DNA of 64,000 nt from positions 264,858 through 328,857 of the forward strand of contig NZ_LMPT01000022.1 of NCBI RefSeq assembly GCF_001424425.1, read 5' to 3'. Both the position numbers and the translations under genes were made by a program. The notes beneath the pieces were generated by a model. That model saw nothing but the letters and a program-made list of their open reading frames with translations. It made no database searches and was not told the origin of the DNA. Origin of the DNA: Acidovorax sp. Leaf191. Lineage in GTDB: Bacteria > Pseudomonadota > Gammaproteobacteria > Burkholderiales > Burkholderiaceae_C. Each line of letters opens with the position of its first letter. The stretch's first letter is position 1. Below are positions 1 to 64,000 of this stretch, piece by piece.

Positions 1-1826
1 GTAGGGGGGCGGCGCAGGGGCTCGTGGGCAAACAGTGCCCGGGCGCGCTCGGCAGTGGCCGAGACCAGGTGCATCAGAGGCTCGATTTCGGTGGCGTTGG
101 CTCGCCATTTGTCTGGGTTGGCTGGCGTGAGGGTATGCCGCGAAGGCGGCAGCGGTGCGGTCAAGTTGCGATCCCACGGCAAGCCAACGAACTGGCTGAG
201 CCTGCGCACTTCTTGCTCCGGGTGAGCCACCAGTTGGTCGTAGCTGGCCACGCACCAGCTGTCGGGTGGCACCGTCTGCAGGTCATCCAGCACGGTGCGG
301 GTAATGGACTCCCATTGGCGCACGGCAACCTCTGCCGTGGACATGCCAGCCATGTCACGCCATCCTTGTACCAAGGCCAGCGACCAAGGTGTGCCGCGCC
401 AGCCAGGCAAGTCGTAGGTGACAAAGTGCCCGGAGCGCCAGGCATCCAGCATGCTGCTGATGGTGGCGCGTTCATCGCGGTACAGGTAGATGAACATGGC
501 ATCCGGAAACATGGCGCGCAAAAAAGGAATGCGCAGGCTGTTTTTCGGGGTTTTTTCCAGAAACCGAAAGCTATCCCGGTCCGCCGTGGGCCGCCCTTCG
601 CGGTCATGGGCAGCGGTGGCAAATCGGGATGCAAGCTCCTGCATCACCTCGGGGGTGGCATCTGCACTGCCCAGTTGGTTGGAGTGCCATTGGTGGGCGG
701 CGGGATGCAGCGCCTCGATGCCCTCGATCAGTGCATGGCTCTCACCGCCGATGGAGAACACGTCCTTCGCCTGGCTCAGCGTCTCAAACAGCAGCGACGA
801 CCCTGAGCGCGGAGACGAAACGATGAAAACGGGCCGGTCGAATCGCGTCTGTGCGCCGCGCACCGACGGCACCACCCGCTCGGCCAGATCGGTGTTGAGG
901 GCGGGTGCCAATAATATCTGCTGCACCGCGAACGCGCCGTCCACCCCGTTGGAAAGCGTCACGCTGCTGCGCAGTCGGCCCATCCTGTCGCCGGTACTTT
1001 CCAGCAGATCGGCATAGGCGCGCCAACCCGAAGGGGCTGACTGGTGCCGGTCCCAGAGCTGCCGCCATTGGTCGAAAAAACCGGCCACTTCGGCACGCAG
1101 GGCTTCGCCCGAATTGGTGCTGGGCAGCACGGCCTGGATGTTTGCAAACAGCGTTTGCTGCTCTGCTGGCGACATCACCACAGGAAAATTGTCCACCTCA
1201 TGCCAAATTTTCGGCCGGGCGCCGGGCTCGAAGGCCACCGTGCGGACCGGGCCCATGGCTGGCGCTTGCGGATCCGTGGGGCGGCCGCCTTGCGCGAGCA
1301 GTGCCGACAGTGCCGCCGAACCCGTGGTGTCTATCACCAGGTGGATGCGCTGCAAGTGGGTGGGATTGATGACGTTGTGCTCGCGCCAGGTATCGAACAC
1401 CCAGGCTTGACCGGCTGCCATGTGCAGCGCTTGGCCGCCGCAGATAAATTGCACCGCAGGATCGGTCACGATGGGCACATGCACGCGCATGTGCTGCTGC
1501 CAGTAGTAATTGACATCCACATGCAAGCTGGCTTCGGCCCGGCCATCAATGCGCATCAGGCGGGTGCGGCCGATGGGGGCTTGCAGTACCGACATCACTT
1601 GTTGCAGGTACGGGCAATCGTGCAGTTGCGGCGTGGGTTGCATCACCCCTTTGACACCGTTGTTCAGGGGGTCGCCCCCCACCGCCATCAGCGGCAAGGC
1701 CGCATTGCCGGCGTGCCCTTCGGGGTGTGGCTGCCACGCCACTTCGGGCAGGGCGCGGATCTCGCTGGCCAAACAGGCCGCATCGAAGGCCAGGGGGAGT
1801 CGGATGAATTCTGTGTTCAGGCGCAT
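1..1826 (-). CDS. Asp/Asn beta-hydroxylase-like and sulfotransferase fusion protein (3' end off window)
   Basis: The frame opens at an ATG at 1826 and runs without a stop off the left edge, so 608 codons are visible and the C-terminus is missing. Residues about 60-170 resemble an aspartyl/asparaginyl beta-hydroxylase (2-oxoglutarate, Fe(II)). Putative iron ligands are His102 and His150. Arg160 lies 10 residues after the second His and Arg114 precedes it, the spacing known from AspH. Residues 333-350 carry FIVSSPRSGSSLLFETL, the 5'-phosphosulfate loop of PAPS sulfotransferases, and YRDERATISSM (449-459) fits the 3'-phosphate site. The protein could therefore hydroxylate one substrate and transfer sulfate to the same or another. 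It is divergent from the IPTL-CTERM gene, with 85 bp between the two preferred starts. The substrate is unknown. Confidence 0.85.
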   Translation of the reverse strand, partial: MRLNTEFIRLPLAFDAACLASEIRALPEVAWQPHPEGHAGNAALPLMAVGGDPLNNGVKGVMQPTPQLHDCPYLQQVMSVLQAPIGRTRLMRIDGRAEASLHVDVNYYWQQHMRVHVPIVTDPAVQFICGGQALHMAAGQAWVFDTWREHNVINPTHLQRIHLVIDTTGSAALSALLAQGGRPTDPQAPAMGPVRTVAFEPGARPKIWHEVDNFPVVMSPAEQQTLFANIQAVLPSTNSGEALRAEVAGFFDQWRQLWDRHQSAPSGWRAYADLLESTGDRMGRLRSSVTLSNGVDGAFAVQQILLAPALNTDLAERVVPSVRGAQTRFDRPVFIVSSPRSGSSLLFETLSQAKDVFSIGGESHALIEGIEALHPAAHQWHSNQLGSADATPEVMQELASRFATAAHDREGRPTADRDSFRFLEKTPKNSLRIPFLRAMFPDAMFIYLYRDERATISSMLDAWRSGHFVTYDLPGWRGTPWSLALVQGWRDMAGMSTAEVAVRQWESITRTVLDDLQTVPPDSWCVASYDQLVAHPEQEVRRLSQFVGLPWDRNLTAPLPPSRHTLTPANPDKWRANATEIEPLMHLVSATAERARALFAHEPLRRPP

Positions 1827-1911
1827 AAGGGTCAGGCACCGGTTACTTTCGTGCCCATTGTTCGTAGAATCTGGCCAACAGCAAAGTTAGCATCACTAAA
1901 GGATGAGGGAT

Positions 1912-3459
1912 ATGGCGGTATACCTGACACAGGGTGGTGCATGGGATCGTAAGTCCGATGCAAAACGGACAGGAAAAAGCGCGGTACTGGCTGCGGGCGC
2001 GGCGCTCGCAGCCATGGGCGGGCAAGCATCGGCAGCGGTCATCGAAGTGGATTCTCTGGCTGACGATGTCACGGCAGGCGACAACTTGTGCACGCTGCGC
2101 GAGGCGGTGAACAATGCCAACACCGACAGCGACACCACCGGGGGAGATTGCGTTGCAGGCGCGGGCACCGACACCATTGACCTGTCTGCATTGACCGGCA
2201 CCATCACATTGGGTGGTACCCATCTGCGTCTTACCGATTCGGTCACGGTGCAAGGACCCACGACAGGGACACTGAGCATCAATGGCAATAGCACTTCCCG
2301 CATTTTTTATGTCAGAAGTGCCGGTGTAAACGTCACCATCAGCCGTCTGACGCTGACGGCGGGTAGAAATAGCAGTGGCGCTGCTATTCGTTTCGAGCAA
2401 TCGGGAAGCTTGACGATCGACCAGTCCGTCATCACGGGCAATGTGTCGACCAGCAAAGGTGGCGCGCTGTTTTTCAGATCCAATGCAGGCGGGGTCAACA
2501 TCAGCAACACCAGGGTCAGCAATAACACCGCAAGTTCCGGTGGAGCAGGGTTGTTTTTGTATAACGTAGCTGGCTCCAGCAGCATCACCAGTTCCACGAT
2601 TTCAGGAAATTCCGGCGGATCTCGGGGCGGCGGCATCTTTTTGTATAAAGTTAATGCGCCATTGACGATCAGTGATACTACGATTTCGGGCAATAGCACC
2701 GGCAATGGTCGTGGTGGTGGCGTGTTCTTTTATAAGTCGTCTGCGCCCGGCACACTGACCGTTGATCGCTCGACGATCAGTGGTAACACTGCAGGCCAAG
2801 GGGGCGGTTTCTTTTTTTACAAAACCAACTCCACGTTGCGTCTGGAAAATACCACCATATCGGGTAACGCCGCCAATGCGGGAAAGGGTGGCGGCATTTA
2901 TTTGAGGGGTTCTTTTGGCGGTACCCAGTTGACCGACATACGTTCGTCTACGCTGGCATCCAATACGGCGAGCACATCGGGGGGTAATCTCGACGGAGGG
3001 AACAGCGCCAACACCATCAACATCACGAATTCCATCTTCGCTGGTGGCACCGCGCCGACGGGCCCCGATATCAACACGGGAAACGCCACCATCAACATGA
3101 ACTACTCGCTGCTGCAAAGCACATCGGCCGCTGTGGTGGTGGGTGGCAATAATATCGGTAACGTAGACCCCCAATTAGGATCGCTGGCCAACAATGGTGG
3201 CGCCACGCTCACACGCTTGGTTGCCAGTACGAGCCCGGCACGCAATGCAGGCTCAAACACGTTCGTGACCGTGGCTTCAACCGACCAGCGAGGATTGACG
3301 CGCATCGTGGGCGGCACCATCGATATGGGTGCGGTGGAGATTCAACCCTTTGTACCAACCGATACTGCCAGCAAGATTCCTACTTTATCGCAATGGGCTT
3401 TGGTGCTGCTGGCGACCTTGCTGGCGTGGTTGGGTATCCGCCGTTATCCAAAGGTCTAA
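1912..3459 (+). CDS. Secreted CSLREA/beta-helix protein with IPTL-CTERM sorting signal
   Basis: About 515 residues. A hydrophobic signal segment (GKSAVLAAGAALAAMGG) ends in QASAA. It is followed by a CSLREA-type start (DNLCTLREAVNNANTD) and then stacked right-handed beta-helix repeats of about 35 residues, each with TISGN and GGGxFxYK. The protein closes with IPTLSQWALVLLATLL, then a basic tail (RRYPKV), which is the IPTL-CTERM sorting signal. This predicts export and C-terminal processing at the inner membrane, with display or release outside. ATG 1912 is preferred because AAAGGA lies 8 nt upstream; an in-frame ATG at 1903 has no ribosome site. The family is usually surface-associated with no known enzymatic role. 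No sorting enzyme is visible in the window. Confidence 0.85.
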   Translation: MAVYLTQGGAWDRKSDAKRTGKSAVLAAGAALAAMGGQASAAVIEVDSLADDVTAGDNLCTLREAVNNANTDSDTTGGDCVAGAGTDTIDLSALTGTITLGGTHLRLTDSVTVQGPTTGTLSINGNSTSRIFYVRSAGVNVTISRLTLTAGRNSSGAAIRFEQSGSLTIDQSVITGNVSTSKGGALFFRSNAGGVNISNTRVSNNTASSGGAGLFLYNVAGSSSITSSTISGNSGGSRGGGIFLYKVNAPLTISDTTISGNSTGNGRGGGVFFYKSSAPGTLTVDRSTISGNTAGQGGGFFFYKTNSTLRLENTTISGNAANAGKGGGIYLRGSFGGTQLTDIRSSTLASNTASTSGGNLDGGNSANTINITNSIFAGGTAPTGPDINTGNATINMNYSLLQSTSAAVVVGGNNIGNVDPQLGSLANNGGATLTRLVASTSPARNAGSNTFVTVASTDQRGLTRIVGGTIDMGAVEIQPFVPTDTASKIPTLSQWALVLLATLLAWLGIRRYPKV

Positions 3460-3684
3460 AAGGCCACTCAGGCGCATTGGCGGGCGGCGCTTACGGTGGC
3501 GTGCCTTGGGGAAAGTTGAGAAAATCAAGCAGGCCATTGCGGCCGAAGCCTGAATTGACCAAGCGTGCGTAGATCACTGGCGCTCGCAAGCGATGGGCCA
3601 TGCATTGCGGCGTTGCTTCGCATTTTCTGCCGTACGGGAAACTGGCGAGAACATCTTTTTCAAATCCCACAGGCAATTGCGTCC

Positions 3685-4239
3685 ATGCGACACCAGCTTC
3701 CCACGGTCCTGATCCTCGCCTCCGGCCGGGGCGAACGGTTTACCGCATCGGGCGGCGCGGTACACAAGCTGCGCGCGCCCTTGGGTAGCACTACCGTGCT
3801 GGAGCACACCCTGGCTGCCGTGCGGGCCAGTGGTTTGCCTTGGCATGTGGAGGACGAGGGCCACCCCGGCATGGGCGATTCGATTGCAGCGGCGGTGCGC
3901 GCGACGGCAACGGCACCGGGTTGGCTGGTACTGCCCGGAGATTTGCCGCTGGTGCTCCCCGAAACGCTAAGTTCCATCGCCGCCGTCTTGGCGGACTGCG
4001 CCGTGGCGGTGCCGGTGCACCAGGGCAACCGCGGCCACCCCGTGGGCTTTGCCGCCGAATGCCTGTCTGGACTGCTGGCCCTGGCGGGAGAGCAGGGCGC
4101 TGCCAGGGTGGTGCGCCAACAGGCGCAGCGAGAAAGAGTGCGTTGGCTGGAAGTGGAAGACGCAGGCACGGTGACGGACATCGACACCGTGCAGGATCTG
4201 GCGCGCGCCGAAGCCCTGTTGGCGGCGCGCCGGAGCTGA
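3685..4239 (+). CDS. MobA/MocA-like nucleotidyltransferase
   Basis: 184 residues. The N-terminal loop LASGRGERF is the nucleotide-binding signature of the MobA-like NTP transferase fold. GDLPLV in mid-protein matches the metal-binding Asp motif of molybdenum cofactor cytidylyl- or guanylyltransferases. RGHPVGF further on is also typical. It probably transfers CMP or GMP from the NTP to a molybdopterin-type cofactor in the cytoplasm, but the exact substrate cannot be read from sequence and no molybdoenzyme lies nearby. The ATG at 3685 is chosen because homology begins immediately after it; the frame is open upstream to 3565. The stretch 3460-3684 before it shows nothing recognisable. Confidence 0.75.
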   Translation: MRHQLPTVLILASGRGERFTASGGAVHKLRAPLGSTTVLEHTLAAVRASGLPWHVEDEGHPGMGDSIAAAVRATATAPGWLVLPGDLPLVLPETLSSIAAVLADCAVAVPVHQGNRGHPVGFAAECLSGLLALAGEQGAARVVRQQAQRERVRWLEVEDAGTVTDIDTVQDLARAEALLAARRS

Positions 4240-4248
4240 GGGCTCCCC

Positions 4249-4287
4249 AAAAAAGCAAACCCGCCCGCCGATGCAGCGGGGCGGGTT
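4249..4287 (-). terminator. Rho-independent terminator of sodC
   Basis: The arms AACCCGCCC (4258-4266) and GGGCGGGTT (4279-4287) pair perfectly. On the minus strand the stem is followed by a run of T (the A run at 4249-4254). This suits termination of sodC, which ends at 4371. The plus-strand gene ending at 4239 has no U tract here. Confidence 0.8.
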
Positions 4288-4370
4288 ATGGCCAGCGCAA
4301 CGGCGGGCAAAAGCTTTGCAGGCAGGCGGGCGGATCGGTGCGGCTTCAGCGCCCTACCTGCGTGCGACCG

Positions 4371-4898
4371 TTACTTGGCGGCGATCACGGCACAGGCCAG
4401 ACGGGGGCCGGCGTTGCCCGTGGGCTGGGTCTTGTAGTCGTCGGGGTCGCGGTGCACGATCAGGCCCTTGCCCACGATGTCGTTGGCGGTGCTGCCCAAG
4501 CGAATGGTGCGCGACTCGAAGCTGAAGGTGGCCACGCCGTTGGCGTCTGCCTTGAGGCTGGGCAGGTCGCCCGTGTGGTGCTCGCCCGCGCCGTGGTGGC
4601 CGTGGGGCTTGCCGCCGGGGTTGAAGTGGCCGCCGGCGCTCATGCCGTCGCCGCTGGAGCAGTCGCCTTTTTCATGGATGTGAAAGCCGTGCTCGGCACC
4701 CGCCTTGAGGCCACGGATTTCGCCGGACACCTTGACCACATCGCCGGCTTGCACGAACTTCACCGTACCGGTGGTGGTGCTGCCGCGCGTGGGCTCCAGC
4801 GTGGCGCTGGCCGTGGGGCCGGAGGAATAACCGGCGCAGCCCACCAGGGCGGCAGCGGCGATGAGGGACAGAACACCGGCTGAACGAACATTTTTCAT
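4371..4898 (-). CDS. sodC: Cu/Zn superoxide dismutase, lipoprotein form
   Basis: 175 residues. The signal peptide ends in a lipobox (ALVGC, Cys21), so the enzyme is probably lipid-anchored in the periplasm. The copper ligands GFHIHEKGDC (His73, His75) are present, followed by the bridging His91, the His-rich zinc loop through Asp111, and His149. Cys80 and Cys169 fit the conserved disulfide. It dismutates superoxide outside the cytoplasm. The ribosome site AAGGAG lies 8 nt before the ATG. It is a monocistronic gene with its own terminator. Confidence 0.95.
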   Translation of the reverse strand: MKNVRSAGVLSLIAAAALVGCAGYSSGPTASATLEPTRGSTTTGTVKFVQAGDVVKVSGEIRGLKAGAEHGFHIHEKGDCSSGDGMSAGGHFNPGGKPHGHHGAGEHHTGDLPSLKADANGVATFSFESRTIRLGSTANDIVGKGLIVHRDPDDYKTQPTGNAGPRLACAVIAAK

Positions 4899-5017
4899 GG
4901 GTCAGGCTCCTTGGCTGAGGGTGAGAGACCGCCGCATTGTGCACCCGCCGCGCCGTGCTGCACCGCAGGACACGGCGCCGTCCGCACCGGCCGCCGACGC
5001 ACCGTGCTCCAGAGCGT

Positions 5018-5611
5018 CTAAGCCTCTTTGCGGGCCAGTGCAATCAGCTTGGCCAAGGCGCGGTCATGGATACCGTGCCTGCGCAGCTCATCGTAGGTGG
5101 CCTGGGCGTAGTCCCGCGTGGTACCGAAGCGCCCGCAGGCCTGCTCGAAGATGCGGCAGTACTCTTCGTCGGGCAGCTCGCCCGTGTGGTTGGGACTTTT
5201 GCGCGACAGGGTGAACGCCAGCGCCTGCACGGTGCCCTGCGGCGTGCGGCAGGGCAACCAGCGCGGGTCGTACACGGCGGTGACCATCTCGCGCTGCCAC
5301 AGGTTGATGAGCACCTGCCGCGCCTGCGCCTTGTCCACCCGGAACACCATCCCCCGGCAGCTGCCGCCGGACAGCATGCCGAACACCAGCCCCGGGCACT
5401 CGGGCGTGCCGCGGTTGATGCGGCTCCACATCTTGAGCGCCCGGTGCCAGCCGTGCACGGTGGCGGGGCGCCGCTCGGTGTAGTCAAAGTCCGGCCGCCA
5501 GATCAGCGAGCCATAGCCGAACACCCACAGGTCACTGTGGCCGCCCCATTCATCCAGTGCACGCTCCAGCATGGGAGCCGGGTCGCGAAGGGGCGCGGGA
5601 AGATTCGTCAT
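5018..5611 (-). CDS. chaC: Gamma-glutamylcyclotransferase of the ChaC family
   Basis: 197 residues. VFGYGSLIWRP (30-40) is the substrate-binding loop of the family, and WQREM with Glu108 matches the region that carries the catalytic Glu in ChaC enzymes. The family cleaves glutathione to 5-oxoproline and Cys-Gly in the cytoplasm. It stands alone between sodC and the OmpA-like gene. Placement beside a superoxide dismutase and near glyoxalase I suggests a thiol/oxidative stress neighbourhood, but no shared transcript is evident. Confidence 0.88.
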   Translation of the reverse strand: MTNLPAPLRDPAPMLERALDEWGGHSDLWVFGYGSLIWRPDFDYTERRPATVHGWHRALKMWSRINRGTPECPGLVFGMLSGGSCRGMVFRVDKAQARQVLINLWQREMVTAVYDPRWLPCRTPQGTVQALAFTLSRKSPNHTGELPDEEYCRIFEQACGRFGTTRDYAQATYDELRRHGIHDRALAKLIALARKEA

Positions 5612-5740
5612 GGGAGCACTTTACAATTGAAGGCTTTGGTGCGGCGTGCCAGGGTCTTGTGCCCGCCACAAACAGTGCAGCGGCATGGGCACGCCAGACC
5701 TTTTTCTACCTCAATCAACATCACGACTACGGGAGTTTTC

Positions 5741-6292
5741 ATGTCCAGTTCCGACGACGATAGCCAAGAACGTTTTGCCTTGGGTTTCCTGTTTGCGCTC
5801 ATCGCGCTGGTGATCTCCGCCGTGGTCGGCACCGTGGTGGTCAAGCGCGTGGGCGCTGCCGGTGCCGCCAAGCCGGTGGCGGTGGCAGCAGCAACTTCGG
5901 CTGCACCTGCCGCACCCGCTGTTGCAAGCAACGCGCCAGCGGCCCTGGTCGCTGACGATGCGGCCAGCGTGCGGGTGGACAACGGCGTGGTGAAGTTCTA
6001 CTTTGCCAGCGCCAAGGCCGACCTGGCCGCCGGTGCCAACGAGGCACTGGCCGACGTGGTCAAGGGCGTGGCCGAGGGCAAGAAGGCTGTCGTGTCGGGC
6101 TTTCACGACGCCACGGGCGACGCCGCGCTGAACGCCGAACTGGCCAAGCAACGCGCCTTTGCGGTGCGTGACGCCCTCAAGGGCCTGGGCGTGGCCGACG
6201 ACAAGATCGAGCTGAAGAAGCCCGAAGAAACCACGGCCAGCGGCAACAACGCCGAAGCCCGCCGTGTGGAAGTGGCACTGAGCGCGCAGTAA
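5741..6292 (+). CDS. OmpA-family peptidoglycan-binding protein with N-terminal membrane anchor
   Basis: 183 residues. One transmembrane helix (about 13-35) is followed by an Ala/Val-rich linker and an OmpA-like domain (about 85-183) ending in EARRVEVAL. The usual GHTD motif appears as SGFHDATG, a divergent form. It probably anchors in the inner membrane and contacts peptidoglycan from the periplasm. ATG 5741 has GGGAG 5-9 nt upstream. It is a single gene followed by a strong terminator at 6321-6347. Confidence 0.8.
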   Translation: MSSSDDDSQERFALGFLFALIALVISAVVGTVVVKRVGAAGAAKPVAVAAATSAAPAAPAVASNAPAALVADDAASVRVDNGVVKFYFASAKADLAAGANEALADVVKGVAEGKKAVVSGFHDATGDAALNAELAKQRAFAVRDALKGLGVADDKIELKKPEETTASGNNAEARRVEVALSAQ

Positions 6293-6320
6293 TTCAGCGG
6301 CAGTCCACCGCGGACCAATG

Positions 6321-6347
6321 AAAAGCCCGGCAATGCCGGGCTTTTTT
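6321..6347 (+). terminator. Rho-independent terminator after the OmpA-like gene
   Basis: AAAAGCCCGG, loop CAAT, then CCGGGCTTTTTT form a perfect hairpin with a U tract, 29 nt after the stop codon. The A run on the left could also serve the convergent glyoxalase gene, though that gene lies 95 nt away. Confidence 0.9.
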
Positions 6348-6377
6348 ACGGGCGCTCAATGGGCCGATGAATTGAAT

Positions 6378-6434
6378 AAAAACTGGCTCTACCGCTTGTC
6401 TGGTAAGCGCTACAAGCTATCAATTCAATAGCAA
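6378..6434 (+). repeat. Short interspersed repeat, copy A
   Basis: It starts AAAACTGGCTCTACCGCTTG, continues through TAAGCGCTACA, and ends AGCTATCAATTCAATAGC. Two inverted repeats are visible: CGCTT..AAGCG and GCTAT..ATAGC. It aligns over about 55 bp with the copies at 11296, 50049 and 53774. It lies directly downstream of the glyoxalase gene, between convergent transcripts. Confidence 0.8.
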
Positions 6435-6442
6435 TCGCCAAA

Positions 6443-6856
6443 TCAACGCAGACCACCGCCTGCCGAACCCTCGGCCCTTTGTATCAATTCAATCTTGTAC
6501 CCGTCCGGGTCCGTGACGAAGGCGATGACCGTGGTGCCGCCCTTGACCGGGCCCGCTTCGCGCGTCACGTTGCCGCCCGATGCCTTGATCTTCTCGCACG
6601 CCGCATAAGCGTCTGGCACGCCCAGGGCGATGTGGCCGTAGGCCGTGCCCAGGTCATAGCTTTCGGTGCCCCAGTTGTAGGTCAGCTCGATCTCGGACTG
6701 GCCGGGGTTGCCGCCGTCAAAGCCCAGAAAGGCCAGCGAGTATTTGTACTCGGGGTTTTCGGACTGGCGCAGCAGTTGCATGCCCAGCACCTGGGTGTAG
6801 AAGTCAATCGAGCGTTGAAGGTTGCCAACGCGCAGCATCGTGTGGAGGAATCTCAT
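6443..6856 (-). CDS. gloA: Lactoylglutathione lyase (glyoxalase I)
   Basis: 137 residues, a normal length. The metal ligands His5, Glu57, His75 and Glu123 sit at the positions known from the E. coli enzyme, two of them offset by one. [11 protein letters not shown] is the C-terminal signature. It converts the methylglyoxal-glutathione hemithioacetal to S-lactoylglutathione in the cytoplasm, probably as a nickel enzyme. Its ATG overlaps the stop of the upstream thioesterase gene by 4 bp (ATGA), so the two are translationally coupled. Confidence 0.95.
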
Positions 6857-7404
6857 GCCTTCGATTGTGCCGGCAGATCAAAGACCAAGCAGGTGGTGGT
6901 GGCGTGGGCGTACAGCGTGCCGTCCGGGCCCACCAGGCGGGCTTCGGCCGTGGCCAGTTGGCGGCCGCAGTGGATCACGCGGCCTTCGGCGCGCACGCGT
7001 TGCACCTTGGGTGTCAGGGCCTTGACCAGGTTCACGCCCAGCTCGGCAGTGGTGTAGCCGCGGCCGGGCAGCATGCGGGTGTGCACGGCGCAGCCCAGGG
7101 CCGAGTCCAGCAGGGTGGCAAACCAGCCGCCGTGCACGGTGCCCATGGGGTTCAGGTGGGCCGGCCCCGGCGTGCCCTGGAAGACGGCCAGCCCTTCGTC
7201 CACCTCCATCAACTGGAAGTCGAGCGTGCGGGCGATGGGCGGGTAGGGCAGCTCTCCGCGCAGCATGGCCTGCATCATCTGCAAACCCGTCAAGCCCGCC
7301 ACCTGGTCGGGGCGCGAGACGCCCGGTCCCACGCCGGCCTCCAGCCGGGCGGCGATCTCGCGTTCCTGGGCGAGCCATTGTTCAAGCTGGTTGTTTTGCG
7401 TCAT
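6853..7404 (-). CDS. PaaI-type hotdog-fold thioesterase
   Basis: 183 residues. The motif [19 protein letters not shown] is the PaaI/YbgC hotdog active-site signature, with an HGG turn and an Asp. It hydrolyses an acyl-CoA, probably aromatic or medium-chain, in the cytoplasm. The frame is open far upstream (to 8280), but homology and the ATG at 7404 fix the start. It is first in a two-gene operon with gloA and divergent from marR, sharing a 78 bp intergenic region that holds two palindromes. Confidence 0.85.
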
Positions 7405-7447
7405 GTGGTGCCTTGGATGGGAGTGGGGTGAAAGCCAAACGAATAAC

Positions 7448-7475
7448 TTGCATATGCAATTATTGCAGATACAAT
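7448..7475 (+). promoter_or_regulatory. marR promoter with twin TTGCA-type operators
   Basis: TTGCATATGCAA (7448-7459) is a perfect 12 bp palindrome, and TTGCAGATACAA (7463-7474) is an imperfect second copy 15 bp on. They overlap a likely promoter: -35 TTGCAT (7448), 16 bp spacer, -10 TACAAT (7470-7475). Transcription would start about 7482, next to the ATG at 7483, suggesting a leaderless or nearly leaderless message. Autorepression by the MarR protein is inferred. Confidence 0.6.
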
Positions 7476-7482
7476 TTATAGC

Positions 7483-7965
7483 ATGCAAGCTGAAATCACT
7501 CCACCCGAAGCTGTCGCCGGTGCGCTTCCCCAGGGCTGCACCAACTTCAAACTGCGCCAGCTGATGCGGCGGGTGGCGCAGCACTACGACACCGAGATGG
7601 CACGGTGCGGCCTCAAGACCACGCAGTATTCGCTGCTGTCGCATGTGCTCAAGCTGGGGCCCATTCGCCCGGGGGACTTGGCCGCGGCCATGAAGATGGA
7701 CGCCTCGACGCTGACCCGCAACCTGCGCCCGCTGGTCGATGCCGGCTGGGTCACGCTCGAAGCCGGGGCCGATGCGCGCAGCCGGCTGGTGCACATCACC
7801 GATGCCGGGCGCGATAAGCGCGCCGAGGCCCAGCGCCACTGGAAGGCCGCGCAACTGGCGCTCAACGACACCCTGGGGGCAGGGCGGGTGAACGCGCTGC
7901 ACGCCTTGGTCGACGATTCCCTGGCCCTGCTGGCCAGCGCCCAGGAGCCCGGCGATGACCAATGA
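7483..7965 (+). CDS. MarR-family transcriptional regulator
   Basis: 160 residues. A winged helix-turn-helix occupies residues about 45-120 (RPGDLAAAMKMDASTLTRNL, then the wing GADARSRLVHIT). It probably represses itself, the downstream MFS transporter and perhaps the divergent thioesterase-gloA pair through the palindromes at 7448-7474, with release by a small phenolic or similar ligand. Its stop overlaps the transporter start by 11 bp, so the two are co-translated. The ligand is unknown. Confidence 0.88.
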   Translation: MQAEITPPEAVAGALPQGCTNFKLRQLMRRVAQHYDTEMARCGLKTTQYSLLSHVLKLGPIRPGDLAAAMKMDASTLTRNLRPLVDAGWVTLEAGADARSRLVHITDAGRDKRAEAQRHWKAAQLALNDTLGAGRVNALHALVDDSLALLASAQEPGDDQ

Positions 7966-9235
7966 CACCCGTAACACCGCCCCCGCAGGGCCCGCACGCG
8001 CTGCTGCGCCCGCGCTGCCCTTGTCCCTGTGGCTGGTGCTGCTGGCCGCAGCGGGTGCCTTTGCACTGACCATGGGCACGCGCCAGACGATGGGCCTGTT
8101 CCTGTCGGCGCTCAACACCTCCACCGCGCTGGGCATTGGCAGCATCAGCCTGGCGTTTGCGTTCGGCCAACTGTGGTGGGGGCTGACCCAGCCCTTTGCG
8201 GGTGCGGTGGCCGACCGCATCGGTACCGGCCGCGTGATCCTGCTGGGCGTGGCACTGGTGGCGCTGGGCACTTTCATCACGCCCTACATGACCACGACCG
8301 CCGGCCTTATCTTCGCCATTGGCGTGCTGGCCGCGGGCGGGGCAGGGATGGCGGGGCCGTCGGTGCTGATGGCCGCCACCTCGCGCCTGGTGCCGGCCCA
8401 CCAGCGTGGCCTGGCCACCGGCATCGTGAACGCGGGCGGCTCTTTCGGCCAGTTCATCATGGCGCCCATCGCTATGAGCCTGACCGCCGCACTGGGCTGG
8501 GCCAGCGCCATGCAGTGGATGGGCGTGCTGGTGCTGCTGGCGCTGCCAGCGGTGTGGGTGCTCAAGGGCAATTCCAACGCGCTCGCGGCGCAGGCCGCTG
8601 CCGCGTCGGGCCAAAAGGCATTGACCGCCCGCGAGGCCGTGGTCCAGGCGCTGGCCACGCCGAGCTACCGCTACCTGGCCATCGGGTTCTTGGTGTGCGG
8701 CTTTCATGTGGCCTTCCTGGCCACCCACCTGCCCGGGGTGATTGCGGCGTGCGGGTTGCCGCCGCAAGTGGGCGGCTGGGCCTTGGCCGTGATCGGCCTC
8801 TTCAACATCGTGGGCAGCCTGGCCATGGGCTGGGCCGTGGGGCGCTGGCGCATGAAGTCGCTGTTGTCGCTGCTGTACGCCGTGCGCGGCCTGGCGGTGC
8901 TGGTGTTTCTCTTCGCGCCCAAGACAACGCCGGTGGTCCTGATTTTTGCGGCGGTGATGGGCGTGACCTTCCTCTCCACCGTGCCGCCCACGGCGGGCCT
9001 GGTGGCCAAGATGTTCGGCACCGCCAACATGGCGATGCTGTTTGGCGTGGTGATGCTCTCGCACCAGATCGGCGGATTTTTGGGCGCGTACCTGGGCGGC
9101 AGCGTCTTCCAGGCCACCGGCAGCTACGACTGGGTCTGGTACATCGACATCGCTCTGGCTGCAGGTGCGGCGCTGGTGAATCTGCCCATCCGCGAGGCCC
9201 CGCTGGCGCGCAGCCCTGCAGCTGCTGCGGCCTGA
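7955..9235 (+). CDS. Major facilitator superfamily transporter
   Basis: 426 residues with about 12 hydrophobic segments. The loop after segment 2 carries GAVADRIGTGRV, the MFS motif A. The general pattern resembles the oxalate/formate and monocarboxylate (OFA/MCT) branch. It probably moves an organic anion or drug across the inner membrane. It overlaps marR by 11 bp and is certainly in the same transcript. Substrate and direction cannot be told from sequence. Confidence 0.85.
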   Translation: MTNDTRNTAPAGPARAAAPALPLSLWLVLLAAAGAFALTMGTRQTMGLFLSALNTSTALGIGSISLAFAFGQLWWGLTQPFAGAVADRIGTGRVILLGVALVALGTFITPYMTTTAGLIFAIGVLAAGGAGMAGPSVLMAATSRLVPAHQRGLATGIVNAGGSFGQFIMAPIAMSLTAALGWASAMQWMGVLVLLALPAVWVLKGNSNALAAQAAAASGQKALTAREAVVQALATPSYRYLAIGFLVCGFHVAFLATHLPGVIAACGLPPQVGGWALAVIGLFNIVGSLAMGWAVGRWRMKSLLSLLYAVRGLAVLVFLFAPKTTPVVLIFAAVMGVTFLSTVPPTAGLVAKMFGTANMAMLFGVVMLSHQIGGFLGAYLGGSVFQATGSYDWVWYIDIALAAGAALVNLPIREAPLARSPAAAAA

Positions 9236-9290
9236 GCCAAGCCGAGCCAAGCCACTCCACCCGTTGATCCTTAGCTGAAAGCAAACTGCC

Positions 9291-9815
9291 ATGACAACCA
9301 CCCTGGCGGCAGCCGCCGCATTGCCCGACCCCACACAACCCCAACCCCAACCGCTGTACCTGGACGACCTGGCCGTGGGCGACCGCTTCACCAGCGGTGA
9401 ACACGCCATGGACGAAGCCCAGATCAAGGCGTTTGCAACCCAATTCGACCCGCAGCCTTTTCACCTGGACGAGGCCGCCGGCCGCGCCACGCTGTTCGGC
9501 GGCCTGGCCGCCAGCGGCTGGCACACAGCGGCCATCACCATGCGCCTGCAGGTGACCACGGGCCTGCCGATTGCCGGCGGCATCATCGGCGCCGGGGCAG
9601 AAATCAGCTGGCCACGGCCCACCCGCGCCACTGACGTGCTGCACGTGGTGAGCGAGGTGCTGGAGATCCAGCCGTCCAAGTCCAAGCCCTACCGCGGCAT
9701 GGTCACCGTGCGCAGCGAAACCCGCAACCAGCAGGGCGATGTGCTCCAGCTGTCCACCGTGCGCATCGTGGTGCCGCGCAGGCAGGTGGCAGCGACCCCG
9801 GGGGCGGCTTCATGA
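9291..9815 (+). CDS. MaoC-family dehydratase
   Basis: 174 residues with one hotdog domain. The hydratase motif QFDPQPFHLDEAAG supplies the catalytic Asp53 and His58 expected for (R)-specific enoyl-CoA hydratases. The first 20 residues are Pro/Ala-rich and probably unstructured. It acts on an unidentified enoyl thioester in the cytoplasm. Its stop overlaps the start of the MATE gene by 4 bp (ATGA). The pairing with an efflux pump has no obvious metabolic logic. Confidence 0.85.
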   Translation: MTTTLAAAAALPDPTQPQPQPLYLDDLAVGDRFTSGEHAMDEAQIKAFATQFDPQPFHLDEAAGRATLFGGLAASGWHTAAITMRLQVTTGLPIAGGIIGAGAEISWPRPTRATDVLHVVSEVLEIQPSKSKPYRGMVTVRSETRNQQGDVLQLSTVRIVVPRRQVAATPGAAS

Positions 9816-11245
9816 GCAGCGCAGCCACGGCGCCAGCCGCGCCCGCGCCGCTCGACGCACGCACCCGCATGCTGCTGGAAGCGCCCATTGCGCCCACCTT
9901 GCTGCGCCTGGCCATGCCCAATGTGCTGGTGATGCTGGCGCAGGCGGGTGTGGGTCTGATCGAAACCTATTTCGTGGGTCAACTGGGCACCGATGCGCTG
10001 GCGGGCATGGCGCTGGTCTTCCCCGTGGTCATGCTGATGCAGATGACGTCGGCAGGCGCCATGGGCGGGGGCATTGCGTCGGCCATTGCGCGGGCGCTGG
10101 GGGCGCGCCGGCGTGACGATGCCGATGCGCTGGTGATGCACGCGCTGGCCATTGCGGCGGTGTTTGCGCTGGTGTTCACCGTGGCGGTGGTGGGAGGAGG
10201 GCGCTGGCTGTACACCCGCATGGGTGGTACCGGGGGCGCGCTGGAGGCTGCGCTGATCTACTCCAACTGGGTTTTCGCGGGGGCGTTTCTGGTCTGGCTG
10301 TTCAACACGCTCTTGGCCGTGATCCGCGGCACCGGCAATATGGCGGTGCCTGCCTACGTCACCGTGCTGGGTGCGTTTGTGCTGGTGCCGCTGTCGCCGC
10401 TGCTCATCTTTGGCTGGGGCCCGGTGCCGGGCCTGGGCATTGCAGGCGGCGCCCTGGCGCTGATGGCGTACTACGCAGTCGGCAGCGCCGTGTTGGCGGC
10501 GTATCTGTGGTCGCCGCGCAGTCTGCTGCGGCCGTCGCTGACGCACATTCAGTTTCGCTGGAAGCTGTTCAAGGACATCTTGCGGGTGGGCCTGGTGGGC
10601 ACGGTGTCCACCGTGGCCACCAACGTGGCGATTGGCGTGACGACTGCGCTGGTGGGCGGCTTTGGCACGGCGGCCATTGCGGGGTATGGCACCGCGTCGC
10701 GGCTCGAGTATTTGCTGGTGCCGCTCGTGTTCGGCCTGGGCGCACCGCTGGTGGCCATGGTCGGCACCTGCATCGGCGCCGGCCAGCGCGAGCGGGCCCT
10801 GCGCGCCACCTGGATCGGCGCGGCCATCGCGTTTGCCATGGCCGAAGCCATCGGACTGTGGGCGGCCGCCTTTCCGGGCACATGGCTGCGTCTTTTCAAC
10901 AGCGACCCGGCCATGCTGGAGGCTGGCGCGCTGTACCTGCGCACCGTGGGCCCCGTGTATGGATTCTTCGGCCTGGGCCTGGTGCTGTACTTTGCATCGC
11001 AAGGGGCAGGGCGCCTGTTGTGGCCCGTGATCGGCAACATCGCCCGGTTGGCGGTGGCCGTGACGGGTGGCTGGCTGGCCCTGCGCTGGGGCGGCGGGCT
11101 GACCGCCGTGTTCGCCGCGCAGGGCGTGGCGCTGGTCCTCTACGGACTGGTCAATGCATGGGCCATTGCTGGCGGAGCCTGGTTCGGCCGGGTGGGCTGG
11201 CCGCGCAGCATGGCGGGCCTGCTCAGCCGCGTGCCGCAGGGTTGA
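9812..11245 (+). CDS. MATE-family multidrug/toxin efflux transporter
   Basis: 477 residues with about 12 transmembrane helices in two halves. The first helix region is preceded by APIAPTLLRLAMPNVLVML, typical of MATE proteins, and GLIETYFVGQLGTDALAG is the family signature. It exports cationic compounds using a sodium or proton gradient across the inner membrane. It is translationally coupled to the MaoC gene. The two-gene unit ends in a convergent arrangement with the SDR gene, with a repeat (copy B) in between. Confidence 0.88.
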   Translation: MSSAATAPAAPAPLDARTRMLLEAPIAPTLLRLAMPNVLVMLAQAGVGLIETYFVGQLGTDALAGMALVFPVVMLMQMTSAGAMGGGIASAIARALGARRRDDADALVMHALAIAAVFALVFTVAVVGGGRWLYTRMGGTGGALEAALIYSNWVFAGAFLVWLFNTLLAVIRGTGNMAVPAYVTVLGAFVLVPLSPLLIFGWGPVPGLGIAGGALALMAYYAVGSAVLAAYLWSPRSLLRPSLTHIQFRWKLFKDILRVGLVGTVSTVATNVAIGVTTALVGGFGTAAIAGYGTASRLEYLLVPLVFGLGAPLVAMVGTCIGAGQRERALRATWIGAAIAFAMAEAIGLWAAAFPGTWLRLFNSDPAMLEAGALYLRTVGPVYGFFGLGLVLYFASQGAGRLLWPVIGNIARLAVAVTGGWLALRWGGGLTAVFAAQGVALVLYGLVNAWAIAGGAWFGRVGWPRSMAGLLSRVPQG

Positions 11246-11295
11246 GCCGGTTTGAACAGCGCTGCGCAGGGTCCGGGTGGTGCTGAATTGGGCTT

Positions 11296-11351
11296 AAAAC
11301 AGGCCCTACCGCTCACTGGGCTTGCGCTAGCAGCTATTGATTTTATAGCTA
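11296..11351 (+). repeat. Short interspersed repeat, copy B
   Basis: AAAACAGGCCCTACCGCT at the left and CAGCTATTGATTTTATAGCT at the right align base for base with copy A, in the same orientation. The outer palindrome GCTAT..ATAGC is intact. It sits between two convergent genes (MATE transporter and SDR). Confidence 0.8.
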
Positions 11352-11372
11352 CTGGCGCTGCGGCTCTTAGCG

Positions 11373-12179
11373 TCACACCGGCACGGTGTAGTTCAGCGTC
11401 ATACGCCCTCCATCCACGGTCACGATCTCACCCGTGACATAACTGGCCGCGTCACTCGCCAGCCAGGCCACCACATCGGCGATTTCCGACGGCTCGCCCA
11501 GCCGCTTCATCGGCGTGCGGCTCATGATCTTTTGCTTGGCCTCGTCGCTGGTGAGCACAGCCTTGGCGGCCAGCTCGGTGGCGATGGTGCCGGGCGCGAC
11601 GGCGTTCACGCGGATGTTCTTGTCGGCCAAAGCCAGCGCCATGACGCGGGTGAGCTGGTTCACGCCGCCCTTGCTCACGTTGTAGCTGGAAATGCTCGGG
11701 ATGGTCAGCACGCCGTTGACCGAACTCATGTTGACGATGGACCCGCCGCCAGACGCCACCATGGCCCGCGCCACGGCCTGGCCCACCAGAAACGAGCCTT
11801 TGAGGTTGACCCGCAGCACAGCGTCGAAATCTGCCTCGGTCACATCGAGAAAGTCCGCAGCTCGGAATATGCCGGCGTTGTTCACCAGCACGTCGATGCG
11901 CCCATGCGCGGCCAGCACTTGAGCCACCAGGGCATCGACCTGCGCCTTGTCGCCCACGTCGCAGCGCACGTACAGCGCGCCCAATTCCTGCGCCAGCGCC
12001 TGGCCGCGCGAGTCGTCCACATCCACGATGACCGGCTTGGCACCATCGGCCGCAAGCCGCCGCACGCAAGCTTCGCCGATGCCTTGCGCGCCGCCGGTGA
12101 CGACGCACACGCGGCCCTGGTGGCCGAAGTGGATGGTGGATGGGCGTGTTGTAGGAGATGGTGGTGCTGTGAGGGTCAT
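11373..12179 (-). CDS. Short-chain dehydrogenase/reductase
   Basis: 268 residues, classical SDR length. The nucleotide motif TGGAQGIG (28-35), NNAG (100-103), Asn125, Ser152/153 and YNVSK (Tyr166, Lys170) form the complete catalytic set. VDVDDSRG after strand 2, with an Asp, suggests NAD(H) preference. It oxidises or reduces an unidentified alcohol/ketone. It is a single gene, and the sequence beyond its start changes to AT-richer, island-like DNA. Confidence 0.9.
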   Translation of the reverse strand: MTLTAPPSPTTRPSTIHFGHQGRVCVVTGGAQGIGEACVRRLAADGAKPVIVDVDDSRGQALAQELGALYVRCDVGDKAQVDALVAQVLAAHGRIDVLVNNAGIFRAADFLDVTEADFDAVLRVNLKGSFLVGQAVARAMVASGGGSIVNMSSVNGVLTIPSISSYNVSKGGVNQLTRVMALALADKNIRVNAVAPGTIATELAAKAVLTSDEAKQKIMSRTPMKRLGEPSEIADVVAWLASDAASYVTGEIVTVDGGRMTLNYTVPV

Positions 12180-12832
12180 GGGCCTGATGGTAGCGGTGAT
12201 AGTGGGGTCTGGTGAGCTAGACGGAGGCTGCCTGGAGCTGCCTCTACAGCGGCTCTATGACTTTATACGATGTATATTATGTAAAATGACTCAAAGTGTG
12301 AACGTCATGGTTACCTAGGCACGCCGTGCAGATCGTCGTGATCGGCACAGGCCCATTTCGTGCACTTCAGGCTTCGAGAGCCGAGCCGCTACCTTGCATT
12401 CGATATCAACCATCATCGCGTACAGACAGCAATCTTCTCAGCGGGTGACGGGCATTCACAGCCACTACGCTGCTGCTCACGTGCGTCACCCAGTTGAGCT
12501 GCTGAGCTATCGGCCATGTGCATGGCGATCTCACCCAGTCGACCTGTCAACGGTAGGCCTGTGCCCCAAAAGCTCTCTGGCTCACCTTGCGCGCTCGGCG
12601 AGATGCGGGTTGTGCACGGGGCCATGCCACGCCAGGCGACAAAACTTGCCGGATTGGGAATGATGCTCGGTGGCGGCATATTTCAGCGTAGAACCGGTTC
12701 CTTTGAACGTTGGCCGCGTCATGGTGCTCTCCACTGATTGGCCAGTGTTGCAGGTCTCGCGCCCTGCTCCAGCACACAAGCCAGTGCCATGTGCGTCAGC
12801 GGAGCTCTGTGGAAGTTGCGGCTCGACCGTAA
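12180..12832. other. Gene-poor stretch, no coding region supported
   Basis: About 650 bp with several short open frames on both strands, none with a recognisable domain or consistent codon use. An AT-rich segment lies at about 12250-12310 and may hold a promoter. It could be decayed coding sequence belonging to the island that continues to 14300. Confidence 0.5.
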
Positions 12833-13039
12833 TCACGCAACGCGTTTGCACCACTGGTTGATCCAGTTCATCGCCTCGGAGCTGTTGCCCGTTTCCAACG
12901 CGGTCATGACATACGCGAGGGTTCCAACGGCCTCATCTTTCGTGATTTCTCGAACTTTGTAGCTGTCGAGCACCCGGCCTAAAAAAGCATTCATTTCTTT
13001 TCTATCACGGGGAGTGAGGCTCCCATTTCTATCCGGCAT
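12833..13039 (-). CDS. Small hypothetical protein
   Basis: 68 residues, predicted helical and charged (MPDRNGSLTPRDRKEMNAF at the start, MNWINQWCKRVA at the end). It has no signal or membrane segment and no recognised family. It resembles small proteins of mobile-element cargo in Burkholderiales only in general character. It lies downstream of the broken AraC gene in AT-richer DNA. Real coding is likely from the even amino acid composition, but the function is unknown. Confidence 0.5.
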   Translation of the reverse strand: MPDRNGSLTPRDRKEMNAFLGRVLDSYKVREITKDEAVGTLAYVMTALETGNSSEAMNWINQWCKRVA

Positions 13040-13303
13040 ACCTAGCGCCTCAATGCGATGACTATCAAGATCGCGCCCTTCGCAGTTCTAGCGCTTTCAA
13101 CATATATTGCCCACGTACCCAACTATTCAACACTTGGCATCTCCAGTCAACTTCCGGTAGCAAAAAAGCGCAGCAAAAAACAAATTTGCGAACTTTTATA
13201 TTATTCGCACAAAATAAAATGATAAAAACAGTTGAAATTCGATGGATCCAAGTGCGAGCGGCCCTTTGAAAAACACAGCTTTGACCAAAGCAATACGTAC
13301 TCT

Positions 13304-14279
13304 TCAGCTCGTGTGCGCAATGGATCGTCTCAAAGTCATTGACGGCGTTTCGCCAAATTTTTTTGTGTATTGCGCTGAGAATGATGACATGTGGGGAAAG
13401 CCCCATGACATGGCCACATGAGAAACGGATTTTCCCAACGCCCCATTCAACAACTCCGCTCTCACACCGTTCAATCTGACCAGCCTCAGATATGCCATGG
13501 GAGTCATGGACTTGAAGTTCATGAAACCCATTTGAAGCGCGCGAACACCGACGCCAGACGCTTCCGCAATGTCTACCACCCTCATAGGTCGCGATGCATT
13601 CTCGACCATATAGTCTATTGCGCGCTTGACACTTCCCGGGCTGGGCATCGGCCCAGAGTTTTTCATCATGTCTGTGTAGCTGTGATACACGCCTTCCAGA
13701 ATGACATTGATTACGTATTCGTTCATGCTGGTCAGCGCAGCCGGATATCTGGAAAAGGGGCGTTGTGCCATCCTTTTCTTGGTGTACCATGTTCATCATC
13801 GACTTGATGACATGAGATTCATAGCTGTTGGTGTCAAGAACGGGATTGAACAATATCCTTTGGGTTGCAGGCCGCTCTATCAAATCGGACAGTCGTTTGT
13901 GGATTGCTTCTTTTTCGACCGAAACCCGATGCAGTGTGGTTCGTGGAGAAATATTCGCAATTTTGGTCAGTGATGAGTCCAAGACCAAGCCGCACGACCC
14001 GCTTGTTTCGTTTGCCTCTCCTCCGAAACGCACCGCCTCCAGCATTCCACCGTCCGAAAAAGAAATTCCGTATCCGTCGTACGCTTCTTCAAATTTAATT
14101 TGAACATCGGACTTCCAGAATGTCCGGGAAAAACACAGCCCGCCAGTCAGTATTACGTCAGACCGCATCTCGAAATCACTCAAATTTCTGGTTCTCGCGG
14201 AGCCTGCGGAGTGATGGCGTGACACTATGGCCGTGTACTCGTCCAAATCAGATGTGAAGAGTTTTATTCTGTTAATCAT
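13304..14279 (-). pseudogene. AraC-family regulator broken by a one-base frameshift
   Basis: From ATG 14279 one frame reads an AraC-binding-like N-terminal domain up to MMNMVHQEKDGTTP. The reading then continues in another frame from about 13757 (SRYPAALTSMNEYVINVI) through a C-terminal double helix-turn-helix (MRVVDIAEASGVGVRALQMG, then VSHVAMSWGFPHMSSFSAQY). Removing one base from the G run at 13757-13760 would restore about 324 residues, the normal family length. Base composition is clearly more AT-rich than in the flanking genes, suggesting horizontal transfer. It may be a true pseudogene, a phase-variable tract or a sequencing error. Confidence 0.75.
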
Positions 14280-14489
14280 ATGCCTGATTGGTTTTTTGAT
14301 TTTCAGAGCGATTTGAGGACCCAATCTTCTCACCCGTCATAACGGCAATCAAGTCACCGGTCGGCGTGCGTCCCCAAAGGCTTTGGGTACGTCCTGCAGG
14401 CAGGCAGGCAAGCCGCAGCCCTCGGCACGAATGCGACGGACATCGCACCTGTATCCGCACACCCATCCATCCACACCGCCGGTGCAGCG

Positions 14490-16580
14490 CTAGATCATCT
14501 CGCGAACGCGCATGCTGAAATCGTCGATGGAGAAAGGCTTGGTCATCACCGCCATGCCCGGCTCCAGGTGGCCGTTGCCGACGAGTGCATTCTCGGCATA
14601 GCCGGTGACGAACAGGACTTTCAGCTGCGGGCGCGCCGTGCGGGCTGCGTCGGCGAGTTGGCGGCCATTCATGCCGCCGGGCAATCCGACGTCGGTAACC
14701 AGCAGGTCGATGGCGGCATCGGACAGCAGCGTACGCAGGCCGGTGCTTCCATCGCTGGCTTCCAGCACGGTGTAGCCCTGCTGCTGCAGCACCTCGCCCA
14801 TCAGCATGCGCACGGCGGATTCGTCGTCCACGACCAGCACCGTGCCATTTTGCGGGCCCAGCGGCACGGGCTGTTTTTCCGATGAGGGGCCGTCGTCCTT
14901 GGCGCCGGTATGGCGCGGCAGATAGATGCACATCGTGGTGCCGACGCCCACCTCCGAACGAATGCGTACCTGGCCGCCCGACTGCTGGGCAAAGCCGTAG
15001 ATCATGGACAGGCCCAGGCCGGTTCCCTGGCCCATGGGCTTGGTGGTGAAGAACGGGTCGAATGCCTTCGCCTGGACTTCCGGCGTCATGCCGGCGCCGG
15101 TGTCCGTCACGCTGAGCGTCACGTAGTGTCCGGCACCCAGGCCCTGCGCTCGCGCCGCACGGTCGTCCATCCAGACGTTCTCCGTTTCCACGGTGATGCG
15201 GCCGCCGTGCGGCATCGCGTCGCGGGCATTGATGCAGAGGTTGAGCAGCGCACTTTCGAGCTGCGATGCGTCGACGAGTGTCGCCCAAAGGTCGGCCGCT
15301 GCGACCGTCTCCATGTGGACGGCGGGGCCCACTGTGCGGCGAATCAGCTCTTCCATGCCGGCCACCAACTGGTTCACATCCACGGCCTTGGGGTCCAGCG
15401 TCTGGCGACGGGAGAACGCCAGCAATCGATGGGTCAAGGCCGCTGCGCGGCGCGCCGCGCCCTGGGCCACCGTCACGTAGCGGCCGATTTCGGTGGTGCG
15501 GCCCTGTGCGATCTGCCGTTGCATCAGCTCCAGCGATCCCGTGATGGCTGCTAGCAGGTTGTTGAAGTCGTGGGCCAGGCCGCCGGTGAGCTGGCCGACT
15601 GCTTCCATTTTCTGGGCTTGGCGCAGAGCATCCTCGGTGGCCATCAACTCGCGCACCGTGGTGTTCACCCGCTGCGCCAGGTTCTGGTTGGCTTCGGCCA
15701 AGGCACGCTGGGCCCTGACCTGCTCGGTCACGTCATAGCCACCGACGAAGATGCCGCTGACGGCGCCACCCGGGTCGCGGACGGGCTCATACCGCAGGTC
15801 GATGTACCGGTCTGCCTGGTCTGCGGCCCGGTTGTCGAGGTGGATCGGCATGGCCTGCGCGGAATAGGACTCTCCCGTGGCATAGACCTTGTCGAGCAAT
15901 TCATAGAACCCCTGGTTATGCAGTTCCGGAAACACCTCGCGCACCGTGCGCCCCAGGAAATCGCGGGCTCCGGATATCTCGACATACGCGTCGTTCACGT
16001 ACTCGAACCTGTGCTCCGGTCCGCTCAGGATGCTGACGAATCCAGGCATCTGCTGCAGAGTCTGACGCTGGCGCTCGGTGCTTTCGCGCAGGGCCTTGTC
16101 TGCCAGGACCTTGGCCGTCGTTTCGTTGGTGAAGATGAAAAGCCCCGCTACTTCGCCATCGGCGCCAAGGATGCGTGAGTAGGAAAAGGTCCACCAGGTA
16201 TCCGCCATGCCGCGATCGGTGGCCAGCTTCCAGTAAAGGTCATTGAAGCGCTGGCTTTTGCCGGACATCGCGTCGGCAATGATGGGATGGGCCTGCTCGA
16301 GCGCGTCCGACCAGACCTCGTCGAACAAAGCCCCCATGGCCCACTCCACGCGGGGGCCGAGCAATGGGATATAGGTTTCGTTGAAGAAGAAGTGCAGCTG
16401 GGGTCCCCAGCACAGGATCATGGACTCGGGCGAGTTCAGGACCAGACTGAGCGATACCTTGAGTCCCTCCGGCCATTCTTCCGGCTGCCCCAGAGGATGG
16501 TTCGACCAGTCACGGCTCAGGATCAGTTCCGTGGCGCGGCCGCCACCGGAGAGGAAGGGGATCGGGGCGTCATGGCGCAT
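14490..16580 (-). CDS. PAS-containing hybrid sensor histidine kinase
   Basis: 696 residues from ATG 16580 (the frame is open to 16754). It has two PAS-like domains (about 20-160 and 175-305), a linker coiled coil, a FixL-type H-box ([17 protein letters not shown]), an HATPase with DTGAGM and GTGLGLSM, and a C-terminal receiver with Asp in [11 protein letters not shown]. No transmembrane segment is seen, so it is a soluble sensor. No partner response regulator lies beside it; the receiver may pass phosphate to a distant protein. The architecture closely matches the LOV kinase at 44017. Confidence 0.88.
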
Positions 16581-16934
16581 ACCTGATTTGAGAACTTTGT
16601 GCAGCAGCAGATTGTCGAGAATGGCAATGGGAACGCATCCACTGGACACCGGCAACACCAGCGGACTGTGCTTTGTGGATGCGCTCAGGCGCTCGACATT
16701 GCCGAATCGGTCCTGCCGTACACTGGCACGGGATGCGGCGCATGCGAAGCGCAAGACTGGATGGTAGCGGTGCCGAGCGACATGGCTAGACAGGGCGCTT
16801 CAAAAAACTTCCCGATCCTCTGATTTCGCCGGAGCCGGCGGCACTGCGTGGACTCTGCCCCCGATTGTCGTCGTGCCCGAGGCCGAGGAACGCTAGGACC
16901 TGTTCGCGAACCCGCTGGCCGATAATCCGCCCCC
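16581..16934. other. Intergenic region between divergent genes
   Basis: 354 bp. An in-frame extension of the kinase (to 16754) covers half of it but shows no domain. Near the right end TTCGCGAA (a perfect 8 bp palindrome, about 16905) is followed by GATAAT, a possible -10 element for the DUF2946 gene. Confidence 0.45.
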
Positions 16935-17336
16935 ATGAGCAGAACCGCCGCAATCCGCACGCATGCGCCGACATCGGGGAAGCGGCGTCCTGCAGCCAGC
17001 CTGATTCGATGGGTGCTGCTGTGGTTCGCGCTGTCTATCGGCTCGGCCATTGCCTCACCGATGGTCCATGCGCAAACCCTGGAGCTGGTCTGCTCTGGGG
17101 CCGGTCTGGTCAAGGTCATCGTGCACACCGATGACGGCGTGCAGGAACTCGGGGCCGCCCACATGGACTGCCCGCTGTGCGTGCAGGCGGTCACGCCGCC
17201 CGCCACCACAGCCGTCGGACTGCCCTCGCCCTTGGCGCTTGCCTACGGGGTGTGGGCAATCGCAGCCACGCACCTCATGGCGGCTGCCGCGGCTCCCATG
17301 CCGGCGCGCGGGCCGCCCTCCCCCTCGCTCTTCTGA
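16935..17336 (+). CDS. DUF2946-like membrane/exported protein
   Basis: 133 residues. A hydrophobic segment at about 23-46 acts as signal or anchor, then a short domain carries HMDCPLC, the CxxC pattern of the DUF2946 family, and a second hydrophobic stretch follows near residue 100. The family is often found with copper or TonB systems, but none is present here. The CxxC could bind metal or form a disulfide in the periplasm. It lies 111 bp before the DJ-1/PfpI gene and probably shares its transcript. Confidence 0.65.
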   Translation: MSRTAAIRTHAPTSGKRRPAASLIRWVLLWFALSIGSAIASPMVHAQTLELVCSGAGLVKVIVHTDDGVQELGAAHMDCPLCVQAVTPPATTAVGLPSPLALAYGVWAIAATHLMAAAAAPMPARGPPSPSLF

Positions 17337-17447
17337 CGCTTCTTCTTCCGTTCGTCCGCGCGTGATGCCGCCTTCGGGCGCGCTTCGCGCCGCGCGTTTT
17401 CGCATCGAGTCGGCGCCCGCCGTGGGCGCCAGAGAGCCATTCATTCC

Positions 17448-18263
17448 ATGAACCCCCATCGACGTCACGCCTTGTCCGCCCTCAGTGCGTTGTCCGCACT
17501 GGCGTCCCTCCACGCTTCAGCGGCGACCGACACCATCGCCCCAGCACTGCCACTGCCCAACGCCAACTCGCGCCCCCGGCTGCAGATCGTGATGGTCGTG
17601 CACCCTGACATGACCGCCCTCGATCTGGTCGCCCCCCAGCTCGTCTTCGCAACCATGGGCGATGCCGACACACACCTGGTCTGGAAAGACCTGTCCCCGG
17701 TCACGACCGACAGCGGCTTGAAGCTCTTGCCGAGCACGACTTTCGCCGATGCGCCTGCGACGCCTGACATCCTCTTCGTGCCCGGCGGGCTCAAGGGCAC
17801 GACTGCGTTGCTGAAGGACGAAGACACGTTGCGCTTCCTGCGCGAGCGTGGCAAAGCCGCGCGCTGGGTCACCGGCGTGTGCACCGGGGTGCTGCTGCTC
17901 GGCGCGGCCGGCCTGCTGCGGGGACACCGCGCCACGGCCCACTGGTATGTGCGGGACCTGTTGCCGATCTTTGACGCGACTCCCGTGGCGCAGCGCGTGG
18001 TGGTCGACCGCAATCGGGTAACCGGCGGCGGCGTGACCGCGGGCATGGACATGGCATTGACGCTTTCCGCGCTGCTGCGCGGCGAGGCACATGCGCGTCT
18101 CCAGACGCTGCTCTTCGAGTACGACCCCCAGCCGCCCTATCCGTCAGGCACGCCCGAGCTGGCCGGCCAGGCCCTGACGACCACAGTCCGCGAGCGACGG
18201 GGCACCGCCATCGAAACCGCCCGCCAGGCAGCGCAGAAAGCCCGCGACCGCTGGCCCAATTGA
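17448..18263 (+). CDS. Exported DJ-1/PfpI-family protein (isonitrile hydratase-like)
   Basis: 271 residues. The N-terminus (MNPHRRHALSALSALSALAS) is a signal peptide with a twin Arg, so export, possibly by Tat, is likely. The core resembles isonitrile hydratase: HPDMTALDLVAPQLVF near residue 52 and the nucleophile elbow GVCTGVLLLGAAGLL with Cys145. The C-terminus is helical. Family members are normally cytoplasmic, so a signal peptide is unusual. It could be an oxidative-stress or small-molecule hydratase protein in the periplasm; the substrate is unknown. Confidence 0.8.
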   Translation: MNPHRRHALSALSALSALASLHASAATDTIAPALPLPNANSRPRLQIVMVVHPDMTALDLVAPQLVFATMGDADTHLVWKDLSPVTTDSGLKLLPSTTFADAPATPDILFVPGGLKGTTALLKDEDTLRFLRERGKAARWVTGVCTGVLLLGAAGLLRGHRATAHWYVRDLLPIFDATPVAQRVVVDRNRVTGGGVTAGMDMALTLSALLRGEAHARLQTLLFEYDPQPPYPSGTPELAGQALTTTVRERRGTAIETARQAAQKARDRWPN

Positions 18264-18348
18264 ACGGGTGAGCACAACCACAGCACGGGTGGGATGCCGT
18301 CTGACGGCGCGTGCTGCTGGCCGCACGCGCCCAGGGCCCTGGCCCGCC

Positions 18349-19170
18349 CTACAACGACGCTCTCGCTGCATCGTGAAGAACTTTCGCGATCAGATCGAGC
18401 AACGCTGGCGACAGCTCCTTCGCCACCTCATCCATGGGCTCTGCAGTCGATAGGCTCACGTTAATCACGTACTGAGCGCCCGCCACCTCCAGCGGAGCGG
18501 CCAGCGCAACAACTTCGGGCTGCCACGATGCCGCGCAGTAGCCCTTCTCGGCGACATCAACCCGTGCCTGTTCAATGGCTGCCTTCAGCGTTGGCCAGGC
18601 CTCTGCACGCCGGCTGCGGAAGACATGCATCAGCGCATTGCGTCGAAGCTCCGGAGCGACGGCCAAATAGGCACGCCCGAGCGATGTCAGCTCCATGGGC
18701 ACGCGCTGACCCGACACCACATGGCGCAGCGCTGCCCGCCGGGCGTAGCGGATGGATTCCAGGTACACCATCTCGTCGCGGTCGGGTGCGGCCAGGCCGA
18801 CGTTGATGCGCCGCCCTTCTGCCAGAGCCCGCATCCTCGGAGCCGCAACCGCCAGAACGCGAGAGCCCGATCGCATGGCGTGCCCCAGGCTCAGCACAGC
18901 AGGGGCCAATCGATAGGCCCGGCTCGGCGCATCCAGCTGCAGCATGCCCGTGCCCACAAGAGTCTGGGTCAACCGGCTGACCGTGGACTTGGACAGGCCC
19001 GTACGTTCCGCCAGGTCGCCATTGCCCAGCAGCTCGGAGCCTTGCCTGAAGGCTCGCAACAGCTCGATGCCTCGCTCAAGGGAACGATTGGCCGGCGACA
19101 TCCCTGGCTTGTCGTCGGCGATCCCGTTTCTTCGTACTTCCACAAGGCTTCTCCATTGGCTGGCAACCAT
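18349..19170 (-). CDS. IclR-family transcriptional regulator
   Basis: 273 residues from ATG 19170 (GGA about 7 nt upstream); ATG 19101 is an alternative giving 250. The N-terminal winged helix (SLERGIELLRAF, then TGLSKSTVSRLTQTLVGTG) and C-terminal ligand domain (EMVYLESIRY, MELTSLGRAYLA) are complete. It is divergent from the catabolic operon that begins at 19303 and most likely controls it in response to the substrate or a CoA intermediate. A palindrome at 19176-19190 lies just before its start. Confidence 0.9.
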   Translation of the reverse strand: MVASQWRSLVEVRRNGIADDKPGMSPANRSLERGIELLRAFRQGSELLGNGDLAERTGLSKSTVSRLTQTLVGTGMLQLDAPSRAYRLAPAVLSLGHAMRSGSRVLAVAAPRMRALAEGRRINVGLAAPDRDEMVYLESIRYARRAALRHVVSGQRVPMELTSLGRAYLAVAPELRRNALMHVFRSRRAEAWPTLKAAIEQARVDVAEKGYCAASWQPEVVALAAPLEVAGAQYVINVSLSTAEPMDEVAKELSPALLDLIAKVLHDAARASL

Positions 19171-19175
19171 TTTAG

Positions 19176-19190
19176 TTCCACTCTGTGGAA
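19176..19190. promoter_or_regulatory. Probable IclR operator
   Basis: TTCCAC-TCT-GTGGAA, a perfect inverted repeat with a 3 bp spacer, lies between the divergent iclR-type gene and the catabolic operon. Its size and symmetry fit an IclR dimer site. The right half overlaps the iclR ribosome site, which would allow autorepression. Confidence 0.55.
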
Positions 19191-19302
19191 TTGGCAGGGT
19201 TACTTTTCCGGCCTGCTTTCCTAAGCTACGGGCACGGTGCTCGAACGCCGACGCCGCAACCTGCCAAGGCCCTGCTGCCATGACTACTACGGAGACAAAT
19301 AC

Positions 19303-20286
19303 ATGCGCCCATTGAACTTCCGCCTCTTGCGATCCTGCACCAAGCCCCTGCTCATCAGCACCTTGCTTTTGGCAGGCGCGGCATTCGCCAACACATTTCC
19401 GCAAAAGGCCGTGCGCATCGTGGTGCCGTTTTCGCCTGGAGGCGGCACGGACCTGATCGCGCGCACGCTGGGCCAGGAGATGTCCAAAGACCTCGGTCAG
19501 CCGGTCATCATCGAAAACAAGCCCGGCGCGGGCACGGTCATCGGCACTGACGCCGTGGCGAAGGCCGCGCCTGACGGATACACGCTGGTCATGGCGAGCT
19601 TCGCGCATGCCGTCAACCCCAGCCTGCAGCCCAAGCTGCCTTTCGCCAACGACAAGGCGTTTGCGCCGGTCATTCTGGTCGGCCGCGGCCCTAACGTTCT
19701 GGTGGTGCGGCCTGCGAGCCCGTTCAAGACGGTGCAGGACATTCTGGCCGCTGCCAAGGCCAGCCCGGGCAAGCTGACCTACGCCTCGCAAGGTGCGGGC
19801 ACGTCGGCCCATCTGGCCGGTGAAATGTTCGACAACCTGGCCAACGTGAAGACCGTGCACATCCCTTACCGGGGCGCGGGTCCTGCAATGACCGATTTGA
19901 TGGGGGGGCAGGTCGACATCTTCTTCGGTACGGCTGCCGCCGTCGCTCCTTTCGTGGAACGTGGCCAACTGCGTGCCATCGCTGTGACCAGCGCCCAGCC
20001 CTCCCCTGCTTTCAAGGGCATTCCCATCATTGCAGAGAGCGTTCCGGGCTACGCGGTGGAAAGCTGGTACGGCCTGTACGCACCTGCAGGCACGTCCAAA
20101 GACGTCATTGCCCGCCTGAACGCCGCTGCGCGCAAGGCGGCCCGCGCGCCGGACTTCACGCGCAAGGTCGAGCAAGAGGGCCTTGCCGTGAGCGCTGGCG
20201 ATCCTGCTGAACTCGACACCTACGTGCGTGGCGAAGAAGCACGCTGGGCTCGCATCGTCAAAGAAAACGGCATCAAAGCCGACTGA
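19303..20286 (+). CDS. Bug-family (TctC) extracytoplasmic solute-binding protein
   Basis: 327 residues. The signal peptide ends at GAAFA and is followed by FPQKAVRIVVPFSPGGGTD, the Bug-family start that forms the carboxylate-binding loop. A second binding segment is DAVAKAAPDGYTLVMAS. It captures an organic acid in the periplasm. No TctA/TctB membrane partners are in the window, so it must work with a distant permease or as a sensor. ATG 19303 has GGAGA 8 nt upstream. It is first in the operon. Confidence 0.92.
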   Translation: MRPLNFRLLRSCTKPLLISTLLLAGAAFANTFPQKAVRIVVPFSPGGGTDLIARTLGQEMSKDLGQPVIIENKPGAGTVIGTDAVAKAAPDGYTLVMASFAHAVNPSLQPKLPFANDKAFAPVILVGRGPNVLVVRPASPFKTVQDILAAAKASPGKLTYASQGAGTSAHLAGEMFDNLANVKTVHIPYRGAGPAMTDLMGGQVDIFFGTAAAVAPFVERGQLRAIAVTSAQPSPAFKGIPIIAESVPGYAVESWYGLYAPAGTSKDVIARLNAAARKAARAPDFTRKVEQEGLAVSAGDPAELDTYVRGEEARWARIVKENGIKAD

Positions 20287-20310
20287 TCACCACATCGAGG
20301 AGAACTGCCA

Positions 20311-21123
20311 ATGAGCTTCGCTCTGATCCACCTGGAGGTCGCCGACGGCATCGCGACCATCACCCTCAACCGCCCCGACAAGCGCAACGCCATGAGCGAT
20401 GCCATGCGCAGCGAGTTCATCGAAGCGCTGGAACTTGTCTCTGCCGACAAGGCCATCAAAGCCGTGGTGCTGACCGGGGCCGGTAAGGGTTTTTGCGCTG
20501 GAGGAGACATCGCCGGCATGGAAAAGCGCATGAACGCACCGGCCGGAGACGTGGGCTTCAACGGCTGGCATCGCCAGCAACGTGTGCATCACACCCAGGC
20601 TTTGCTGCACACCATGCCCAAGCCGGTGATTGCCGCCGTCAACGGCGCGGCATCGGGGCTGGGCGCCGACACCGCGCTGGCTTGCGACTTCATCATCGCG
20701 AGCGAATGGGCCAGTTTCACTTGGTCGTACATCCACCGCGGGATCATTCCAGATGGCGGCGGCATGTACTTCCTGCCACGCCGTGTGGGGCTGCCCAAGG
20801 CGAAAGAACTGATCTTCACAGGTCGGCCGGTCAAGGTGGACGAAGCGCTGGCGCTGGGCATCGTGGATCGCCAGACCTCGGCCGACTCGCTGCTGGCCGA
20901 TGCAAAGGCCTGGGCCGCCGAGTTGAGCCAGGGTTCGGCCACTGCGCTGGCGCTGACCAAGACCATCCTCAACCAGAGCTTCGAGATGTCCGCGCAGCAG
21001 GTCTTTGCTCAGGGCAGCCAAGCCCAGGGTATCTGCTACACGAGCACGGAGCACCGCGAATCGGTGATGGCGTTTCTCGCCAAATCCGCTGTTGCGACAG
21101 CCGCCAAGGATGAAGCACCATGA
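20311..21123 (+). CDS. Crotonase-family enoyl-CoA hydratase/isomerase
   Basis: 270 residues. GKGFCAGGDIAGM forms the first oxyanion hole and NGAASGLGADTALACD the second. The Glu that hydratases carry in the PExxLG segment is Tyr140 here, while GIIPDGGG places Asp148 where PaaG-type and delta3-delta2 enoyl-CoA isomerases have their catalytic Asp. Double-bond isomerisation is therefore more likely than hydration. A GAGGAG ribosome site precedes the ATG. Its stop overlaps the next gene by 4 bp. Confidence 0.85.
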   Translation: MSFALIHLEVADGIATITLNRPDKRNAMSDAMRSEFIEALELVSADKAIKAVVLTGAGKGFCAGGDIAGMEKRMNAPAGDVGFNGWHRQQRVHHTQALLHTMPKPVIAAVNGAASGLGADTALACDFIIASEWASFTWSYIHRGIIPDGGGMYFLPRRVGLPKAKELIFTGRPVKVDEALALGIVDRQTSADSLLADAKAWAAELSQGSATALALTKTILNQSFEMSAQQVFAQGSQAQGICYTSTEHRESVMAFLAKSAVATAAKDEAP

Positions 21124-23204
21124 ACGCTATTTCCCGCTTGCTCAATCCGCGCAGCGTGGCAGTGATCGGCGCTTCGGCCGATGCCAGCAAGACCGCGGGC
21201 CGCCCGGTCTCCTACCTCGTCAAGCATGGCTTCGCGGGCGACATCTACCCGGTGAACCCCAAGGCCGACCGAATCGGCGACCTGCCGTGCTACAGCGACG
21301 TCGCCTCTCTTCCTTCAGTGCCTGACGTGGCCATTGTCTTGCTGGGCGCCGAGCGCGCTCATCTGGCGGTACGAGAGCTGTCTGCCCGCGGCTGCGCGGC
21401 GGCCATCGTATTGGCCAGCGGCTACACCGAGACTGGAGAGGACGGCGCACGCCGCCAACAGCAACTGGTGGAGGCAGCCGGGAGCATGCGCATCCTCGGC
21501 CCCAACACCATCGGCCTCGTGAACCTGACGGACAGCATTGTGCTGTCGGCCACCGGAGCGCTCGAAATGGAGCACTTCCCCGTTGGCGGTATCGGCGTGG
21601 TATCGCAAAGCGGCGGCATCCTGGGCGCGCTGTTGTCGCGCGCTGCGGCCCGGGGTATCGGCCTGTCCAAGCTCATATCCACCAGCAACGAGGTGGATCT
21701 TGAACTCGCGGATTTCATCGACCACCTCGCCGACGACGACGCCACCAAGGTGATCGCGCTGTATGTGGAAACCGTGCGCAATCCCGCCAAGTTCCGCAAC
21801 GCCTGCCTGAAGGCAGCGCGCAACGGAAAACCGGTGGTGGCTTTCAAGATTGGCCGCTCCGAGGCCGGCGCGCAAGCGGCGGTTTCGCACACCGGCGCCC
21901 TGGCCGGGGCCGACCGCATGTACGACGCACTGTTCCAGCAGATCGGGGTGATCCGTGCGCAGACGTTCTCAGACCTGCTGGACATTCCCGCAGCGCTGGC
22001 CACAGGCCGCAAACTGCACGGCAAGCGGGTGGCTATTCTCACCTCCACCGGCGGCGCAGGCACACTGGTATCGGATGACCTCGGCATGGCGGGCTTTGAC
22101 ACGCCCGCACCGGATGCTGCCACCGCGCAGGCGCTGCGCGCCTTGCAAACCGGAGACCACGCGGTGCTGGACCGCAACCCCATCGACGTAACGCTGGCAG
22201 GTCTGAAGCCAGACCTGCTACGCGGTGCCATCAATGTGTTGCTCAAGAGCCCGAGCTATGACGCGCTGACCATCATCGTCGGCTCCTCCAGCCTCGCCAT
22301 GCCCGAGTTGCTGGTGGGAGCCATCCAGGACTGCCTCCCAAACTCTGACAAGCCTGTCATTGCGTACGTCAGCCCGCATGCTCCCGAAGTCGGCGCATTG
22401 CTGACGAAGCGTGGCGTACCGGCATTTGCGGCGGCCGAGAGTTGCACTGCGGCGCTGCAGGCGATGTTCAAGGTGGCGCAGCTCAAGCCGCAGCGCGACG
22501 CCGTCGTTCTCCCCCAGGCCATCGTGGTGGACGATCTGCCCAACGGGTCGCTCGACGAATACCAGGCCAAGCAGCTGTTTACACGCTTCGGCATACCCTG
22601 CGCGGGAGAGCGCATCGTGGCAACGCCAGCCGAAGCACAGGTTGCGGCACGCGAAATGGGTGGCCGCGTGGTGCTGAAGATTCTCTCCGCCGAGATCACC
22701 CACAAGAGCGATGTGGGTGGCGTGGCAGTAAACCTGACGGCCGACACGGTGGGCGAGCGCATGTCTGCCATGGCAGCCGAAGTGCAGACCAAGGCCGGCG
22801 TGCGGCCCGATCGCTTCCTCGTCCAGGAAATGGTCGGCGGCGGAACCGAACTGATCCTGGGCATGCACCGGGACTCTCTGGGCACAGCCATCCTGCTGGG
22901 TATGGGGGGCGTGACAGCGGAACTCTTCAAAGACACGGCCATGCGGCTGCTGCCACCGGGCAGTGGTCTATCGCGGGACGAGGCCCTGTCGATGGCGCAG
23001 CAACTCAAGACCTGGCCTCTGCTGGACGGCTTTCGCGGCAGGCCCAAAGCCGATGTGGATGCACTCGTATCAGCCATGGTGGCCTTCTCTCTGATGGCGG
23101 CGCAATTGGGCGACCGGCTGCTGGAAGCGGAGATCAACCCGGTGTTCGTACTGCCGCAAGGCCAAGGTGTACGGGCAGCCGACGGTGTCGTGGTGCTGGC
23201 CTGA
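21120..23204 (+). CDS. Acetate-CoA ligase (ADP-forming) family acyl-CoA synthetase
   Basis: 694 residues with the fused alpha-beta layout. It has a CoA-binding Rossmann domain (1-130, SVAVIGASAD), succinyl-CoA ligase-like domains (150-460) with the phospho-His region VSHTGALAG (His257), and a C-terminal ATP-grasp domain (about 480-694, VLKILSAEITHKSDVGGV). It would activate the substrate acid to its CoA thioester at the cost of one ATP to ADP. The family includes acetyl-, feruloyl- and other acyl-CoA synthetases, so the acid is open. It is coupled to both neighbours by stop/start overlaps. Confidence 0.88.
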   Translation: MNAISRLLNPRSVAVIGASADASKTAGRPVSYLVKHGFAGDIYPVNPKADRIGDLPCYSDVASLPSVPDVAIVLLGAERAHLAVRELSARGCAAAIVLASGYTETGEDGARRQQQLVEAAGSMRILGPNTIGLVNLTDSIVLSATGALEMEHFPVGGIGVVSQSGGILGALLSRAAARGIGLSKLISTSNEVDLELADFIDHLADDDATKVIALYVETVRNPAKFRNACLKAARNGKPVVAFKIGRSEAGAQAAVSHTGALAGADRMYDALFQQIGVIRAQTFSDLLDIPAALATGRKLHGKRVAILTSTGGAGTLVSDDLGMAGFDTPAPDAATAQALRALQTGDHAVLDRNPIDVTLAGLKPDLLRGAINVLLKSPSYDALTIIVGSSSLAMPELLVGAIQDCLPNSDKPVIAYVSPHAPEVGALLTKRGVPAFAAAESCTAALQAMFKVAQLKPQRDAVVLPQAIVVDDLPNGSLDEYQAKQLFTRFGIPCAGERIVATPAEAQVAAREMGGRVVLKILSAEITHKSDVGGVAVNLTADTVGERMSAMAAEVQTKAGVRPDRFLVQEMVGGGTELILGMHRDSLGTAILLGMGGVTAELFKDTAMRLLPPGSGLSRDEALSMAQQLKTWPLLDGFRGRPKADVDALVSAMVAFSLMAAQLGDRLLEAEINPVFVLPQGQGVRAADGVVVLA

Positions 23205-25258
23205 TGAGCGCTTTTTCCACAGCCCAGGTGCGTCTGGAGCGCGACGGTGACGTGGGCGTGATCTGGATCGACAACCCCCCGATCAACGCCGGCTCGGCGG
23301 CCGTACGTGCGGGCCTCATGCGCGCAGTCGCTCAAGTGGCATCCGACGACCATCTGACCGCTGCTGTTTTGATCGGAGCGGGCACTACGTTCATCGCCGG
23401 CTCGGACCTGCGCGAGTTCGGTCAACCGCTGGTCGATCCGCAGCTTCCCGCCGTGATCTCTGCCATCGAAGCCTGTCACAAGCCCTTCGTCGCCGCGCTG
23501 CATGGTGCTGCGCTGGGAGGTGGGTTCGAGCTTGCACTCGGCTGCGACGCTCGCTTGGCGGCACGGGGAACGGTCGTGGGCCTGCCCGAAGTCACGCTCG
23601 GCATCATCCCCGGCGCGGGTGGAACGCAAAGGCTGCCTCGCCTGGTCGGCATACCTCGCGCCATATCGATGATCTGCGCTGGGGAGCGGATCCAAAGCGC
23701 CGCGGCGCTCGACTCTGGACTGGTCGATGCCTTGACCGACGGCGATCTGCTGGAAGCGGCGGTGGCGCTTGCACGAAGCTTGGCGGGCACCAAGCAACGG
23801 CTGCGGGACCGCGTCGTACCGGCGGCTCCACCGCACGCGGTGGCGGACGCTGCGGCCGCGGCCCTGAAGGCAGGCAAAGGACGGCCGGCAGTCATCGCCG
23901 CCATCGCAGCCGTGAAGGCAGCGGCCGAGCCGGACTTCGACGTGGCTCTTGCCAGTGAGCGCGCGGCATTTGAGCAACTTCGGCTGTCGCCAGAGGCTAC
24001 GGCGCTGCGCCATCAGTTTTTCGCAGAACGAGAAAGCGCAAAGCATTCGACACTGGCGCACATCGCCCCCCGCGCCGTGCGCTGCGCAGCGGTCATTGGC
24101 GCCGGCACCATGGGCACAGGCATCGCCATCGCCGTGCTGGATGCAGGCTTCGATGTGTTGCTGCTGGAGCACGATGGCATGGCACTGGAGCGTGGCCGCA
24201 CCCGCATCTCCGACCACTACTCGGGGCGCGTGAAGGCTGGCAAGTTGCCACCCGCGCTCGCACAGGATCGCCAAAGCAGGCTTCGCGCAACGCTGGACTG
24301 GGATGGCCTCTCTGCTGCCGATCTGGTGATCGAGGCAGTATTTGAAAGCCTGGACGTCAAGCGCCAGGTCTTTGCGCGCATCGATGCACTGGCCCGCCCC
24401 GGTGCCGTGCTGGCCAGCAACACGTCCTACCTGGACCTGGATGCCATCGCCCGCGCGACCACCCGGCCTCAGGATGTCATCGGGCTGCACTTCTTCAGTC
24501 CTGCCAACGTGATGCGACTGGTGGAAGTCGTACGGGGAAAGGCCTCGTCGCCAGACGCCTTGGCCACCGGGCTGGCGTTCGCCCGCAAGCTCCGCAAGTT
24601 GCCACTGTTGACAGGCAATGCTTTCGGATTCGTCGGCAATCGGCTTTACGCCGCATATCGGCGCCAGTGTGAGTTCCTGATCGAAGAAGGCGCCTGGCCC
24701 GAACAGGTGGATGCGGCCTTACAAAGCTTTGGCTTTGCGATGGGCCCCTTCGCCGTGGCCGACCTGTCGGGCCTCGACATCGCTTGGCGAATGCGACAAG
24801 CCCAGGCCGCCACACGCGGTCTTGCAGGGCGCTATGTGGACATTGCCGACCGGCTGTGCGAGGCTGGCCGATGGGGTCGCAAGACAGGCGCAGGCTACTA
24901 CCGCTACCCCGACGGCCGAACACCAGAGGTGGACGGTGCCACGCAGGCGCTGATCGCAGCCGCTCGCGCCGACAAGGGCATCGTGGCACGCGCCATCAGC
25001 GACGAAGAGATCCAGCGCCGCGCGTTGTTGGCGCTCGTCAATGAGGCGCTGTTGTTGCTCACCGACGGCATCGCTGCCCATGCCACGGATATCGATGTCG
25101 CGCTGGTCAACGGCTATGGTTTCCCACGCTGGGAAGGCGGGCCGGTGTTCTGGTCGCGGATGCGCGGCCAGGACGCCCTCGCGAAGGATCTCGACATGCT
25201 TGCGGACTGCAGCGGGCCAGGCTTCGTGCGCGGAGACATTCACCAATTATTCCAATGA
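23204..25258 (+). CDS. FadJ/FadB-type enoyl-CoA hydratase and 3-hydroxyacyl-CoA dehydrogenase
   Basis: 684 residues. The crotonase domain (1-190) keeps both catalytic Glu residues (GGGFELALG Glu109, GLPEVTLG Glu129), so it is a true hydratase. Residues from about 295 form the NAD-binding domain (VIGAGTMGTGIA), with the catalytic His segment IGLHFFSPANVM, followed by two C-terminal 3HCDH domains. It converts enoyl-CoA to 3-ketoacyl-CoA in two steps. The ATG overlaps the ligase stop by one base (TGATG). It is shorter than E. coli FadJ mainly at the N-terminus and linker. Confidence 0.92.
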   Translation: MSAFSTAQVRLERDGDVGVIWIDNPPINAGSAAVRAGLMRAVAQVASDDHLTAAVLIGAGTTFIAGSDLREFGQPLVDPQLPAVISAIEACHKPFVAALHGAALGGGFELALGCDARLAARGTVVGLPEVTLGIIPGAGGTQRLPRLVGIPRAISMICAGERIQSAAALDSGLVDALTDGDLLEAAVALARSLAGTKQRLRDRVVPAAPPHAVADAAAAALKAGKGRPAVIAAIAAVKAAAEPDFDVALASERAAFEQLRLSPEATALRHQFFAERESAKHSTLAHIAPRAVRCAAVIGAGTMGTGIAIAVLDAGFDVLLLEHDGMALERGRTRISDHYSGRVKAGKLPPALAQDRQSRLRATLDWDGLSAADLVIEAVFESLDVKRQVFARIDALARPGAVLASNTSYLDLDAIARATTRPQDVIGLHFFSPANVMRLVEVVRGKASSPDALATGLAFARKLRKLPLLTGNAFGFVGNRLYAAYRRQCEFLIEEGAWPEQVDAALQSFGFAMGPFAVADLSGLDIAWRMRQAQAATRGLAGRYVDIADRLCEAGRWGRKTGAGYYRYPDGRTPEVDGATQALIAAARADKGIVARAISDEEIQRRALLALVNEALLLLTDGIAAHATDIDVALVNGYGFPRWEGGPVFWSRMRGQDALAKDLDMLADCSGPGFVRGDIHQLFQ

Positions 25259-25268
25259 GACAGTCCCC

Positions 25269-26474
25269 ATGACCTTTCATGCCTATATCTGCGACGCAGT
25301 TCGCACTTCTTTTGGACGCTACGGCGGCAGCTTGTCGACCATGCGCGCGGACGACCTGGGCGCCGTGCCCTTGCGCGCTTTGATGGCGCGCAATCCGACA
25401 CTCGACTGGGACGCCGTCAACGACATCGTCTACGGCTGTGCCAACCAGGCCGGTGAGGACAACCGAAACGTCGCGCGCATGTCCGCACTGCTGGCCGGCC
25501 TTCCTGTCAGCCTGCCGGGCAGCACCGTGAACCGGCTGTGCGGCTCGGGCCTTGACGCGCTGGGCACGGCGGCGCGCGCCATCAAGTCTGGAGAGGCGCA
25601 CCTGATGCTGGCCGGTGGTGTGGAGAGCATGAGCCGCGCACCCTTTGTGATGGCCAAGGCAGAGGCAGCTTTCTCGCGCGCCGCCCAGATCGAGGACACG
25701 ACGATTGGATGGCGCTTCGTCAATCCACGCATGAGGGTCTTGCACGGTGTGGACAGCATGCCTCTAACGGCAGAGAACGTCGCTGCCGACTTCGGCATCT
25801 CCCGGCTGGACCAGGATCGCATGGCACTGGCGTCTCAACGCAAGGCTGTCGCTGCGCAGCAGCGCGGGTTCTTCGACGCGGAAATCGTGCCGGTCGCGGT
25901 ACCTCAAAAGAAAGGCGACCCCTTTGTCGTGGCGCGCGATGAGCATCCGCGCGAGACCAGCGCGGAGGCACTTGCCAAACTGAAAGGGGTTGTGCGTGCG
26001 GACGGCACCGTCACGGCGGGCAACGCATCTGGTGTCAATGACGGCGCCTGTGCTCTGCTGCTGGCCAGTGAAGACGGCGCTGCGCGGCATGGCCTCAGCC
26101 CACGCGCCCGCGTGGTGGCGATAGCCACGGCCGGCGTGCCTCCCCGGATCATGGGCATGGGCCCCGCACCTGCCACGCGCAAGGTCTTGGAGCTGGCCGG
26201 TTTGACGCTGGCGAAGATGGATGTGATCGAGCTCAACGAAGCATTTGCGGCGCAGGGCCTGGCCGTGCTGCGCGATCTCGGTCTGGACGATGACGACCCT
26301 CGCGTCAATCCCAATGGCGGAGCCATCGCCTTGGGCCATCCGCTGGGTGCATCCGGGGCGCGGCTTGCCACCACGGCGGTGAACCAGCTGCACGCCAGTG
26401 GCGGCCGCTATGCCTTGGCCACCATGTGCATCGGCGTCGGCCAGGGCATCGCCGTGGTACTGGAGCGCGTATGA
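25269..26474 (+). CDS. Acetyl-CoA C-acyltransferase (thiolase, PcaF-like)
   Basis: 401 residues, the size of beta-ketoadipyl-CoA thiolases. The nucleophile Cys91 lies in NRLCGSGLDAL. Downstream are NEAFAAQG, His357 in GHPLGASGAR and the acid/base Cys387 in CIGVGQG. It cleaves the 3-ketoacyl-CoA from the preceding enzyme to acetyl-CoA and a shortened acyl-CoA. It lies 10 bp after the FadJ-like gene, and its stop overlaps the second Bug gene (ATGA). Confidence 0.92.
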   Translation: MTFHAYICDAVRTSFGRYGGSLSTMRADDLGAVPLRALMARNPTLDWDAVNDIVYGCANQAGEDNRNVARMSALLAGLPVSLPGSTVNRLCGSGLDALGTAARAIKSGEAHLMLAGGVESMSRAPFVMAKAEAAFSRAAQIEDTTIGWRFVNPRMRVLHGVDSMPLTAENVAADFGISRLDQDRMALASQRKAVAAQQRGFFDAEIVPVAVPQKKGDPFVVARDEHPRETSAEALAKLKGVVRADGTVTAGNASGVNDGACALLLASEDGAARHGLSPRARVVAIATAGVPPRIMGMGPAPATRKVLELAGLTLAKMDVIELNEAFAAQGLAVLRDLGLDDDDPRVNPNGGAIALGHPLGASGARLATTAVNQLHASGGRYALATMCIGVGQGIAVVLERV

Positions 26475-27448
26475 ACCGCGGCATGGCGAATCGTCGCGCC
26501 CTATTGGCTGGTGCTGCTTGTGCCCTTGTGGCGCCCTGGGTATCAGCGCAAGCGTTCCCCAGCAAACCCCTGCGGCTCATCGTGCCCTTCCCTGCAGGCG
26601 GGGGTACGGACGCCATGGCAAGAGCACTCGGTGACGCGCTGTCTCGCGACCTGGGCCAGTCCGTGATCGTCGACAACAGGTCCGGCGCGGGCACCGTGAT
26701 CGGCAACGACGCTTTGGCCAAGAGTGCGCCAGATGGGCACAGCTTGCTGCTCAATACCAGTGCGATCGCCATCGTGCCCAGCCTTCACCCCAAACTGCCC
26801 TACCCTGCGGACACGGCCTTCGCGCCGGTCATGCTGCTGGGCCGCGCGCCCAACGTAGCGGTCGTGCGCATGGACAGTCCCATGAAGTCCGCCGCAGACT
26901 TCATCGCGCAGGCCCGAGCCCATCCGGGAAAGATGGCCTATGGCTCGGCCGGCAACGGGACCTCCACACACCTGGCGGCAGAACTGCTCAAAAGCACGGC
27001 CAAACTGTTCGTCACCCATGTGCCGTACCGTGGCGCGGCACCGGTCATCAACGATGTGGTGGCCGGACAGATCGACCTGGCTTTCGGCACCCTGCCCAGC
27101 GTGGCCCCGATGCTCACCAGCGGCAAGTTGCGGGCGTTGGCAGTCACAAGTGCCAAGCGCTCCCCACTGCTTCCGGATGTGCCCACCTTTGCCGAGTCGG
27201 GTGTGACCGGCTACGAAGCAGATGCCTGGTACGGGGTGTTCGTGCCGGGCGCAACGCCTGCAGGTATCGTTGATCAACTGTATGCCGCCGTCCAGCGTGC
27301 GGCCCAGACCGATTCATTCCAGCGCCGTGCTGCGGCGGAGGGCCTGGTGCTGACCATGGACCGCCCCCAGGAGACTGCCCGCATCGTGCGTGCCGAAGAG
27401 TCCAAGTGGCGGCGTGTAATCCAGGCCCAATCCATCAAAATCGAATGA
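26471..27448 (+). CDS. Second Bug-family solute-binding protein
   Basis: 325 residues. The signal peptide (RRALLAGAACALVAPWVSAQA, with a twin Arg, possibly Tat-exported) is followed by FPSKPLRLIVPFPAGGGTD, the Bug binding loop, and DALAKSAPDGHSLLLN. It is a paralogue of the protein at 19303, with the same motifs in the same order, but divergent overall. Two receptors in one operon suggest two related substrates or two affinities. It overlaps the thiolase and hydrolase genes by 4 bp at each end. Confidence 0.9.
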   Translation: MNRGMANRRALLAGAACALVAPWVSAQAFPSKPLRLIVPFPAGGGTDAMARALGDALSRDLGQSVIVDNRSGAGTVIGNDALAKSAPDGHSLLLNTSAIAIVPSLHPKLPYPADTAFAPVMLLGRAPNVAVVRMDSPMKSAADFIAQARAHPGKMAYGSAGNGTSTHLAAELLKSTAKLFVTHVPYRGAAPVINDVVAGQIDLAFGTLPSVAPMLTSGKLRALAVTSAKRSPLLPDVPTFAESGVTGYEADAWYGVFVPGATPAGIVDQLYAAVQRAAQTDSFQRRAAAEGLVLTMDRPQETARIVRAEESKWRRVIQAQSIKIE

Positions 27449-28302
27449 GTGAAATGCCTGTGCCTGCACAGAACGATGAGCAAGCGACCGACGAGCAACT
27501 CGCTGCATTGAGGCGTTTGACGCAACGCCACGTTGTTCACAGCCACGGTGGTCGCGTCGTGTGGCGGATGCTGGGTGCCGGTCGACCCCTGGTCATGCTG
27601 CACGGCGGCCACGGCAGCTGGCTGCATTGGGCACGCAATATCGAGGCTCTGGCTGAGCAACGGAGCGTCTGGGTACCCGACATGCCCGGCTACGGCGAGT
27701 CGGATGCTCCGGCCGACGCCACACTGGCATCCTTGCTACAGCGCCTGGGCGGCAGCCTTGACAGGTTGTTAGGCCCCCAGACTCCGATTGACCTTGCCGG
27801 TTTTTCGTTTGGCGGCCTGGTGGCCGCCCATCTGGCCGCGGTTCGGTCCGGCGTAGATCGCCTGGCTTTGCTCGGTGCCGCGGGCCATGGCGGCGCTCGG
27901 CGCCCATCCGCCCCCTTGATCGCATGGCGCGACGTGGTGGGCGATGCTGCTGCACTCAGGCATGTGATGCGCCACAACCTGCTGGCCCACATGCTTCATG
28001 AACCGGACAACGTTGACGCGCTGGCATTGCGCATCCACACCGATGCCTGCCTGCACACGCGCTTTCGCAGCAAGAGCATTTCGCGCGCCGGCGGTCTCCA
28101 GGCTTTGCTAGGAAGGGTTCGAGGAACCGTGAGGATGGCCTGGGGCGCGCACGATCTCACTGCGACACCCGAGGTGCTGGCCCCCGAACTTGCAGCCTGC
28201 CATCCAAACGTCGGATGTGCGATCGTGCCAAGCGCGGGTCACTGGGTGCAATACGAATCAGCGCCTGCAGTCAACGCGATGCTGCGCGACTGGCTGGCAT
28301 GA
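27445..28302 (+). CDS. Alpha/beta hydrolase
   Basis: 285 residues. The oxyanion region is MLHGGHGSWLHW, the nucleophile elbow is GFSFGG (Ser121) and the His is in SAGHWVQYE (His266). The layout resembles 3-oxoadipate enol-lactonase and MhpC-type C-C hydrolases. It may open a lactone or ester to release the acid used by the operon. Start ATG 27445 overlaps the preceding stop (ATGA). The substrate is not known. Confidence 0.85.
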   Translation: MSEMPVPAQNDEQATDEQLAALRRLTQRHVVHSHGGRVVWRMLGAGRPLVMLHGGHGSWLHWARNIEALAEQRSVWVPDMPGYGESDAPADATLASLLQRLGGSLDRLLGPQTPIDLAGFSFGGLVAAHLAAVRSGVDRLALLGAAGHGGARRPSAPLIAWRDVVGDAAALRHVMRHNLLAHMLHEPDNVDALALRIHTDACLHTRFRSKSISRAGGLQALLGRVRGTVRMAWGAHDLTATPEVLAPELAACHPNVGCAIVPSAGHWVQYESAPAVNAMLRDWLA

Positions 28303-28330
28303 AATCCAATCTCTGAAAGAACATATCACC

Positions 28331-29665
28331 ATGCATGCCACCGAAGTGTTCGGCCGCTACGCCGAAGAATACCGACAGTCAGTCCTCGACGACGATGTCA
28401 TCCACCACGCCAAGCGGGCTGTCATCGATTGGTACGCATCTCTGTTTCCAGGATTGGCGGCCGATCCGCTGACGCAGCTGGAGCAGGTGCTGGCCGACGA
28501 CCTGGACCATGGCCGCTCGCGCCTGGGAAACGGCCGAAGCGCTACGGCCCGGGCTGCCGCGCTTTACAACGGTACGGCGGCACACGCCGCCGAAGTGGAC
28601 GACAGTTTTCGCGACGCCATGTACCACCCGGGCGCCGCCACCATTGCGGCGGCCCTCGCGGCCAGCCAGGATGTGAACGCCAGTGGCTTGGCTTTTCTGC
28701 GCTCGCTGGTGCTGGGCTACGAGGTCTCGACGCGCATCGGCGTGGTGATGGGCCGCCCTCACTACCGGTTCTGGCACAACACCGGCACGATCGGCAGCTT
28801 TGGCGCCGCGGCTGCCGCTGGTGGCGCACTCGGGCTGGGGGCACAACCCTTCGCTCATGCACTCGCCACCGCCGCCACGTTTGCCGCGGGCCTCCAACAG
28901 GCGTTTCGCATGGACTCCATGTCCAAACCGCTGCATGCCGGGCGGGCGGCCGAAGCGGGCCTGCTGGCCGCGCAGCTGGCCGCCAAGGGCGTGACAGGAT
29001 CTCTGGACGTGCTCGACGGCGAGGCCGGACTGGGCCGCGCCATGAGCAATGGGCCGGACTGGTCGCAGGTCGGTGACGGTCTCGGCAGCGATTTCCACAT
29101 CAAGCGCCTGACGTTCAAGAATCACATCGGGTGCGGCCATACTTTAGCGGCCATTGACGCGGCACTGGCACTGAGAGAGCAGCACAGCCTGCAGGTGCAG
29201 GACATTGCGCACGTCCAGATCGACACCTACAAGCCTGCGCTGGACATCGCATGCTACGAACGCCCCAGCACCGCAAATGAAGCGCGTTTCAGCCTGAGAT
29301 ATGTGGTGGCAACCGCATTGGCACGCGGCAGTGTTCGGTTGGCCGCCTACGAACCGCAGCAACTCGAGCACCCGCAAACACGCGATCTCATGGCGTGCAT
29401 CGAAGCCCGTGTTGACCCTGAAATCGACGCTGCATTCCCTGGGCAACGCGCCGCACGCGTCGAGATCACGACCTGCAGCGGCGACAAGTTGGTGCACTTG
29501 CAGCCCAACCGCAAGGGTGACCCGGAGCTGCCGCTGTCCGACACAGAACTGGAGAGCAAGTTACTCGAAATGGCATCCCCGGTGATCGGCGGGCAGCGGG
29601 CTGCGCAACTGCTGCAGCGGATCTGGAGCCTCGAACAAGCCTTGGACCTGCGAGGTTTGAACTGA
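28331..29665 (+). CDS. MmgE/PrpD-family protein
   Basis: 444 residues, normal family length. GTAAHAAEVDDSFRDAMYHPGA near residue 80 matches the MmgE/PrpD active-site region, and FKNHIGCGHTLAAIDA is the second conserved block. Characterised members are 2-methylcitrate dehydratase and cis-aconitate decarboxylase, so a dehydratase/decarboxylase acting on a tricarboxylate-like or branched acid is likely. It is last in the operon (28 bp after the hydrolase). No prpB or prpC lies nearby, so it is probably not the methylcitrate-cycle enzyme. Confidence 0.85.
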   Translation: MHATEVFGRYAEEYRQSVLDDDVIHHAKRAVIDWYASLFPGLAADPLTQLEQVLADDLDHGRSRLGNGRSATARAAALYNGTAAHAAEVDDSFRDAMYHPGAATIAAALAASQDVNASGLAFLRSLVLGYEVSTRIGVVMGRPHYRFWHNTGTIGSFGAAAAAGGALGLGAQPFAHALATAATFAAGLQQAFRMDSMSKPLHAGRAAEAGLLAAQLAAKGVTGSLDVLDGEAGLGRAMSNGPDWSQVGDGLGSDFHIKRLTFKNHIGCGHTLAAIDAALALREQHSLQVQDIAHVQIDTYKPALDIACYERPSTANEARFSLRYVVATALARGSVRLAAYEPQQLEHPQTRDLMACIEARVDPEIDAAFPGQRAARVEITTCSGDKLVHLQPNRKGDPELPLSDTELESKLLEMASPVIGGQRAAQLLQRIWSLEQALDLRGLN

Positions 29666-29750
29666 GTCCGTTTTCGATCCTGGCCTATCGGATCATGGGC
29701 TGACATCTGCCGAATGGGTGGCATGCGACCACAAAAGCTACCATTGGCGT

Positions 29751-30215
29751 ATGAATACATTTTCCAACGCCTTTCGCGCTGAAGTCGTCCGCATGGCGCG
29801 CAAGGAGCTCAAGCCCGAGCTGCAAGGCATGCGCAAGGCGATCACCAGCCATCGCTCCGAGATCGCGGCCTTGAAGCGGGATGTGAAGAACCTCACCTCG
29901 CAACTCAAGGCTGCGCAACGCCAGACCCAGGCCGCGGCAGCGGCTGAGCCGTCCAACTCTGTCAAGGCCCCGAAACAGGCCGCCAGCGACACGTTCGAGT
30001 TTGCGCCCGAGATGCTCGCACGGATGCGCCAGGCGCTGGGCGCGACTCAGCTCCAAATGGCAGCGCTGTTGGCCGTCAGCCCGCTGTCGTACTCCAGATG
30101 GGAAAAGGGCCAAACCCAGCCCCGTACCAAGCAGCTTGCGAAGATCGAGGACGTCGTGAGGATGGGGCTGGTCAAGGCAGGAAAGAAGATGCACCGGGCA
30201 GCAGCGAAGGCCTGA
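29751..30215 (+). CDS. XRE-type helix-turn-helix protein with N-terminal coiled coil
   Basis: 154 residues. Residues 1-60 are charged and helical with heptad character (HRSEIAALKRDVKNLTSQL), then an Ala/Gln linker, then a Cro/C1-like domain (ATQLQMAALLAVSPLSYSRW, 95-135) and a basic tail. It probably binds DNA as an oligomer. The start at ATG 29751 is preferred over 29718. It has no toxin partner and no phage genes around it. The target is unknown. Confidence 0.75.
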   Translation: MNTFSNAFRAEVVRMARKELKPELQGMRKAITSHRSEIAALKRDVKNLTSQLKAAQRQTQAAAAAEPSNSVKAPKQAASDTFEFAPEMLARMRQALGATQLQMAALLAVSPLSYSRWEKGQTQPRTKQLAKIEDVVRMGLVKAGKKMHRAAAKA

Positions 30216-30888
30216 GTTCAGAGCCGCGGTGCGCTGAGGATCAACCCTCTCGCCCGGCGTACGCGCTGGATCCACATTGCAGTTACGTTTTCAGCAGATG
30301 AAGGATCTGCGCAAGAGACTGCTTTTTAACCCCCAGGCACTGGGCCTCAGATTTTCAAAGCCATCAATGCTTGGAGGCGTTGTCGATTGATCGACCAATT
30401 GACGACCTGGGGTTCCATCTTGATGAACTCCATACGCGCGATTTTTCGGCGCTGCCGTGGTGGGCGCCAACAAGAAGGCCGTCCTTGGCCACGTGGACAA
30501 ATCGCGCGTGATCGCCACGCTCACCAGGACACTGTGACAAGCGCTGGGCTTGCGAGCATGGCTTGGCTCAGGGCTTGCACTGGCGGAGTGCCCCCCCCGA
30601 GAAGCACCGGCTGTGGCGGCGCGAACGCCCTGCTCTCTTGGGTCGTCACAACGGCTACCCTGGCGCCCATTGCGAACGATGGTGCCGCCGCAGCTCCAGC
30701 ATCGCATGACACCGGCCCCGCGCTTATGCCAGACATAAACGCGGGGCACTTTCTTTGCTGCACGCGGTCTGCCATCATTCGCCACACTGACGGGAGGGAG
30801 TTGCAGGTTCCTGGTGTGCGGGTGATCCGCAGACTGTCCGCACACCAGGCGGCTTGCTTCCTTGCACCTTCACTTCGCGTTATCTACC
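30216..30888. other. Gene-poor stretch with a possible gene remnant
   Basis: About 670 bp. The frame 30427-30537 reads VVGANKKAVLGHVDKSRV before a stop and looks protein-like, but it has no start codon and no family was recognised, so it may be the tail of a decayed gene. An eight-C run lies near 30593. A strong hairpin is at 30715-30747. Nothing else is supported. Confidence 0.45.
30715..30756 (+). terminator. Long hairpin, terminator-like
   Basis: GCCCCGCG (30715-30722) pairs with CGCGGGGC (30740-30747), one C-A mismatch follows, then TTATG pairs with CATAA around a CCAGA loop. ACTTTCTTT follows. The U tract is interrupted, so this may be a terminator, an attenuator before the gene at 30889, or part of a small RNA. 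Confidence 0.5.
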
Positions 30889-31452
30889 ATGCCCATCGAC
30901 CCAGACGCACAACGAGAACTTCAAGCCCTGATCCGCGGCGGCTTCGAGGACCGACATCGCATCATCGAAATCCTGACCGAAGAGATGTATGAACCTGGCG
31001 AACTCGACGCCGCCGAGCTCGAACACGCATTGGACGCGGCGATTCGGGCGCACGAGGAGTCCAAAATTGATTGGCCTGCAATCACAGACTGCGATCGGCT
31101 GGACGCAACATTTGATGCGCTCGTCCAGCGCGGCATCATCGCGCTACAGAATGCAGGCTACACGCAAAGCGATGGCTATGACGACGTGATCAGCGAGCAC
31201 CAGGAAGCTGCGGACCCGGACCGTTTTTTCGGCTACTGCTTCTTTCACGGACAGGACTTGGCGCGCGCAATCGAGGGCGGCGGGCTCTTTCTGGCCTTCG
31301 GGCCACTGGAAGCCAGCAAGGAAGACATCGAAGGTCCGCGTGTTGGCGAACTGGTGGCTGAGGAGCTGCGCCGTGCAGGGTTTGAAGTGCGGTGGAATGG
31401 GTCGTTCCAGCAGCGCATTCATGTGCCAGCCTTCGACTGGAAAAGGCGCTGA
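30889..31452 (+). CDS. Hypothetical protein (possibly DUF6891)
   Basis: 187 residues, acidic and soluble, with no signal or membrane segment. Features are RFFGYCFFHGQDLARAIEGGG in the middle and an aromatic C-terminal strand region (IHVPAFDWKRR). It resembles a family I remember as DUF6891, of unknown function, but this was not checked. ATG 30889 is chosen because the homologous-looking part starts there; an in-frame ATG at 30862 is possible. It stands alone. Confidence 0.6.
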   Translation: MPIDPDAQRELQALIRGGFEDRHRIIEILTEEMYEPGELDAAELEHALDAAIRAHEESKIDWPAITDCDRLDATFDALVQRGIIALQNAGYTQSDGYDDVISEHQEAADPDRFFGYCFFHGQDLARAIEGGGLFLAFGPLEASKEDIEGPRVGELVAEELRRAGFEVRWNGSFQQRIHVPAFDWKRR

Positions 31453-31633
31453 CGCCCCCATTCTCAACCGCGTCAGGCAGTGCCCCAGCCGTGCGTACGG
31501 GTTGAGGGCCTGGAAGACCTCGAAAGTGGTTCATCGAGACATCACGGCGTAACGCCACGCTCATGCGACCAGGCAAGTGCCTGCATGGCTATGGGAATGT
31601 CAGCGGGACGTGCTCCCTCGCCAGCAATGGTAT

Positions 31634-31675
31634 TTGACATACGTAGCGTATGCGAAATAACATACGCCACGTATG
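31634..31675 (+). promoter_or_regulatory. tetR promoter with two identical-type operators
   Basis: A perfect -35 TTGACA (31634-31639) is followed by CATACG-TAG-CGTATG (31638-31652) and CATACG-CCA-CGTATG (31661-31675). Both are perfect inverted repeats with 6 bp arms, 23 bp apart centre to centre. A plausible -10 is TAACAT (31658-31663). The second operator contains the ATG start at 31673, so the message would be leaderless. Autorepression by the TetR protein is inferred. Confidence 0.7.
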
Positions 31676-32284
31676 TCTAGAGATCCATTGCCCAAACCCC
31701 AACGCCGCACCAGAGCCGACATGGCCGAAGAGACCCGGGCCAAACTGGTGGCTACCGCACGGCGGGCGTTTGCCGAGCAGGGCTACGCGCAGACGTCGAT
31801 GGACGACTTCACCAGCGAGGCCGGCCTGACGCGTGGCGCGCTCTACCACCACTTTGGCAGCAAGCAGGGTCTGCTCGTCGCGGTCATCGAGCAGATCGAA
31901 GCCGAGGTCGGTCTGCGTCTGGACGCTGTGTCTGCGGCAGCGCCCAATCTGTGGGAGGGCTTTCGCAGCCGGTGCCGCACCTACCTGGAGCTGGCGCTGG
32001 AGCCGGAGATCCGCCGGGTCATCCTGCAGGATGCGCGCGCGGTGTTCGGGGACGTGCCGCAAGCCGCGCAGTCCGTGGGAATCTCCGCGTTGCAGGCAGC
32101 CCTGCAGCGGATGGTTGACGAGCAAACGATCAGGCCACTCCACGCCGGTGCGATGGCCCGCATGCTCTACGGCGTTGTCACCGAGGCATCGTTCTGGATC
32201 GCTGAACCGGATGGCGATCAGCCCGAGCGCCTGGCCCAAGCGCTCGCCGGGCTGGACCGCCTGCTCAGCGGATTGCTTGCCTGA
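31673..32284 (+). CDS. TetR/AcrR-family transcriptional regulator
   Basis: 203 residues. The helix-turn-helix lies at residues about 25-65 (MDDFTSEAGLTRGALYHHFG), followed by a ligand domain of helices. Its start codon lies within the downstream operator of its own promoter. The gene for cytochrome b561 follows after 59 bp and is the likely co-regulated target. An internal ATG at 31721 would still keep the DNA-binding domain. The inducer is unknown. Confidence 0.88.
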   Translation: MSRDPLPKPQRRTRADMAEETRAKLVATARRAFAEQGYAQTSMDDFTSEAGLTRGALYHHFGSKQGLLVAVIEQIEAEVGLRLDAVSAAAPNLWEGFRSRCRTYLELALEPEIRRVILQDARAVFGDVPQAAQSVGISALQAALQRMVDEQTIRPLHAGAMARMLYGVVTEASFWIAEPDGDQPERLAQALAGLDRLLSGLLA

Positions 32285-32343
32285 CTGGGCCGCGAACCGC
32301 CTCCCCCTTCTCCTGTTTTTCTTGATCAGCCGGAATCATCCCT

Positions 32344-32925
32344 ATGCAGTGGCACAACTCCGCCGCCCGCTTCGGCGCGCTCGCCAAGCTCTTTCATTGG
32401 ACCAGCGCAGCCGCATTCATCGGTGCCTACCTCGTCGTCTATTACGTGATCTGGTTCATGGACGACACCACCCCCGAAGCACTGCCGGTGCTCAACGTCC
32501 ATTGGGCGCTGGGCCTGCTGGTGGGGCTTGTCACGCTGCCGCGCTTGCTGTGGCGCCTGTGGGACGTGCAGCCGCAGCAGCCTCCAGGGACAACCCTGGA
32601 GCATGTGCTGGCCTACACAGCGCACGCCGGCCTGTATGCCCTGCTGATCGCCATGCCCTTGACCGGCTACATCGGCACCGGCGCTCCCACCGACCTGGGC
32701 CTGTTTTCGGTGCCAGGTTTCAACGAGACGCAACTGTTCAGCTGGATCAGCAAAACCTTGGGTGCGGACTGGGACACGTTCGAGGCGCCGGTTGATGCCC
32801 TGCATCACTTTCTCGGGAAATTCGTGGCCTGGGTAGTGGTGGCGCTGCATGTGGCGGCAGCACTGATCCACCACTTGGTACGGCGGGACGACGTACTTAC
32901 GCGCATGCTGCCTTTCAAGGGCTGA
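32344..32925 (+). CDS. Cytochrome b561-family membrane protein
   Basis: 193 residues with four transmembrane helices. Haem-ligand His candidates are in KLFHWTSAA (helix 1), NVHWALGLL (helix 2) and ALHVAAALIHHLV (helix 4), the CybB pattern. It probably moves electrons from ubiquinol, and some family members act as superoxide:quinone oxidoreductases. It follows the TetR gene and probably shares its transcript. Confidence 0.88.
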   Translation: MQWHNSAARFGALAKLFHWTSAAAFIGAYLVVYYVIWFMDDTTPEALPVLNVHWALGLLVGLVTLPRLLWRLWDVQPQQPPGTTLEHVLAYTAHAGLYALLIAMPLTGYIGTGAPTDLGLFSVPGFNETQLFSWISKTLGADWDTFEAPVDALHHFLGKFVAWVVVALHVAAALIHHLVRRDDVLTRMLPFKG

Positions 32926-33321
32926 GGCGCCAGGCGCTTAACAACACCAACCATCTTGGGGCATGCACTGCGGATTGCGTTTCCCGCCGTGTGATGACGT
33001 GGCCCGTAGTCATCACCAGCTCCGTGGCTCCGGCTCGGGCCCCGGCTCGGGCGAGAATTTTCGATCACAGGGGACGGCGCAGCACGACCTGTTTCAATCG
33101 GCCTGCCTCGCACGCCCCAGGCCACCACCATCGCACTGATTCATCCGCGCCAGCACTGCGCTACAGCTACGCAGGGCGGTCGGTTGTCAAACCATAAGCA
33201 ATCGCTTCGATGTTAATTGGCAACGGTATGGCTAGTAGAAATGATAGCCCTCTCATTCCTGATGGTGGCACCGCGGCGCCGCGTGCGTAGAGTTGCCGCG
33301 ATGTCGCCGCTCACGACTCAC
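32926..33321. other. Intergenic region, nothing recognised
   Basis: 396 bp between the cytochrome and the end of luxR. Only a short direct repeat GGCTCGGGC (about 33035 and 33045) and AT-richer sequence at 33190-33260 are visible. No coding region is supported. Confidence 0.5.
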
Positions 33322-34056
33322 CTACGTCAACAACCCCAGTCGGAATGCGACCGCAATTGCCTGGGAGCGGTTTTTCACGTCCAGCTTCTCCATGACATTC
33401 TTGATGTGGAACACCACGGTAGGCTCTGCAATGGACATGATCTGCCCGATCTCGGCGGATGTCTTGCCCAGGGCGACCCAGCTGAGGCACTGGGACTCCT
33501 GCGCCGACATGGGGGGTCTGCCTGCGAGTGCTGCCTCCGTGGCGATCAACCCCCTGTGCGCAAAATGAGCGCAGCTGGCAAGCACCTTTCCCGCCGCCAG
33601 CAGTTGTTGCTGCTCCCGAGGGTCCGAAATGGGCTGGTCGCGGGCCAGGCTGACCATGGTTTTGACACCCCGTGCCTCGTGCACCGGCACACTGAGTCCG
33701 AAGCCCAGGCCGTGCGAGCGAGCTTCTTCGAAGAAGTGAAGCGTCCCGGACTGGGCAAAAAAGTCTTCGGACCACACAATCGCGTCGGTGGACGTCCGGC
33801 AATGATGCACGGTGGGATCGAGCGCGGCATACTGCCGCTCGGCGTAAAGACGTTGCCATCCGGGCGGGTACCCGCTCGCAATCTTGTATACAGGGGCCCC
33901 GTTATCGTCGAACCACTGCGTGCCCACCATGAATCGCTCAAAACCGATCTCGCGAGAAATTGTCTCCATGGCCGAAAAAAACGCTTGATCAGTCGACGCG
34001 TCAAATATCTTCGACATCAGGTCGAACGAACCGGGCATTGAAACGCCTGTCGACAT
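33322..34056 (-). CDS. luxR: LuxR-type acyl-homoserine lactone receptor
   Basis: 244 residues. In the autoinducer-binding domain Trp67, Tyr71, Asp80 and Trp95 have exactly the spacing of TraR Trp57, Tyr61, Asp70 and Trp85, so AHL binding is likely. The C-terminal helix-turn-helix (ALGKTSAEIGQIMSIAEPTV, 196-215) is complete. ATG 34056 is chosen because AGGTGGAG lies 6-7 nt upstream; a GTG at 34068 is the alternative. It is divergent from rsaM, only 33 bp away, and near luxI. Confidence 0.93.
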   Translation of the reverse strand: MSTGVSMPGSFDLMSKIFDASTDQAFFSAMETISREIGFERFMVGTQWFDDNGAPVYKIASGYPPGWQRLYAERQYAALDPTVHHCRTSTDAIVWSEDFFAQSGTLHFFEEARSHGLGFGLSVPVHEARGVKTMVSLARDQPISDPREQQQLLAAGKVLASCAHFAHRGLIATEAALAGRPPMSAQESQCLSWVALGKTSAEIGQIMSIAEPTVVFHIKNVMEKLDVKNRSQAIAVAFRLGLLT

Positions 34057-34089
34057 TGGATACTCCACCTCTCAGTTGGTAACAACTCC

Positions 34090-34491
34090 ATGATAGGCGT
34101 CAGCAGAGCAAACCACGACTACTATGTGCGCATACCGGTGGGTGAAATTCATCGCATCGGCCTCGAGCACCACTCCACCGAGACCAGCTGCGCCATGGCG
34201 CGAAGCGGGTTCACAGAGTGGATTGCGCGCTGTGACAGCGCTTTGGTGGTGGTGAGCTGGGATTGGACACGGCTGGACGACGGGTCGATCGTGCATCCTC
34301 ACCCGCGCATCGTCCTGTCCAACCTCATGCTGTTGAATGACCATGCTTTTGACCAGGGAATCGACCGGACCGAGGCAGAGCTGCTGCTGCTGCTCGACCG
34401 GATCGACTGGAAGTCCGCAGTGTCCAGCACCTGCGAACGGGTGATGCGCGGTCTCAGTGGCTACGCTGAGCTTGGATGGCCGAGAGTGTGA
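34090..34491 (+). CDS. rsaM: RsaM-type quorum-sensing regulator (DUF4902)
   Basis: 133 residues. SWDW (56-59), RIVLSNLMLLN and the C-terminal LLLLLDRIDWKSAV fit the RsaM/DUF4902 family, which lies between luxR and luxI in Burkholderia, Acinetobacter and Pseudomonas fuscovaginae and damps AHL production. Position and strand here are the same. No DNA-binding motif is visible, as in the family. Its last 38 bp overlap the 3' end of luxI on the other strand, so the two mRNAs are complementary there. Confidence 0.8.
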   Translation: MIGVSRANHDYYVRIPVGEIHRIGLEHHSTETSCAMARSGFTEWIARCDSALVVVSWDWTRLDDGSIVHPHPRIVLSNLMLLNDHAFDQGIDRTEAELLLLLDRIDWKSAVSSTCERVMRGLSGYAELGWPRV

Positions 34492-35047
34492 TGTGATCAA
34501 TTTCAATCATCAGCGCCACTGCCGACGCAACTCCGATCCGGATGGAAGGACCCATCCTGTGCACGTTCAGCCCTTGGTGGCGGAGCATTCTTTCCATGAC
34601 GGGGGTGGTCACCGTCACGTACCGGGCAATGTTGTTCTCGATCGCATGCTGGGCGGTCTGGCGCATCAACGCCATCGGCATCTCACCGAAGGTGGCGTTC
34701 GCAGTCCCCACGCGGTCGGTCGCTACCGCGAACCGGCTCAGTTCCCAGCAGTCGTCACTCGCAGGTGCCGCCTGACCATGAAGCAGCTCCGGAAAGCTGT
34801 CCTTGAGCATGTAGGAGCCTGTCGTGGGAAGCAGTCTCCAGCAGGCGTCCACCGACCCGTTGGGATGTTTGGCCAGAACGTAGGCCACATCGGGCAGATC
34901 ATCGAAATGGTCTCTCTCCATTCCGTCCTGCGCCTTCACGTCCCAACCGAGCCTTTCGTGGAAAACAGCATACCGAAGCTGGAACATCGCTCGCAGGTCG
35001 CCGTGGTCGATGTGCGCGGGTGTGAAAATTTGGATGTCGTAGTTCAT
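34454..35047 (-). CDS. luxI: Acyl-homoserine lactone synthase (LuxI type)
   Basis: 197 residues. All nine LuxI signature residues are present: Arg25, Phe29, Trp35, Asp46, Asp49, Arg71, Phe85, Glu102 and Arg105 (RYAVFHERLGW, ELSRF). It makes an AHL from S-adenosylmethionine and acyl-ACP or acyl-CoA. The Thr at TVTTPVMERML (about 145) hints at a 3-oxo or longer acyl chain, but this is weak. The start ATG 35047 is confirmed by homology; the frame is open further upstream. Confidence 0.93.
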   Translation of the reverse strand: MNYDIQIFTPAHIDHGDLRAMFQLRYAVFHERLGWDVKAQDGMERDHFDDLPDVAYVLAKHPNGSVDACWRLLPTTGSYMLKDSFPELLHGQAAPASDDCWELSRFAVATDRVGTANATFGEMPMALMRQTAQHAIENNIARYVTVTTPVMERMLRHQGLNVHRMGPSIRIGVASAVALMIEIDHITLSAIQAQRSH

Positions 35048-35106
35048 CTGGCTTTTGCGGAAGTGGTCCGAAAAGCTATTGAACCCAGCAGCGCACGCCG
35101 TAGAAA

Positions 35107-35122
35107 CTGTCAGAAGAGGTAG
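35107..35122 (-). promoter_or_regulatory. Candidate lux box before luxI
   Basis: CTGTCAGAAGAGGTAG lies 60 bp before the luxI start. On the minus strand its right half TCTGACAG matches the common lux-box half site; the other half is degenerate. Position fits activation of luxI by LuxR. Weak call. Confidence 0.3.
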
Positions 35123-35200
35123 CTTGCGCCCTCCTTCAACTTGAGGCTGCGAAGCCTGCTGTTCGTCGACAATCGCGATTTGCCGTTCGCTGTTTCGACC

Positions 35201-35800
35201 ATGTTCTCCATCCACCTGCCCCGCCGCGCCACCGCCTACTTCGCCCCCTTTCTCACCATCCTCGCGCTGCTTTGGCTCGCAGCCTTGGCGCCCGTTCACG
35301 CAGCACCGGCCATCAGCTACAGCAAGGATGGGGTGAGCTTCGAGCACCCCGAGGGATGGAAGGTCACCGAGGACGTGGTCGCGCAGGATGAAACCCGCTT
35401 GCGCAGCATCGACATCGAGGGGCCCGACGAAGCCGTCGTGACCTTGATGTTCAGCCCACTGCTGGCCGGCCAGGACATCGAGAAATTTGCAGCGACTGCA
35501 GCCCGCAATCGCGAGGATGCGGCGCGGGCCAATACCGCCCAGAAGGTAAAAATGGGCCCTGCGACCACCGCACCCATTGCCCGCCCAGTGGGCGGCAAGG
35601 ACACCAAGGGTGTGTCCCAACGCTTCGTGGTCAGCCTGCTTGGCCAGGACCTGCCCCACGAGGCGCGTTTCTTCAAGGCGACGCTGGGCGGAACCACCGT
35701 CATCATCATGACCCAGGTGGCCGACGAAAACGCCCGGGCTGCCGAGCCCGGCTTTGCGATGGCGCTCGGTACGTTGCGCTACAGCGGCAGCAAGCGCTGA
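35201..35800 (+). CDS. Exported hypothetical protein
   Basis: 199 residues. The signal peptide is RRATAYFAPFLTILALLWLA with cleavage after PVHA. The mature part begins ISYSKDGVSFEHPEGW, a pattern seen in small periplasmic beta-sandwich proteins (PsbP/DUF1795-like), so it may have that fold. ATG 35201 is preferred over an upstream in-frame start at 35141. It is divergent from luxI and could be quorum-controlled. The function is unknown. Confidence 0.7.
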   Translation: MFSIHLPRRATAYFAPFLTILALLWLAALAPVHAAPAISYSKDGVSFEHPEGWKVTEDVVAQDETRLRSIDIEGPDEAVVTLMFSPLLAGQDIEKFAATAARNREDAARANTAQKVKMGPATTAPIARPVGGKDTKGVSQRFVVSLLGQDLPHEARFFKATLGGTTVIIMTQVADENARAAEPGFAMALGTLRYSGSKR

Positions 35801-35934
35801 GCCGCCACAGCGCACAGCGCGCGATACAGGCTGTGTGAACGCGTGGACTTCGGTGGTCTTGCGGGCGCTGAAAAGACGATGACGATGACGGTGACGACGG
35901 CGCGGCTCCCGCATCGCTCAGCAGGCGCCCGCCC

Positions 35935-36372
35935 CTAGCCTGCACCTTCCCCCCGCGAGGCTTTCCATCGCTCCAGCAGTTCAAAGATGCCCATGCCCGC
36001 CAGCATCGCGATCGCAAAGATGATGGCCTTGGCCTGCCCCATTCCCACCGCCACCATCGCCGGCCCTGGGCAAAACCCTGCAACGCCCCAGCCCACGCCA
36101 AACAGCAGGCTTCCGCCGATCAGGCGGCGATCAATGCTGCGAGTCTGAGGCAACTTCATCTGTGCACCCAGGAAGGACTCCCTGCGGCGTTTGGCGACGG
36201 AGAAGGCCACGAGGCCGATACTGATGGCCCCGGCCATCACCAACGCGAGCGACGGGTCCCAGCGGCCGGCCAGATCCAGAAAGCCAAGCACCTTGGCCGG
36301 ATCGGCCATGCCGGAGACGATCAATCCGATGCCAAACACCAGGCCAGCCACGAAAGTGGTGAACAGTTTCAT
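35935..36372 (-). CDS. YeeE/YedE-family sulfur transport protein, second half
   Basis: 145 residues with four hydrophobic segments. GVGWGVAGFCPGPAMVAVG carries the conserved Cys that passes thiosulfate-like ions in YeeE. The neighbour at 36382 is the other half, so together they form a split channel for thiosulfate or other sulfur compounds. It is last in the bigR-type operon; the gap to its partner is 9 bp. Confidence 0.85.
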   Translation of the reverse strand: MKLFTTFVAGLVFGIGLIVSGMADPAKVLGFLDLAGRWDPSLALVMAGAISIGLVAFSVAKRRRESFLGAQMKLPQTRSIDRRLIGGSLLFGVGWGVAGFCPGPAMVAVGMGQAKAIIFAIAMLAGMGIFELLERWKASRGEGAG

Positions 36373-36381
36373 CTGAATGCC

Positions 36382-36816
36382 TCAGGTCCCGACGATGTGC
36401 CGGGCAACGAACACGGTCGCGAACCCCGCGCCCATGAAGATTGCGGTGGCGGCCAGCGACCGCAGCGACAGGCGGGAGAGCCCGCACACGCCGTGGCCGC
36501 TGGTGCAGCCAGAGCCGTAGCGCGTACCCACCCCCACCAGAATGCCGGCCATCACCAGTGCGCCAGTCCCCACATCGATCTGGGGCTGGGGCAAGTCCAG
36601 GCACAAGGTATACATCAGTGGCGCCACGAGCAAGCCTGCGACAAAAGCCGCGCGCCAGGCGACCTCCCCTTTGACGGGCTGAAGCAAGCCCCCCAGGATT
36701 CCGCTGATGCCGGCTACGCGCCCATTCAGCAGCACCAGGATGCCAGCGGCGATGCCGATCAGCACACCGCCCGCCAGCGACGACCAGGGGGTGAACGCAT
36801 TCCAGTCGATGGTCAT
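36382..36816 (-). CDS. YeeE/YedE-family sulfur transport protein, first half
   Basis: 144 residues with about four membrane segments. GSGCTSGHGVCGLSRLS has the two conserved Cys residues of the YeeE channel. It is paired with the next gene as a split transporter in the inner membrane. The gap to the ArsR gene is 3 bp, so it is co-transcribed with its regulator. Confidence 0.87.
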   Translation of the reverse strand: MTIDWNAFTPWSSLAGGVLIGIAAGILVLLNGRVAGISGILGGLLQPVKGEVAWRAAFVAGLLVAPLMYTLCLDLPQPQIDVGTGALVMAGILVGVGTRYGSGCTSGHGVCGLSRLSLRSLAATAIFMGAGFATVFVARHIVGT

Positions 36817-36819
36817 GGG

Positions 36820-37140
36820 TCAGTCTTTCGGGCAGTAAAGGCGATAGAGCACCGCCAGGATTTCAAGGAGCGCAGCGTCGGCCACGCTGTAGTAAATGTT
36901 CTTGCCCTGGCGGCGCGTGTTGACCACGCCTTCGGTGCGCAGCACGCCCAGTTGCTGTGACAACGTGGGCTGGCGGATGCCCAGGGCTTCCTCCAGTTCG
37001 CTCACGCACATCTCGCCTTGGGAGAGCTGACACAGCAAAAGCAGCCGATCCTCATTGGCCAGGACCTTGAGGGTTGCGACCGCCTGGCCAGCAGCACTTC
37101 GCAATGCCTCGGGGTCCAGGGTCAAAGACTTGTGTGCCAT
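36820..37140 (-). CDS. bigR: Persulfide-sensing ArsR-family repressor (BigR/SqrR type)
   Basis: 106 residues. The winged helix has QPTLSQQLGVLRTEGVV as recognition region. Cys37 and Cys103 are 66 residues apart, the same spacing as the redox pair of BigR and SqrR, which form a disulfide or tetrasulfide with reactive sulfur and release DNA. It probably represses both its own operon and the divergent persulfide dioxygenase through the palindrome at 37171-37189. Confidence 0.88.
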   Translation of the reverse strand: MAHKSLTLDPEALRSAAGQAVATLKVLANEDRLLLLCQLSQGEMCVSELEEALGIRQPTLSQQLGVLRTEGVVNTRRQGKNIYYSVADAALLEILAVLYRLYCPKD

Positions 37141-37170
37141 GCGCTTGATTTTTCAACTTGCAAACAATAT

Positions 37171-37189
37171 ATTGAATTATATAATCAAT
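37171..37189. promoter_or_regulatory. Probable BigR operator
   Basis: ATTGA-N9-TCAAT, with an inner TTATATAA palindrome, lies in a very AT-rich 74 bp region between bigR and the divergent dioxygenase gene. It resembles the AT-rich palindromes known for BigR/SqrR. It would block both promoters. Confidence 0.6.
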
Positions 37190-37214
37190 GTCAACATATT
37201 GAAACGGATCCCGC

Positions 37215-38099
37215 ATGAGCCGCATCTCCATCCAGGCCTTCTTCGACAATGAGACTGGCACCGTCTCGTACGTGTTAACGGACGTGGCGAGCCGGCGCGC
37301 TGCCGTCATTGATCCCGTGCTGGACTTCGACTTCAAGTCGGGCCGCACAGGCACAAAGTCGGCCGACGCCCTGCTCGACCATCTACAGGCGAACGCCATC
37401 ACCGTCGATTGGATTCTGGAAACGCATGCCCACGCCGACCACCTTTCCGGCGCGCGGTACATCCAGCAGCAGGTGGGCGGCAAGATCGGCATCGGAGAGC
37501 GGATTCGCGAGGTGCAGTCCACGTTCAAGAAGCTCTACAACCTGGGGCCTTCATTCCTGCCCGACGGCACACAGTTCGACCATCTGTTCACGGATGGCGA
37601 GGTCTTTCATGTCGGGCAGATTCAAGCCACTGCCCTGCTGGTGCCGGGCCACACGCCTGCGGATTTGGCGTACGCCATCGACGGCGCGGTTTTCACGGGC
37701 GACACGCTGTTCATGCCCGACATCGGTACAGCGCGGGCAGACTTTCCCGGAGGCGATGCGCGCACGCTGTACCGGTCTGTTCAGCGCCTGCTGAGGCTGC
37801 CGCCCGACACCCGGGTATTCGTCTGCCACGACTATCCGCCAGAGGGACGCGAGGCCGCATGGGAAACCACGGTGGCGCAGCAGCGCGCCACGAACATCCA
37901 CGTGCGCGATGGCATCAGCGAAGATGAATTCGTGGCCTTGCGAACCGCCCGCGACGCCACTCTGGACGTGCCTGCGCTCATCCTGCCGTCCATGCAGGTC
38001 AATATCCGGGCCGGCCTGCTGCCTCCGGCGGAAGACAATGGGGTCGCTTATCTGCGCATCCCGCTCAATGCCCTGCCGCAGGCACAGCCGCAGCGGTGA
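37215..38099 (+). CDS. MBL-fold persulfide dioxygenase (ETHE1/Blh type)
   Basis: 294 residues. The metal motif is THAHADHLSGA (His71, His73, Asp75, His76), followed by PGHTPADLAY and FTGDTLF. The family oxidises glutathione persulfide to sulfite using one iron. No rhodanese domain is fused; the protein ends in a Gln/Pro tail. It is divergent from bigR and forms with the YeeE/YedE pair a sulfide detoxification module. Confidence 0.9.
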   Translation: MSRISIQAFFDNETGTVSYVLTDVASRRAAVIDPVLDFDFKSGRTGTKSADALLDHLQANAITVDWILETHAHADHLSGARYIQQQVGGKIGIGERIREVQSTFKKLYNLGPSFLPDGTQFDHLFTDGEVFHVGQIQATALLVPGHTPADLAYAIDGAVFTGDTLFMPDIGTARADFPGGDARTLYRSVQRLLRLPPDTRVFVCHDYPPEGREAAWETTVAQQRATNIHVRDGISEDEFVALRTARDATLDVPALILPSMQVNIRAGLLPPAEDNGVAYLRIPLNALPQAQPQR

Positions 38100-38283
38100 T
38101 CGTGATGCTGGTCTGTACGTTCTGCGCAAGACACTGCCTGCCTCCCGCGGGCAGCACTGCGCAGTGCTCTCGGTGGAGGAAATCCGCTGCATGAATGTTC
38201 TGGCAGCCCTTTTCCGCGTGGACCAGCGCAACGGGATCAGCGGCTGCCGCAGAGATTTTGCTGAGTCGGCGCAGGTGCAACCG

Positions 38284-40242
38284 CTAAGCGGGCGATGACA
38301 AGGCCTGCAAGAGCAGGTGTGGTTGCAGTGGTTTGCCCAAGTGCAGGTCGAAGCCTGCGGCCAGCGCCCGGTCGCGGTCCTGGGGCCGCGCAAAGGCCGT
38401 GAGCGCGATGGACCGCAGGCGTGGCCGGCCGGCGGACGCTTCCAGCTCCCGGACCTTGGCAATGAGCTCGTACCCATCGCGGCCCGGCAGGCCAATGTCG
38501 CTCACGAACAGGTCGGGCCATGCCTGCTCGAACTGGGCGATCGCAGCCTCGTAGCTGTCGGCCACCCGCACCCTGGCCCCTTCGTCCGACAGCACGATGC
38601 TCAGCATCTCACTGGTGTCGGCGTTGTCGTCCACCACCAGGACGTCCTTGCCTTGCAAGATGCGGGATTCGTGCATGGGCAGTGCGCCATGGCCGTCTTC
38701 GGATGCCGCCTGGGACTCCTCGTACGCCACCATCAGCCGCGCGGTCATGGCCGTCCCGTGGCCCGGCCCCTGGCTCGCGGCGGAGATGGTGCCGCCGTGC
38801 AGGTCTACCAGGTGCTTGACGATGGACAGGCCCAGGCCCAGGCCGCCGTGGGCCCGGTTGCCTGGCGCTCCGCTCTGCGTGAACCGCTGGAAGAGATAAG
38901 GCACGAAGGCGGCATCAATGCCTGCGCCGTGGTCCTGCACCACCAGGGTCAGTTCGTCCCCCGTTCTGTGCAGGCGCACCTCGACCAGGCCGCCTTGCTC
39001 GGAGAACTTGATGGCGTTGGTCACGAGGTTCCACACGATCTGCTGGAAACGCGTGACGTCGAGCCACACAGGATCCTGCATGTCGGCGCAGATCACCTCC
39101 AGTTTGATCTGCCGGGCCTGGGCCGCGTCGCGCAGGGCGTCGATGGACACGCGCACCAGCTCAGCGGGGTTGGCCCATTCGCGGTGAAGGCGCAGCTTGC
39201 CAGACGCTATGCGCGAGACATCGAGGATGTCCGAGATGATCCGCCCCTGCGCCTTGGCGCCCCGCTCGATCGCGTCGATGCCGCGTGCCAGCATCTCCGG
39301 TTTGGTGTTGGGGCGCTTGAGCATGTGCACCCAGCCGGTTATGAGGGTGAGCGGGGTACGCAGCTCGTGCGACAGCACCGCCACGAAATCGTCCTTTGTG
39401 CGGCTGTGGCGCTCGGCGAGTACCCGGGCTGCCTGCTCGCGCTCCAGCAGTTCCTCGCGCCGGCGCTCGAAATCCATGCGCTCGGACAGGTCGGTGGCGA
39501 TGCCGATGCGCAAACCCGGCTCCACGTGGTCGGACATGCTCCAGTCGAGCAGCACTTCCTTGCCGTCGCCCCGGATGAGCGGGAACTCGCCCTTCCAGTC
39601 CACCGCGGAACCAGACTCCATGCAGCTTTGAACGAAAGCCTGCCATGCCGAAGGCGCAAGCGATGTCACCACCTGGCCGATGAGATCGCTGCGGGGGCGC
39701 TGCAGCAGCGCCTCGGCTGCCGGATTCAGGTCGGCAAAACGCCCGAAGGCGTCGATGAGCATCATGGCCACCGGCGCCTGGTCGTAGATGGCACGAAACC
39801 GTGTTTCGCTGCGCCGCAGTTTTTCTTCCGCGGTGCGCGCACGGATCAGCGCCTGCAGCGTGGCCACCATGAGCGCGGGCTCGGCCGGGTGCACCATGTA
39901 CGCATCGGCACCAGCATTGAGACCGGCCACCTTGTGCTCGCTTTGCACATACGTGGCAGACAGGTGGATGATGGGCGTGAGCTCGGTCTTTGCACCAGCG
40001 CGCAAGACCCGGCAGACTTCAAACCCGTCCATGTCCGGCAGGTGCACATCCAGCACGACGGCCGAAACATCGCGCTGCGCAGCCAGGATCGCCGCTGACC
40101 CGGTGTCCGCCTCTTCGGTGTGGAACCCCGCGGCACGGATCACCCGCGCCGTCGCATACCGGGTGACCGGGTTGTCGTCGACCACCAGCACCGTGTGCAG
40201 GCTGCGGTCGATGGTCGGCGAAATCATGGCGGATGTGGGCAT
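38284..40242 (-). CDS. Hybrid histidine kinase, REC-PAS-HisKA-HATPase-REC
   Basis: 652 residues. It has an N-terminal receiver (VLVVDDNPVTR, Asp in VVLDVHLPDMDG), a PAS domain (about 140-260), HisKA (VLSHELRTPLTLI), HATPase (GGLGLGLSIVKHL) and a C-terminal receiver (Asp in LFVSDIGLPGRDG). Having receivers at both ends suggests it takes phosphate from another kinase and passes it on. It has no membrane segment. It lies directly after the stressosome kinase gene (4 bp gap) and is the last gene of that operon. Confidence 0.9.
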   Translation of the reverse strand: MPTSAMISPTIDRSLHTVLVVDDNPVTRYATARVIRAAGFHTEEADTGSAAILAAQRDVSAVVLDVHLPDMDGFEVCRVLRAGAKTELTPIIHLSATYVQSEHKVAGLNAGADAYMVHPAEPALMVATLQALIRARTAEEKLRRSETRFRAIYDQAPVAMMLIDAFGRFADLNPAAEALLQRPRSDLIGQVVTSLAPSAWQAFVQSCMESGSAVDWKGEFPLIRGDGKEVLLDWSMSDHVEPGLRIGIATDLSERMDFERRREELLEREQAARVLAERHSRTKDDFVAVLSHELRTPLTLITGWVHMLKRPNTKPEMLARGIDAIERGAKAQGRIISDILDVSRIASGKLRLHREWANPAELVRVSIDALRDAAQARQIKLEVICADMQDPVWLDVTRFQQIVWNLVTNAIKFSEQGGLVEVRLHRTGDELTLVVQDHGAGIDAAFVPYLFQRFTQSGAPGNRAHGGLGLGLSIVKHLVDLHGGTISAASQGPGHGTAMTARLMVAYEESQAASEDGHGALPMHESRILQGKDVLVVDDNADTSEMLSIVLSDEGARVRVADSYEAAIAQFEQAWPDLFVSDIGLPGRDGYELIAKVRELEASAGRPRLRSIALTAFARPQDRDRALAAGFDLHLGKPLQPHLLLQALSSPA

Positions 40243-40245
40243 GCT

Positions 40246-41130
40246 CTAGCTCGTGGTGCCGTCCTTGCCAGAGGGCATCTGGACAGGAACGATGACCGAA
40301 AAAACCGACCCCTCCCCGACCACGCTGTGCACGCTGACATGGCCGCCCAGCAGCTCCGCCAGCTGTTTGGACAGTGCCAGGCCAAGCCCGGTGCCGCGCA
40401 GCCGCTTCTGAATGGGGGCATTCACCTGCGTGAAATCGCTGAAGAGACTTTCCAGATGCTCGGGCGCGATGCCGATGCCGGTATCGGAGACCGAAAAGCG
40501 CACCATGCCGCCGCCCTCCAATGTGGCAGACACCCGCACTTCGCCACGCGCCGTGAACTTGAGCGCATTGGACACGAAGTTGCGCAGGATCTGCGACAGC
40601 TTGCGGTCGTCGGTAAACAGCCGCGGCAGGCCCATGGGCTCTTCGAACACCAAGTGGAGTTCGTCGTTGTCCAGCAGCGGCTTGAACATGCCGCGCAGCG
40701 CTGCGAACAGGTCCATCATTTCAAACCATGCGGGCGATACGTCGAGCCGGCCTGCCTCGATCTTGGCCAGATCGAGCAGGTCGTCCACCATCGTCGAGAA
40801 CTCTTCGCAGGTGCTCTGGATGAACCGCACCTGGCGCTCCTGCTCCGCAGTGAGCGGCCCGTCCACATGGTCGAGCAGCAGGCGAGCGATGCTCAGCGTG
40901 GCGCCGATGGGCGTGCGGAACTCATGGCTCATGTACGACAGGAACCGGCTCTTGAGCTGGGTGGCATGCCGCAACTGATCGGCCTGCTCGTCAAGTTCTG
41001 CATACAGCGCCACCACGCCACGGTTGGTCTCTTCCAGCTCTTCCCGCAGGGCCTGAACTTCGCCCTGCAAGGCCAGCACTTCGGCCTGGCTTTGCTCCAG
41101 CCGCATTGTCAATTCTTCAGTCAAGCGCAT
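40246..41130 (-). CDS. Soluble sensor histidine kinase
   Basis: 294 residues. A coiled coil (10-60) leads into HisKA (FLSYMSHEFRTPIGATL) and a complete HATPase (GTGLGLALSKQLAELLGG). There is no sensor domain of its own, so input must come from a partner, most likely the RsbX/RsbT-type protein it overlaps by 14 bp. It probably sends phosphate to the N-terminal receiver of the next gene. Confidence 0.88.
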   Translation of the reverse strand: MRLTEELTMRLEQSQAEVLALQGEVQALREELEETNRGVVALYAELDEQADQLRHATQLKSRFLSYMSHEFRTPIGATLSIARLLLDHVDGPLTAEQERQVRFIQSTCEEFSTMVDDLLDLAKIEAGRLDVSPAWFEMMDLFAALRGMFKPLLDNDELHLVFEEPMGLPRLFTDDRKLSQILRNFVSNALKFTARGEVRVSATLEGGGMVRFSVSDTGIGIAPEHLESLFSDFTQVNAPIQKRLRGTGLGLALSKQLAELLGGHVSVHSVVGEGSVFSVIVPVQMPSGKDGTTS

Positions 41131-42127
41131 TCCCCTGTTTCACCACCAGCACGGTGGCGTCATCACGACCCCTAGCCTGCCGCCACAGCAGCGAGGCGGC
41201 GATCAGCGTGGGGTCGCGTTGCAGCAGCGGCACCACTTCATCGGACCTCCACCGCGAGGCAATACCGTCGCTGTGCAACACCGCCAATGCATGTTCCGGC
41301 ATCTCCTGCGTCGCCACCTCGGTCTTGCGCAGCTGCACGCCCACGGTGCCGTGCTGGGTGAGCATGGACCGGTCGAACACGCCCGAGAGCACACGCCCTA
41401 TCACGTTGCCTGCACCGGTGTACTGCAGCCGCTGCGCTTCCATCCGCATGACGAACAGTGCCGCACCGCGCGTCGTCTGTAGGCCGGCGTGTGCATCCTG
41501 CACCAGGGTTTCCAGCGACGCAAATGGCGCTTCGGCGAAAACATCCAGCGCAGCATCGGAGGCCTGCGCCGCATGCGGCCCATGGCCGAGGCCGTCTGCC
41601 ACCACGGCGGCCAGCTTGTCGCCGTCCACCGCAACAGCCCAGCCGTCACCGCATACCGTCTCGCCCGGCGCAGCAATGCTGATGGCGCCCCAGCGGCGTT
41701 GTGCCACTGCTGGCGACCCCGACGTGCGCACGCGCACCAGGCAGGCCGTGCCTTGCGCGGTGGAGTGGATGTCGAAATCGCTGGCCAACCGACGTATGGC
41801 ACCCAGGCCCGTGCCTGGCGACCCCACGCCGGTGGACACGCCGTCCTGGCTGGAGCGTTGCACGTCCGCCATCCCGGGGCCCTTGTCCAGCGCGATCACT
41901 TCCACCTCGTGCCCGGTCGGCAGCAAGGCAATCCACAACTGGCCCTCTTTCGCATGCCGGACCAGGTTGGTCCCCAGCTCCGTGACCACGATGGACAGGC
42001 GCCCCGCGTCGATCTCGCTCCAGCCCCAATCCTGCACCGTACGCGCGCAAAAGCGCCGAGCCTCGCCGACGCAGCTGCCATCGGTCATGGGAAAGGGGCG
42101 GTGGCTCCACCCGCGGCTCACTTCCAC
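41117..42127 (-). CDS. RsbT-like ATPase fused to RsbX-like PP2C phosphatase
   Basis: 336 residues. Residues 1-135 form an HATPase domain (VVTELGTNLVRHA N-box, DKGPGM, GTGLGAIRRL). Residues about 145-336 form a SpoIIE/RsbX-type phosphatase (VCGDGWAVAV, VVADGLGHGP, GRDDATVLVV). In Gram-positive stressosomes RsbX resets RsbR and RsbS by dephosphorylation. The extra kinase-like domain is typical of proteobacterial modules. It overlaps rsbT by 10 bp. Confidence 0.85.
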   Translation of the reverse strand: MEVSRGWSHRPFPMTDGSCVGEARRFCARTVQDWGWSEIDAGRLSIVVTELGTNLVRHAKEGQLWIALLPTGHEVEVIALDKGPGMADVQRSSQDGVSTGVGSPGTGLGAIRRLASDFDIHSTAQGTACLVRVRTSGSPAVAQRRWGAISIAAPGETVCGDGWAVAVDGDKLAAVVADGLGHGPHAAQASDAALDVFAEAPFASLETLVQDAHAGLQTTRGAALFVMRMEAQRLQYTGAGNVIGRVLSGVFDRSMLTQHGTVGVQLRKTEVATQEMPEHALAVLHSDGIASRWRSDEVVPLLQRDPTLIAASLLWRQARGRDDATVLVVKQGNALD

Positions 42128-42522
42128 TTGGTAATGCTCACGCGTGTGCCTTGGCCAGGGGCCGAGTCCACCAGGAAATCGCTGACAAGCCGTTTGCTGC
42201 CCGGCAGGCCCAGGCCCATGCCGCCGCCAGATGTCCAGCCGTCCGTCATGGCCAGCTTCATGTCGGCAATGCCGGGGCCTTCGTCCTCGAAGTGCAGCGC
42301 AAGGCCTGTCTTGGCACCCGCTTCGAGCACCTCCCAGCGCATGCGTCCACCACCGCCATGGATCAGCGTGTTGCGAGACAGCTCGCTCGCCGCGGTGATC
42401 ATCTTGGTCTGCTCGACGAGGGAGAACTTGAGCAACTGGCAGAGCGAGCGCACAGTCTGGCGGCTGGCCACGATGTGTTGCTCCGACTCCAGGGGCAGCG
42501 TGCCGGAGCGTTCAACTGACAA
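42118..42522 (-). CDS. rsbT: Stressosome switch kinase RsbT
   Basis: 134 residues, the usual size. The N-box is AASELSRNTLIHG (Asn51), with EDEGPGI and GMGLGLPGSKRL. It phosphorylates RsbS and RsbR under stress, then leaves the complex to act on a downstream partner. No RsbU or sigma-B gene follows here, so the output partner is probably the fused phosphatase or the kinases. It overlaps rsbS by 11 bp. Confidence 0.9.
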   Translation of the reverse strand: MSVERSGTLPLESEQHIVASRQTVRSLCQLLKFSLVEQTKMITAASELSRNTLIHGGGGRMRWEVLEAGAKTGLALHFEDEGPGIADMKLAMTDGWTSGGGMGLGLPGSKRLVSDFLVDSAPGQGTRVSITKWK

Positions 42523-42886
42523 AGCCAGCCTCCTTGCGCACCCGGTCGAGCAATGCCAGCCCGCGCTCCACGTTCAGGGCCGTCTTCACGCCATCGAGCG
42601 ACAAGCCCAGCTCCACCAGCGTGATCGCCACCGCCGGCTGCATGCCCACGACCACCGTGGTGGCCGAGAGGATGCGCGCGATGCCCGAAATGCTGGCCAG
42701 CATGCGGCCCACGAAGGAGTCGACGATTTCCAGTGCAGAAATGTCGATCATCACACCGCTCGCGCCGGTCTTGGCGATGCGCTCGGCCAGGTCGTCCTGC
42801 AGCGCCAATGCGGTCTGGTCCTGCATGTCCACCTGGATGGTGACCAGCAGGGTCGAGCCCATGCGCAGTATTGGTATGCGTTCCAT
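42512..42886 (-). CDS. rsbS: Stressosome scaffold protein RsbS
   Basis: 124 residues with a single STAS domain. Ser57 in ALEIVDSFVGRML matches Ser59 of B. subtilis RsbS, the RsbT phosphorylation site. ATG 42886 starts the homology (MERIPILRMG). It forms the stressosome core with RsbR and sequesters RsbT when unphosphorylated. It lies 17 bp after rsbR. Confidence 0.92.
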   Translation of the reverse strand: MERIPILRMGSTLLVTIQVDMQDQTALALQDDLAERIAKTGASGVMIDISALEIVDSFVGRMLASISGIARILSATTVVVGMQPAVAITLVELGLSLDGVKTALNVERGLALLDRVRKEAGFVS

Positions 42887-42903
42887 AAATATGCCGGTCC
42901 GGA

Positions 42904-43752
42904 TCAGGCCACCTGGCGGGCGATGCGCCAGCCCGTGCGCTGCAGGGCGAGCGCCAGCGCATCGGCCAGCGTGGCCTTGGTGCTGACGCCCTGCAGGTCG
43001 ATGCCCAGGTGCACGATGGTCTGAGCGATCTGCGGGCGGATGCCGCTGATGATGCAGTCCGCGCCCATGAGGCGGATGGCTGTCACGGTCTTGAGCAGAT
43101 GCTGGGCCACCAGCGTGTCCACGGTGGGCACGCCGGTGATGTCGATGATGGCCAGCTCCGAGCCGGTGTCCACGATGGACTGCAACAGCGTTTCCATCAC
43201 GACCTGGGTGCGGTTGCTGTCCAGCGTGCCGATCATTGGCACTGCGAGCACACCTTCCCACAGCTTGACCACGGGGGTGGAGAGTTCCAGCAACTCTTCC
43301 TGCTGGCGGGAGATGATTTCCTCGCGTGCCCTCTGGAAGGTGGTGGCGGTGAATTGCGCCATGCCGTCCACCAGCGTTGTAAGGCCCCAGAACGACGCTG
43401 GCAACTCCCCGGTGTTAGCGTTGCCTTGCGCCAGGGCTGACAGCAGCGGCTTCTTCAGCGCCAGGATGAAAACGCTGGTATCGCCAGCGCTTTGCCCCTG
43501 CGCCGCCCCCGAGCGCGAGAGATTGACCAGCAACTGTTGCAGTGCAGACCACTTCGGGTCCTTGAAGGAATCGGCCTGCGCACCCTCGCCCAAACCACGA
43601 GCCAGCAAGGAGGCTATTTCCTCCGCATCGCCCACCGCCGACCGCGGGAGACTCGCATTGTGGGTTCTGGCTTCTTGGATCCACTCCGCAATGATCGCTG
43701 CCCGCTTGCTGTCCTGCAGCGCATCCAAGATCTGGGTCGTCAAGTTGTTCAT
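42904..43752 (-). CDS. rsbR: Stressosome sensor RsbR
   Basis: 282 residues. The N-terminal helical sensor domain (1-155, RsbRD-like) is followed by a STAS domain (160-282) very close to the B. subtilis one (LWEGVLAVPMIGTLDSNR, IRPQIAQTIVHLGIDLQ). Thr213 matches the Thr205 phosphosite, and Ser179 takes the place of Thr171. ATG 43752 begins the homology; the frame is open upstream. It is the first gene of the stressosome operon. Confidence 0.92.
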   Translation of the reverse strand: MNNLTTQILDALQDSKRAAIIAEWIQEARTHNASLPRSAVGDAEEIASLLARGLGEGAQADSFKDPKWSALQQLLVNLSRSGAAQGQSAGDTSVFILALKKPLLSALAQGNANTGELPASFWGLTTLVDGMAQFTATTFQRAREEIISRQQEELLELSTPVVKLWEGVLAVPMIGTLDSNRTQVVMETLLQSIVDTGSELAIIDITGVPTVDTLVAQHLLKTVTAIRLMGADCIISGIRPQIAQTIVHLGIDLQGVSTKATLADALALALQRTGWRIARQVA

Positions 43753-44016
43753 TGGGTTCTCGTTGAAATGAATGCCAGGCCAGCCAGCACGCCTGACAGC
43801 CTTGTAAGTCATTGTAGGAGGCGGCGGGCGCAAGCACGGTTTTTGCAATCAATGCGCGCGATGTCGAGGCGTTGTCCTACGCCTGAATGCGCTTGAAAAC
43901 ACCGAACTCCTGTCACCATCGCCGTCGCCATGTGATCCGCTCTCCCCCTCACGGCATCGTGTGTCTCAAGCACTTGTCCTGCACAACCGCCCATTCCTTT
44001 TTCGGTCCAATACCGC

Positions 44017-45711
44017 ATGAGCTCCGAACCAGAAAAGCCGCCCATCACTGGATCCACAGCGCCCGAGGTGTCGCTGATAGGGTCGAATGTGAACACCATC
44101 ACTGACCACTCCAGCGACATCTTTTTCACTGCCATCGAAACCACGCGCATGCCCATGCTCGTGACGGACCCCCGGCAACCCGACAACCCCATCGTGTTCG
44201 CCAACCGCGCATTCCTGTCGATGAGCGGCTACTCGCGCGAAGAAATCGTGGGCTCCAACTGCCGTTTTCTCCAGGGCCCCGGCACCGACCGCACCACGGT
44301 GGCATCGCTGCGGCAAGCGATTGCGGACCGCACCGAGATCACCACGGAAATCCTGAACTACCGCAAGGACGGCACCTCCTTCTGGAATGCGCTGTACATA
44401 TCGCCGGTCTACAACAAGGACAAGGAACTCGTCTACTTCTTCGCATCGCAACTGGACGTGAGCCGGCGCCGCGACGCGGAGCAGGCCTTGGCCCAGGCGC
44501 AGAAGATGGAAGCCCTCGGGCAGTTGACGGGGGGCATATCGCACGACTTCAACAACCTGCTGCAGGTGATCTCCGGCCACCTGGAAATCCTCAAGCGCCG
44601 TGTGAAGACCCACAAAGGCGACGAAGCAGTGCTGGCAAGCGCCGACAGCGCCGTGGCGGCTGTCAAGAAAGCCTCGACGTTGACCCAGCAACTGCTCGCT
44701 TTCGCGCGCAAGCAGCGCCTGGAGGGCCGGCCCATCAACCTGAATACGGCGGCCGAAAACATCCGCAGCCTGATCGAGGACACCGTGGACGGCGGCATCG
44801 CGCTGCAGATGGACCTGGCGCCTGACCTGGCCAACTGCCAGGTGGACCCCACGCAACTTGAACTGGCCATCCTCAACATCATCACCAACGCGCGCGATGC
44901 GATGCCGCACGGCGGCCAGGTGTCCGTGTCCACCTCCAATGTGCAGGTCACCGGGGCCGACGTGACCGCGTTCGGAGGCCTGCGGCCCGGAGCCTACGTG
45001 TCGATGACCATCACCGACACGGGGGAAGGCATCCCGCCCGAGCTCATCAAGCAGGTGGTCAACCCCTTCTTCACCACCAAGCCCGAAGGCAAGGGCACGG
45101 GCCTGGGGTTGTCGATGGTGTATGGCTTTGCCAAGCAGTCCGGCGGCACGGTCAACCTTTATTCAGAAGTCGGCATCGGAACGACGGTGCGGCTGTACTT
45201 TCCGGCCACCACCCAGGCATCCAGCTACCGCGAAAGCCGCGACGACGAGTCGTCCGAGCGCGGCGGCTCCGAGAAAATCCTGGTGGTGGACGACCGCCGA
45301 GAGGTCGCCGACCTGGCGGGCGCCATGCTGGAGAGCCTGGGCTACAGCGTCCACATCGAGACCGATGCCGCCACTGCGCTGGCGTGGATCGGAGAGCCCG
45401 GCAGCGACACCAGGCCGGACATGGTGTTCTCGGACGTGTTGATGCCAGGGGGCATGAACGGCTTCATGCTGGCGCGCGAACTGCGCAGGCGCCACCCCCA
45501 GATCGCCATCCTGCTCACCACAGGGTATGCCGGCGACGGGAACATGACGGACGACATCGAGGGTGTCGAGTTCGACATCCTGAAGAAGCCCTACGGCATG
45601 AAAGACCTGGCCCGGCGCGTGCGGCTGACGTTGGACGGCCACACCGGTGCGCGGGTGAAGTCACAGGCGCCCAGAGTGCGCCCGGCCAACGAGGGCCCGG
45701 CGACGGAATAA
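44017..45711 (+). CDS. LOV-domain (blue light) hybrid histidine kinase
   Basis: 564 residues. The LOV domain (40-150) carries GSNCRFLQG with the adduct-forming Cys82, plus NYRKDGTSFWNALYISP and FFASQLDVS, the flavin-binding Asn/Gln set. HisKA (ALGQLTGGISHDFNNLLQ), HATPase ([13 protein letters not shown]) and a C-terminal receiver (Asp in MVFSDVLMPGGMNG) follow. It should sense blue light through FMN in the cytoplasm. It is divergent from the stressosome operon across 264 bp and has no cognate regulator beside it. Confidence 0.92.
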   Translation: MSSEPEKPPITGSTAPEVSLIGSNVNTITDHSSDIFFTAIETTRMPMLVTDPRQPDNPIVFANRAFLSMSGYSREEIVGSNCRFLQGPGTDRTTVASLRQAIADRTEITTEILNYRKDGTSFWNALYISPVYNKDKELVYFFASQLDVSRRRDAEQALAQAQKMEALGQLTGGISHDFNNLLQVISGHLEILKRRVKTHKGDEAVLASADSAVAAVKKASTLTQQLLAFARKQRLEGRPINLNTAAENIRSLIEDTVDGGIALQMDLAPDLANCQVDPTQLELAILNIITNARDAMPHGGQVSVSTSNVQVTGADVTAFGGLRPGAYVSMTITDTGEGIPPELIKQVVNPFFTTKPEGKGTGLGLSMVYGFAKQSGGTVNLYSEVGIGTTVRLYFPATTQASSYRESRDDESSERGGSEKILVVDDRREVADLAGAMLESLGYSVHIETDAATALAWIGEPGSDTRPDMVFSDVLMPGGMNGFMLARELRRRHPQIAILLTTGYAGDGNMTDDIEGVEFDILKKPYGMKDLARRVRLTLDGHTGARVKSQAPRVRPANEGPATE

Positions 45712-45785
45712 AGGAACAGCCGACCTGCAGCAGCCGGCCAAGACTCGGCGACGCGCACAGGCCGCTCGCGTCGGCACGGCAAAAA

Positions 45786-46850
45786 TCAGCAATGTGACTG
45801 ACTGAGGTCGCCATGCCCATCATGCGCAGCAGCGGTGCGGTGGCCGTTGAGTCCGAGCTTGGCCAGCAGCTGCACGTCGGCATCGACGTCCGGATTGCCG
45901 GTGACCAGCAGCTTGTCGCCGTAGAAGATGGAATTGGCACCCGCCAGAAAGCACAGCGCCTGCACGGCCTCGCCCATCTGCTGGCGGCCCGCCGACAGGC
46001 GCACGCGCGCCTTGGGCATGGTGATGCGCGCCACGGCGATCATCCGCACGAAGTCCAGCGGGTCGATGGGCTCGCTGTCTGCCAGCGGCGTGCCCGGCAC
46101 CCGCACCAGGCTGTTGATGGGCACGGACTCGGGGTACGGGTTCAGGTTGGCCAGTTGCGCGATCAGGCCTGCACGGTGCACGGGCGCTTCACCCATCCCC
46201 ACAATGCCGCCGCAGCACACGCTGATGCCGGCGCCGCGCACGTTTTGCAGGGTGTCCAACCGGTCCTGGTAGGCGCGGGTGCTGACGACATCGGTGTAGT
46301 ACTCGGGTGCGGTGTCCAGGTTGTGGTTGTAGTAGTCGAGCCCGGCATCCTTCAGGGCGTGCGCCTGGTGGGCTTCCAGCATGCCCAGCGTGGCGCAGGT
46401 CTGCAGGCCCAGGTCCTTCACGGCCGTGATCAGCTCGCTCATCTTCTCGATGTCACGGTCCTTGGGCGCTCGCCAGGCCGCTCCCATGCAAAAACGGGTG
46501 GCGCCCGCATCCTTGGCGGCCTGCGCGGCGCGCACCACCTCGTCCACCTCCATGAGCTTTTGCGCCTTCACGCCGGTGTCGAACTCGGCCGCCTGCGGGC
46601 AATAGCCGCAGTTCTCAGGGCAGCCGCCGGTCTTGACCGACAGCAGCGTGGCCAGTTCGATATCGCCTGCGGGCCAATGCTGCCGGTGCACCGTCTGCGC
46701 TTCGAACAGCAGGTCCATCAGCGGCTTGTCGAGCAGCGCCTGGATGGCTTCGAGCGACCAGACGCCCTTCTGAGCGGCTGGCGGGGTGCGACGGTGCACC
46801 TGCACCGTGGTGTGCGAGGACGACTTCGGCGTAGCGGCAAGGGTAGACAT
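45786..46850 (-). CDS. bioB: Biotin synthase
   Basis: 354 residues. The radical-SAM cluster is [12 protein letters not shown] (Cys77, Cys81, Cys84). Further conserved segments are [16 protein letters not shown] and RLSAGR. It inserts sulfur into dethiobiotin. ATG 46850 is chosen because the upstream frame (to 46931) is not conserved-looking and the first 30 residues are already a non-conserved tail. It stands alone; the biotin-dependent carboxylase genes lie 3 kb away. Confidence 0.95.
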
Positions 46851-47307
46851 CGAGTGGTTTCCTTTCTGGACGTCCGCAGAACACCATGTGGCACAAGGGT
46901 GACCCCAGGTTTTTCTGCAAAAGGTGGTCAAGCCTGACGCCCACGGTGTCGACGGGCCATCGGGCTGCGAGTGAGAGCGGATTCTGGAGGAGAAAAAGGT
47001 GCGGATGATTCCCCTGTGGTCACAAAAAGTGCCAACCCGGAGAGTGCGCTAACGCCGCCCAATGCGCAGATCCTGTTGGCGTCTGTAGCCTGCAAATCCC
47101 CGGCATTTGAGCTGCGTTGAAAGCAGGGAATTTCTTGATGCGCGTGGCGCTGCGTAACGTGCGCTCTTCTGACGCGATCTGCCGTGGATACGGACCACGA
47201 ACCTGCTGAAATTGAACGGAGTTGCCGAGTGATCGCATCCAAGCCGGCGGCTCACCGTTGGGTTGTGATGGCGCGGTGGGTCTGGCTCCGTGGCTATGAT
47301 CGAACCC
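46851..47307. other. Intergenic region, promoter of bioB
   Basis: 457 bp between divergent genes. Open frames here have no recognisable domains. GGAGGAGAAAAAGGTG (about 46987) looks like a ribosome site on the plus strand but no convincing gene follows. No riboswitch structure was recognised. Confidence 0.45.
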
Positions 47308-47751
47308 ATGAAATTCATCCGTGCTGCCACCCTGGGCCTCGCGCTGTTCGCTGCGGCCCTCCCGTCCCAAGCGGGCATCTACTCGGACGACATGGCCAAG
47401 TGCCTTGTCTCCTCCACCACCGATGCCGATCGCACCATGCTCGTACGCTGGATCTTTGCAACGACTGCGCTGCACCCCGATTTGGCGACCATTGCCTCGG
47501 TGACGTCAGCTCAGCGAGATGCCATGAACCAGGACGCGGCGAAGCTGCTGGAAAGACTGCTCACCGTCACCTGCCGCCAGCAGACGAAGGAGGCCCTCAA
47601 GAACGAAGGGAACATAGCGCTGCAGCAGAGTTTTCAGGTGCTGGGGCAAGTGGCGATGCGATCAATGATGACCAATCCTGCAGTGGCGCGCGGTTTTGAA
47701 AGTCTCGGCAAGCATCTGGACGAAAAGAAAATGCAGGATCTTTCCAAGTAA
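47308..47751 (+). CDS. Exported hypothetical protein
   Basis: 147 residues. The signal peptide is MKFIRAATLGLALFAAALPS, cleaved after SQA. The mature protein is helical with two Cys (in AKCLVSS and LTVTCRQQ) that could form a disulfide. ATG 47308 begins the signal peptide; an in-frame start at 47290 is possible. It is convergent with the propionate operon. Function unknown. Confidence 0.7.
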   Translation: MKFIRAATLGLALFAAALPSQAGIYSDDMAKCLVSSTTDADRTMLVRWIFATTALHPDLATIASVTSAQRDAMNQDAAKLLERLLTVTCRQQTKEALKNEGNIALQQSFQVLGQVAMRSMMTNPAVARGFESLGKHLDEKKMQDLSK

Positions 47752-47831
47752 CTGCGTGCGCCGCGCAAAAACGGCGCAGTGAACGCCCCTCGGAGTGCGC
47801 CGTCCATAGCGCACCCATCAGGACTGCGGCC

Positions 47832-48269
47832 TCAGCGCCGCACCAACTCTTCCAATGCCTGGCGGATGGCCTGGGGTTTGTCGTTGTCGCCCTCAAACGC
47901 ACTGCAGCTCGGGGCGTAGAGCTGTTCGCGCCCCCTGGCGCCCACCACCGCATAGGCTTTCTCGCAGTCGCACCGCAGTTGCGCCAGTGTCTGCTGCGTC
48001 CTGACATTCCTCACACGGGCGACCCAGCAGCTGTCCGCGCAGCCGCAAGACCGGTACTCCAGCACCTCGCCCGAGTGTGCCCATTCCAACGGATAAGTGC
48101 CCGAGCCGCCCGCAGCCACCGCCAGACCGGATGCGCTGGCAACAGCCGCGGCCAGCGCAATGGCGACCAGGCCGGGGAGGTTTTTCACCTTTCGCAGGCT
48201 GCCCAAGGCGCGGGTGGTACCCACAGGCAGCCGCCATCGCGGTGGGCATCTGACCGCCATGGGTTGCAT
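47832..48269 (-). CDS. Cys-rich exported hypothetical protein
   Basis: 145 residues from ATG 48269, or 118 from a GTG at 48188. A hydrophobic signal segment (LPGLVAIALAAAVASASGLA) precedes a small domain with six Cys, four of them paired closely (YRSCGCADSCW, LRCDCEK). It might bind metal or hold disulfides in the periplasm. It is last in the propionyl-CoA operon, 7 bp after the VOC gene; a role in that pathway is not evident. Confidence 0.6.
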   Translation of the reverse strand: MQPMAVRCPPRWRLPVGTTRALGSLRKVKNLPGLVAIALAAAVASASGLAVAAGGSGTYPLEWAHSGEVLEYRSCGCADSCWVARVRNVRTQQTLAQLRCDCEKAYAVVGARGREQLYAPSCSAFEGDNDKPQAIRQALEELVRR

Positions 48270-48276
48270 GGATGGT

Positions 48277-48747
48277 TCAGCCCAGGGCCGCGATCACGTC
48301 GGCGGGTGCCTGCACCAGTTCGATGAGCACACCCTCGCCCGCAATCGGAAACTCGTCATTGCTCTTGGGGTGCAAAAAGGTGATGTCGTAGCCCGCCGCC
48401 CCCTTGCGAATTCCGCCTGGTGCAAACCGCACTCCCTGGGCGGTGAGCCACTCCACCGCCTGGGGCAGGTCGTCGATCCACAGGCCGATGTGGTTGAGCG
48501 GCGTGGTGTGCACTGCCGGCTTCTTGTCGATGTCCAGCGGCTGCATGATGTCCACCTCCACCTTCCAGGGCCCCTGCCCCATCGCCAGGATGTCTTCGTC
48601 GACGTTCTCGCGTTCGCTCTGGAAGGTGCCGGTCTGTTCCAGGCCGAGCATGTCCACCCACAGGGTTTTCATGCGCTGCTTGTCGGTACCGCCGATGGCG
48701 ACTTGCTGGATGCCCAGCACTTTGAAGGGGCGTGTGGAAATGGTCAT
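48277..48747 (-). CDS. VOC-family protein, probable methylmalonyl-CoA epimerase
   Basis: 156 residues. The C-terminal segment ITFLHPKS followed by [10 protein letters not shown] and the central [11 protein letters not shown] match methylmalonyl-CoA epimerases. His86 and Glu143 correspond to metal ligands, but the N-terminal His ligand is Gln15 here. Lying in one operon with propionyl-CoA carboxylase and methylmalonyl-CoA mutase, it fills the epimerase step (S to R methylmalonyl-CoA) that is otherwise missing. A different VOC activity is possible because of the ligand change. Confidence 0.65.
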
Positions 48748-48784
48748 GGGCCGGTCTACCTCTTTGCAATCTTGTGAAAACGTG

Positions 48785-49642
48785 TCACACCTCGCGCAGC
48801 AACCAGCTGCTGGCCATGGCGAAATACTCGCGCAGCCAGGCGTTGTAGCGGATGTAGAGCGGTGTGGGTGCAGCCACCGGAATGGCCTGCGTGAAGCCCA
48901 TCTTGCGGGCGATGCGCTGGGCGCGCACGGTGTGGAAGTCGCTGGTCACGACGGCCAGGGCCGAGTCCAGGCCCACGCCCTGCGCCTGCATCAGCGGCAG
49001 GCTGTACTGCAGGTTCAGCTCGGTGCTGGTGCTGCGCTCTTCTTGCAGGATGCGGCCCGGCGCCATGCCCTGCTCGCGCAGGTAGTTGCCCATGACCTGA
49101 CCTTCACTCAGGGTCTCGCCAAAGTCCACGCCCCCGGACACCACCACCCACGCCTGCGGATGCAGGGTCGCCAGTTCGCGCGCCTTGTCCAGGCGCGCGC
49201 GCAGCGCGGGCGACGGCTGTGCACGGGGTGTGCCGCTGCCCAGTACCACGATCGCCTTCAAGGGCGCAGCATGGGCAGCGCCCTCGAACTGGCGCACCTG
49301 CTGCGCGAGCCAGGCCCAGAACACCGCTACGCTGATGACCCACACGGCCATCAGCAGCCAGCCTGCGCGCCAGATCAGCCGACCCCAGCGCCTGCCTGAC
49401 AGCCAGGCCTGAACCCGGTGCCACGACAGCGCCAGCGCACACAGCGCCAGGCCCAGCACGCCCGGCAAGGTCACCCCGAGCATGAAGAAGCCTTGGCCCA
49501 TGAGCGCCAGCGCATCGGCCAGCAGCACGACACCTGCCAGCAAGCTGGCTGCGCGCGCCCAAGGCCAGCGGCGCTGGGAGCCGGTGAGACGCCCCGTGTG
49601 CAGGCCTAAAGGGGTCCGCGTGGTCGATGCCGCCTGGGTCAA
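48785..49642 (-). CDS. YdcF/SanA-family (DUF218) membrane protein
   Basis: 285 residues. Three hydrophobic segments (about 30-125) precede a DUF218 domain: [35 protein letters not shown] and [11 protein letters not shown]. The family is linked to envelope integrity in enterobacteria. The start is a TTG at 49642 overlapping the pccA stop (TTGA); no better start was seen. It is translationally coupled to pccA, though a metabolic link is unclear. Confidence 0.75.
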
Positions 49643-51687
49643 GCGAACTCCAGAATGACTTGGTCCACCGCCAGCGACTCACCCTTGCCGGCCATCACCT
49701 TGCCCACCACTCCGTCCTGTGCGGCAAACAGGATGTTCTCCATCTTCATGGCTTCAATGACCGCCAGCTTTTCGCCGGCCTGTACCTTCTGGCCGGGCTG
49801 CACCGCCACATCCACCAGCAGGCCGGGCATGGGCGACAGCAAAAACTTGGACAGATCCGGCGGTGCCTTGAAGGGCATCAGCTGGTGCAGGCGTGCCCCC
49901 AGCGGCGACAGCACGACGGCGTCGATCTGCGTGCCGTTGTGCGCAATGCGCAGCGCCAGCGGGTTCTTGCCAGCGCCCCGCTCCACCTGCGCAGTGAAGC
50001 CCACGCCGTTGCACTGGCCCTGCACGCGGATCTGGCCCAGCGTGGCGGCGCTACTAATTTGATAGCTGTTGCCGCTTACTGCCACGACGCTGGAGCCGGA
50101 TTTGTCCTGAAAATCGGTCACCGACACCGCGTGGTGTTCGTTCTGGCCCTCGGCACCCATCACCACCACCACGAACTGCTCGCCCACCTTCACCTCGTGC
50201 CCCGCCAGTTGCCCGCTGATGCCGGAGGCCCGCGCGCGGTAGCGGCGGTTCATGAACGCAGCCAGCGCCACCAGGAACAGCGGATCTTCGTGCGGCACGT
50301 CTTCGGCATGAAAGCCCTTGCCGTAGTGCTCGGCGATGAAGCCGGTGTTGAACTCGCCCGTCACGAATTTCGGGTGGGCCAGCAGGGCGGCCTGAAAGGG
50401 GATGTTGCTGCTGATGCCGCGGATCACGAAGCCGTTGAGCGCCGCGCGCATCTTGGCAATGGCGTGGTTGCGGTCGGTGCCGTGCACGATGAGCTTGGCG
50501 ATCATCGAGTCGTAGTACATCGGGATCTCGCCGCCTTCGTACACGCCCGTGTCCACACGCACACCGAGCTTCTTGTCGGTGTCGCCCTGGAACATGGTCT
50601 CCTCGGGCGGCTGAAAGCGCACCAGGCGGCCGGTGGAAGGCAAGAAGTTGCGGAACGGGTCTTCGGCGTTGATGCGGCACTCGATGGCCCAGCCGTCGCG
50701 TTTCACGTCGGCCTGGGTCAACGGCAGTTTTTCACCCGCAGCCACGCGGATCATCAGCTCCACCAGGTCCAGGCCGGTGATGCATTCCGTCACCGGGTGC
50801 TCCACCTGCAGGCGCGTGTTCATCTCGAGGAAGTAGAAGTCCTGGTCCTTGCCGACCACGAACTCCACCGTGCCGGCCGACTGGTACTTGACCGCCTTGG
50901 CCAACTGCACCGCCTGCTCGCCCATGGCCTTGCGCGTGGCATCAGAGATGAAAGGCGATGGTGCCTCTTCGATCACCTTCTGGTGGCGGCGCTGGATGGA
51001 GCATTCGCGCTCGTTCAGGTAGATCACGTTGCCGTGGCTGTCGCCCAGCACCTGGATCTCGATGTGGCGCGGCTCCTGCACGAACTTCTCGATGAAGATG
51101 CGGTCATCGCCAAAGCTGTTGCGGGCCTCGTTCTGGCAGCTGGTGAAGCCTTCGAACGCTTCCTTGTCGTTGAAAGCCACGCGCAGGCCCTTGCCGCCGC
51201 CGCCGGCCGACGCCTTGATCATCACGGGGTAGCCGATGCCCTTGGCGATCTCCACCGCCTGCTCGGGGCCAGCAATGGCGTCGTTGTAGCCGGGGATGGT
51301 GTTGACCTGGGCCTCGTTGGCCAGCTTCTTGGACGCGATCTTGTCGCCCATGGCCGCGATCGAATGCGCCTTGGGGCCGATGAAGGCAATGCCCTCGTCC
51401 TCGCAGCGTTTGGCAAAGGCCTCGTTCTCCGACAGGAAACCGTAGCCGGGGTGGATGGCCTGCGCGCCGGTCTCTTTGGCGGCCGCGATGATCTTGTCGG
51501 CCAGCAGGTACGACTCGCGGCTGGGTGCGGCGCCGATGTGCACGGCCTCGTCGGCCAGCTTGACGTGGCGGGCCTCGCGGTCGGCGTCGGAGTAGACGGC
51601 GACGGTGGCGATGCCCATTTTCTTGGCCGTAGCGATGACCCTACACGCTATTTCGCCCCGATTCGCAATCAGGATTTTTGTGAACAT
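49639..51687 (-). CDS. pccA: Propionyl-CoA carboxylase alpha subunit (biotin carboxylase + BCCP)
   Basis: 682 residues. It has a biotin carboxylase (1-450: KILIANRGEIACRVI, ASAGGGGKGLRVA, EMNTRLQVEHPVTE), a transfer domain (about 455-600) and a biotinyl domain with EAMKMEN (Lys648). It carboxylates biotin with ATP and bicarbonate for PccB to use. Residues 529-547 are encoded by a copy of the interspersed repeat, read in frame. The operon order mutase, GNAT, meaB, pccB, PH protein, pccA supports propionyl-CoA as substrate. Confidence 0.92.
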   Translation of the reverse strand: MFTKILIANRGEIACRVIATAKKMGIATVAVYSDADREARHVKLADEAVHIGAAPSRESYLLADKIIAAAKETGAQAIHPGYGFLSENEAFAKRCEDEGIAFIGPKAHSIAAMGDKIASKKLANEAQVNTIPGYNDAIAGPEQAVEIAKGIGYPVMIKASAGGGGKGLRVAFNDKEAFEGFTSCQNEARNSFGDDRIFIEKFVQEPRHIEIQVLGDSHGNVIYLNERECSIQRRHQKVIEEAPSPFISDATRKAMGEQAVQLAKAVKYQSAGTVEFVVGKDQDFYFLEMNTRLQVEHPVTECITGLDLVELMIRVAAGEKLPLTQADVKRDGWAIECRINAEDPFRNFLPSTGRLVRFQPPEETMFQGDTDKKLGVRVDTGVYEGGEIPMYYDSMIAKLIVHGTDRNHAIAKMRAALNGFVIRGISSNIPFQAALLAHPKFVTGEFNTGFIAEHYGKGFHAEDVPHEDPLFLVALAAFMNRRYRARASGISGQLAGHEVKVGEQFVVVVMGAEGQNEHHAVSVTDFQDKSGSSVVAVSGNSYQISSAATLGQIRVQGQCNGVGFTAQVERGAGKNPLALRIAHNGTQIDAVVLSPLGARLHQLMPFKAPPDLSKFLLSPMPGLLVDVAVQPGQKVQAGEKLAVIEAMKMENILFAAQDGVVGKVMAGKGESLAVDQVILEFA
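50049..50103 (-). repeat. Interspersed repeat, copy C, inside pccA
   Basis: On the plus strand, starting near 50049, GCTACTAATTTGATAGCT and then CCGCTTACTGCC and GGAGCCGGATTT align with the reverse complement of copy A. It is read through in the pccA frame (residues 529-547, GSSVVAVSGNSYQISS) without a stop, in the transfer domain. Confidence 0.65.
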
Positions 51688-51708
51688 GACGAGTTCCTCA
51701 AAAGAAAT

Positions 51709-52170
51709 TCAAAAACCAGTAACTAGTACAGATGGGCAGCGCTCGCGCAGACCATCGATAAAGCGTTGCTTCTCGCGCGGCGATATCAGAATGCTGCGGC
51801 CTTGGCCGTAGCGGATGCGCAGTCGGTCCAGCGACAGCGCGGGCGAAGACGCCCAGCTGCGGGACGGCAACACCTCGCGCACGTCGCCGAGCGCAATGCG
51901 CCAGCGCAAGGGGCCACTGCGAACCAGCAGTTCCTCCGCGGTCAAGGTGTAGCTGGTGTCCAGCAGCAACCACAGCGGCAACACCAGCGTCAGAGCAAAC
52001 ACCACGGCGATCAGACTCAGCATTGTCTTGTCGTGCAACACCCCGGCATTGAACGCCAGCGGCACCACCGTCACCGCCACCGAGGTGATGGCAAACAGGC
52101 CCGCCAGCGGACCGATGGCCAGTAGCCAGGAGTCCACCCCGGAAGTGAAGAATGCGCGGGACTGGGCCAT
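51709..52170 (-). CDS. Membrane protein with bacterial PH-like domain
   Basis: 153 residues. Two transmembrane helices (15-38, 46-70) precede a short domain (SYTLTAEELLVRSGPLRWRI, IRYGQGRSILISPREKQRF) that resembles the bacterial PH domain (bPH, DUF1200) family. It lies between pccB and pccA, 24 bp from pccB and 21 bp from pccA, so it is in the same transcript. A scaffold or membrane-sensor role is guesswork. Confidence 0.65.
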   Translation of the reverse strand: MAQSRAFFTSGVDSWLLAIGPLAGLFAITSVAVTVVPLAFNAGVLHDKTMLSLIAVVFALTLVLPLWLLLDTSYTLTAEELLVRSGPLRWRIALGDVREVLPSRSWASSPALSLDRLRIRYGQGRSILISPREKQRFIDGLRERCPSVLVTGF

Positions 52171-52194
52171 GGCCTGACTTGTGGAGGCCAGCGT

Positions 52195-53727
<1,533 letters not shown>

Positions 53728-53773
53728 GGTCGTCCTTTGGTGAAATTTCGGTGAAATGGTCAGGGGAGCTGTT

Positions 53774-53828
53774 TGCTACTTATTTGATAGCTGGTGGCGC
53801 TTGGGGGGATTGCGCAAGCAGCAAATTT
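53774..53828 (-). repeat. Interspersed repeat, copy D, at the 3' end of meaB
   Basis: On the plus strand, from about 53775, GCTACTTATTTGATAGCTGG and then GGCGCTTGG and TGCGCAAGCAG align with copy C and with the reverse complement of copy A. The last codons of meaB (through PPAIK) and its TAA stop lie inside it. Confidence 0.75.
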
Positions 53829-54796
53829 CTGGCCGCAGTGGACGCAGCGATGCGCCCTGCGATCACATCGGCCTGCATCTGGGGCAGCAGCTCTTGCACG
53901 GCGGGGTGCTGGCGGAACGCGAGCTTGAGGCCCGCGTCGATGCGCTCCCACATCCAGGCGAGCGATTGTTTTTCGCGCCGCGCTGCCAAGCGGCCATTGG
54001 TCGATTGAATGTCGCGAAACAGCGCCACGGTGGTCCAGAAGGCATCCACCCCCTGCCCGAGCAAAGCGCTGATCTGCAGCACGCGGGGTTGCCACAACGC
54101 GCCGTGCGTCGCGTGGTCGGGGTTGCCGTGCATGCCGAGCAGGCGCAGGCTGGAGGTGATCTGCGCCTCGGCCCGCGTGGCGGCGTTCTTGTCGATGTCG
54201 GCCTTGTTGATGACGACCAGGTCGGCGATCTCCATCACGCCCTTCTTGATCGCTTGCAGGTCGTCGCCCGCGTTGGGCAACTGCATGAGCACGAACATGT
54301 CCGTCATGCCCGCCACGGCGATCTCGCTCTGGCCCACGCCCACGGTCTCGACGATGGCCACGTCGTAGCCCCCGGCCTCGCAGACCAGCATGGCCTCGCG
54401 GGTCTTCTCTGCCACGCCGCCCAGGGTGCCGCTCGATGGGCTGGGGCGGATGTAGGCCTTGTCGTGCACCGACAGGTGCTCCATGCGCGTCTTGTCGCCC
54501 AGAATGGAGCCGCCCGACACCGTGCTGGACGGGTCGATGGTGAGCACGGCCACGCGGTGGCCCAGGCCGATGAGGTACAGGCCGAGGGCCTCGATGAAGG
54601 TGGACTTGCCCACGCCGGGCACGCCGCTGATGCCCAGGCGGAAGGCTTGGCCGGTGTGGGGGAGCAGCGCGGTGAGCAGCTCGTCCGCCTGCGCGCGGTG
54701 GTCGGCGCGGGTGGATTCGAGCAGCGTGATGGCCTTGGACATGGCGCGGCGCTGCACCGGGCCAGGCTCGCCGGTCACGCCCTGGTACAAGTTCAT
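53780..54796 (-). CDS. meaB: Methylmalonyl-CoA mutase-associated GTPase MeaB
   Basis: 338 residues. The Walker A loop is GVPGVGKST (58-66). VAVLTIDPSSTVSGGSILGD, ETVGVGQSE and VINKADID are the MeaB switch and G4 motifs. It loads and protects adenosylcobalamin on the mutase. The ATG overlaps the stop of the GNAT gene (ATGA). The C-terminal tail after ASTAARNLL is encoded by repeat copy D and is therefore unlikely to be conserved. Confidence 0.94.
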   Translation of the reverse strand: MNLYQGVTGEPGPVQRRAMSKAITLLESTRADHRAQADELLTALLPHTGQAFRLGISGVPGVGKSTFIEALGLYLIGLGHRVAVLTIDPSSTVSGGSILGDKTRMEHLSVHDKAYIRPSPSSGTLGGVAEKTREAMLVCEAGGYDVAIVETVGVGQSEIAVAGMTDMFVLMQLPNAGDDLQAIKKGVMEIADLVVINKADIDKNAATRAEAQITSSLRLLGMHGNPDHATHGALWQPRVLQISALLGQGVDAFWTTVALFRDIQSTNGRLAARREKQSLAWMWERIDAGLKLAFRQHPAVQELLPQMQADVIAGRIAASTAARNLLLAQSPQAPPAIK

Positions 54797-55263
54797 GCCG
54801 ATGCCTCCACGGCCGTGTGGGCTGCCACCGGGCTCCAGCGGTACTCCAGATCGAACTCCTGTTCTTCGACCAACCGAAACCCGTGTCGCAGATAGAAACG
54901 GTTGGCAGGACTGCCGCGCAATGCACCCAGGGTGACATCCCGCGCCTGCTCGCTGGCTTGTTGCTTGACCCAGTCCAGCGCCCATGCGCCCGCACCCTTC
55001 CCCTGGTGGCCGGGCAGGATGTAGAGGTGGTGCAAGCGCATCTGCGCTGCATTGGGGTCGGGGATCAGCGTGAGGTAGCCGATGCGTTGGCCGCCTGCCA
55101 CGATGTGCCGCATGCACGCGGGCACGAACGCGCTGCGAAGACGCTCCCGCACGCGCACCGGGTCGTAACGGCCCAGGTGCTCCAGGCCGTCGCGCAGCGC
55201 CTCGGCACGCAGGTCGGCCATCGCGTCGAAATCGGCGTCGAGCACGCGATCAAAACTGAACAT
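54793..55263 (-). CDS. GNAT-family N-acetyltransferase
   Basis: 156 residues. RLHHLYILPGHQGKGAGAWA is the acetyl-CoA binding motif A, and NRFYLRHGFRLVEEQEF is motif B. ATG 55263 is chosen over an upstream TTG (55281). It lies between the mutase and meaB, coupled to meaB by a 4 bp overlap. Acceptor unknown; acylation control of the pathway enzymes is a speculation from context only. Confidence 0.85.
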   Translation of the reverse strand: MFSFDRVLDADFDAMADLRAEALRDGLEHLGRYDPVRVRERLRSAFVPACMRHIVAGGQRIGYLTLIPDPNAAQMRLHHLYILPGHQGKGAGAWALDWVKQQASEQARDVTLGALRGSPANRFYLRHGFRLVEEQEFDLEYRWSPVAAHTAVEASA

Positions 55264-55305
55264 CACATCAGGCCCTGGCAAGACACTCGGACGGCACGCG
55301 CAGGC

Positions 55306-57492
<2,187 letters not shown>

Positions 57493-57636
57493 GGCGAAGC
57501 GGTCTCCGAAGATGGCAGTGGGCTGGGGGCGGGCGATGCGCTGCAAGCTGCGCCGGGAGCCTCCCCGATGTGGCGGCGAGTTTACATCATTCATAATTAT
57601 TGATTCAAAATATTCCTCCCCGCTTACAATCTGCCC

Positions 57637-58272
57637 ATGTCCGCTGTCACCCTCACGCCCCGCGCCCTCTATGAAGAAGTTGCTGAGCAGCTGCGCCAGC
57701 GCATCTTCCGGCGCGAGCTGGAGCCAGGCAGCTGGATCGACGAGCTCAAGATCGCCGAGGAGTTCGGCATCAGTCGCACCCCTCTGCGCGAGGCACTGAA
57801 GGTGCTGGCCGCCGAGGGCCTGGTCACGATGAAAGTGCGCCGTGGCGCCTATGTGACCGAGATGAGCGAGAAGGACCTGCGTGACGTGTACCACCTGCTG
57901 AGCCTGCTGGAGAGCGATGCCGCCGGCGTGGTGGCCACCACGGCCAGCCCTGCCCAGCTGCAGGCGCTGCAGGACCTGCACGACGAGCTGGAGGCCGCGG
58001 CGAGCGAGCGCGAGCGCTTCTTTGCGGTGAACGAGCGTTTTCACATGCTGCTGCTGGAGCTGGCCGACAACCGCTGGCGCAGCCAGATGGTGGCCGACCT
58101 GCGCAAGGTGATGAAGCTCAACCGCCATAACTCGCTGTTCAAGCAGGGGCGCATCGAGGATTCGCTGAACGAGCACCGCGCCATCCTGGCCGCCATGGTG
58201 GCCCGCGATGCCAAGGCGACGATGAAGGCCATGCAGGCCCACTTTGCGCACGGCCTGGAAGCCGCGACCTGA
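57637..58272 (+). CDS. GntR-family regulator, FadR/FCD subfamily
   Basis: 211 residues. The winged helix-turn-helix ([20 protein letters not shown], 38-57) is followed by an all-helical FCD ligand domain with the metal-binding residues Asp/His ([25 protein letters not shown]). It is divergent from the mutase operon with 144 bp between, including an AT-rich stretch (57585-57615) that probably holds the promoters and operator. It likely controls the propionyl-CoA operon in response to an acyl-CoA or organic acid. Confidence 0.88.
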
Positions 58273-58329
58273 ACTGAGCCGCCCTCCTGCCCTGCCGGTG
58301 ATGCAACCCCGGCTATGGGCCGCGTCGCA

Positions 58330-59493
58330 TCAGGCCGCCATCTCCACCCGATTGCGCCCCGCGGCCTTGGCGATGTAGAGCGCCTCGTCCGCGCGGCGCA
58401 GCAGGTCGCTGAAGCTGCGGTCGCCCTCGCCTGCAGCGGCCACGCCCATCGACACGGTCATCGGGATCAGCGCGCCGCCCGCGTGCAGCGGCTCCCGGGC
58501 CACCAGCGCGCGCAGGCGCTCGCCGGCGGTCAGCGCGGCGGCAGCGTCCAGCCCGTCCCACAGCACCACGAACTCCTCGCCCCCATGGCGCGCCGCCAGG
58601 TCGCTGCCGCGGCACGCGGCGCGCAGGTGCTCGGCCACATGGCGCAGCGCCACGTCGCCCAGTTCGTGGCCGTGCCGGTCGTTGATGGCCTTGAAGTGGT
58701 CGATATCGATCACGGCCAGGGCCAGGCTGCGCCCCTGCGGCTGCTGCCGCTCGGCGAACCGCCGCTCCCCCACGGTGACCAGCGTGCGCCGGTTGGGCAG
58801 GCCGGTGAGGTAGTCGGTGGATGCGGCCAGCTCCCATTGGCGGCCGATGCGTTCGGAGCACATCAGCAAGAAGGCCGTGGTGCCCACCACGGGCAGCAGC
58901 GCCGTGACCATGGGGCTGGCGATGTTGATCCAGGCCCCGTCGCCGGTGATGTCGAACGACGGGCTGACGCCGCGCCCCACGAAATACGCCGCCCGGAACA
59001 CCATGAACCCCGCCACCATGGCAAACAGCCCAGCCACCACGCGGCGGCTGTGCGCGCCCTCGGGTGCCTTCTGCGAGACCAGCAGCATGAAGCTTGCGAG
59101 CAGCAGCAAGGTGCAGCAGGCCGACAGGATGAACACGCGCATGCGGGTATCAGGCGCAACCACCGCGAACCACAGGATGCCGATGAACCCGACCAGGGCC
59201 GGGGCGAACAGCCAGCGGGGGTCGGGCAAGCCGTAGAACTGGCGCAATGCGCGCAGGTAGCCCGTGCAGCCCAGCATGACCAGGCCGTTGGCCAGTGGCG
59301 ACGCCACACCCAGCGGCATCTGGTACTGGAACGCGTACAGCACTGCGCTGCCGGCCAGCAGCAGCGTGGCGGTGCGCCAGGTCTCGGTACACGGGCGCAG
59401 CGCCGCAGGAAAGTCCTTGCGCATCAGGCCCAGCACCCACCCGTTGGCCAGCATCATCAGCATGACAACAATGAAGATCGTGACGGGATCCAT
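58330..59493 (-). CDS. Membrane-bound diguanylate cyclase
   Basis: 387 residues. About six transmembrane segments (1-215) are followed by a GGDEF domain (ASTDYLTGLPNRRTL, VIDIDHFKAINDRHG, RHGGEEFVVL). RGSDLAARHGGEEF contains the RxxD inhibitory site five residues before GGEEF, so product inhibition by c-di-GMP is expected. There is no EAL domain. The start ATG 59493 begins the first membrane helix; the frame is open to 59700. It is convergent with the GntR gene. Confidence 0.92.
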   Translation of the reverse strand: MDPVTIFIVVMLMMLANGWVLGLMRKDFPAALRPCTETWRTATLLLAGSAVLYAFQYQMPLGVASPLANGLVMLGCTGYLRALRQFYGLPDPRWLFAPALVGFIGILWFAVVAPDTRMRVFILSACCTLLLLASFMLLVSQKAPEGAHSRRVVAGLFAMVAGFMVFRAAYFVGRGVSPSFDITGDGAWINIASPMVTALLPVVGTTAFLLMCSERIGRQWELAASTDYLTGLPNRRTLVTVGERRFAERQQPQGRSLALAVIDIDHFKAINDRHGHELGDVALRHVAEHLRAACRGSDLAARHGGEEFVVLWDGLDAAAALTAGERLRALVAREPLHAGGALIPMTVSMGVAAAGEGDRSFSDLLRRADEALYIAKAAGRNRVEMAA

Positions 59494-59934
59494 GGCAATG
59501 ACGGGGGATGTGGGCAGGGTGCGGTGGGTCAGGGTCGATGGGCGTGCGGCCAACGGCCTTGCGGCCCGTGGCCGGAGCGTCCAAGGTGGGGCATTGTGGC
59601 TGAGCCGGGCCCGGGGCACCCCGGGGATTTGCGCTTGCCCTTCCGGCCCGAGTGCCATGCCGCCACGCAGCGGGGCCACCCTGACTGTGACCAGATGCAC
59701 AGGTGCCAGCAGGCGGGCCGTGGGTACCGCACCCCGGGTTCGGCCGTTCCGGCCCTGCGCGGCGGCACGCCATGCTGTGGCCGGCCCGGCCGATCATTCC
59801 GGGAATCGGAACGCACCATTTGCAACACAAGAGCGGTCGGCCAAGGCGTTTTGCCCGGGCGTGGTGGGTATGATCCCGCGGGTTTTCACCGAGGCGGTGC
59901 GCCTTCGGCGCGCACGGCCTTCACCGCAGGTTCC
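59494..59934. other. Intergenic region, nothing recognised
   Basis: 441 bp between the diguanylate cyclase and the acyl-CoA synthetase, very GC-rich with several small inverted repeats (for example CCGGGGCACCCCGG near 59612). The frame before the synthetase gene is open throughout but lacks any domain. Confidence 0.45.
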
Positions 59935-61806
59935 ATGGCTTCCACTCCTTCCGATATCGCCAGCGTCCAGACGCTGCCGCAGCTTCTCGCCTACCGCGCC
60001 GCGCGCACCCCCGACAAAGAGGCCTACCGCGCCTTCGACAGTGCCACCCAGGCCTGGACCAGCCTGTCCTGGTCGGACACCGCCCGGCGCGTCGACCAGT
60101 GGGCCCAGGCCCTGGCGGCCATGCAGTTGCCCCCGGCTGCGCGCGTGGCCATCCTGCTGCCCAACGGCCTGAACGCCATGTGCGCAGACCAGGCCACGCT
60201 GGCCACGGGTTGCGTGCCCGTGCCCCTGCACGCCATCGACAACCCCGGCAGCATCGCCTACATCCTGTCGGACTGCGAAGCGTCCATGCTGATCGTGGGC
60301 CAGGCGGAACAGTGGGCCAAGGTCCAGGCGGTCGGCACGCCGTTTCCGGCGCTGCGCGCCGTGGTCATCGCCGACGACGATGCCGCGGTCATCGCCGCCC
60401 TGCCACCCACGGAAGGCGGGCCCATCGTGGGGTCGCTGGCACAGTGGCTGGCGGGTGCGCAGCACGCCGCCACGTCGGCTGCGACACCGGCCACGTATGT
60501 GCCGCCCGCAGAGGACGACCTGGCCGCCATCGTCTACACCTCCGGCACCACCGGCAAGCCCAAGGGCGTGATGCTGACCCACCGCAATGTGGTGAGCGAC
60601 GTGAAGGCCGTGCTCGAGCGCATCGCGCCCACGGTGGACGATGTGTTTTTGTCGTTCCTTCCGCTGTCGCACACCTTCGAACGCACGGGCGGCTACTACC
60701 TGCCGATTGCCGCAGGCAGCTGCGTGGCCTATTCGCGGTCGGTGGGGCAGTTGGGCGAAGACCTCAAGACCGTGCGCCCCACGGTGCTGGTGTCGGTGCC
60801 GCGCATCTACGAGCGCATCCACGCCAAGCTGCTCGAAAAGCTGTCGCCATCGCCCTGGAAGATGCAGCTGTACGAGGCCGCCCAGCACAAGGGCTGGACG
60901 CAGTTTTGCGCCACGCAGGCCCTGGCCACGCCGGCGGCCGACGAGGGCCGGGCCGCCGGCTGGATGGCCGCCCTGCCCTGGCCGCTGCTGCAGATGCTGG
61001 TGGCCAAGCCGCTGCTCGCGCAGTTCGGCGGGCGCGTGCGCGTGGCCGTGAGCGGCGGCGCGCCGCTGTCACCCACCATTGCCAAGTGCTTTCTGGGCCT
61101 GGGCCTGCCGCTCATCCAGGGCTACGGCATGACCGAGACCGCGCCCGTGGTGTCGGTGAACTCGCTCGATGACAACGACCCGGCCTGCGTAGGCAAGGCC
61201 CTGCCGGGCGTGGAAGTGCGCATCGGCGACAACCGCGAGTTGCAGGTGCGCGGCCCCATCGTGATGAAGGGCTACTGGAAGCGGCCCGAAGACACCGCCC
61301 GCATCCTGAGCGCCGACGGCTGGCTGGGCACGGGCGACCAGGCCGACATCGTGGGCGGACGCATCTACATCAAGGGCCGCATCAAGGAGATCATCGTCAC
61401 CTCCACCGGCGAAAAGGTGCCGCCCGGCGACCTGGAACTGGCCCTGCTGGCCGATCCGCTGCTGGAGCAGGCCTTTGTCGTGGGTGAAAACCGCCCGTTC
61501 ATCGCCTGCGTGGCGGTGCTCAATGCGGGCGAATGGCAGCGGCTGGCCGCGGACCTGGGCCTGTCCTCGCAAGATGCCGACAGCCTGAACCACCCCAGCG
61601 TGCACCGCGCGGTGCTGGCCCGCATCGAGAAGAACACCGCCAGCTTTGCCCGCTACGCCGTGCCGCGCGCCGTGCACTGCACGCTGGAGCCGTGGACGAT
61701 CGAAAACACCTTCATGACGCCCACGCTCAAGCTCAAGCGCAACAACCTGATGGCGCATTTTGCGCAGGCGATTGACGGGATGTACCAGAAGCCGGGTGGG
61801 CGCTAG
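59935..61806 (+). CDS. Long-chain acyl-CoA synthetase (AMP-forming)
   Basis: 623 residues. The AMP-binding P-loop is YTSGTTGKPKGVMLTH (201-216). GYGMTETAPVVS, GDQADIVGGRIYIKGRIKE and the C-terminal Lys region (KLKRNNLM) complete the ANL fold. The length and the LPLSHTFERTGGYYLPIAAG segment suit the long-chain fatty acid type. It activates a fatty acid with ATP. The stop overlaps the stop of the convergent gene by 2 bp (CTAG). Confidence 0.9.
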   Translation: MASTPSDIASVQTLPQLLAYRAARTPDKEAYRAFDSATQAWTSLSWSDTARRVDQWAQALAAMQLPPAARVAILLPNGLNAMCADQATLATGCVPVPLHAIDNPGSIAYILSDCEASMLIVGQAEQWAKVQAVGTPFPALRAVVIADDDAAVIAALPPTEGGPIVGSLAQWLAGAQHAATSAATPATYVPPAEDDLAAIVYTSGTTGKPKGVMLTHRNVVSDVKAVLERIAPTVDDVFLSFLPLSHTFERTGGYYLPIAAGSCVAYSRSVGQLGEDLKTVRPTVLVSVPRIYERIHAKLLEKLSPSPWKMQLYEAAQHKGWTQFCATQALATPAADEGRAAGWMAALPWPLLQMLVAKPLLAQFGGRVRVAVSGGAPLSPTIAKCFLGLGLPLIQGYGMTETAPVVSVNSLDDNDPACVGKALPGVEVRIGDNRELQVRGPIVMKGYWKRPEDTARILSADGWLGTGDQADIVGGRIYIKGRIKEIIVTSTGEKVPPGDLELALLADPLLEQAFVVGENRPFIACVAVLNAGEWQRLAADLGLSSQDADSLNHPSVHRAVLARIEKNTASFARYAVPRAVHCTLEPWTIENTFMTPTLKLKRNNLMAHFAQAIDGMYQKPGGR

Positions 61807-62762
61807 CCTGCAGCGCCGGCCTGCCATTGCGGCAGGTATTGCGCCACCATCGCCTCCACCACTTCGGCCTGCAGGGCATCGCGTCGGCGCTTGAGCGGGT
61901 CGCGATCGCCCTGCCCGCTCATCCATCGCTTGAAACGCGCGAATGCCAGGGGATGCAGGGTGTTCATGCGAGCCATGGCTCCGCTGGAAGCAACGACCAC
62001 CGCGCTGAACGGCGGCGCGTCCATCAGCACATGGGCCTTGCGGGCCTGGGTCACCCAGAAGTCGTCTTCATCGTCGCTCATGCGGATGGGGTGCGGATCT
62101 TCTCCCTGCTGTTCACGCCGCAAGATGTCCACTTCAAAGCCGTCCTGGTTGACGGCGGTGTATTTGTCCAGGTCCTTGAGGCGAAAGGTTTTGTCCACCT
62201 TTCGGAGCAGGCCGATCATCGAACTGTCCACGCGCGCCAGAGCGGTCGCAAAGTGCAGTCGCCTGCGCACATCCCACAGCAGATCTATGTCTCGGGTCGC
62301 CACTGCATCGTCCTCGACGACCACGCCGGCAGTCGCTTCGTAGGCATACAGGGCGTGGGTTCCCACCACCCGAAAGAACTCGCTCAGCCCCGATGAAGCC
62401 ATGCGGTCGAGCACCTTGACCACGATAGGGTCCACGCGGCCCACCCGCAGAGCGCGATTCATGCGCTCGTGCTCCTTGCGCTTTTCTGCCAGCGCGGTCA
62501 GGCGGTCTTGCGCCAGCTGTTTGCGCTCCAGAAAGCGGGCATAGGCGCGCTCTGTCTCGGGTGTTTTGGGCCCCAGGCTTTTTTCCGCGCCCTTGGGGCT
62601 GGTTCGCACCAGGTAGACAGCCTCCGGAGCCGCTGGCGGCCCCTTGTGCCAGTACATGCCGCCACGCACTTGCGATGCTTCACGCTCGGCCTCTTCCCAG
62701 GCTTCGAACACGGAAACCGCGTCGATGTACTGACGGGCGACGTTAGGACGGATTTCGCGCAT
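61803..62762 (-). CDS. GSU2403-type nucleotidyltransferase-fold protein
   Basis: 319 residues. After a helical N-terminal half, FFRVVGTHALYAYEATAG and VATRDIDLLWD form a nucleotidyltransferase-like core (NTP_transf_8, GSU2403 family). The family is poorly understood and related folds occur in AbiEii/MNT-type toxins. No antitoxin gene is adjacent. The ATG overlaps an inverted repeat (62761-62798), suggesting tight control of its own start. The base composition of the gene itself is ordinary. Confidence 0.75.
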   Translation of the reverse strand: MREIRPNVARQYIDAVSVFEAWEEAEREASQVRGGMYWHKGPPAAPEAVYLVRTSPKGAEKSLGPKTPETERAYARFLERKQLAQDRLTALAEKRKEHERMNRALRVGRVDPIVVKVLDRMASSGLSEFFRVVGTHALYAYEATAGVVVEDDAVATRDIDLLWDVRRRLHFATALARVDSSMIGLLRKVDKTFRLKDLDKYTAVNQDGFEVDILRREQQGEDPHPIRMSDDEDDFWVTQARKAHVLMDAPPFSAVVVASSGAMARMNTLHPLAFARFKRWMSGQGDRDPLKRRRDALQAEVVEAMVAQYLPQWQAGAAG

Positions 62763-62798
62763 TCGGTATAAATTTCAAAAACACAAAATATACCGAAT
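62761..62798 (-). promoter_or_regulatory. Operator-like inverted repeat at the start codon
   Basis: ATTCGGTATA (62761-62770) and TATACCGAAT (62789-62798) are perfect 10 bp arms separated by 18 bp of AT-rich DNA. The left arm includes bases of the ATG start (62760-62762). A DNA-binding protein here would block initiation. No such regulator is nearby. Confidence 0.65.
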
Positions 62799-62817
62799 TT
62801 TCAATTAAATCAATAGT

Positions 62818-63984
62818 TTATTGATGATTCAATTCGGCAGAAACTGCTGAAGGGAGCATCAAAAGCCCGCCTTCGGCATACGCCATCCCGAACCGATTCG
62901 CCAAGAAATCCCCCAGCCGCACCGCCTCTTGCCCCACAAACCCGCGCTGCGGCAGCCGCCCCTGCGCCACCAGATCCAGCGCCGTGCAAATGCCCGCGGC
63001 CGTGGTGAGCTGGATCGCGCTCAACCTGTGCCCCGCCACCTCCGTGCCCACGATGCGGGCCGAATACGAGTCCTGAACCAGCCGCCCGCCGCGCGTGCCT
63101 GCCGCCGTGGCAAAGATGACGATCACATCCTGGTCGGTGGTGGGCACCGCCGTTTCCAGGATGTCTTTCAAGAGGTCTCGCCGCTCGCGCAGGCGCAGGT
63201 CGTTGAGCAGCAGCTTCAGGATGGCGCAGTGGCCGGGATAGCGGATGGACTGGTAGTCCACTTGGCGCGCCTGGCCCGCCAGGGTTTCGGTCAGCGTACC
63301 CAGGCCGCCCGAGGTGTTGAACGCCTCGTATTCGACGCCATCCAGCGCAAAAGTCTCCAACCCTTCCAGCGCCGGCACGCTGGTGCGCACGCCGTCCACA
63401 ATGGCTTCGCAGGGGTTGCAGTACTCGTTGATCAGGCCTTCGGTGCTCCAGGTCAAGTTGTAGCGCAGGGCGCCCTGCGGATAGCGCGGCAGTGCCCCCA
63501 CGCGCATGCGCAAGGTGTGCAGCGTGTCGAAGCGGCGGGCGAGGTCGTTGCCCACGATGCCGATGAACCCCGGCGCCAGGCCGCACTGGGGCATGAGTAC
63601 GCTGCCTGCGCCAGCAGCCGCCAGCGCGCGGATGGCCTGGGTGCTCTGCACGTCTTCGGTCAGGTCGAAGTAGTGCACCCCGGCCTCCACGCACAGTGTG
63701 GCCACCGTCACGGCGCGGTGAAAAGGCAGCGCGTTCAGCACCGCGAAGCGGCCTGCAATGGCGGCCTCCAGACTGGCGTCATCGGCAGTCAGCCGCGTAG
63801 CGATACCGAGGGCGGCTACCTCGGCCAGGCGCACGGGGTCGCGGTCTGCCACCTCAATGTCGTAGTCCCCAGACTGCTGCAACAGCAATGCCATGGCAAA
63901 ACCGATGTGACCGGCGCCCAATATGGTGACGGCAAGACGCCCTGCGGACGGATGGCGGGGTGTTGGGAGAGACGTGGATTTCAT
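62818..63984 (-). CDS. Saccharopine dehydrogenase-family oxidoreductase
   Basis: 388 residues. The NAD-binding loop is VTILGAGHIGFAMALLLQQSG, and the LYS9-like fold continues through HYFDLTEDVQST, MPQCGLAPGFIGIVGNDLA and the C-terminal region. It probably acts in lysine or carboxynorspermidine-type amino acid metabolism in the cytoplasm. A ribosome site AGGAG lies before ATG 63984. The gene reaches almost to the right edge, so its neighbours are unseen. Confidence 0.82.
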   Translation of the reverse strand: MKSTSLPTPRHPSAGRLAVTILGAGHIGFAMALLLQQSGDYDIEVADRDPVRLAEVAALGIATRLTADDASLEAAIAGRFAVLNALPFHRAVTVATLCVEAGVHYFDLTEDVQSTQAIRALAAAGAGSVLMPQCGLAPGFIGIVGNDLARRFDTLHTLRMRVGALPRYPQGALRYNLTWSTEGLINEYCNPCEAIVDGVRTSVPALEGLETFALDGVEYEAFNTSGGLGTLTETLAGQARQVDYQSIRYPGHCAILKLLLNDLRLRERRDLLKDILETAVPTTDQDVIVIFATAAGTRGGRLVQDSYSARIVGTEVAGHRLSAIQLTTAAGICTALDLVAQGRLPQRGFVGQEAVRLGDFLANRFGMAYAEGGLLMLPSAVSAELNHQ

Positions 63985-64000
63985 GGTGTGCTCCTGGTGG

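Follow-up and report, generated by a model that had tools for sequence, protein, structure and literature searches.

A conserved Acidovorax operon joins an MmgE/PrpD-family protein to lower phenylacetate-like steps and may degrade an unsaturated dicarboxylic-type acid

Which acid would be degraded by a CoA-dependent operon that lacks an acyl-CoA dehydrogenase, and what would an MmgE/PrpD-family protein do in it? These questions are raised by a locus of Acidovorax sp. Leaf191, which we analyzed within a 64-kb stretch of contig NZ_LMPT01000022.1 (the window). An earlier note on this DNA had described an eight-gene CoA-dependent catabolic operon at 19303–29665; all eight genes are found there, all on the plus strand, with an IclR-type gene divergent from them. 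Genes were assigned to families with Pfam and NCBIfam, which gave the following features.

18349..19119, minus strand: IclR-family regulator (Pfam HTH_IclR and IclR_C; coordinates as scanned, with an in-frame ATG start six codons further in)
19176..19190: TTCCA-N5-TGGAA dyad (TTCCACTCTGTGGAA in this genome), probable IclR operator, slightly more than 110 bp 5' of the Bug1 start
19303..20286, plus strand: Bug1, periplasmic TctC-type binding protein (Pfam TctC, 272.9 bits)
20311..21123, plus strand: ECH, crotonase-fold protein, probable PaaG-like delta3-delta2 enoyl-CoA isomerase (D148 aligned with the PaaG Asp)
21120..23204, plus strand: ACD, single-chain ADP-forming acyl-CoA ligase (Pfam CoA_binding_2, Succ_CoA_lig, ATP-grasp_5)
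23204..25258, plus strand: EHD, fused enoyl-CoA hydratase/3-hydroxyacyl-CoA dehydrogenase (Pfam ECH_1, 3HCDH_N, 3HCDH)
25269..26474, plus strand: THL, 3-oxoadipyl-CoA thiolase (NCBIfam TIGR02430, NF006551)
26471..27448, plus strand: Bug2, second TctC-type binding protein (Pfam TctC, 244 bits)
27445..28302, plus strand: ABH, alpha/beta-fold hydrolase (GFSFG at 119; Pfam Abhydrolase_1)
28331..29665, plus strand: PrpD, member of the MmgE/PrpD family (both Pfam MmgE_PrpD domains) that probably acts as a two-base stereo-isomerase on a free 1,4-dicarboxylate

From Bug1 to PrpD, the junctions are +24, −4, −1, +10, −4, −4, and +28 bp (minus denotes overlap); four of the seven thus overlap by 1–4 bp, as had been said of most genes, while the other three are gapped. 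The absence of an acyl-CoA dehydrogenase is borne out: a profile built from seven acyl-CoA dehydrogenases (those for CaiB and TctA came from one sequence each) gave no hit at E ≤ 10 anywhere in the 64-kb window, and none fell within the operon in 40 orthologous loci, seven of which run into or near the end of the stretch. Five of the 40 have an acyl-CoA dehydrogenase elsewhere in the stretch, outside the operon. Without this enzyme in the operon, the compound that is activated probably carries a double bond from the start, as the earlier note had proposed, and the isomerase-type residue of ECH points the same way.

The note had also recognized no known pathway with this gene set. We recognized no description of the set in the open-access literature, judged mainly by titles and the starts of abstracts. 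The note's statement is too strong, because the isomerase, hydratase/dehydrogenase, and thiolase correspond to known lower phenylacetate steps. In ECH, D148 falls at the Asp position of PaaG structures and is invariant in 13 aligned sequences, while D120 and Y140 occupy the two hydratase Glu positions (E109 and E129 of EHD); the protein thus keeps the PaaG Asp but not the Glu pair of hydratases. ECH scores 183 bits against the NCBIfam PaaG model TIGR02280 (cut-off 345.15); it may work like PaaG though it is not filed as PaaG. In EHD, both Glu residues are conserved with the best solved relative, 6ium. THL scores 709.8 bits against TIGR02430 (pcaF; cut-off 597, exceeded by 112) and 714.6 bits against NF006551 (cut-off 605), which places it among 3-oxoadipyl-CoA thiolases. 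Going by these residues and scores, the lower half can be named as a PaaG-like isomerase, a PaaF/PaaH-like fusion, and a PcaF/PaaJ-type thiolase, with activities predicted accordingly. In the portion of PMC4498308 that covers these steps, PaaG, PaaF, PaaH, and PaaJ convert 3,4-dehydroadipyl-CoA to acetyl-CoA and succinyl-CoA, and the same four activities are predicted for the operon. Unlike that pathway, the operon has an ADP-forming ligase as its entry and a fused hydratase/dehydrogenase, and adds Bug and PrpD proteins and an IclR-type regulator; its eight genes include no oxygenase or ring-opening gene.

The upper genes concern uptake, hydrolysis, and ligation. The best solved relatives of Bug1 are 2dvz, Bug27, and a terephthalate-binding protein, and that of Bug2 is Bug27. 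ACD carries the three domains of the ADP-forming acyl-CoA ligase superfamily in one chain, all over Pfam cut-offs; its best solved relative is the ADP-forming 4-hydroxybutyrate-CoA ligase 8wzu, and it has SHTG at 256, which we take to be the phospho-His site. The pimeloyl-CoA synthetase PauA is an ADP-forming dicarboxylate ligase. ABH scores 51.1 bits against the PcaD model TIGR02427 (cut-off 255.85), well under the level of a 3-oxoadipate enol-lactonase.

Compared by residue numbers alone, PrpD H85, E88, H99, Y145, H149, K199, and K263 match all seven published residues of the P. aeruginosa methylsuccinate isomerase Msi (H88, E91, H102, Y148, H152, K202, and K266) at a constant offset of 3. 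Among 76 aligned MmgE/PrpD rows, nine have Ala, Met, or His in place of the second-base Tyr, which every type-A row retains. In a tree with some flagged long branches (L051, L187, L191, L198, and others), PrpD and Msi fall into separate clades, each with 100/100 support; PrpD is 35% identical to the Stutzerimonas Msi (L205), itself named only by its place in an ich-mcd-rdo-msi-ict-ccl cluster. The Msi gene is reported to adjoin a methylsuccinyl-CoA dehydrogenase gene (PMC12290011), and no acyl-CoA dehydrogenase lies beside PrpD in the window or in the operon of the 40 loci. Against the NCBIfam 2-methylcitrate dehydratase models, PrpD reaches 40.9, 29.2, and 20.3 bits (cut-offs 950, 575, and 458). 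Its structure model, whose active-site loops are of low confidence, is closest to iminodisuccinate epimerase (Z 39.2), followed by cis-aconitate decarboxylase (38.0) and 2-methylcitrate dehydratases (29–32); at 38.0 versus 39.2, the fold alone does not separate PrpD from cis-aconitate decarboxylase. Since all Msi residues are kept, though the clade differs, stereo-isomerization is a likelier role for PrpD than dehydration, and the MmgE/PrpD step of the earlier note, present as described, is more likely the isomerization of a free acid.

The neighborhood comparison that the note had called for shows the gene set to be conserved. Among 398 family genomes, 37 have a ligase ortholog, and 32 of these also have a close PrpD, in every case on one contig and within 9.2 kb of the ligase; five lack it. 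Fisher's p for this co-occurrence is about 2e-34, which is no true probability because the genomes share kinship. Together with the conserved dyad described below, the co-occurrence is a grouping of genes beyond chance. Across the 40 loci, the IclR ortholog is found in 39 and PrpD in 34 (35 counting G052, where it sits further away), often between EHD and THL. Other members are less constant: Bug2 in 12 loci, ABH in 13 (adjoining PrpD or the ligase), EHD in 18, and THL in 19, with neither EHD nor THL in 20, some loci being cut. L202 is a type A locus, and L140 and L146 are minimal loci with only Bug1-ECH-ACD-PrpD. Because about half of the loci lack both EHD and THL, the 3-oxoadipyl end-point rests on the loci that have them. 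EHD at 53–65% also occurs without the operon (L043–L048), so ligase plus PrpD were taken as operon markers. A link of the EHD-THL pair to the box (benzoyl-CoA) route was considered and rejected: of the 14 genomes with EHD at ≥52%, two of them fragments, 8 carry boxB, versus 81 of 150 overall.

Between regulator and operon, the dyad TTCCA-N5-TGGAA is exact in 34 of 39 loci, with one mismatch in four (among them L039) and two in one. The best NCBIfam model for the regulator is PcaR/PcaU/PobR TIGR02431, at 95 bits against a cut-off of 284.75. The exact dyad occurs at six places in the genome itself (three for a reversed control), five inside ORFs, and the sole intergenic site is that of the operon, with "intergenic" in fetched loci resting on gene calls by a simple script that misses some genes (e.g., in L138). 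Relaxed to TTYCA-N5-YGGAA, it matches 26 places (17 forward, 15 reverse), mostly by chance since the control gives 11 and 11; of the 20 further places, 13 are inside ORFs and 7 between. A tighter pattern in 15 related genomes gave 15 places versus one for the control: 10 at main operons, two before Bug operons (L216, L217), and three apparently unrelated (L213, L218, L219); four of the 15 genomes had no match although the operon is present. Further dyad sites lie upstream of binding-protein, TctA, porin, and CoA-transferase genes. In three genomes a D-2-hydroxyacid dehydrogenase, for which the scheme proposed below has no role, lies behind the dyad. The note had named, as a finding that would refute it, a dehydrogenase co-regulated elsewhere by this IclR on saturated acids. 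No acyl-CoA dehydrogenase lies within about 1.5 kb of any of the 26 own-genome places, exact or relaxed; in G301, however, a dyad-bearing Bug plus 2-hydroxyacid dehydrogenase unit adjoins an ich-mcd-ict-ccl-like cluster that includes an acyl-CoA dehydrogenase.

Dehydrogenase-containing sister operons also exist. PrpD is divergent from acyl-CoA dehydrogenase-Bug-ligase in L003 and L169–L173, and collinear with them, with a LysR gene between, in L203 and L204. These share PrpD (54–63%), an ADP-forming ligase (34–38%), a nearby Bug, and, in L003, L169, L170, L173, L203, and L204, a hydrolase (40–52%), but have an acyl-CoA dehydrogenase where the window operon has the isomerase; no EHD or thiolase match was found in any of these eight stretches. 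The itaconate/methylsuccinate cluster ich-mcd-msi-ict-ccl (Gonner et al. 2025, PMC12290011; PMC9875883) likewise combines CoA activation of an acid with an MmgE/PrpD protein whose catalytic residues are the same, and a TctC-type binding protein gene lies near the C. necator cluster. In contrast, the window operon has no acyl-CoA dehydrogenase, CoA-transferase, or lyase, its PrpD belongs to another clade, and its ending is thiolytic. Dicarboxylate beta-oxidation clusters of the pim and dca type share the fused ECH-HAD, the PcaF-type thiolase, and a CoA ligase; the acyl-CoA dehydrogenase that marks them is missing from the window operon. An Acinetobacter plasmid carries PrpD, ligase, EHD, PcaF, and DcaP together, plus two acyl-CoA dehydrogenases, whereas the window operon has none and an isomerase instead.

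Altogether, we tentatively favor, with somewhat less than even confidence, a role in degrading a beta,gamma-unsaturated acid of dicarboxylic type whose six-carbon chain resembles adipate. This acid probably carries an additional substituent, such as another carboxyl, and would thereby be a 2-substituted succinate as well; we postulate this substituted form because plain hexenedioate lacks the 1,4-dicarboxylate that all characterized MmgE/PrpD substrates have (PMC12290011). From the gene set, its conservation, the dyad, the thiolase family, and the isomerase-, hydratase-, and epimerase-type residues, all read from the sequences, we infer every substrate and the place of the PrpD step. Bug1 and Bug2 would capture the acid outside the cell, and PrpD would interconvert its free stereo-isomers via an enolate, therefore allowing an enantioselective ligase to use both. 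ACD would form the CoA ester (ATP to ADP), ECH would shift the double bond from delta3 to delta2, and EHD would hydrate and oxidize the product to a 3-oxoadipyl-CoA. An extra carboxyl would by then be positioned beta to the ketone and leave as CO2, and THL would cleave 3-oxoadipyl-CoA to acetyl-CoA and succinyl-CoA. Where the acid is available as an ester or lactone, ABH would release it, and the IclR-type protein, through putative binding at TTCCA-N5-TGGAA and in a presumed direction, would control the operon. The sister operons, which swap isomerase for acyl-CoA dehydrogenase and retain ligase, Bug, and PrpD, speak for this scheme. Less easily accommodated are the half or so of loci without EHD/THL, the five ligase-positive genomes without a close PrpD, the ECH score below the PaaG cut-off, the EHD-THL pairs without a box-route link, and the low-confidence PrpD loops.

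Other readings place PrpD differently. ABH could open a lactone or ester and PrpD dehydrate the product as a 2-methylcitrate dehydratase does, after which the unsaturated acid would be activated, isomerized, and beta-oxidized. The MmgE/PrpD family includes dehydratases, ABH is weakly enol-lactonase-like and adjoins PrpD or the ligase where present, and in L001 and L137 extra dyads are likewise followed by hydrolase genes. We nevertheless consider this unlikely: the PrpD fold is nearer the epimerase, the dehydratase models score far under cut-off, the Tyr second base is kept, and most loci have no ABH. With the hydrolase optional (13 of 40 loci), ester or lactone hydrolysis, which the earlier note had offered as a source of the unsaturated acid, is not a core step. 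It is distinctly unlikely that the substrate is plain 3-hexenedioate (beta-hydromuconate), with no substituent and with PrpD acting on an unrelated side substrate or having another activity. ACD-ECH-EHD-THL alone would suffice for that, matching the lower phenylacetate route, but PrpD is rather constant for a side role and often sits between EHD and THL.

A C5-branched, itaconate-like acid seems very unlikely. ECH would then be an itaconyl-CoA to mesaconyl-CoA isomerase, an activity reported for itaconyl-CoA hydratase (PMC12290011), PrpD a methylsuccinate-type isomerase, and EHD/THL would serve another flux. The minimal loci fit, as does the dyad-bearing G301 unit; the 19.9-kb stretch that holds its neighboring ich-mcd-ict-ccl-like cluster yielded no PrpD gene. 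Yet PrpD lies outside the clade of the Stutzerimonas isomerase, the operon shows no lyase or Ich-type hydratase, EHD could not oxidize a tertiary hydroxyl, and the thiolase is of 3-oxoadipyl-CoA type. Returning to the substituted unsaturated acid, a highly speculative extension is that the type-A PrpD clade represents a new MmgE/PrpD activity, the stereo-isomerization of a C7 tricarboxylate of the 3-carboxyhexenedioate (butene-1,2,4-tricarboxylate) kind. Such a compound would fit PrpD as a 2-substituted succinate, ECH as a beta,gamma-unsaturated adipate, the transporter family as a tricarboxylate, and THL because the beta-keto acid formed by its oxidation would decarboxylate to 3-oxoadipyl-CoA. 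If so, the sister operon with acyl-CoA dehydrogenase would serve the saturated acid, and C7 tricarboxylate catabolism would be an undescribed route.

The CoA-dependent operon of the earlier note thus holds and its probably unsaturated substrate is supported, while its points on pathway, PrpD, hydrolase, and dehydrogenase are amended. The final steps resemble a known route, and the food molecule is most likely an unsaturated dicarboxylic-type acid; if so, Burkholderiales would use the acid as a carbon source by a route that we did not find described in the literature searched. MmgE/PrpD proteins are widespread (50,344 hits in 21,713 organisms; PMC12290011) and mostly uncharacterized. The operon connects a separate clade of them with partners that stay constant, with a conserved dyad, and with a named end-point. 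The PrpD reaction thereby becomes testable, and the paired operon types, with isomerase or dehydrogenase, offer a built-in control.

The earlier note had reported a catabolic operon without an acyl-CoA dehydrogenase, and it is as described: the eight genes lie on one strand, and profile searches found no match to an acyl-CoA dehydrogenase, TctA or CaiB anywhere in the 64 kb. They encode two TctC-type binding proteins (Bug1 and Bug2), a crotonase-fold protein (ECH), an acyl-CoA ligase (ACD), a fused enoyl-CoA hydratase/3-hydroxyacyl-CoA dehydrogenase (EHD), a thiolase (THL), an alpha/beta-hydrolase (ABH) and an MmgE/PrpD-family protein (PrpD).

19303-29665, + strand: operon of eight genes, Bug1, ECH, ACD, EHD, THL, Bug2, ABH, PrpD

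Successive junctions measure +24, -4, -1, +10, -4, -4 and +28 bp (minus denotes overlap), spacing as in a predicted single transcript, and an IclR-family gene is divergent from the operon. Downstream of the IclR gene and outside the operon, we noted by eye a DJ-1/PfpI-like gene (17448-18263). Also by eye, 1903-3459 encodes a secreted-looking repetitive protein whose C-terminal IPTLSQWALVLLA tail resembles a sorting signal. The genome (5.87 Mb, 24 contigs) has one MmgE/PrpD gene, whose best match among plasmid records is from Variovorax (83%).

Among 398 family genomes, including this one, a ligase ortholog (E<=1e-250) occurs in 37 and a close PrpD (E<=1e-130) in 40; all 32 genomes with both carry them on one contig, at most 9.2 kb apart. 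Occurrence within the genus is patchy, with the operon in one of the four other genomes listed. We compared 40 loci with a ligase match of at least 70%, seven of which run into or near the end of their stretch. Nearly all include IclR (39), Bug1 (38) and ECH (39), and PrpD is present in 34, or 35 with genome G052, where it sits further off. EHD was found in 18 and THL in 19 (both in 17), ABH in 13 and Bug2 in 12. None has an acyl-CoA dehydrogenase within the operon, while five have one elsewhere in the stretch. Gene order varies, IclR/Bug1-ECH-ACD-(ABH)-EHD-PrpD-THL being frequent; the THL-Bug2-ABH-PrpD ending is found in the window, L137 and L138, and also in L139, which lacks EHD, and the smallest form is Bug1-ECH-ACD-PrpD (L140, L146). 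Among named organisms, the operon occurs in Variovorax and Cupriavidus records and in Azospirillum lipoferum (L001, L002, L006, L051; the L051 PrpD has just 39% identity), and locus L202 was found via Cupriavidus sp. U2. Two PrpD genes have one internal stop codon each (G130:C26:371-1690 and G295:C1:257325-258626), and the Bug1 match is broken into two pieces in L038 and L144.

The earlier note could not assign the operon to a known pathway, and an open-access literature search yielded no recognisable description of the eight-gene set. The note is right on this in part: the lower half corresponds to reactions already known, though newly arranged. THL scored 709.8 bits against a curated 3-oxoadipyl-CoA thiolase model (cut-off 597), and EHD retains E109, E129 and the full dehydrogenase. 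ECH scored under the PaaG model cut-off. Its alignment to PaaG structures runs through the PaaG Asp (Asn in aligned entry 6sla, which we take to be the inactive D136N mutant), D148 is invariant in all 13 sequences aligned, and where the EHD hydratase domain has its two Glu, ECH has D120 and Y140; for these reasons a delta3-delta2 isomerase is more probable for ECH than a hydratase. ACD is a predicted single-chain, ADP-forming ligase, and ABH is an unspecific alpha/beta-hydrolase match. Several structures are about equally near to Bug1 and Bug2, and therefore their ligand cannot be read from structure matches.

In the itaconate cluster, the MmgE/PrpD protein has been shown to be an (S)-(R)-methylsuccinate isomerase acting on the free acid, with His102 and Tyr148 as proposed bases, and the same report gives a 1,4-dicarboxylate backbone as common to all known family substrates (Gonner et al. 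2025, PMC12290011); growth tests had earlier led to this gene (PMC9875883). Compared by residue numbers, window PrpD H85, E88, H99, Y145, H149, K199 and K263 each lie 3 below the published isomerase number. The identical seven letters occur in 64 of 76 aligned family rows; none of the other 12 is in the type-A (window-kind) or type-B groups, and nine differ at the Tyr. This second-base Tyr is Ala, Met or His in paralogs L168 3197, L002 360 and seven further rows, one of the nine near the type-A gene in G052; these are possibly members with a different reaction. Stutzerimonas stutzeri L205 has the published order (Ich-like, acyl-CoA dehydrogenase, glyoxalase-fold, PrpD, CaiB, Ccl-like, DctP), with the Ccl-like gene scoring 138 against a cut-off of 375. 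Its PrpD, 35% identical to that of the window, belongs to a different 100/100 clade from the 37 type-A rows, which group together at 100/100. The PrpD model (mean pLDDT 83; loops 89-100, 230-240 and 264-270 under 50) is closest to iminodisuccinate epimerase (Z 39.2), followed by cis-aconitate decarboxylase (38.0) and 2-methylcitrate dehydratases (29-32). We read PrpD as a putative isomerase of some 2-substituted succinate.

PaaG, PaaF, PaaH and PaaJ are described as converting 3,4-dehydroadipyl-CoA to acetyl-CoA and succinyl-CoA (PMC4498308), and ECH, EHD and THL would account for these reactions, starting from 3-hexenedioate or a substituted form of it as the free acid. The substituted form is postulated because PrpD requires a 1,4-dicarboxylate backbone and plain 3-hexenedioate has none. 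3-carboxyhexenedioate would suit both PrpD and an adipate chain, and by chemical reasoning its oxidation would lead to decarboxylation.

A probable IclR operator, the dyad TTCCA-N5-TGGAA, lies between regulator and operon, exact in 34 of 39 loci, with one mismatch in four and two in one. Nine loci have extra exact sites, and their 19 sites all lie between called genes. The genes behind the extra sites are Bug-CaiB-Bug-ABH (L147, L222; the L149 contig stops after Bug), Bug-D-2-hydroxyacid dehydrogenase (L161, L164 and, unlinked, L221 of genome G301), a porin (L152), hydrolase-Bug (L001, L137) and TctA-containing units (L051); no clear gene follows the site at L138, 4170.

L147 13813-17890 and L222 10975-15058: second dyad unit, Bug-CoA-transferase III-Bug-hydrolase, adjoining a TctA gene, in operon-bearing genomes
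L221 7809-16139 (G301:C1): dyad unit of Bug and D-2-hydroxyacid dehydrogenase beside an ich-mcd-ict-ccl-like cluster

The separate cluster in G301 contains an acyl-CoA dehydrogenase, and no MmgE/PrpD gene lies within the L221 stretch; the L221 2-hydroxyacid dehydrogenase shares 75-77% identity with its counterparts adjoining the type-A operons of L161 and L164. None of the 26 places that fit the exact or relaxed dyad in the window's own genome has an acyl-CoA dehydrogenase nearby, and by control most relaxed-pattern places are chance. Away from the operon, L213 and L219 (G182:C15 and G077:C46; two species of one genus) have the dyad between a serine-protease-like gene and lepA (by eye). The transport genes sharing the dyad would be consistent with organic-acid uptake; the D-2-hydroxyacid dehydrogenase and CoA-transferase are not explained by the proposed scheme.

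Related PrpDs occur together with a ligase, EHD and PcaF-type thiolase in Acinetobacter L004 (44%) and Stutzerimonas azotifigens L054 (50%). In a sister operon, an acyl-CoA dehydrogenase takes the place of the window operon's isomerase: in L003 and L169-L173 a close PrpD faces away from acyl-CoA dehydrogenase-Bug-ligase in divergent orientation (hydrolase in four of six), whereas L203 and L204 have a collinear arrangement, interrupted by a LysR gene. The simplest common idea is that the paired operons would serve one kind of acid, which would be saturated for the sister operon and beta,gamma-unsaturated for the window operon, and that both would end in an alpha,beta-unsaturated CoA ester.
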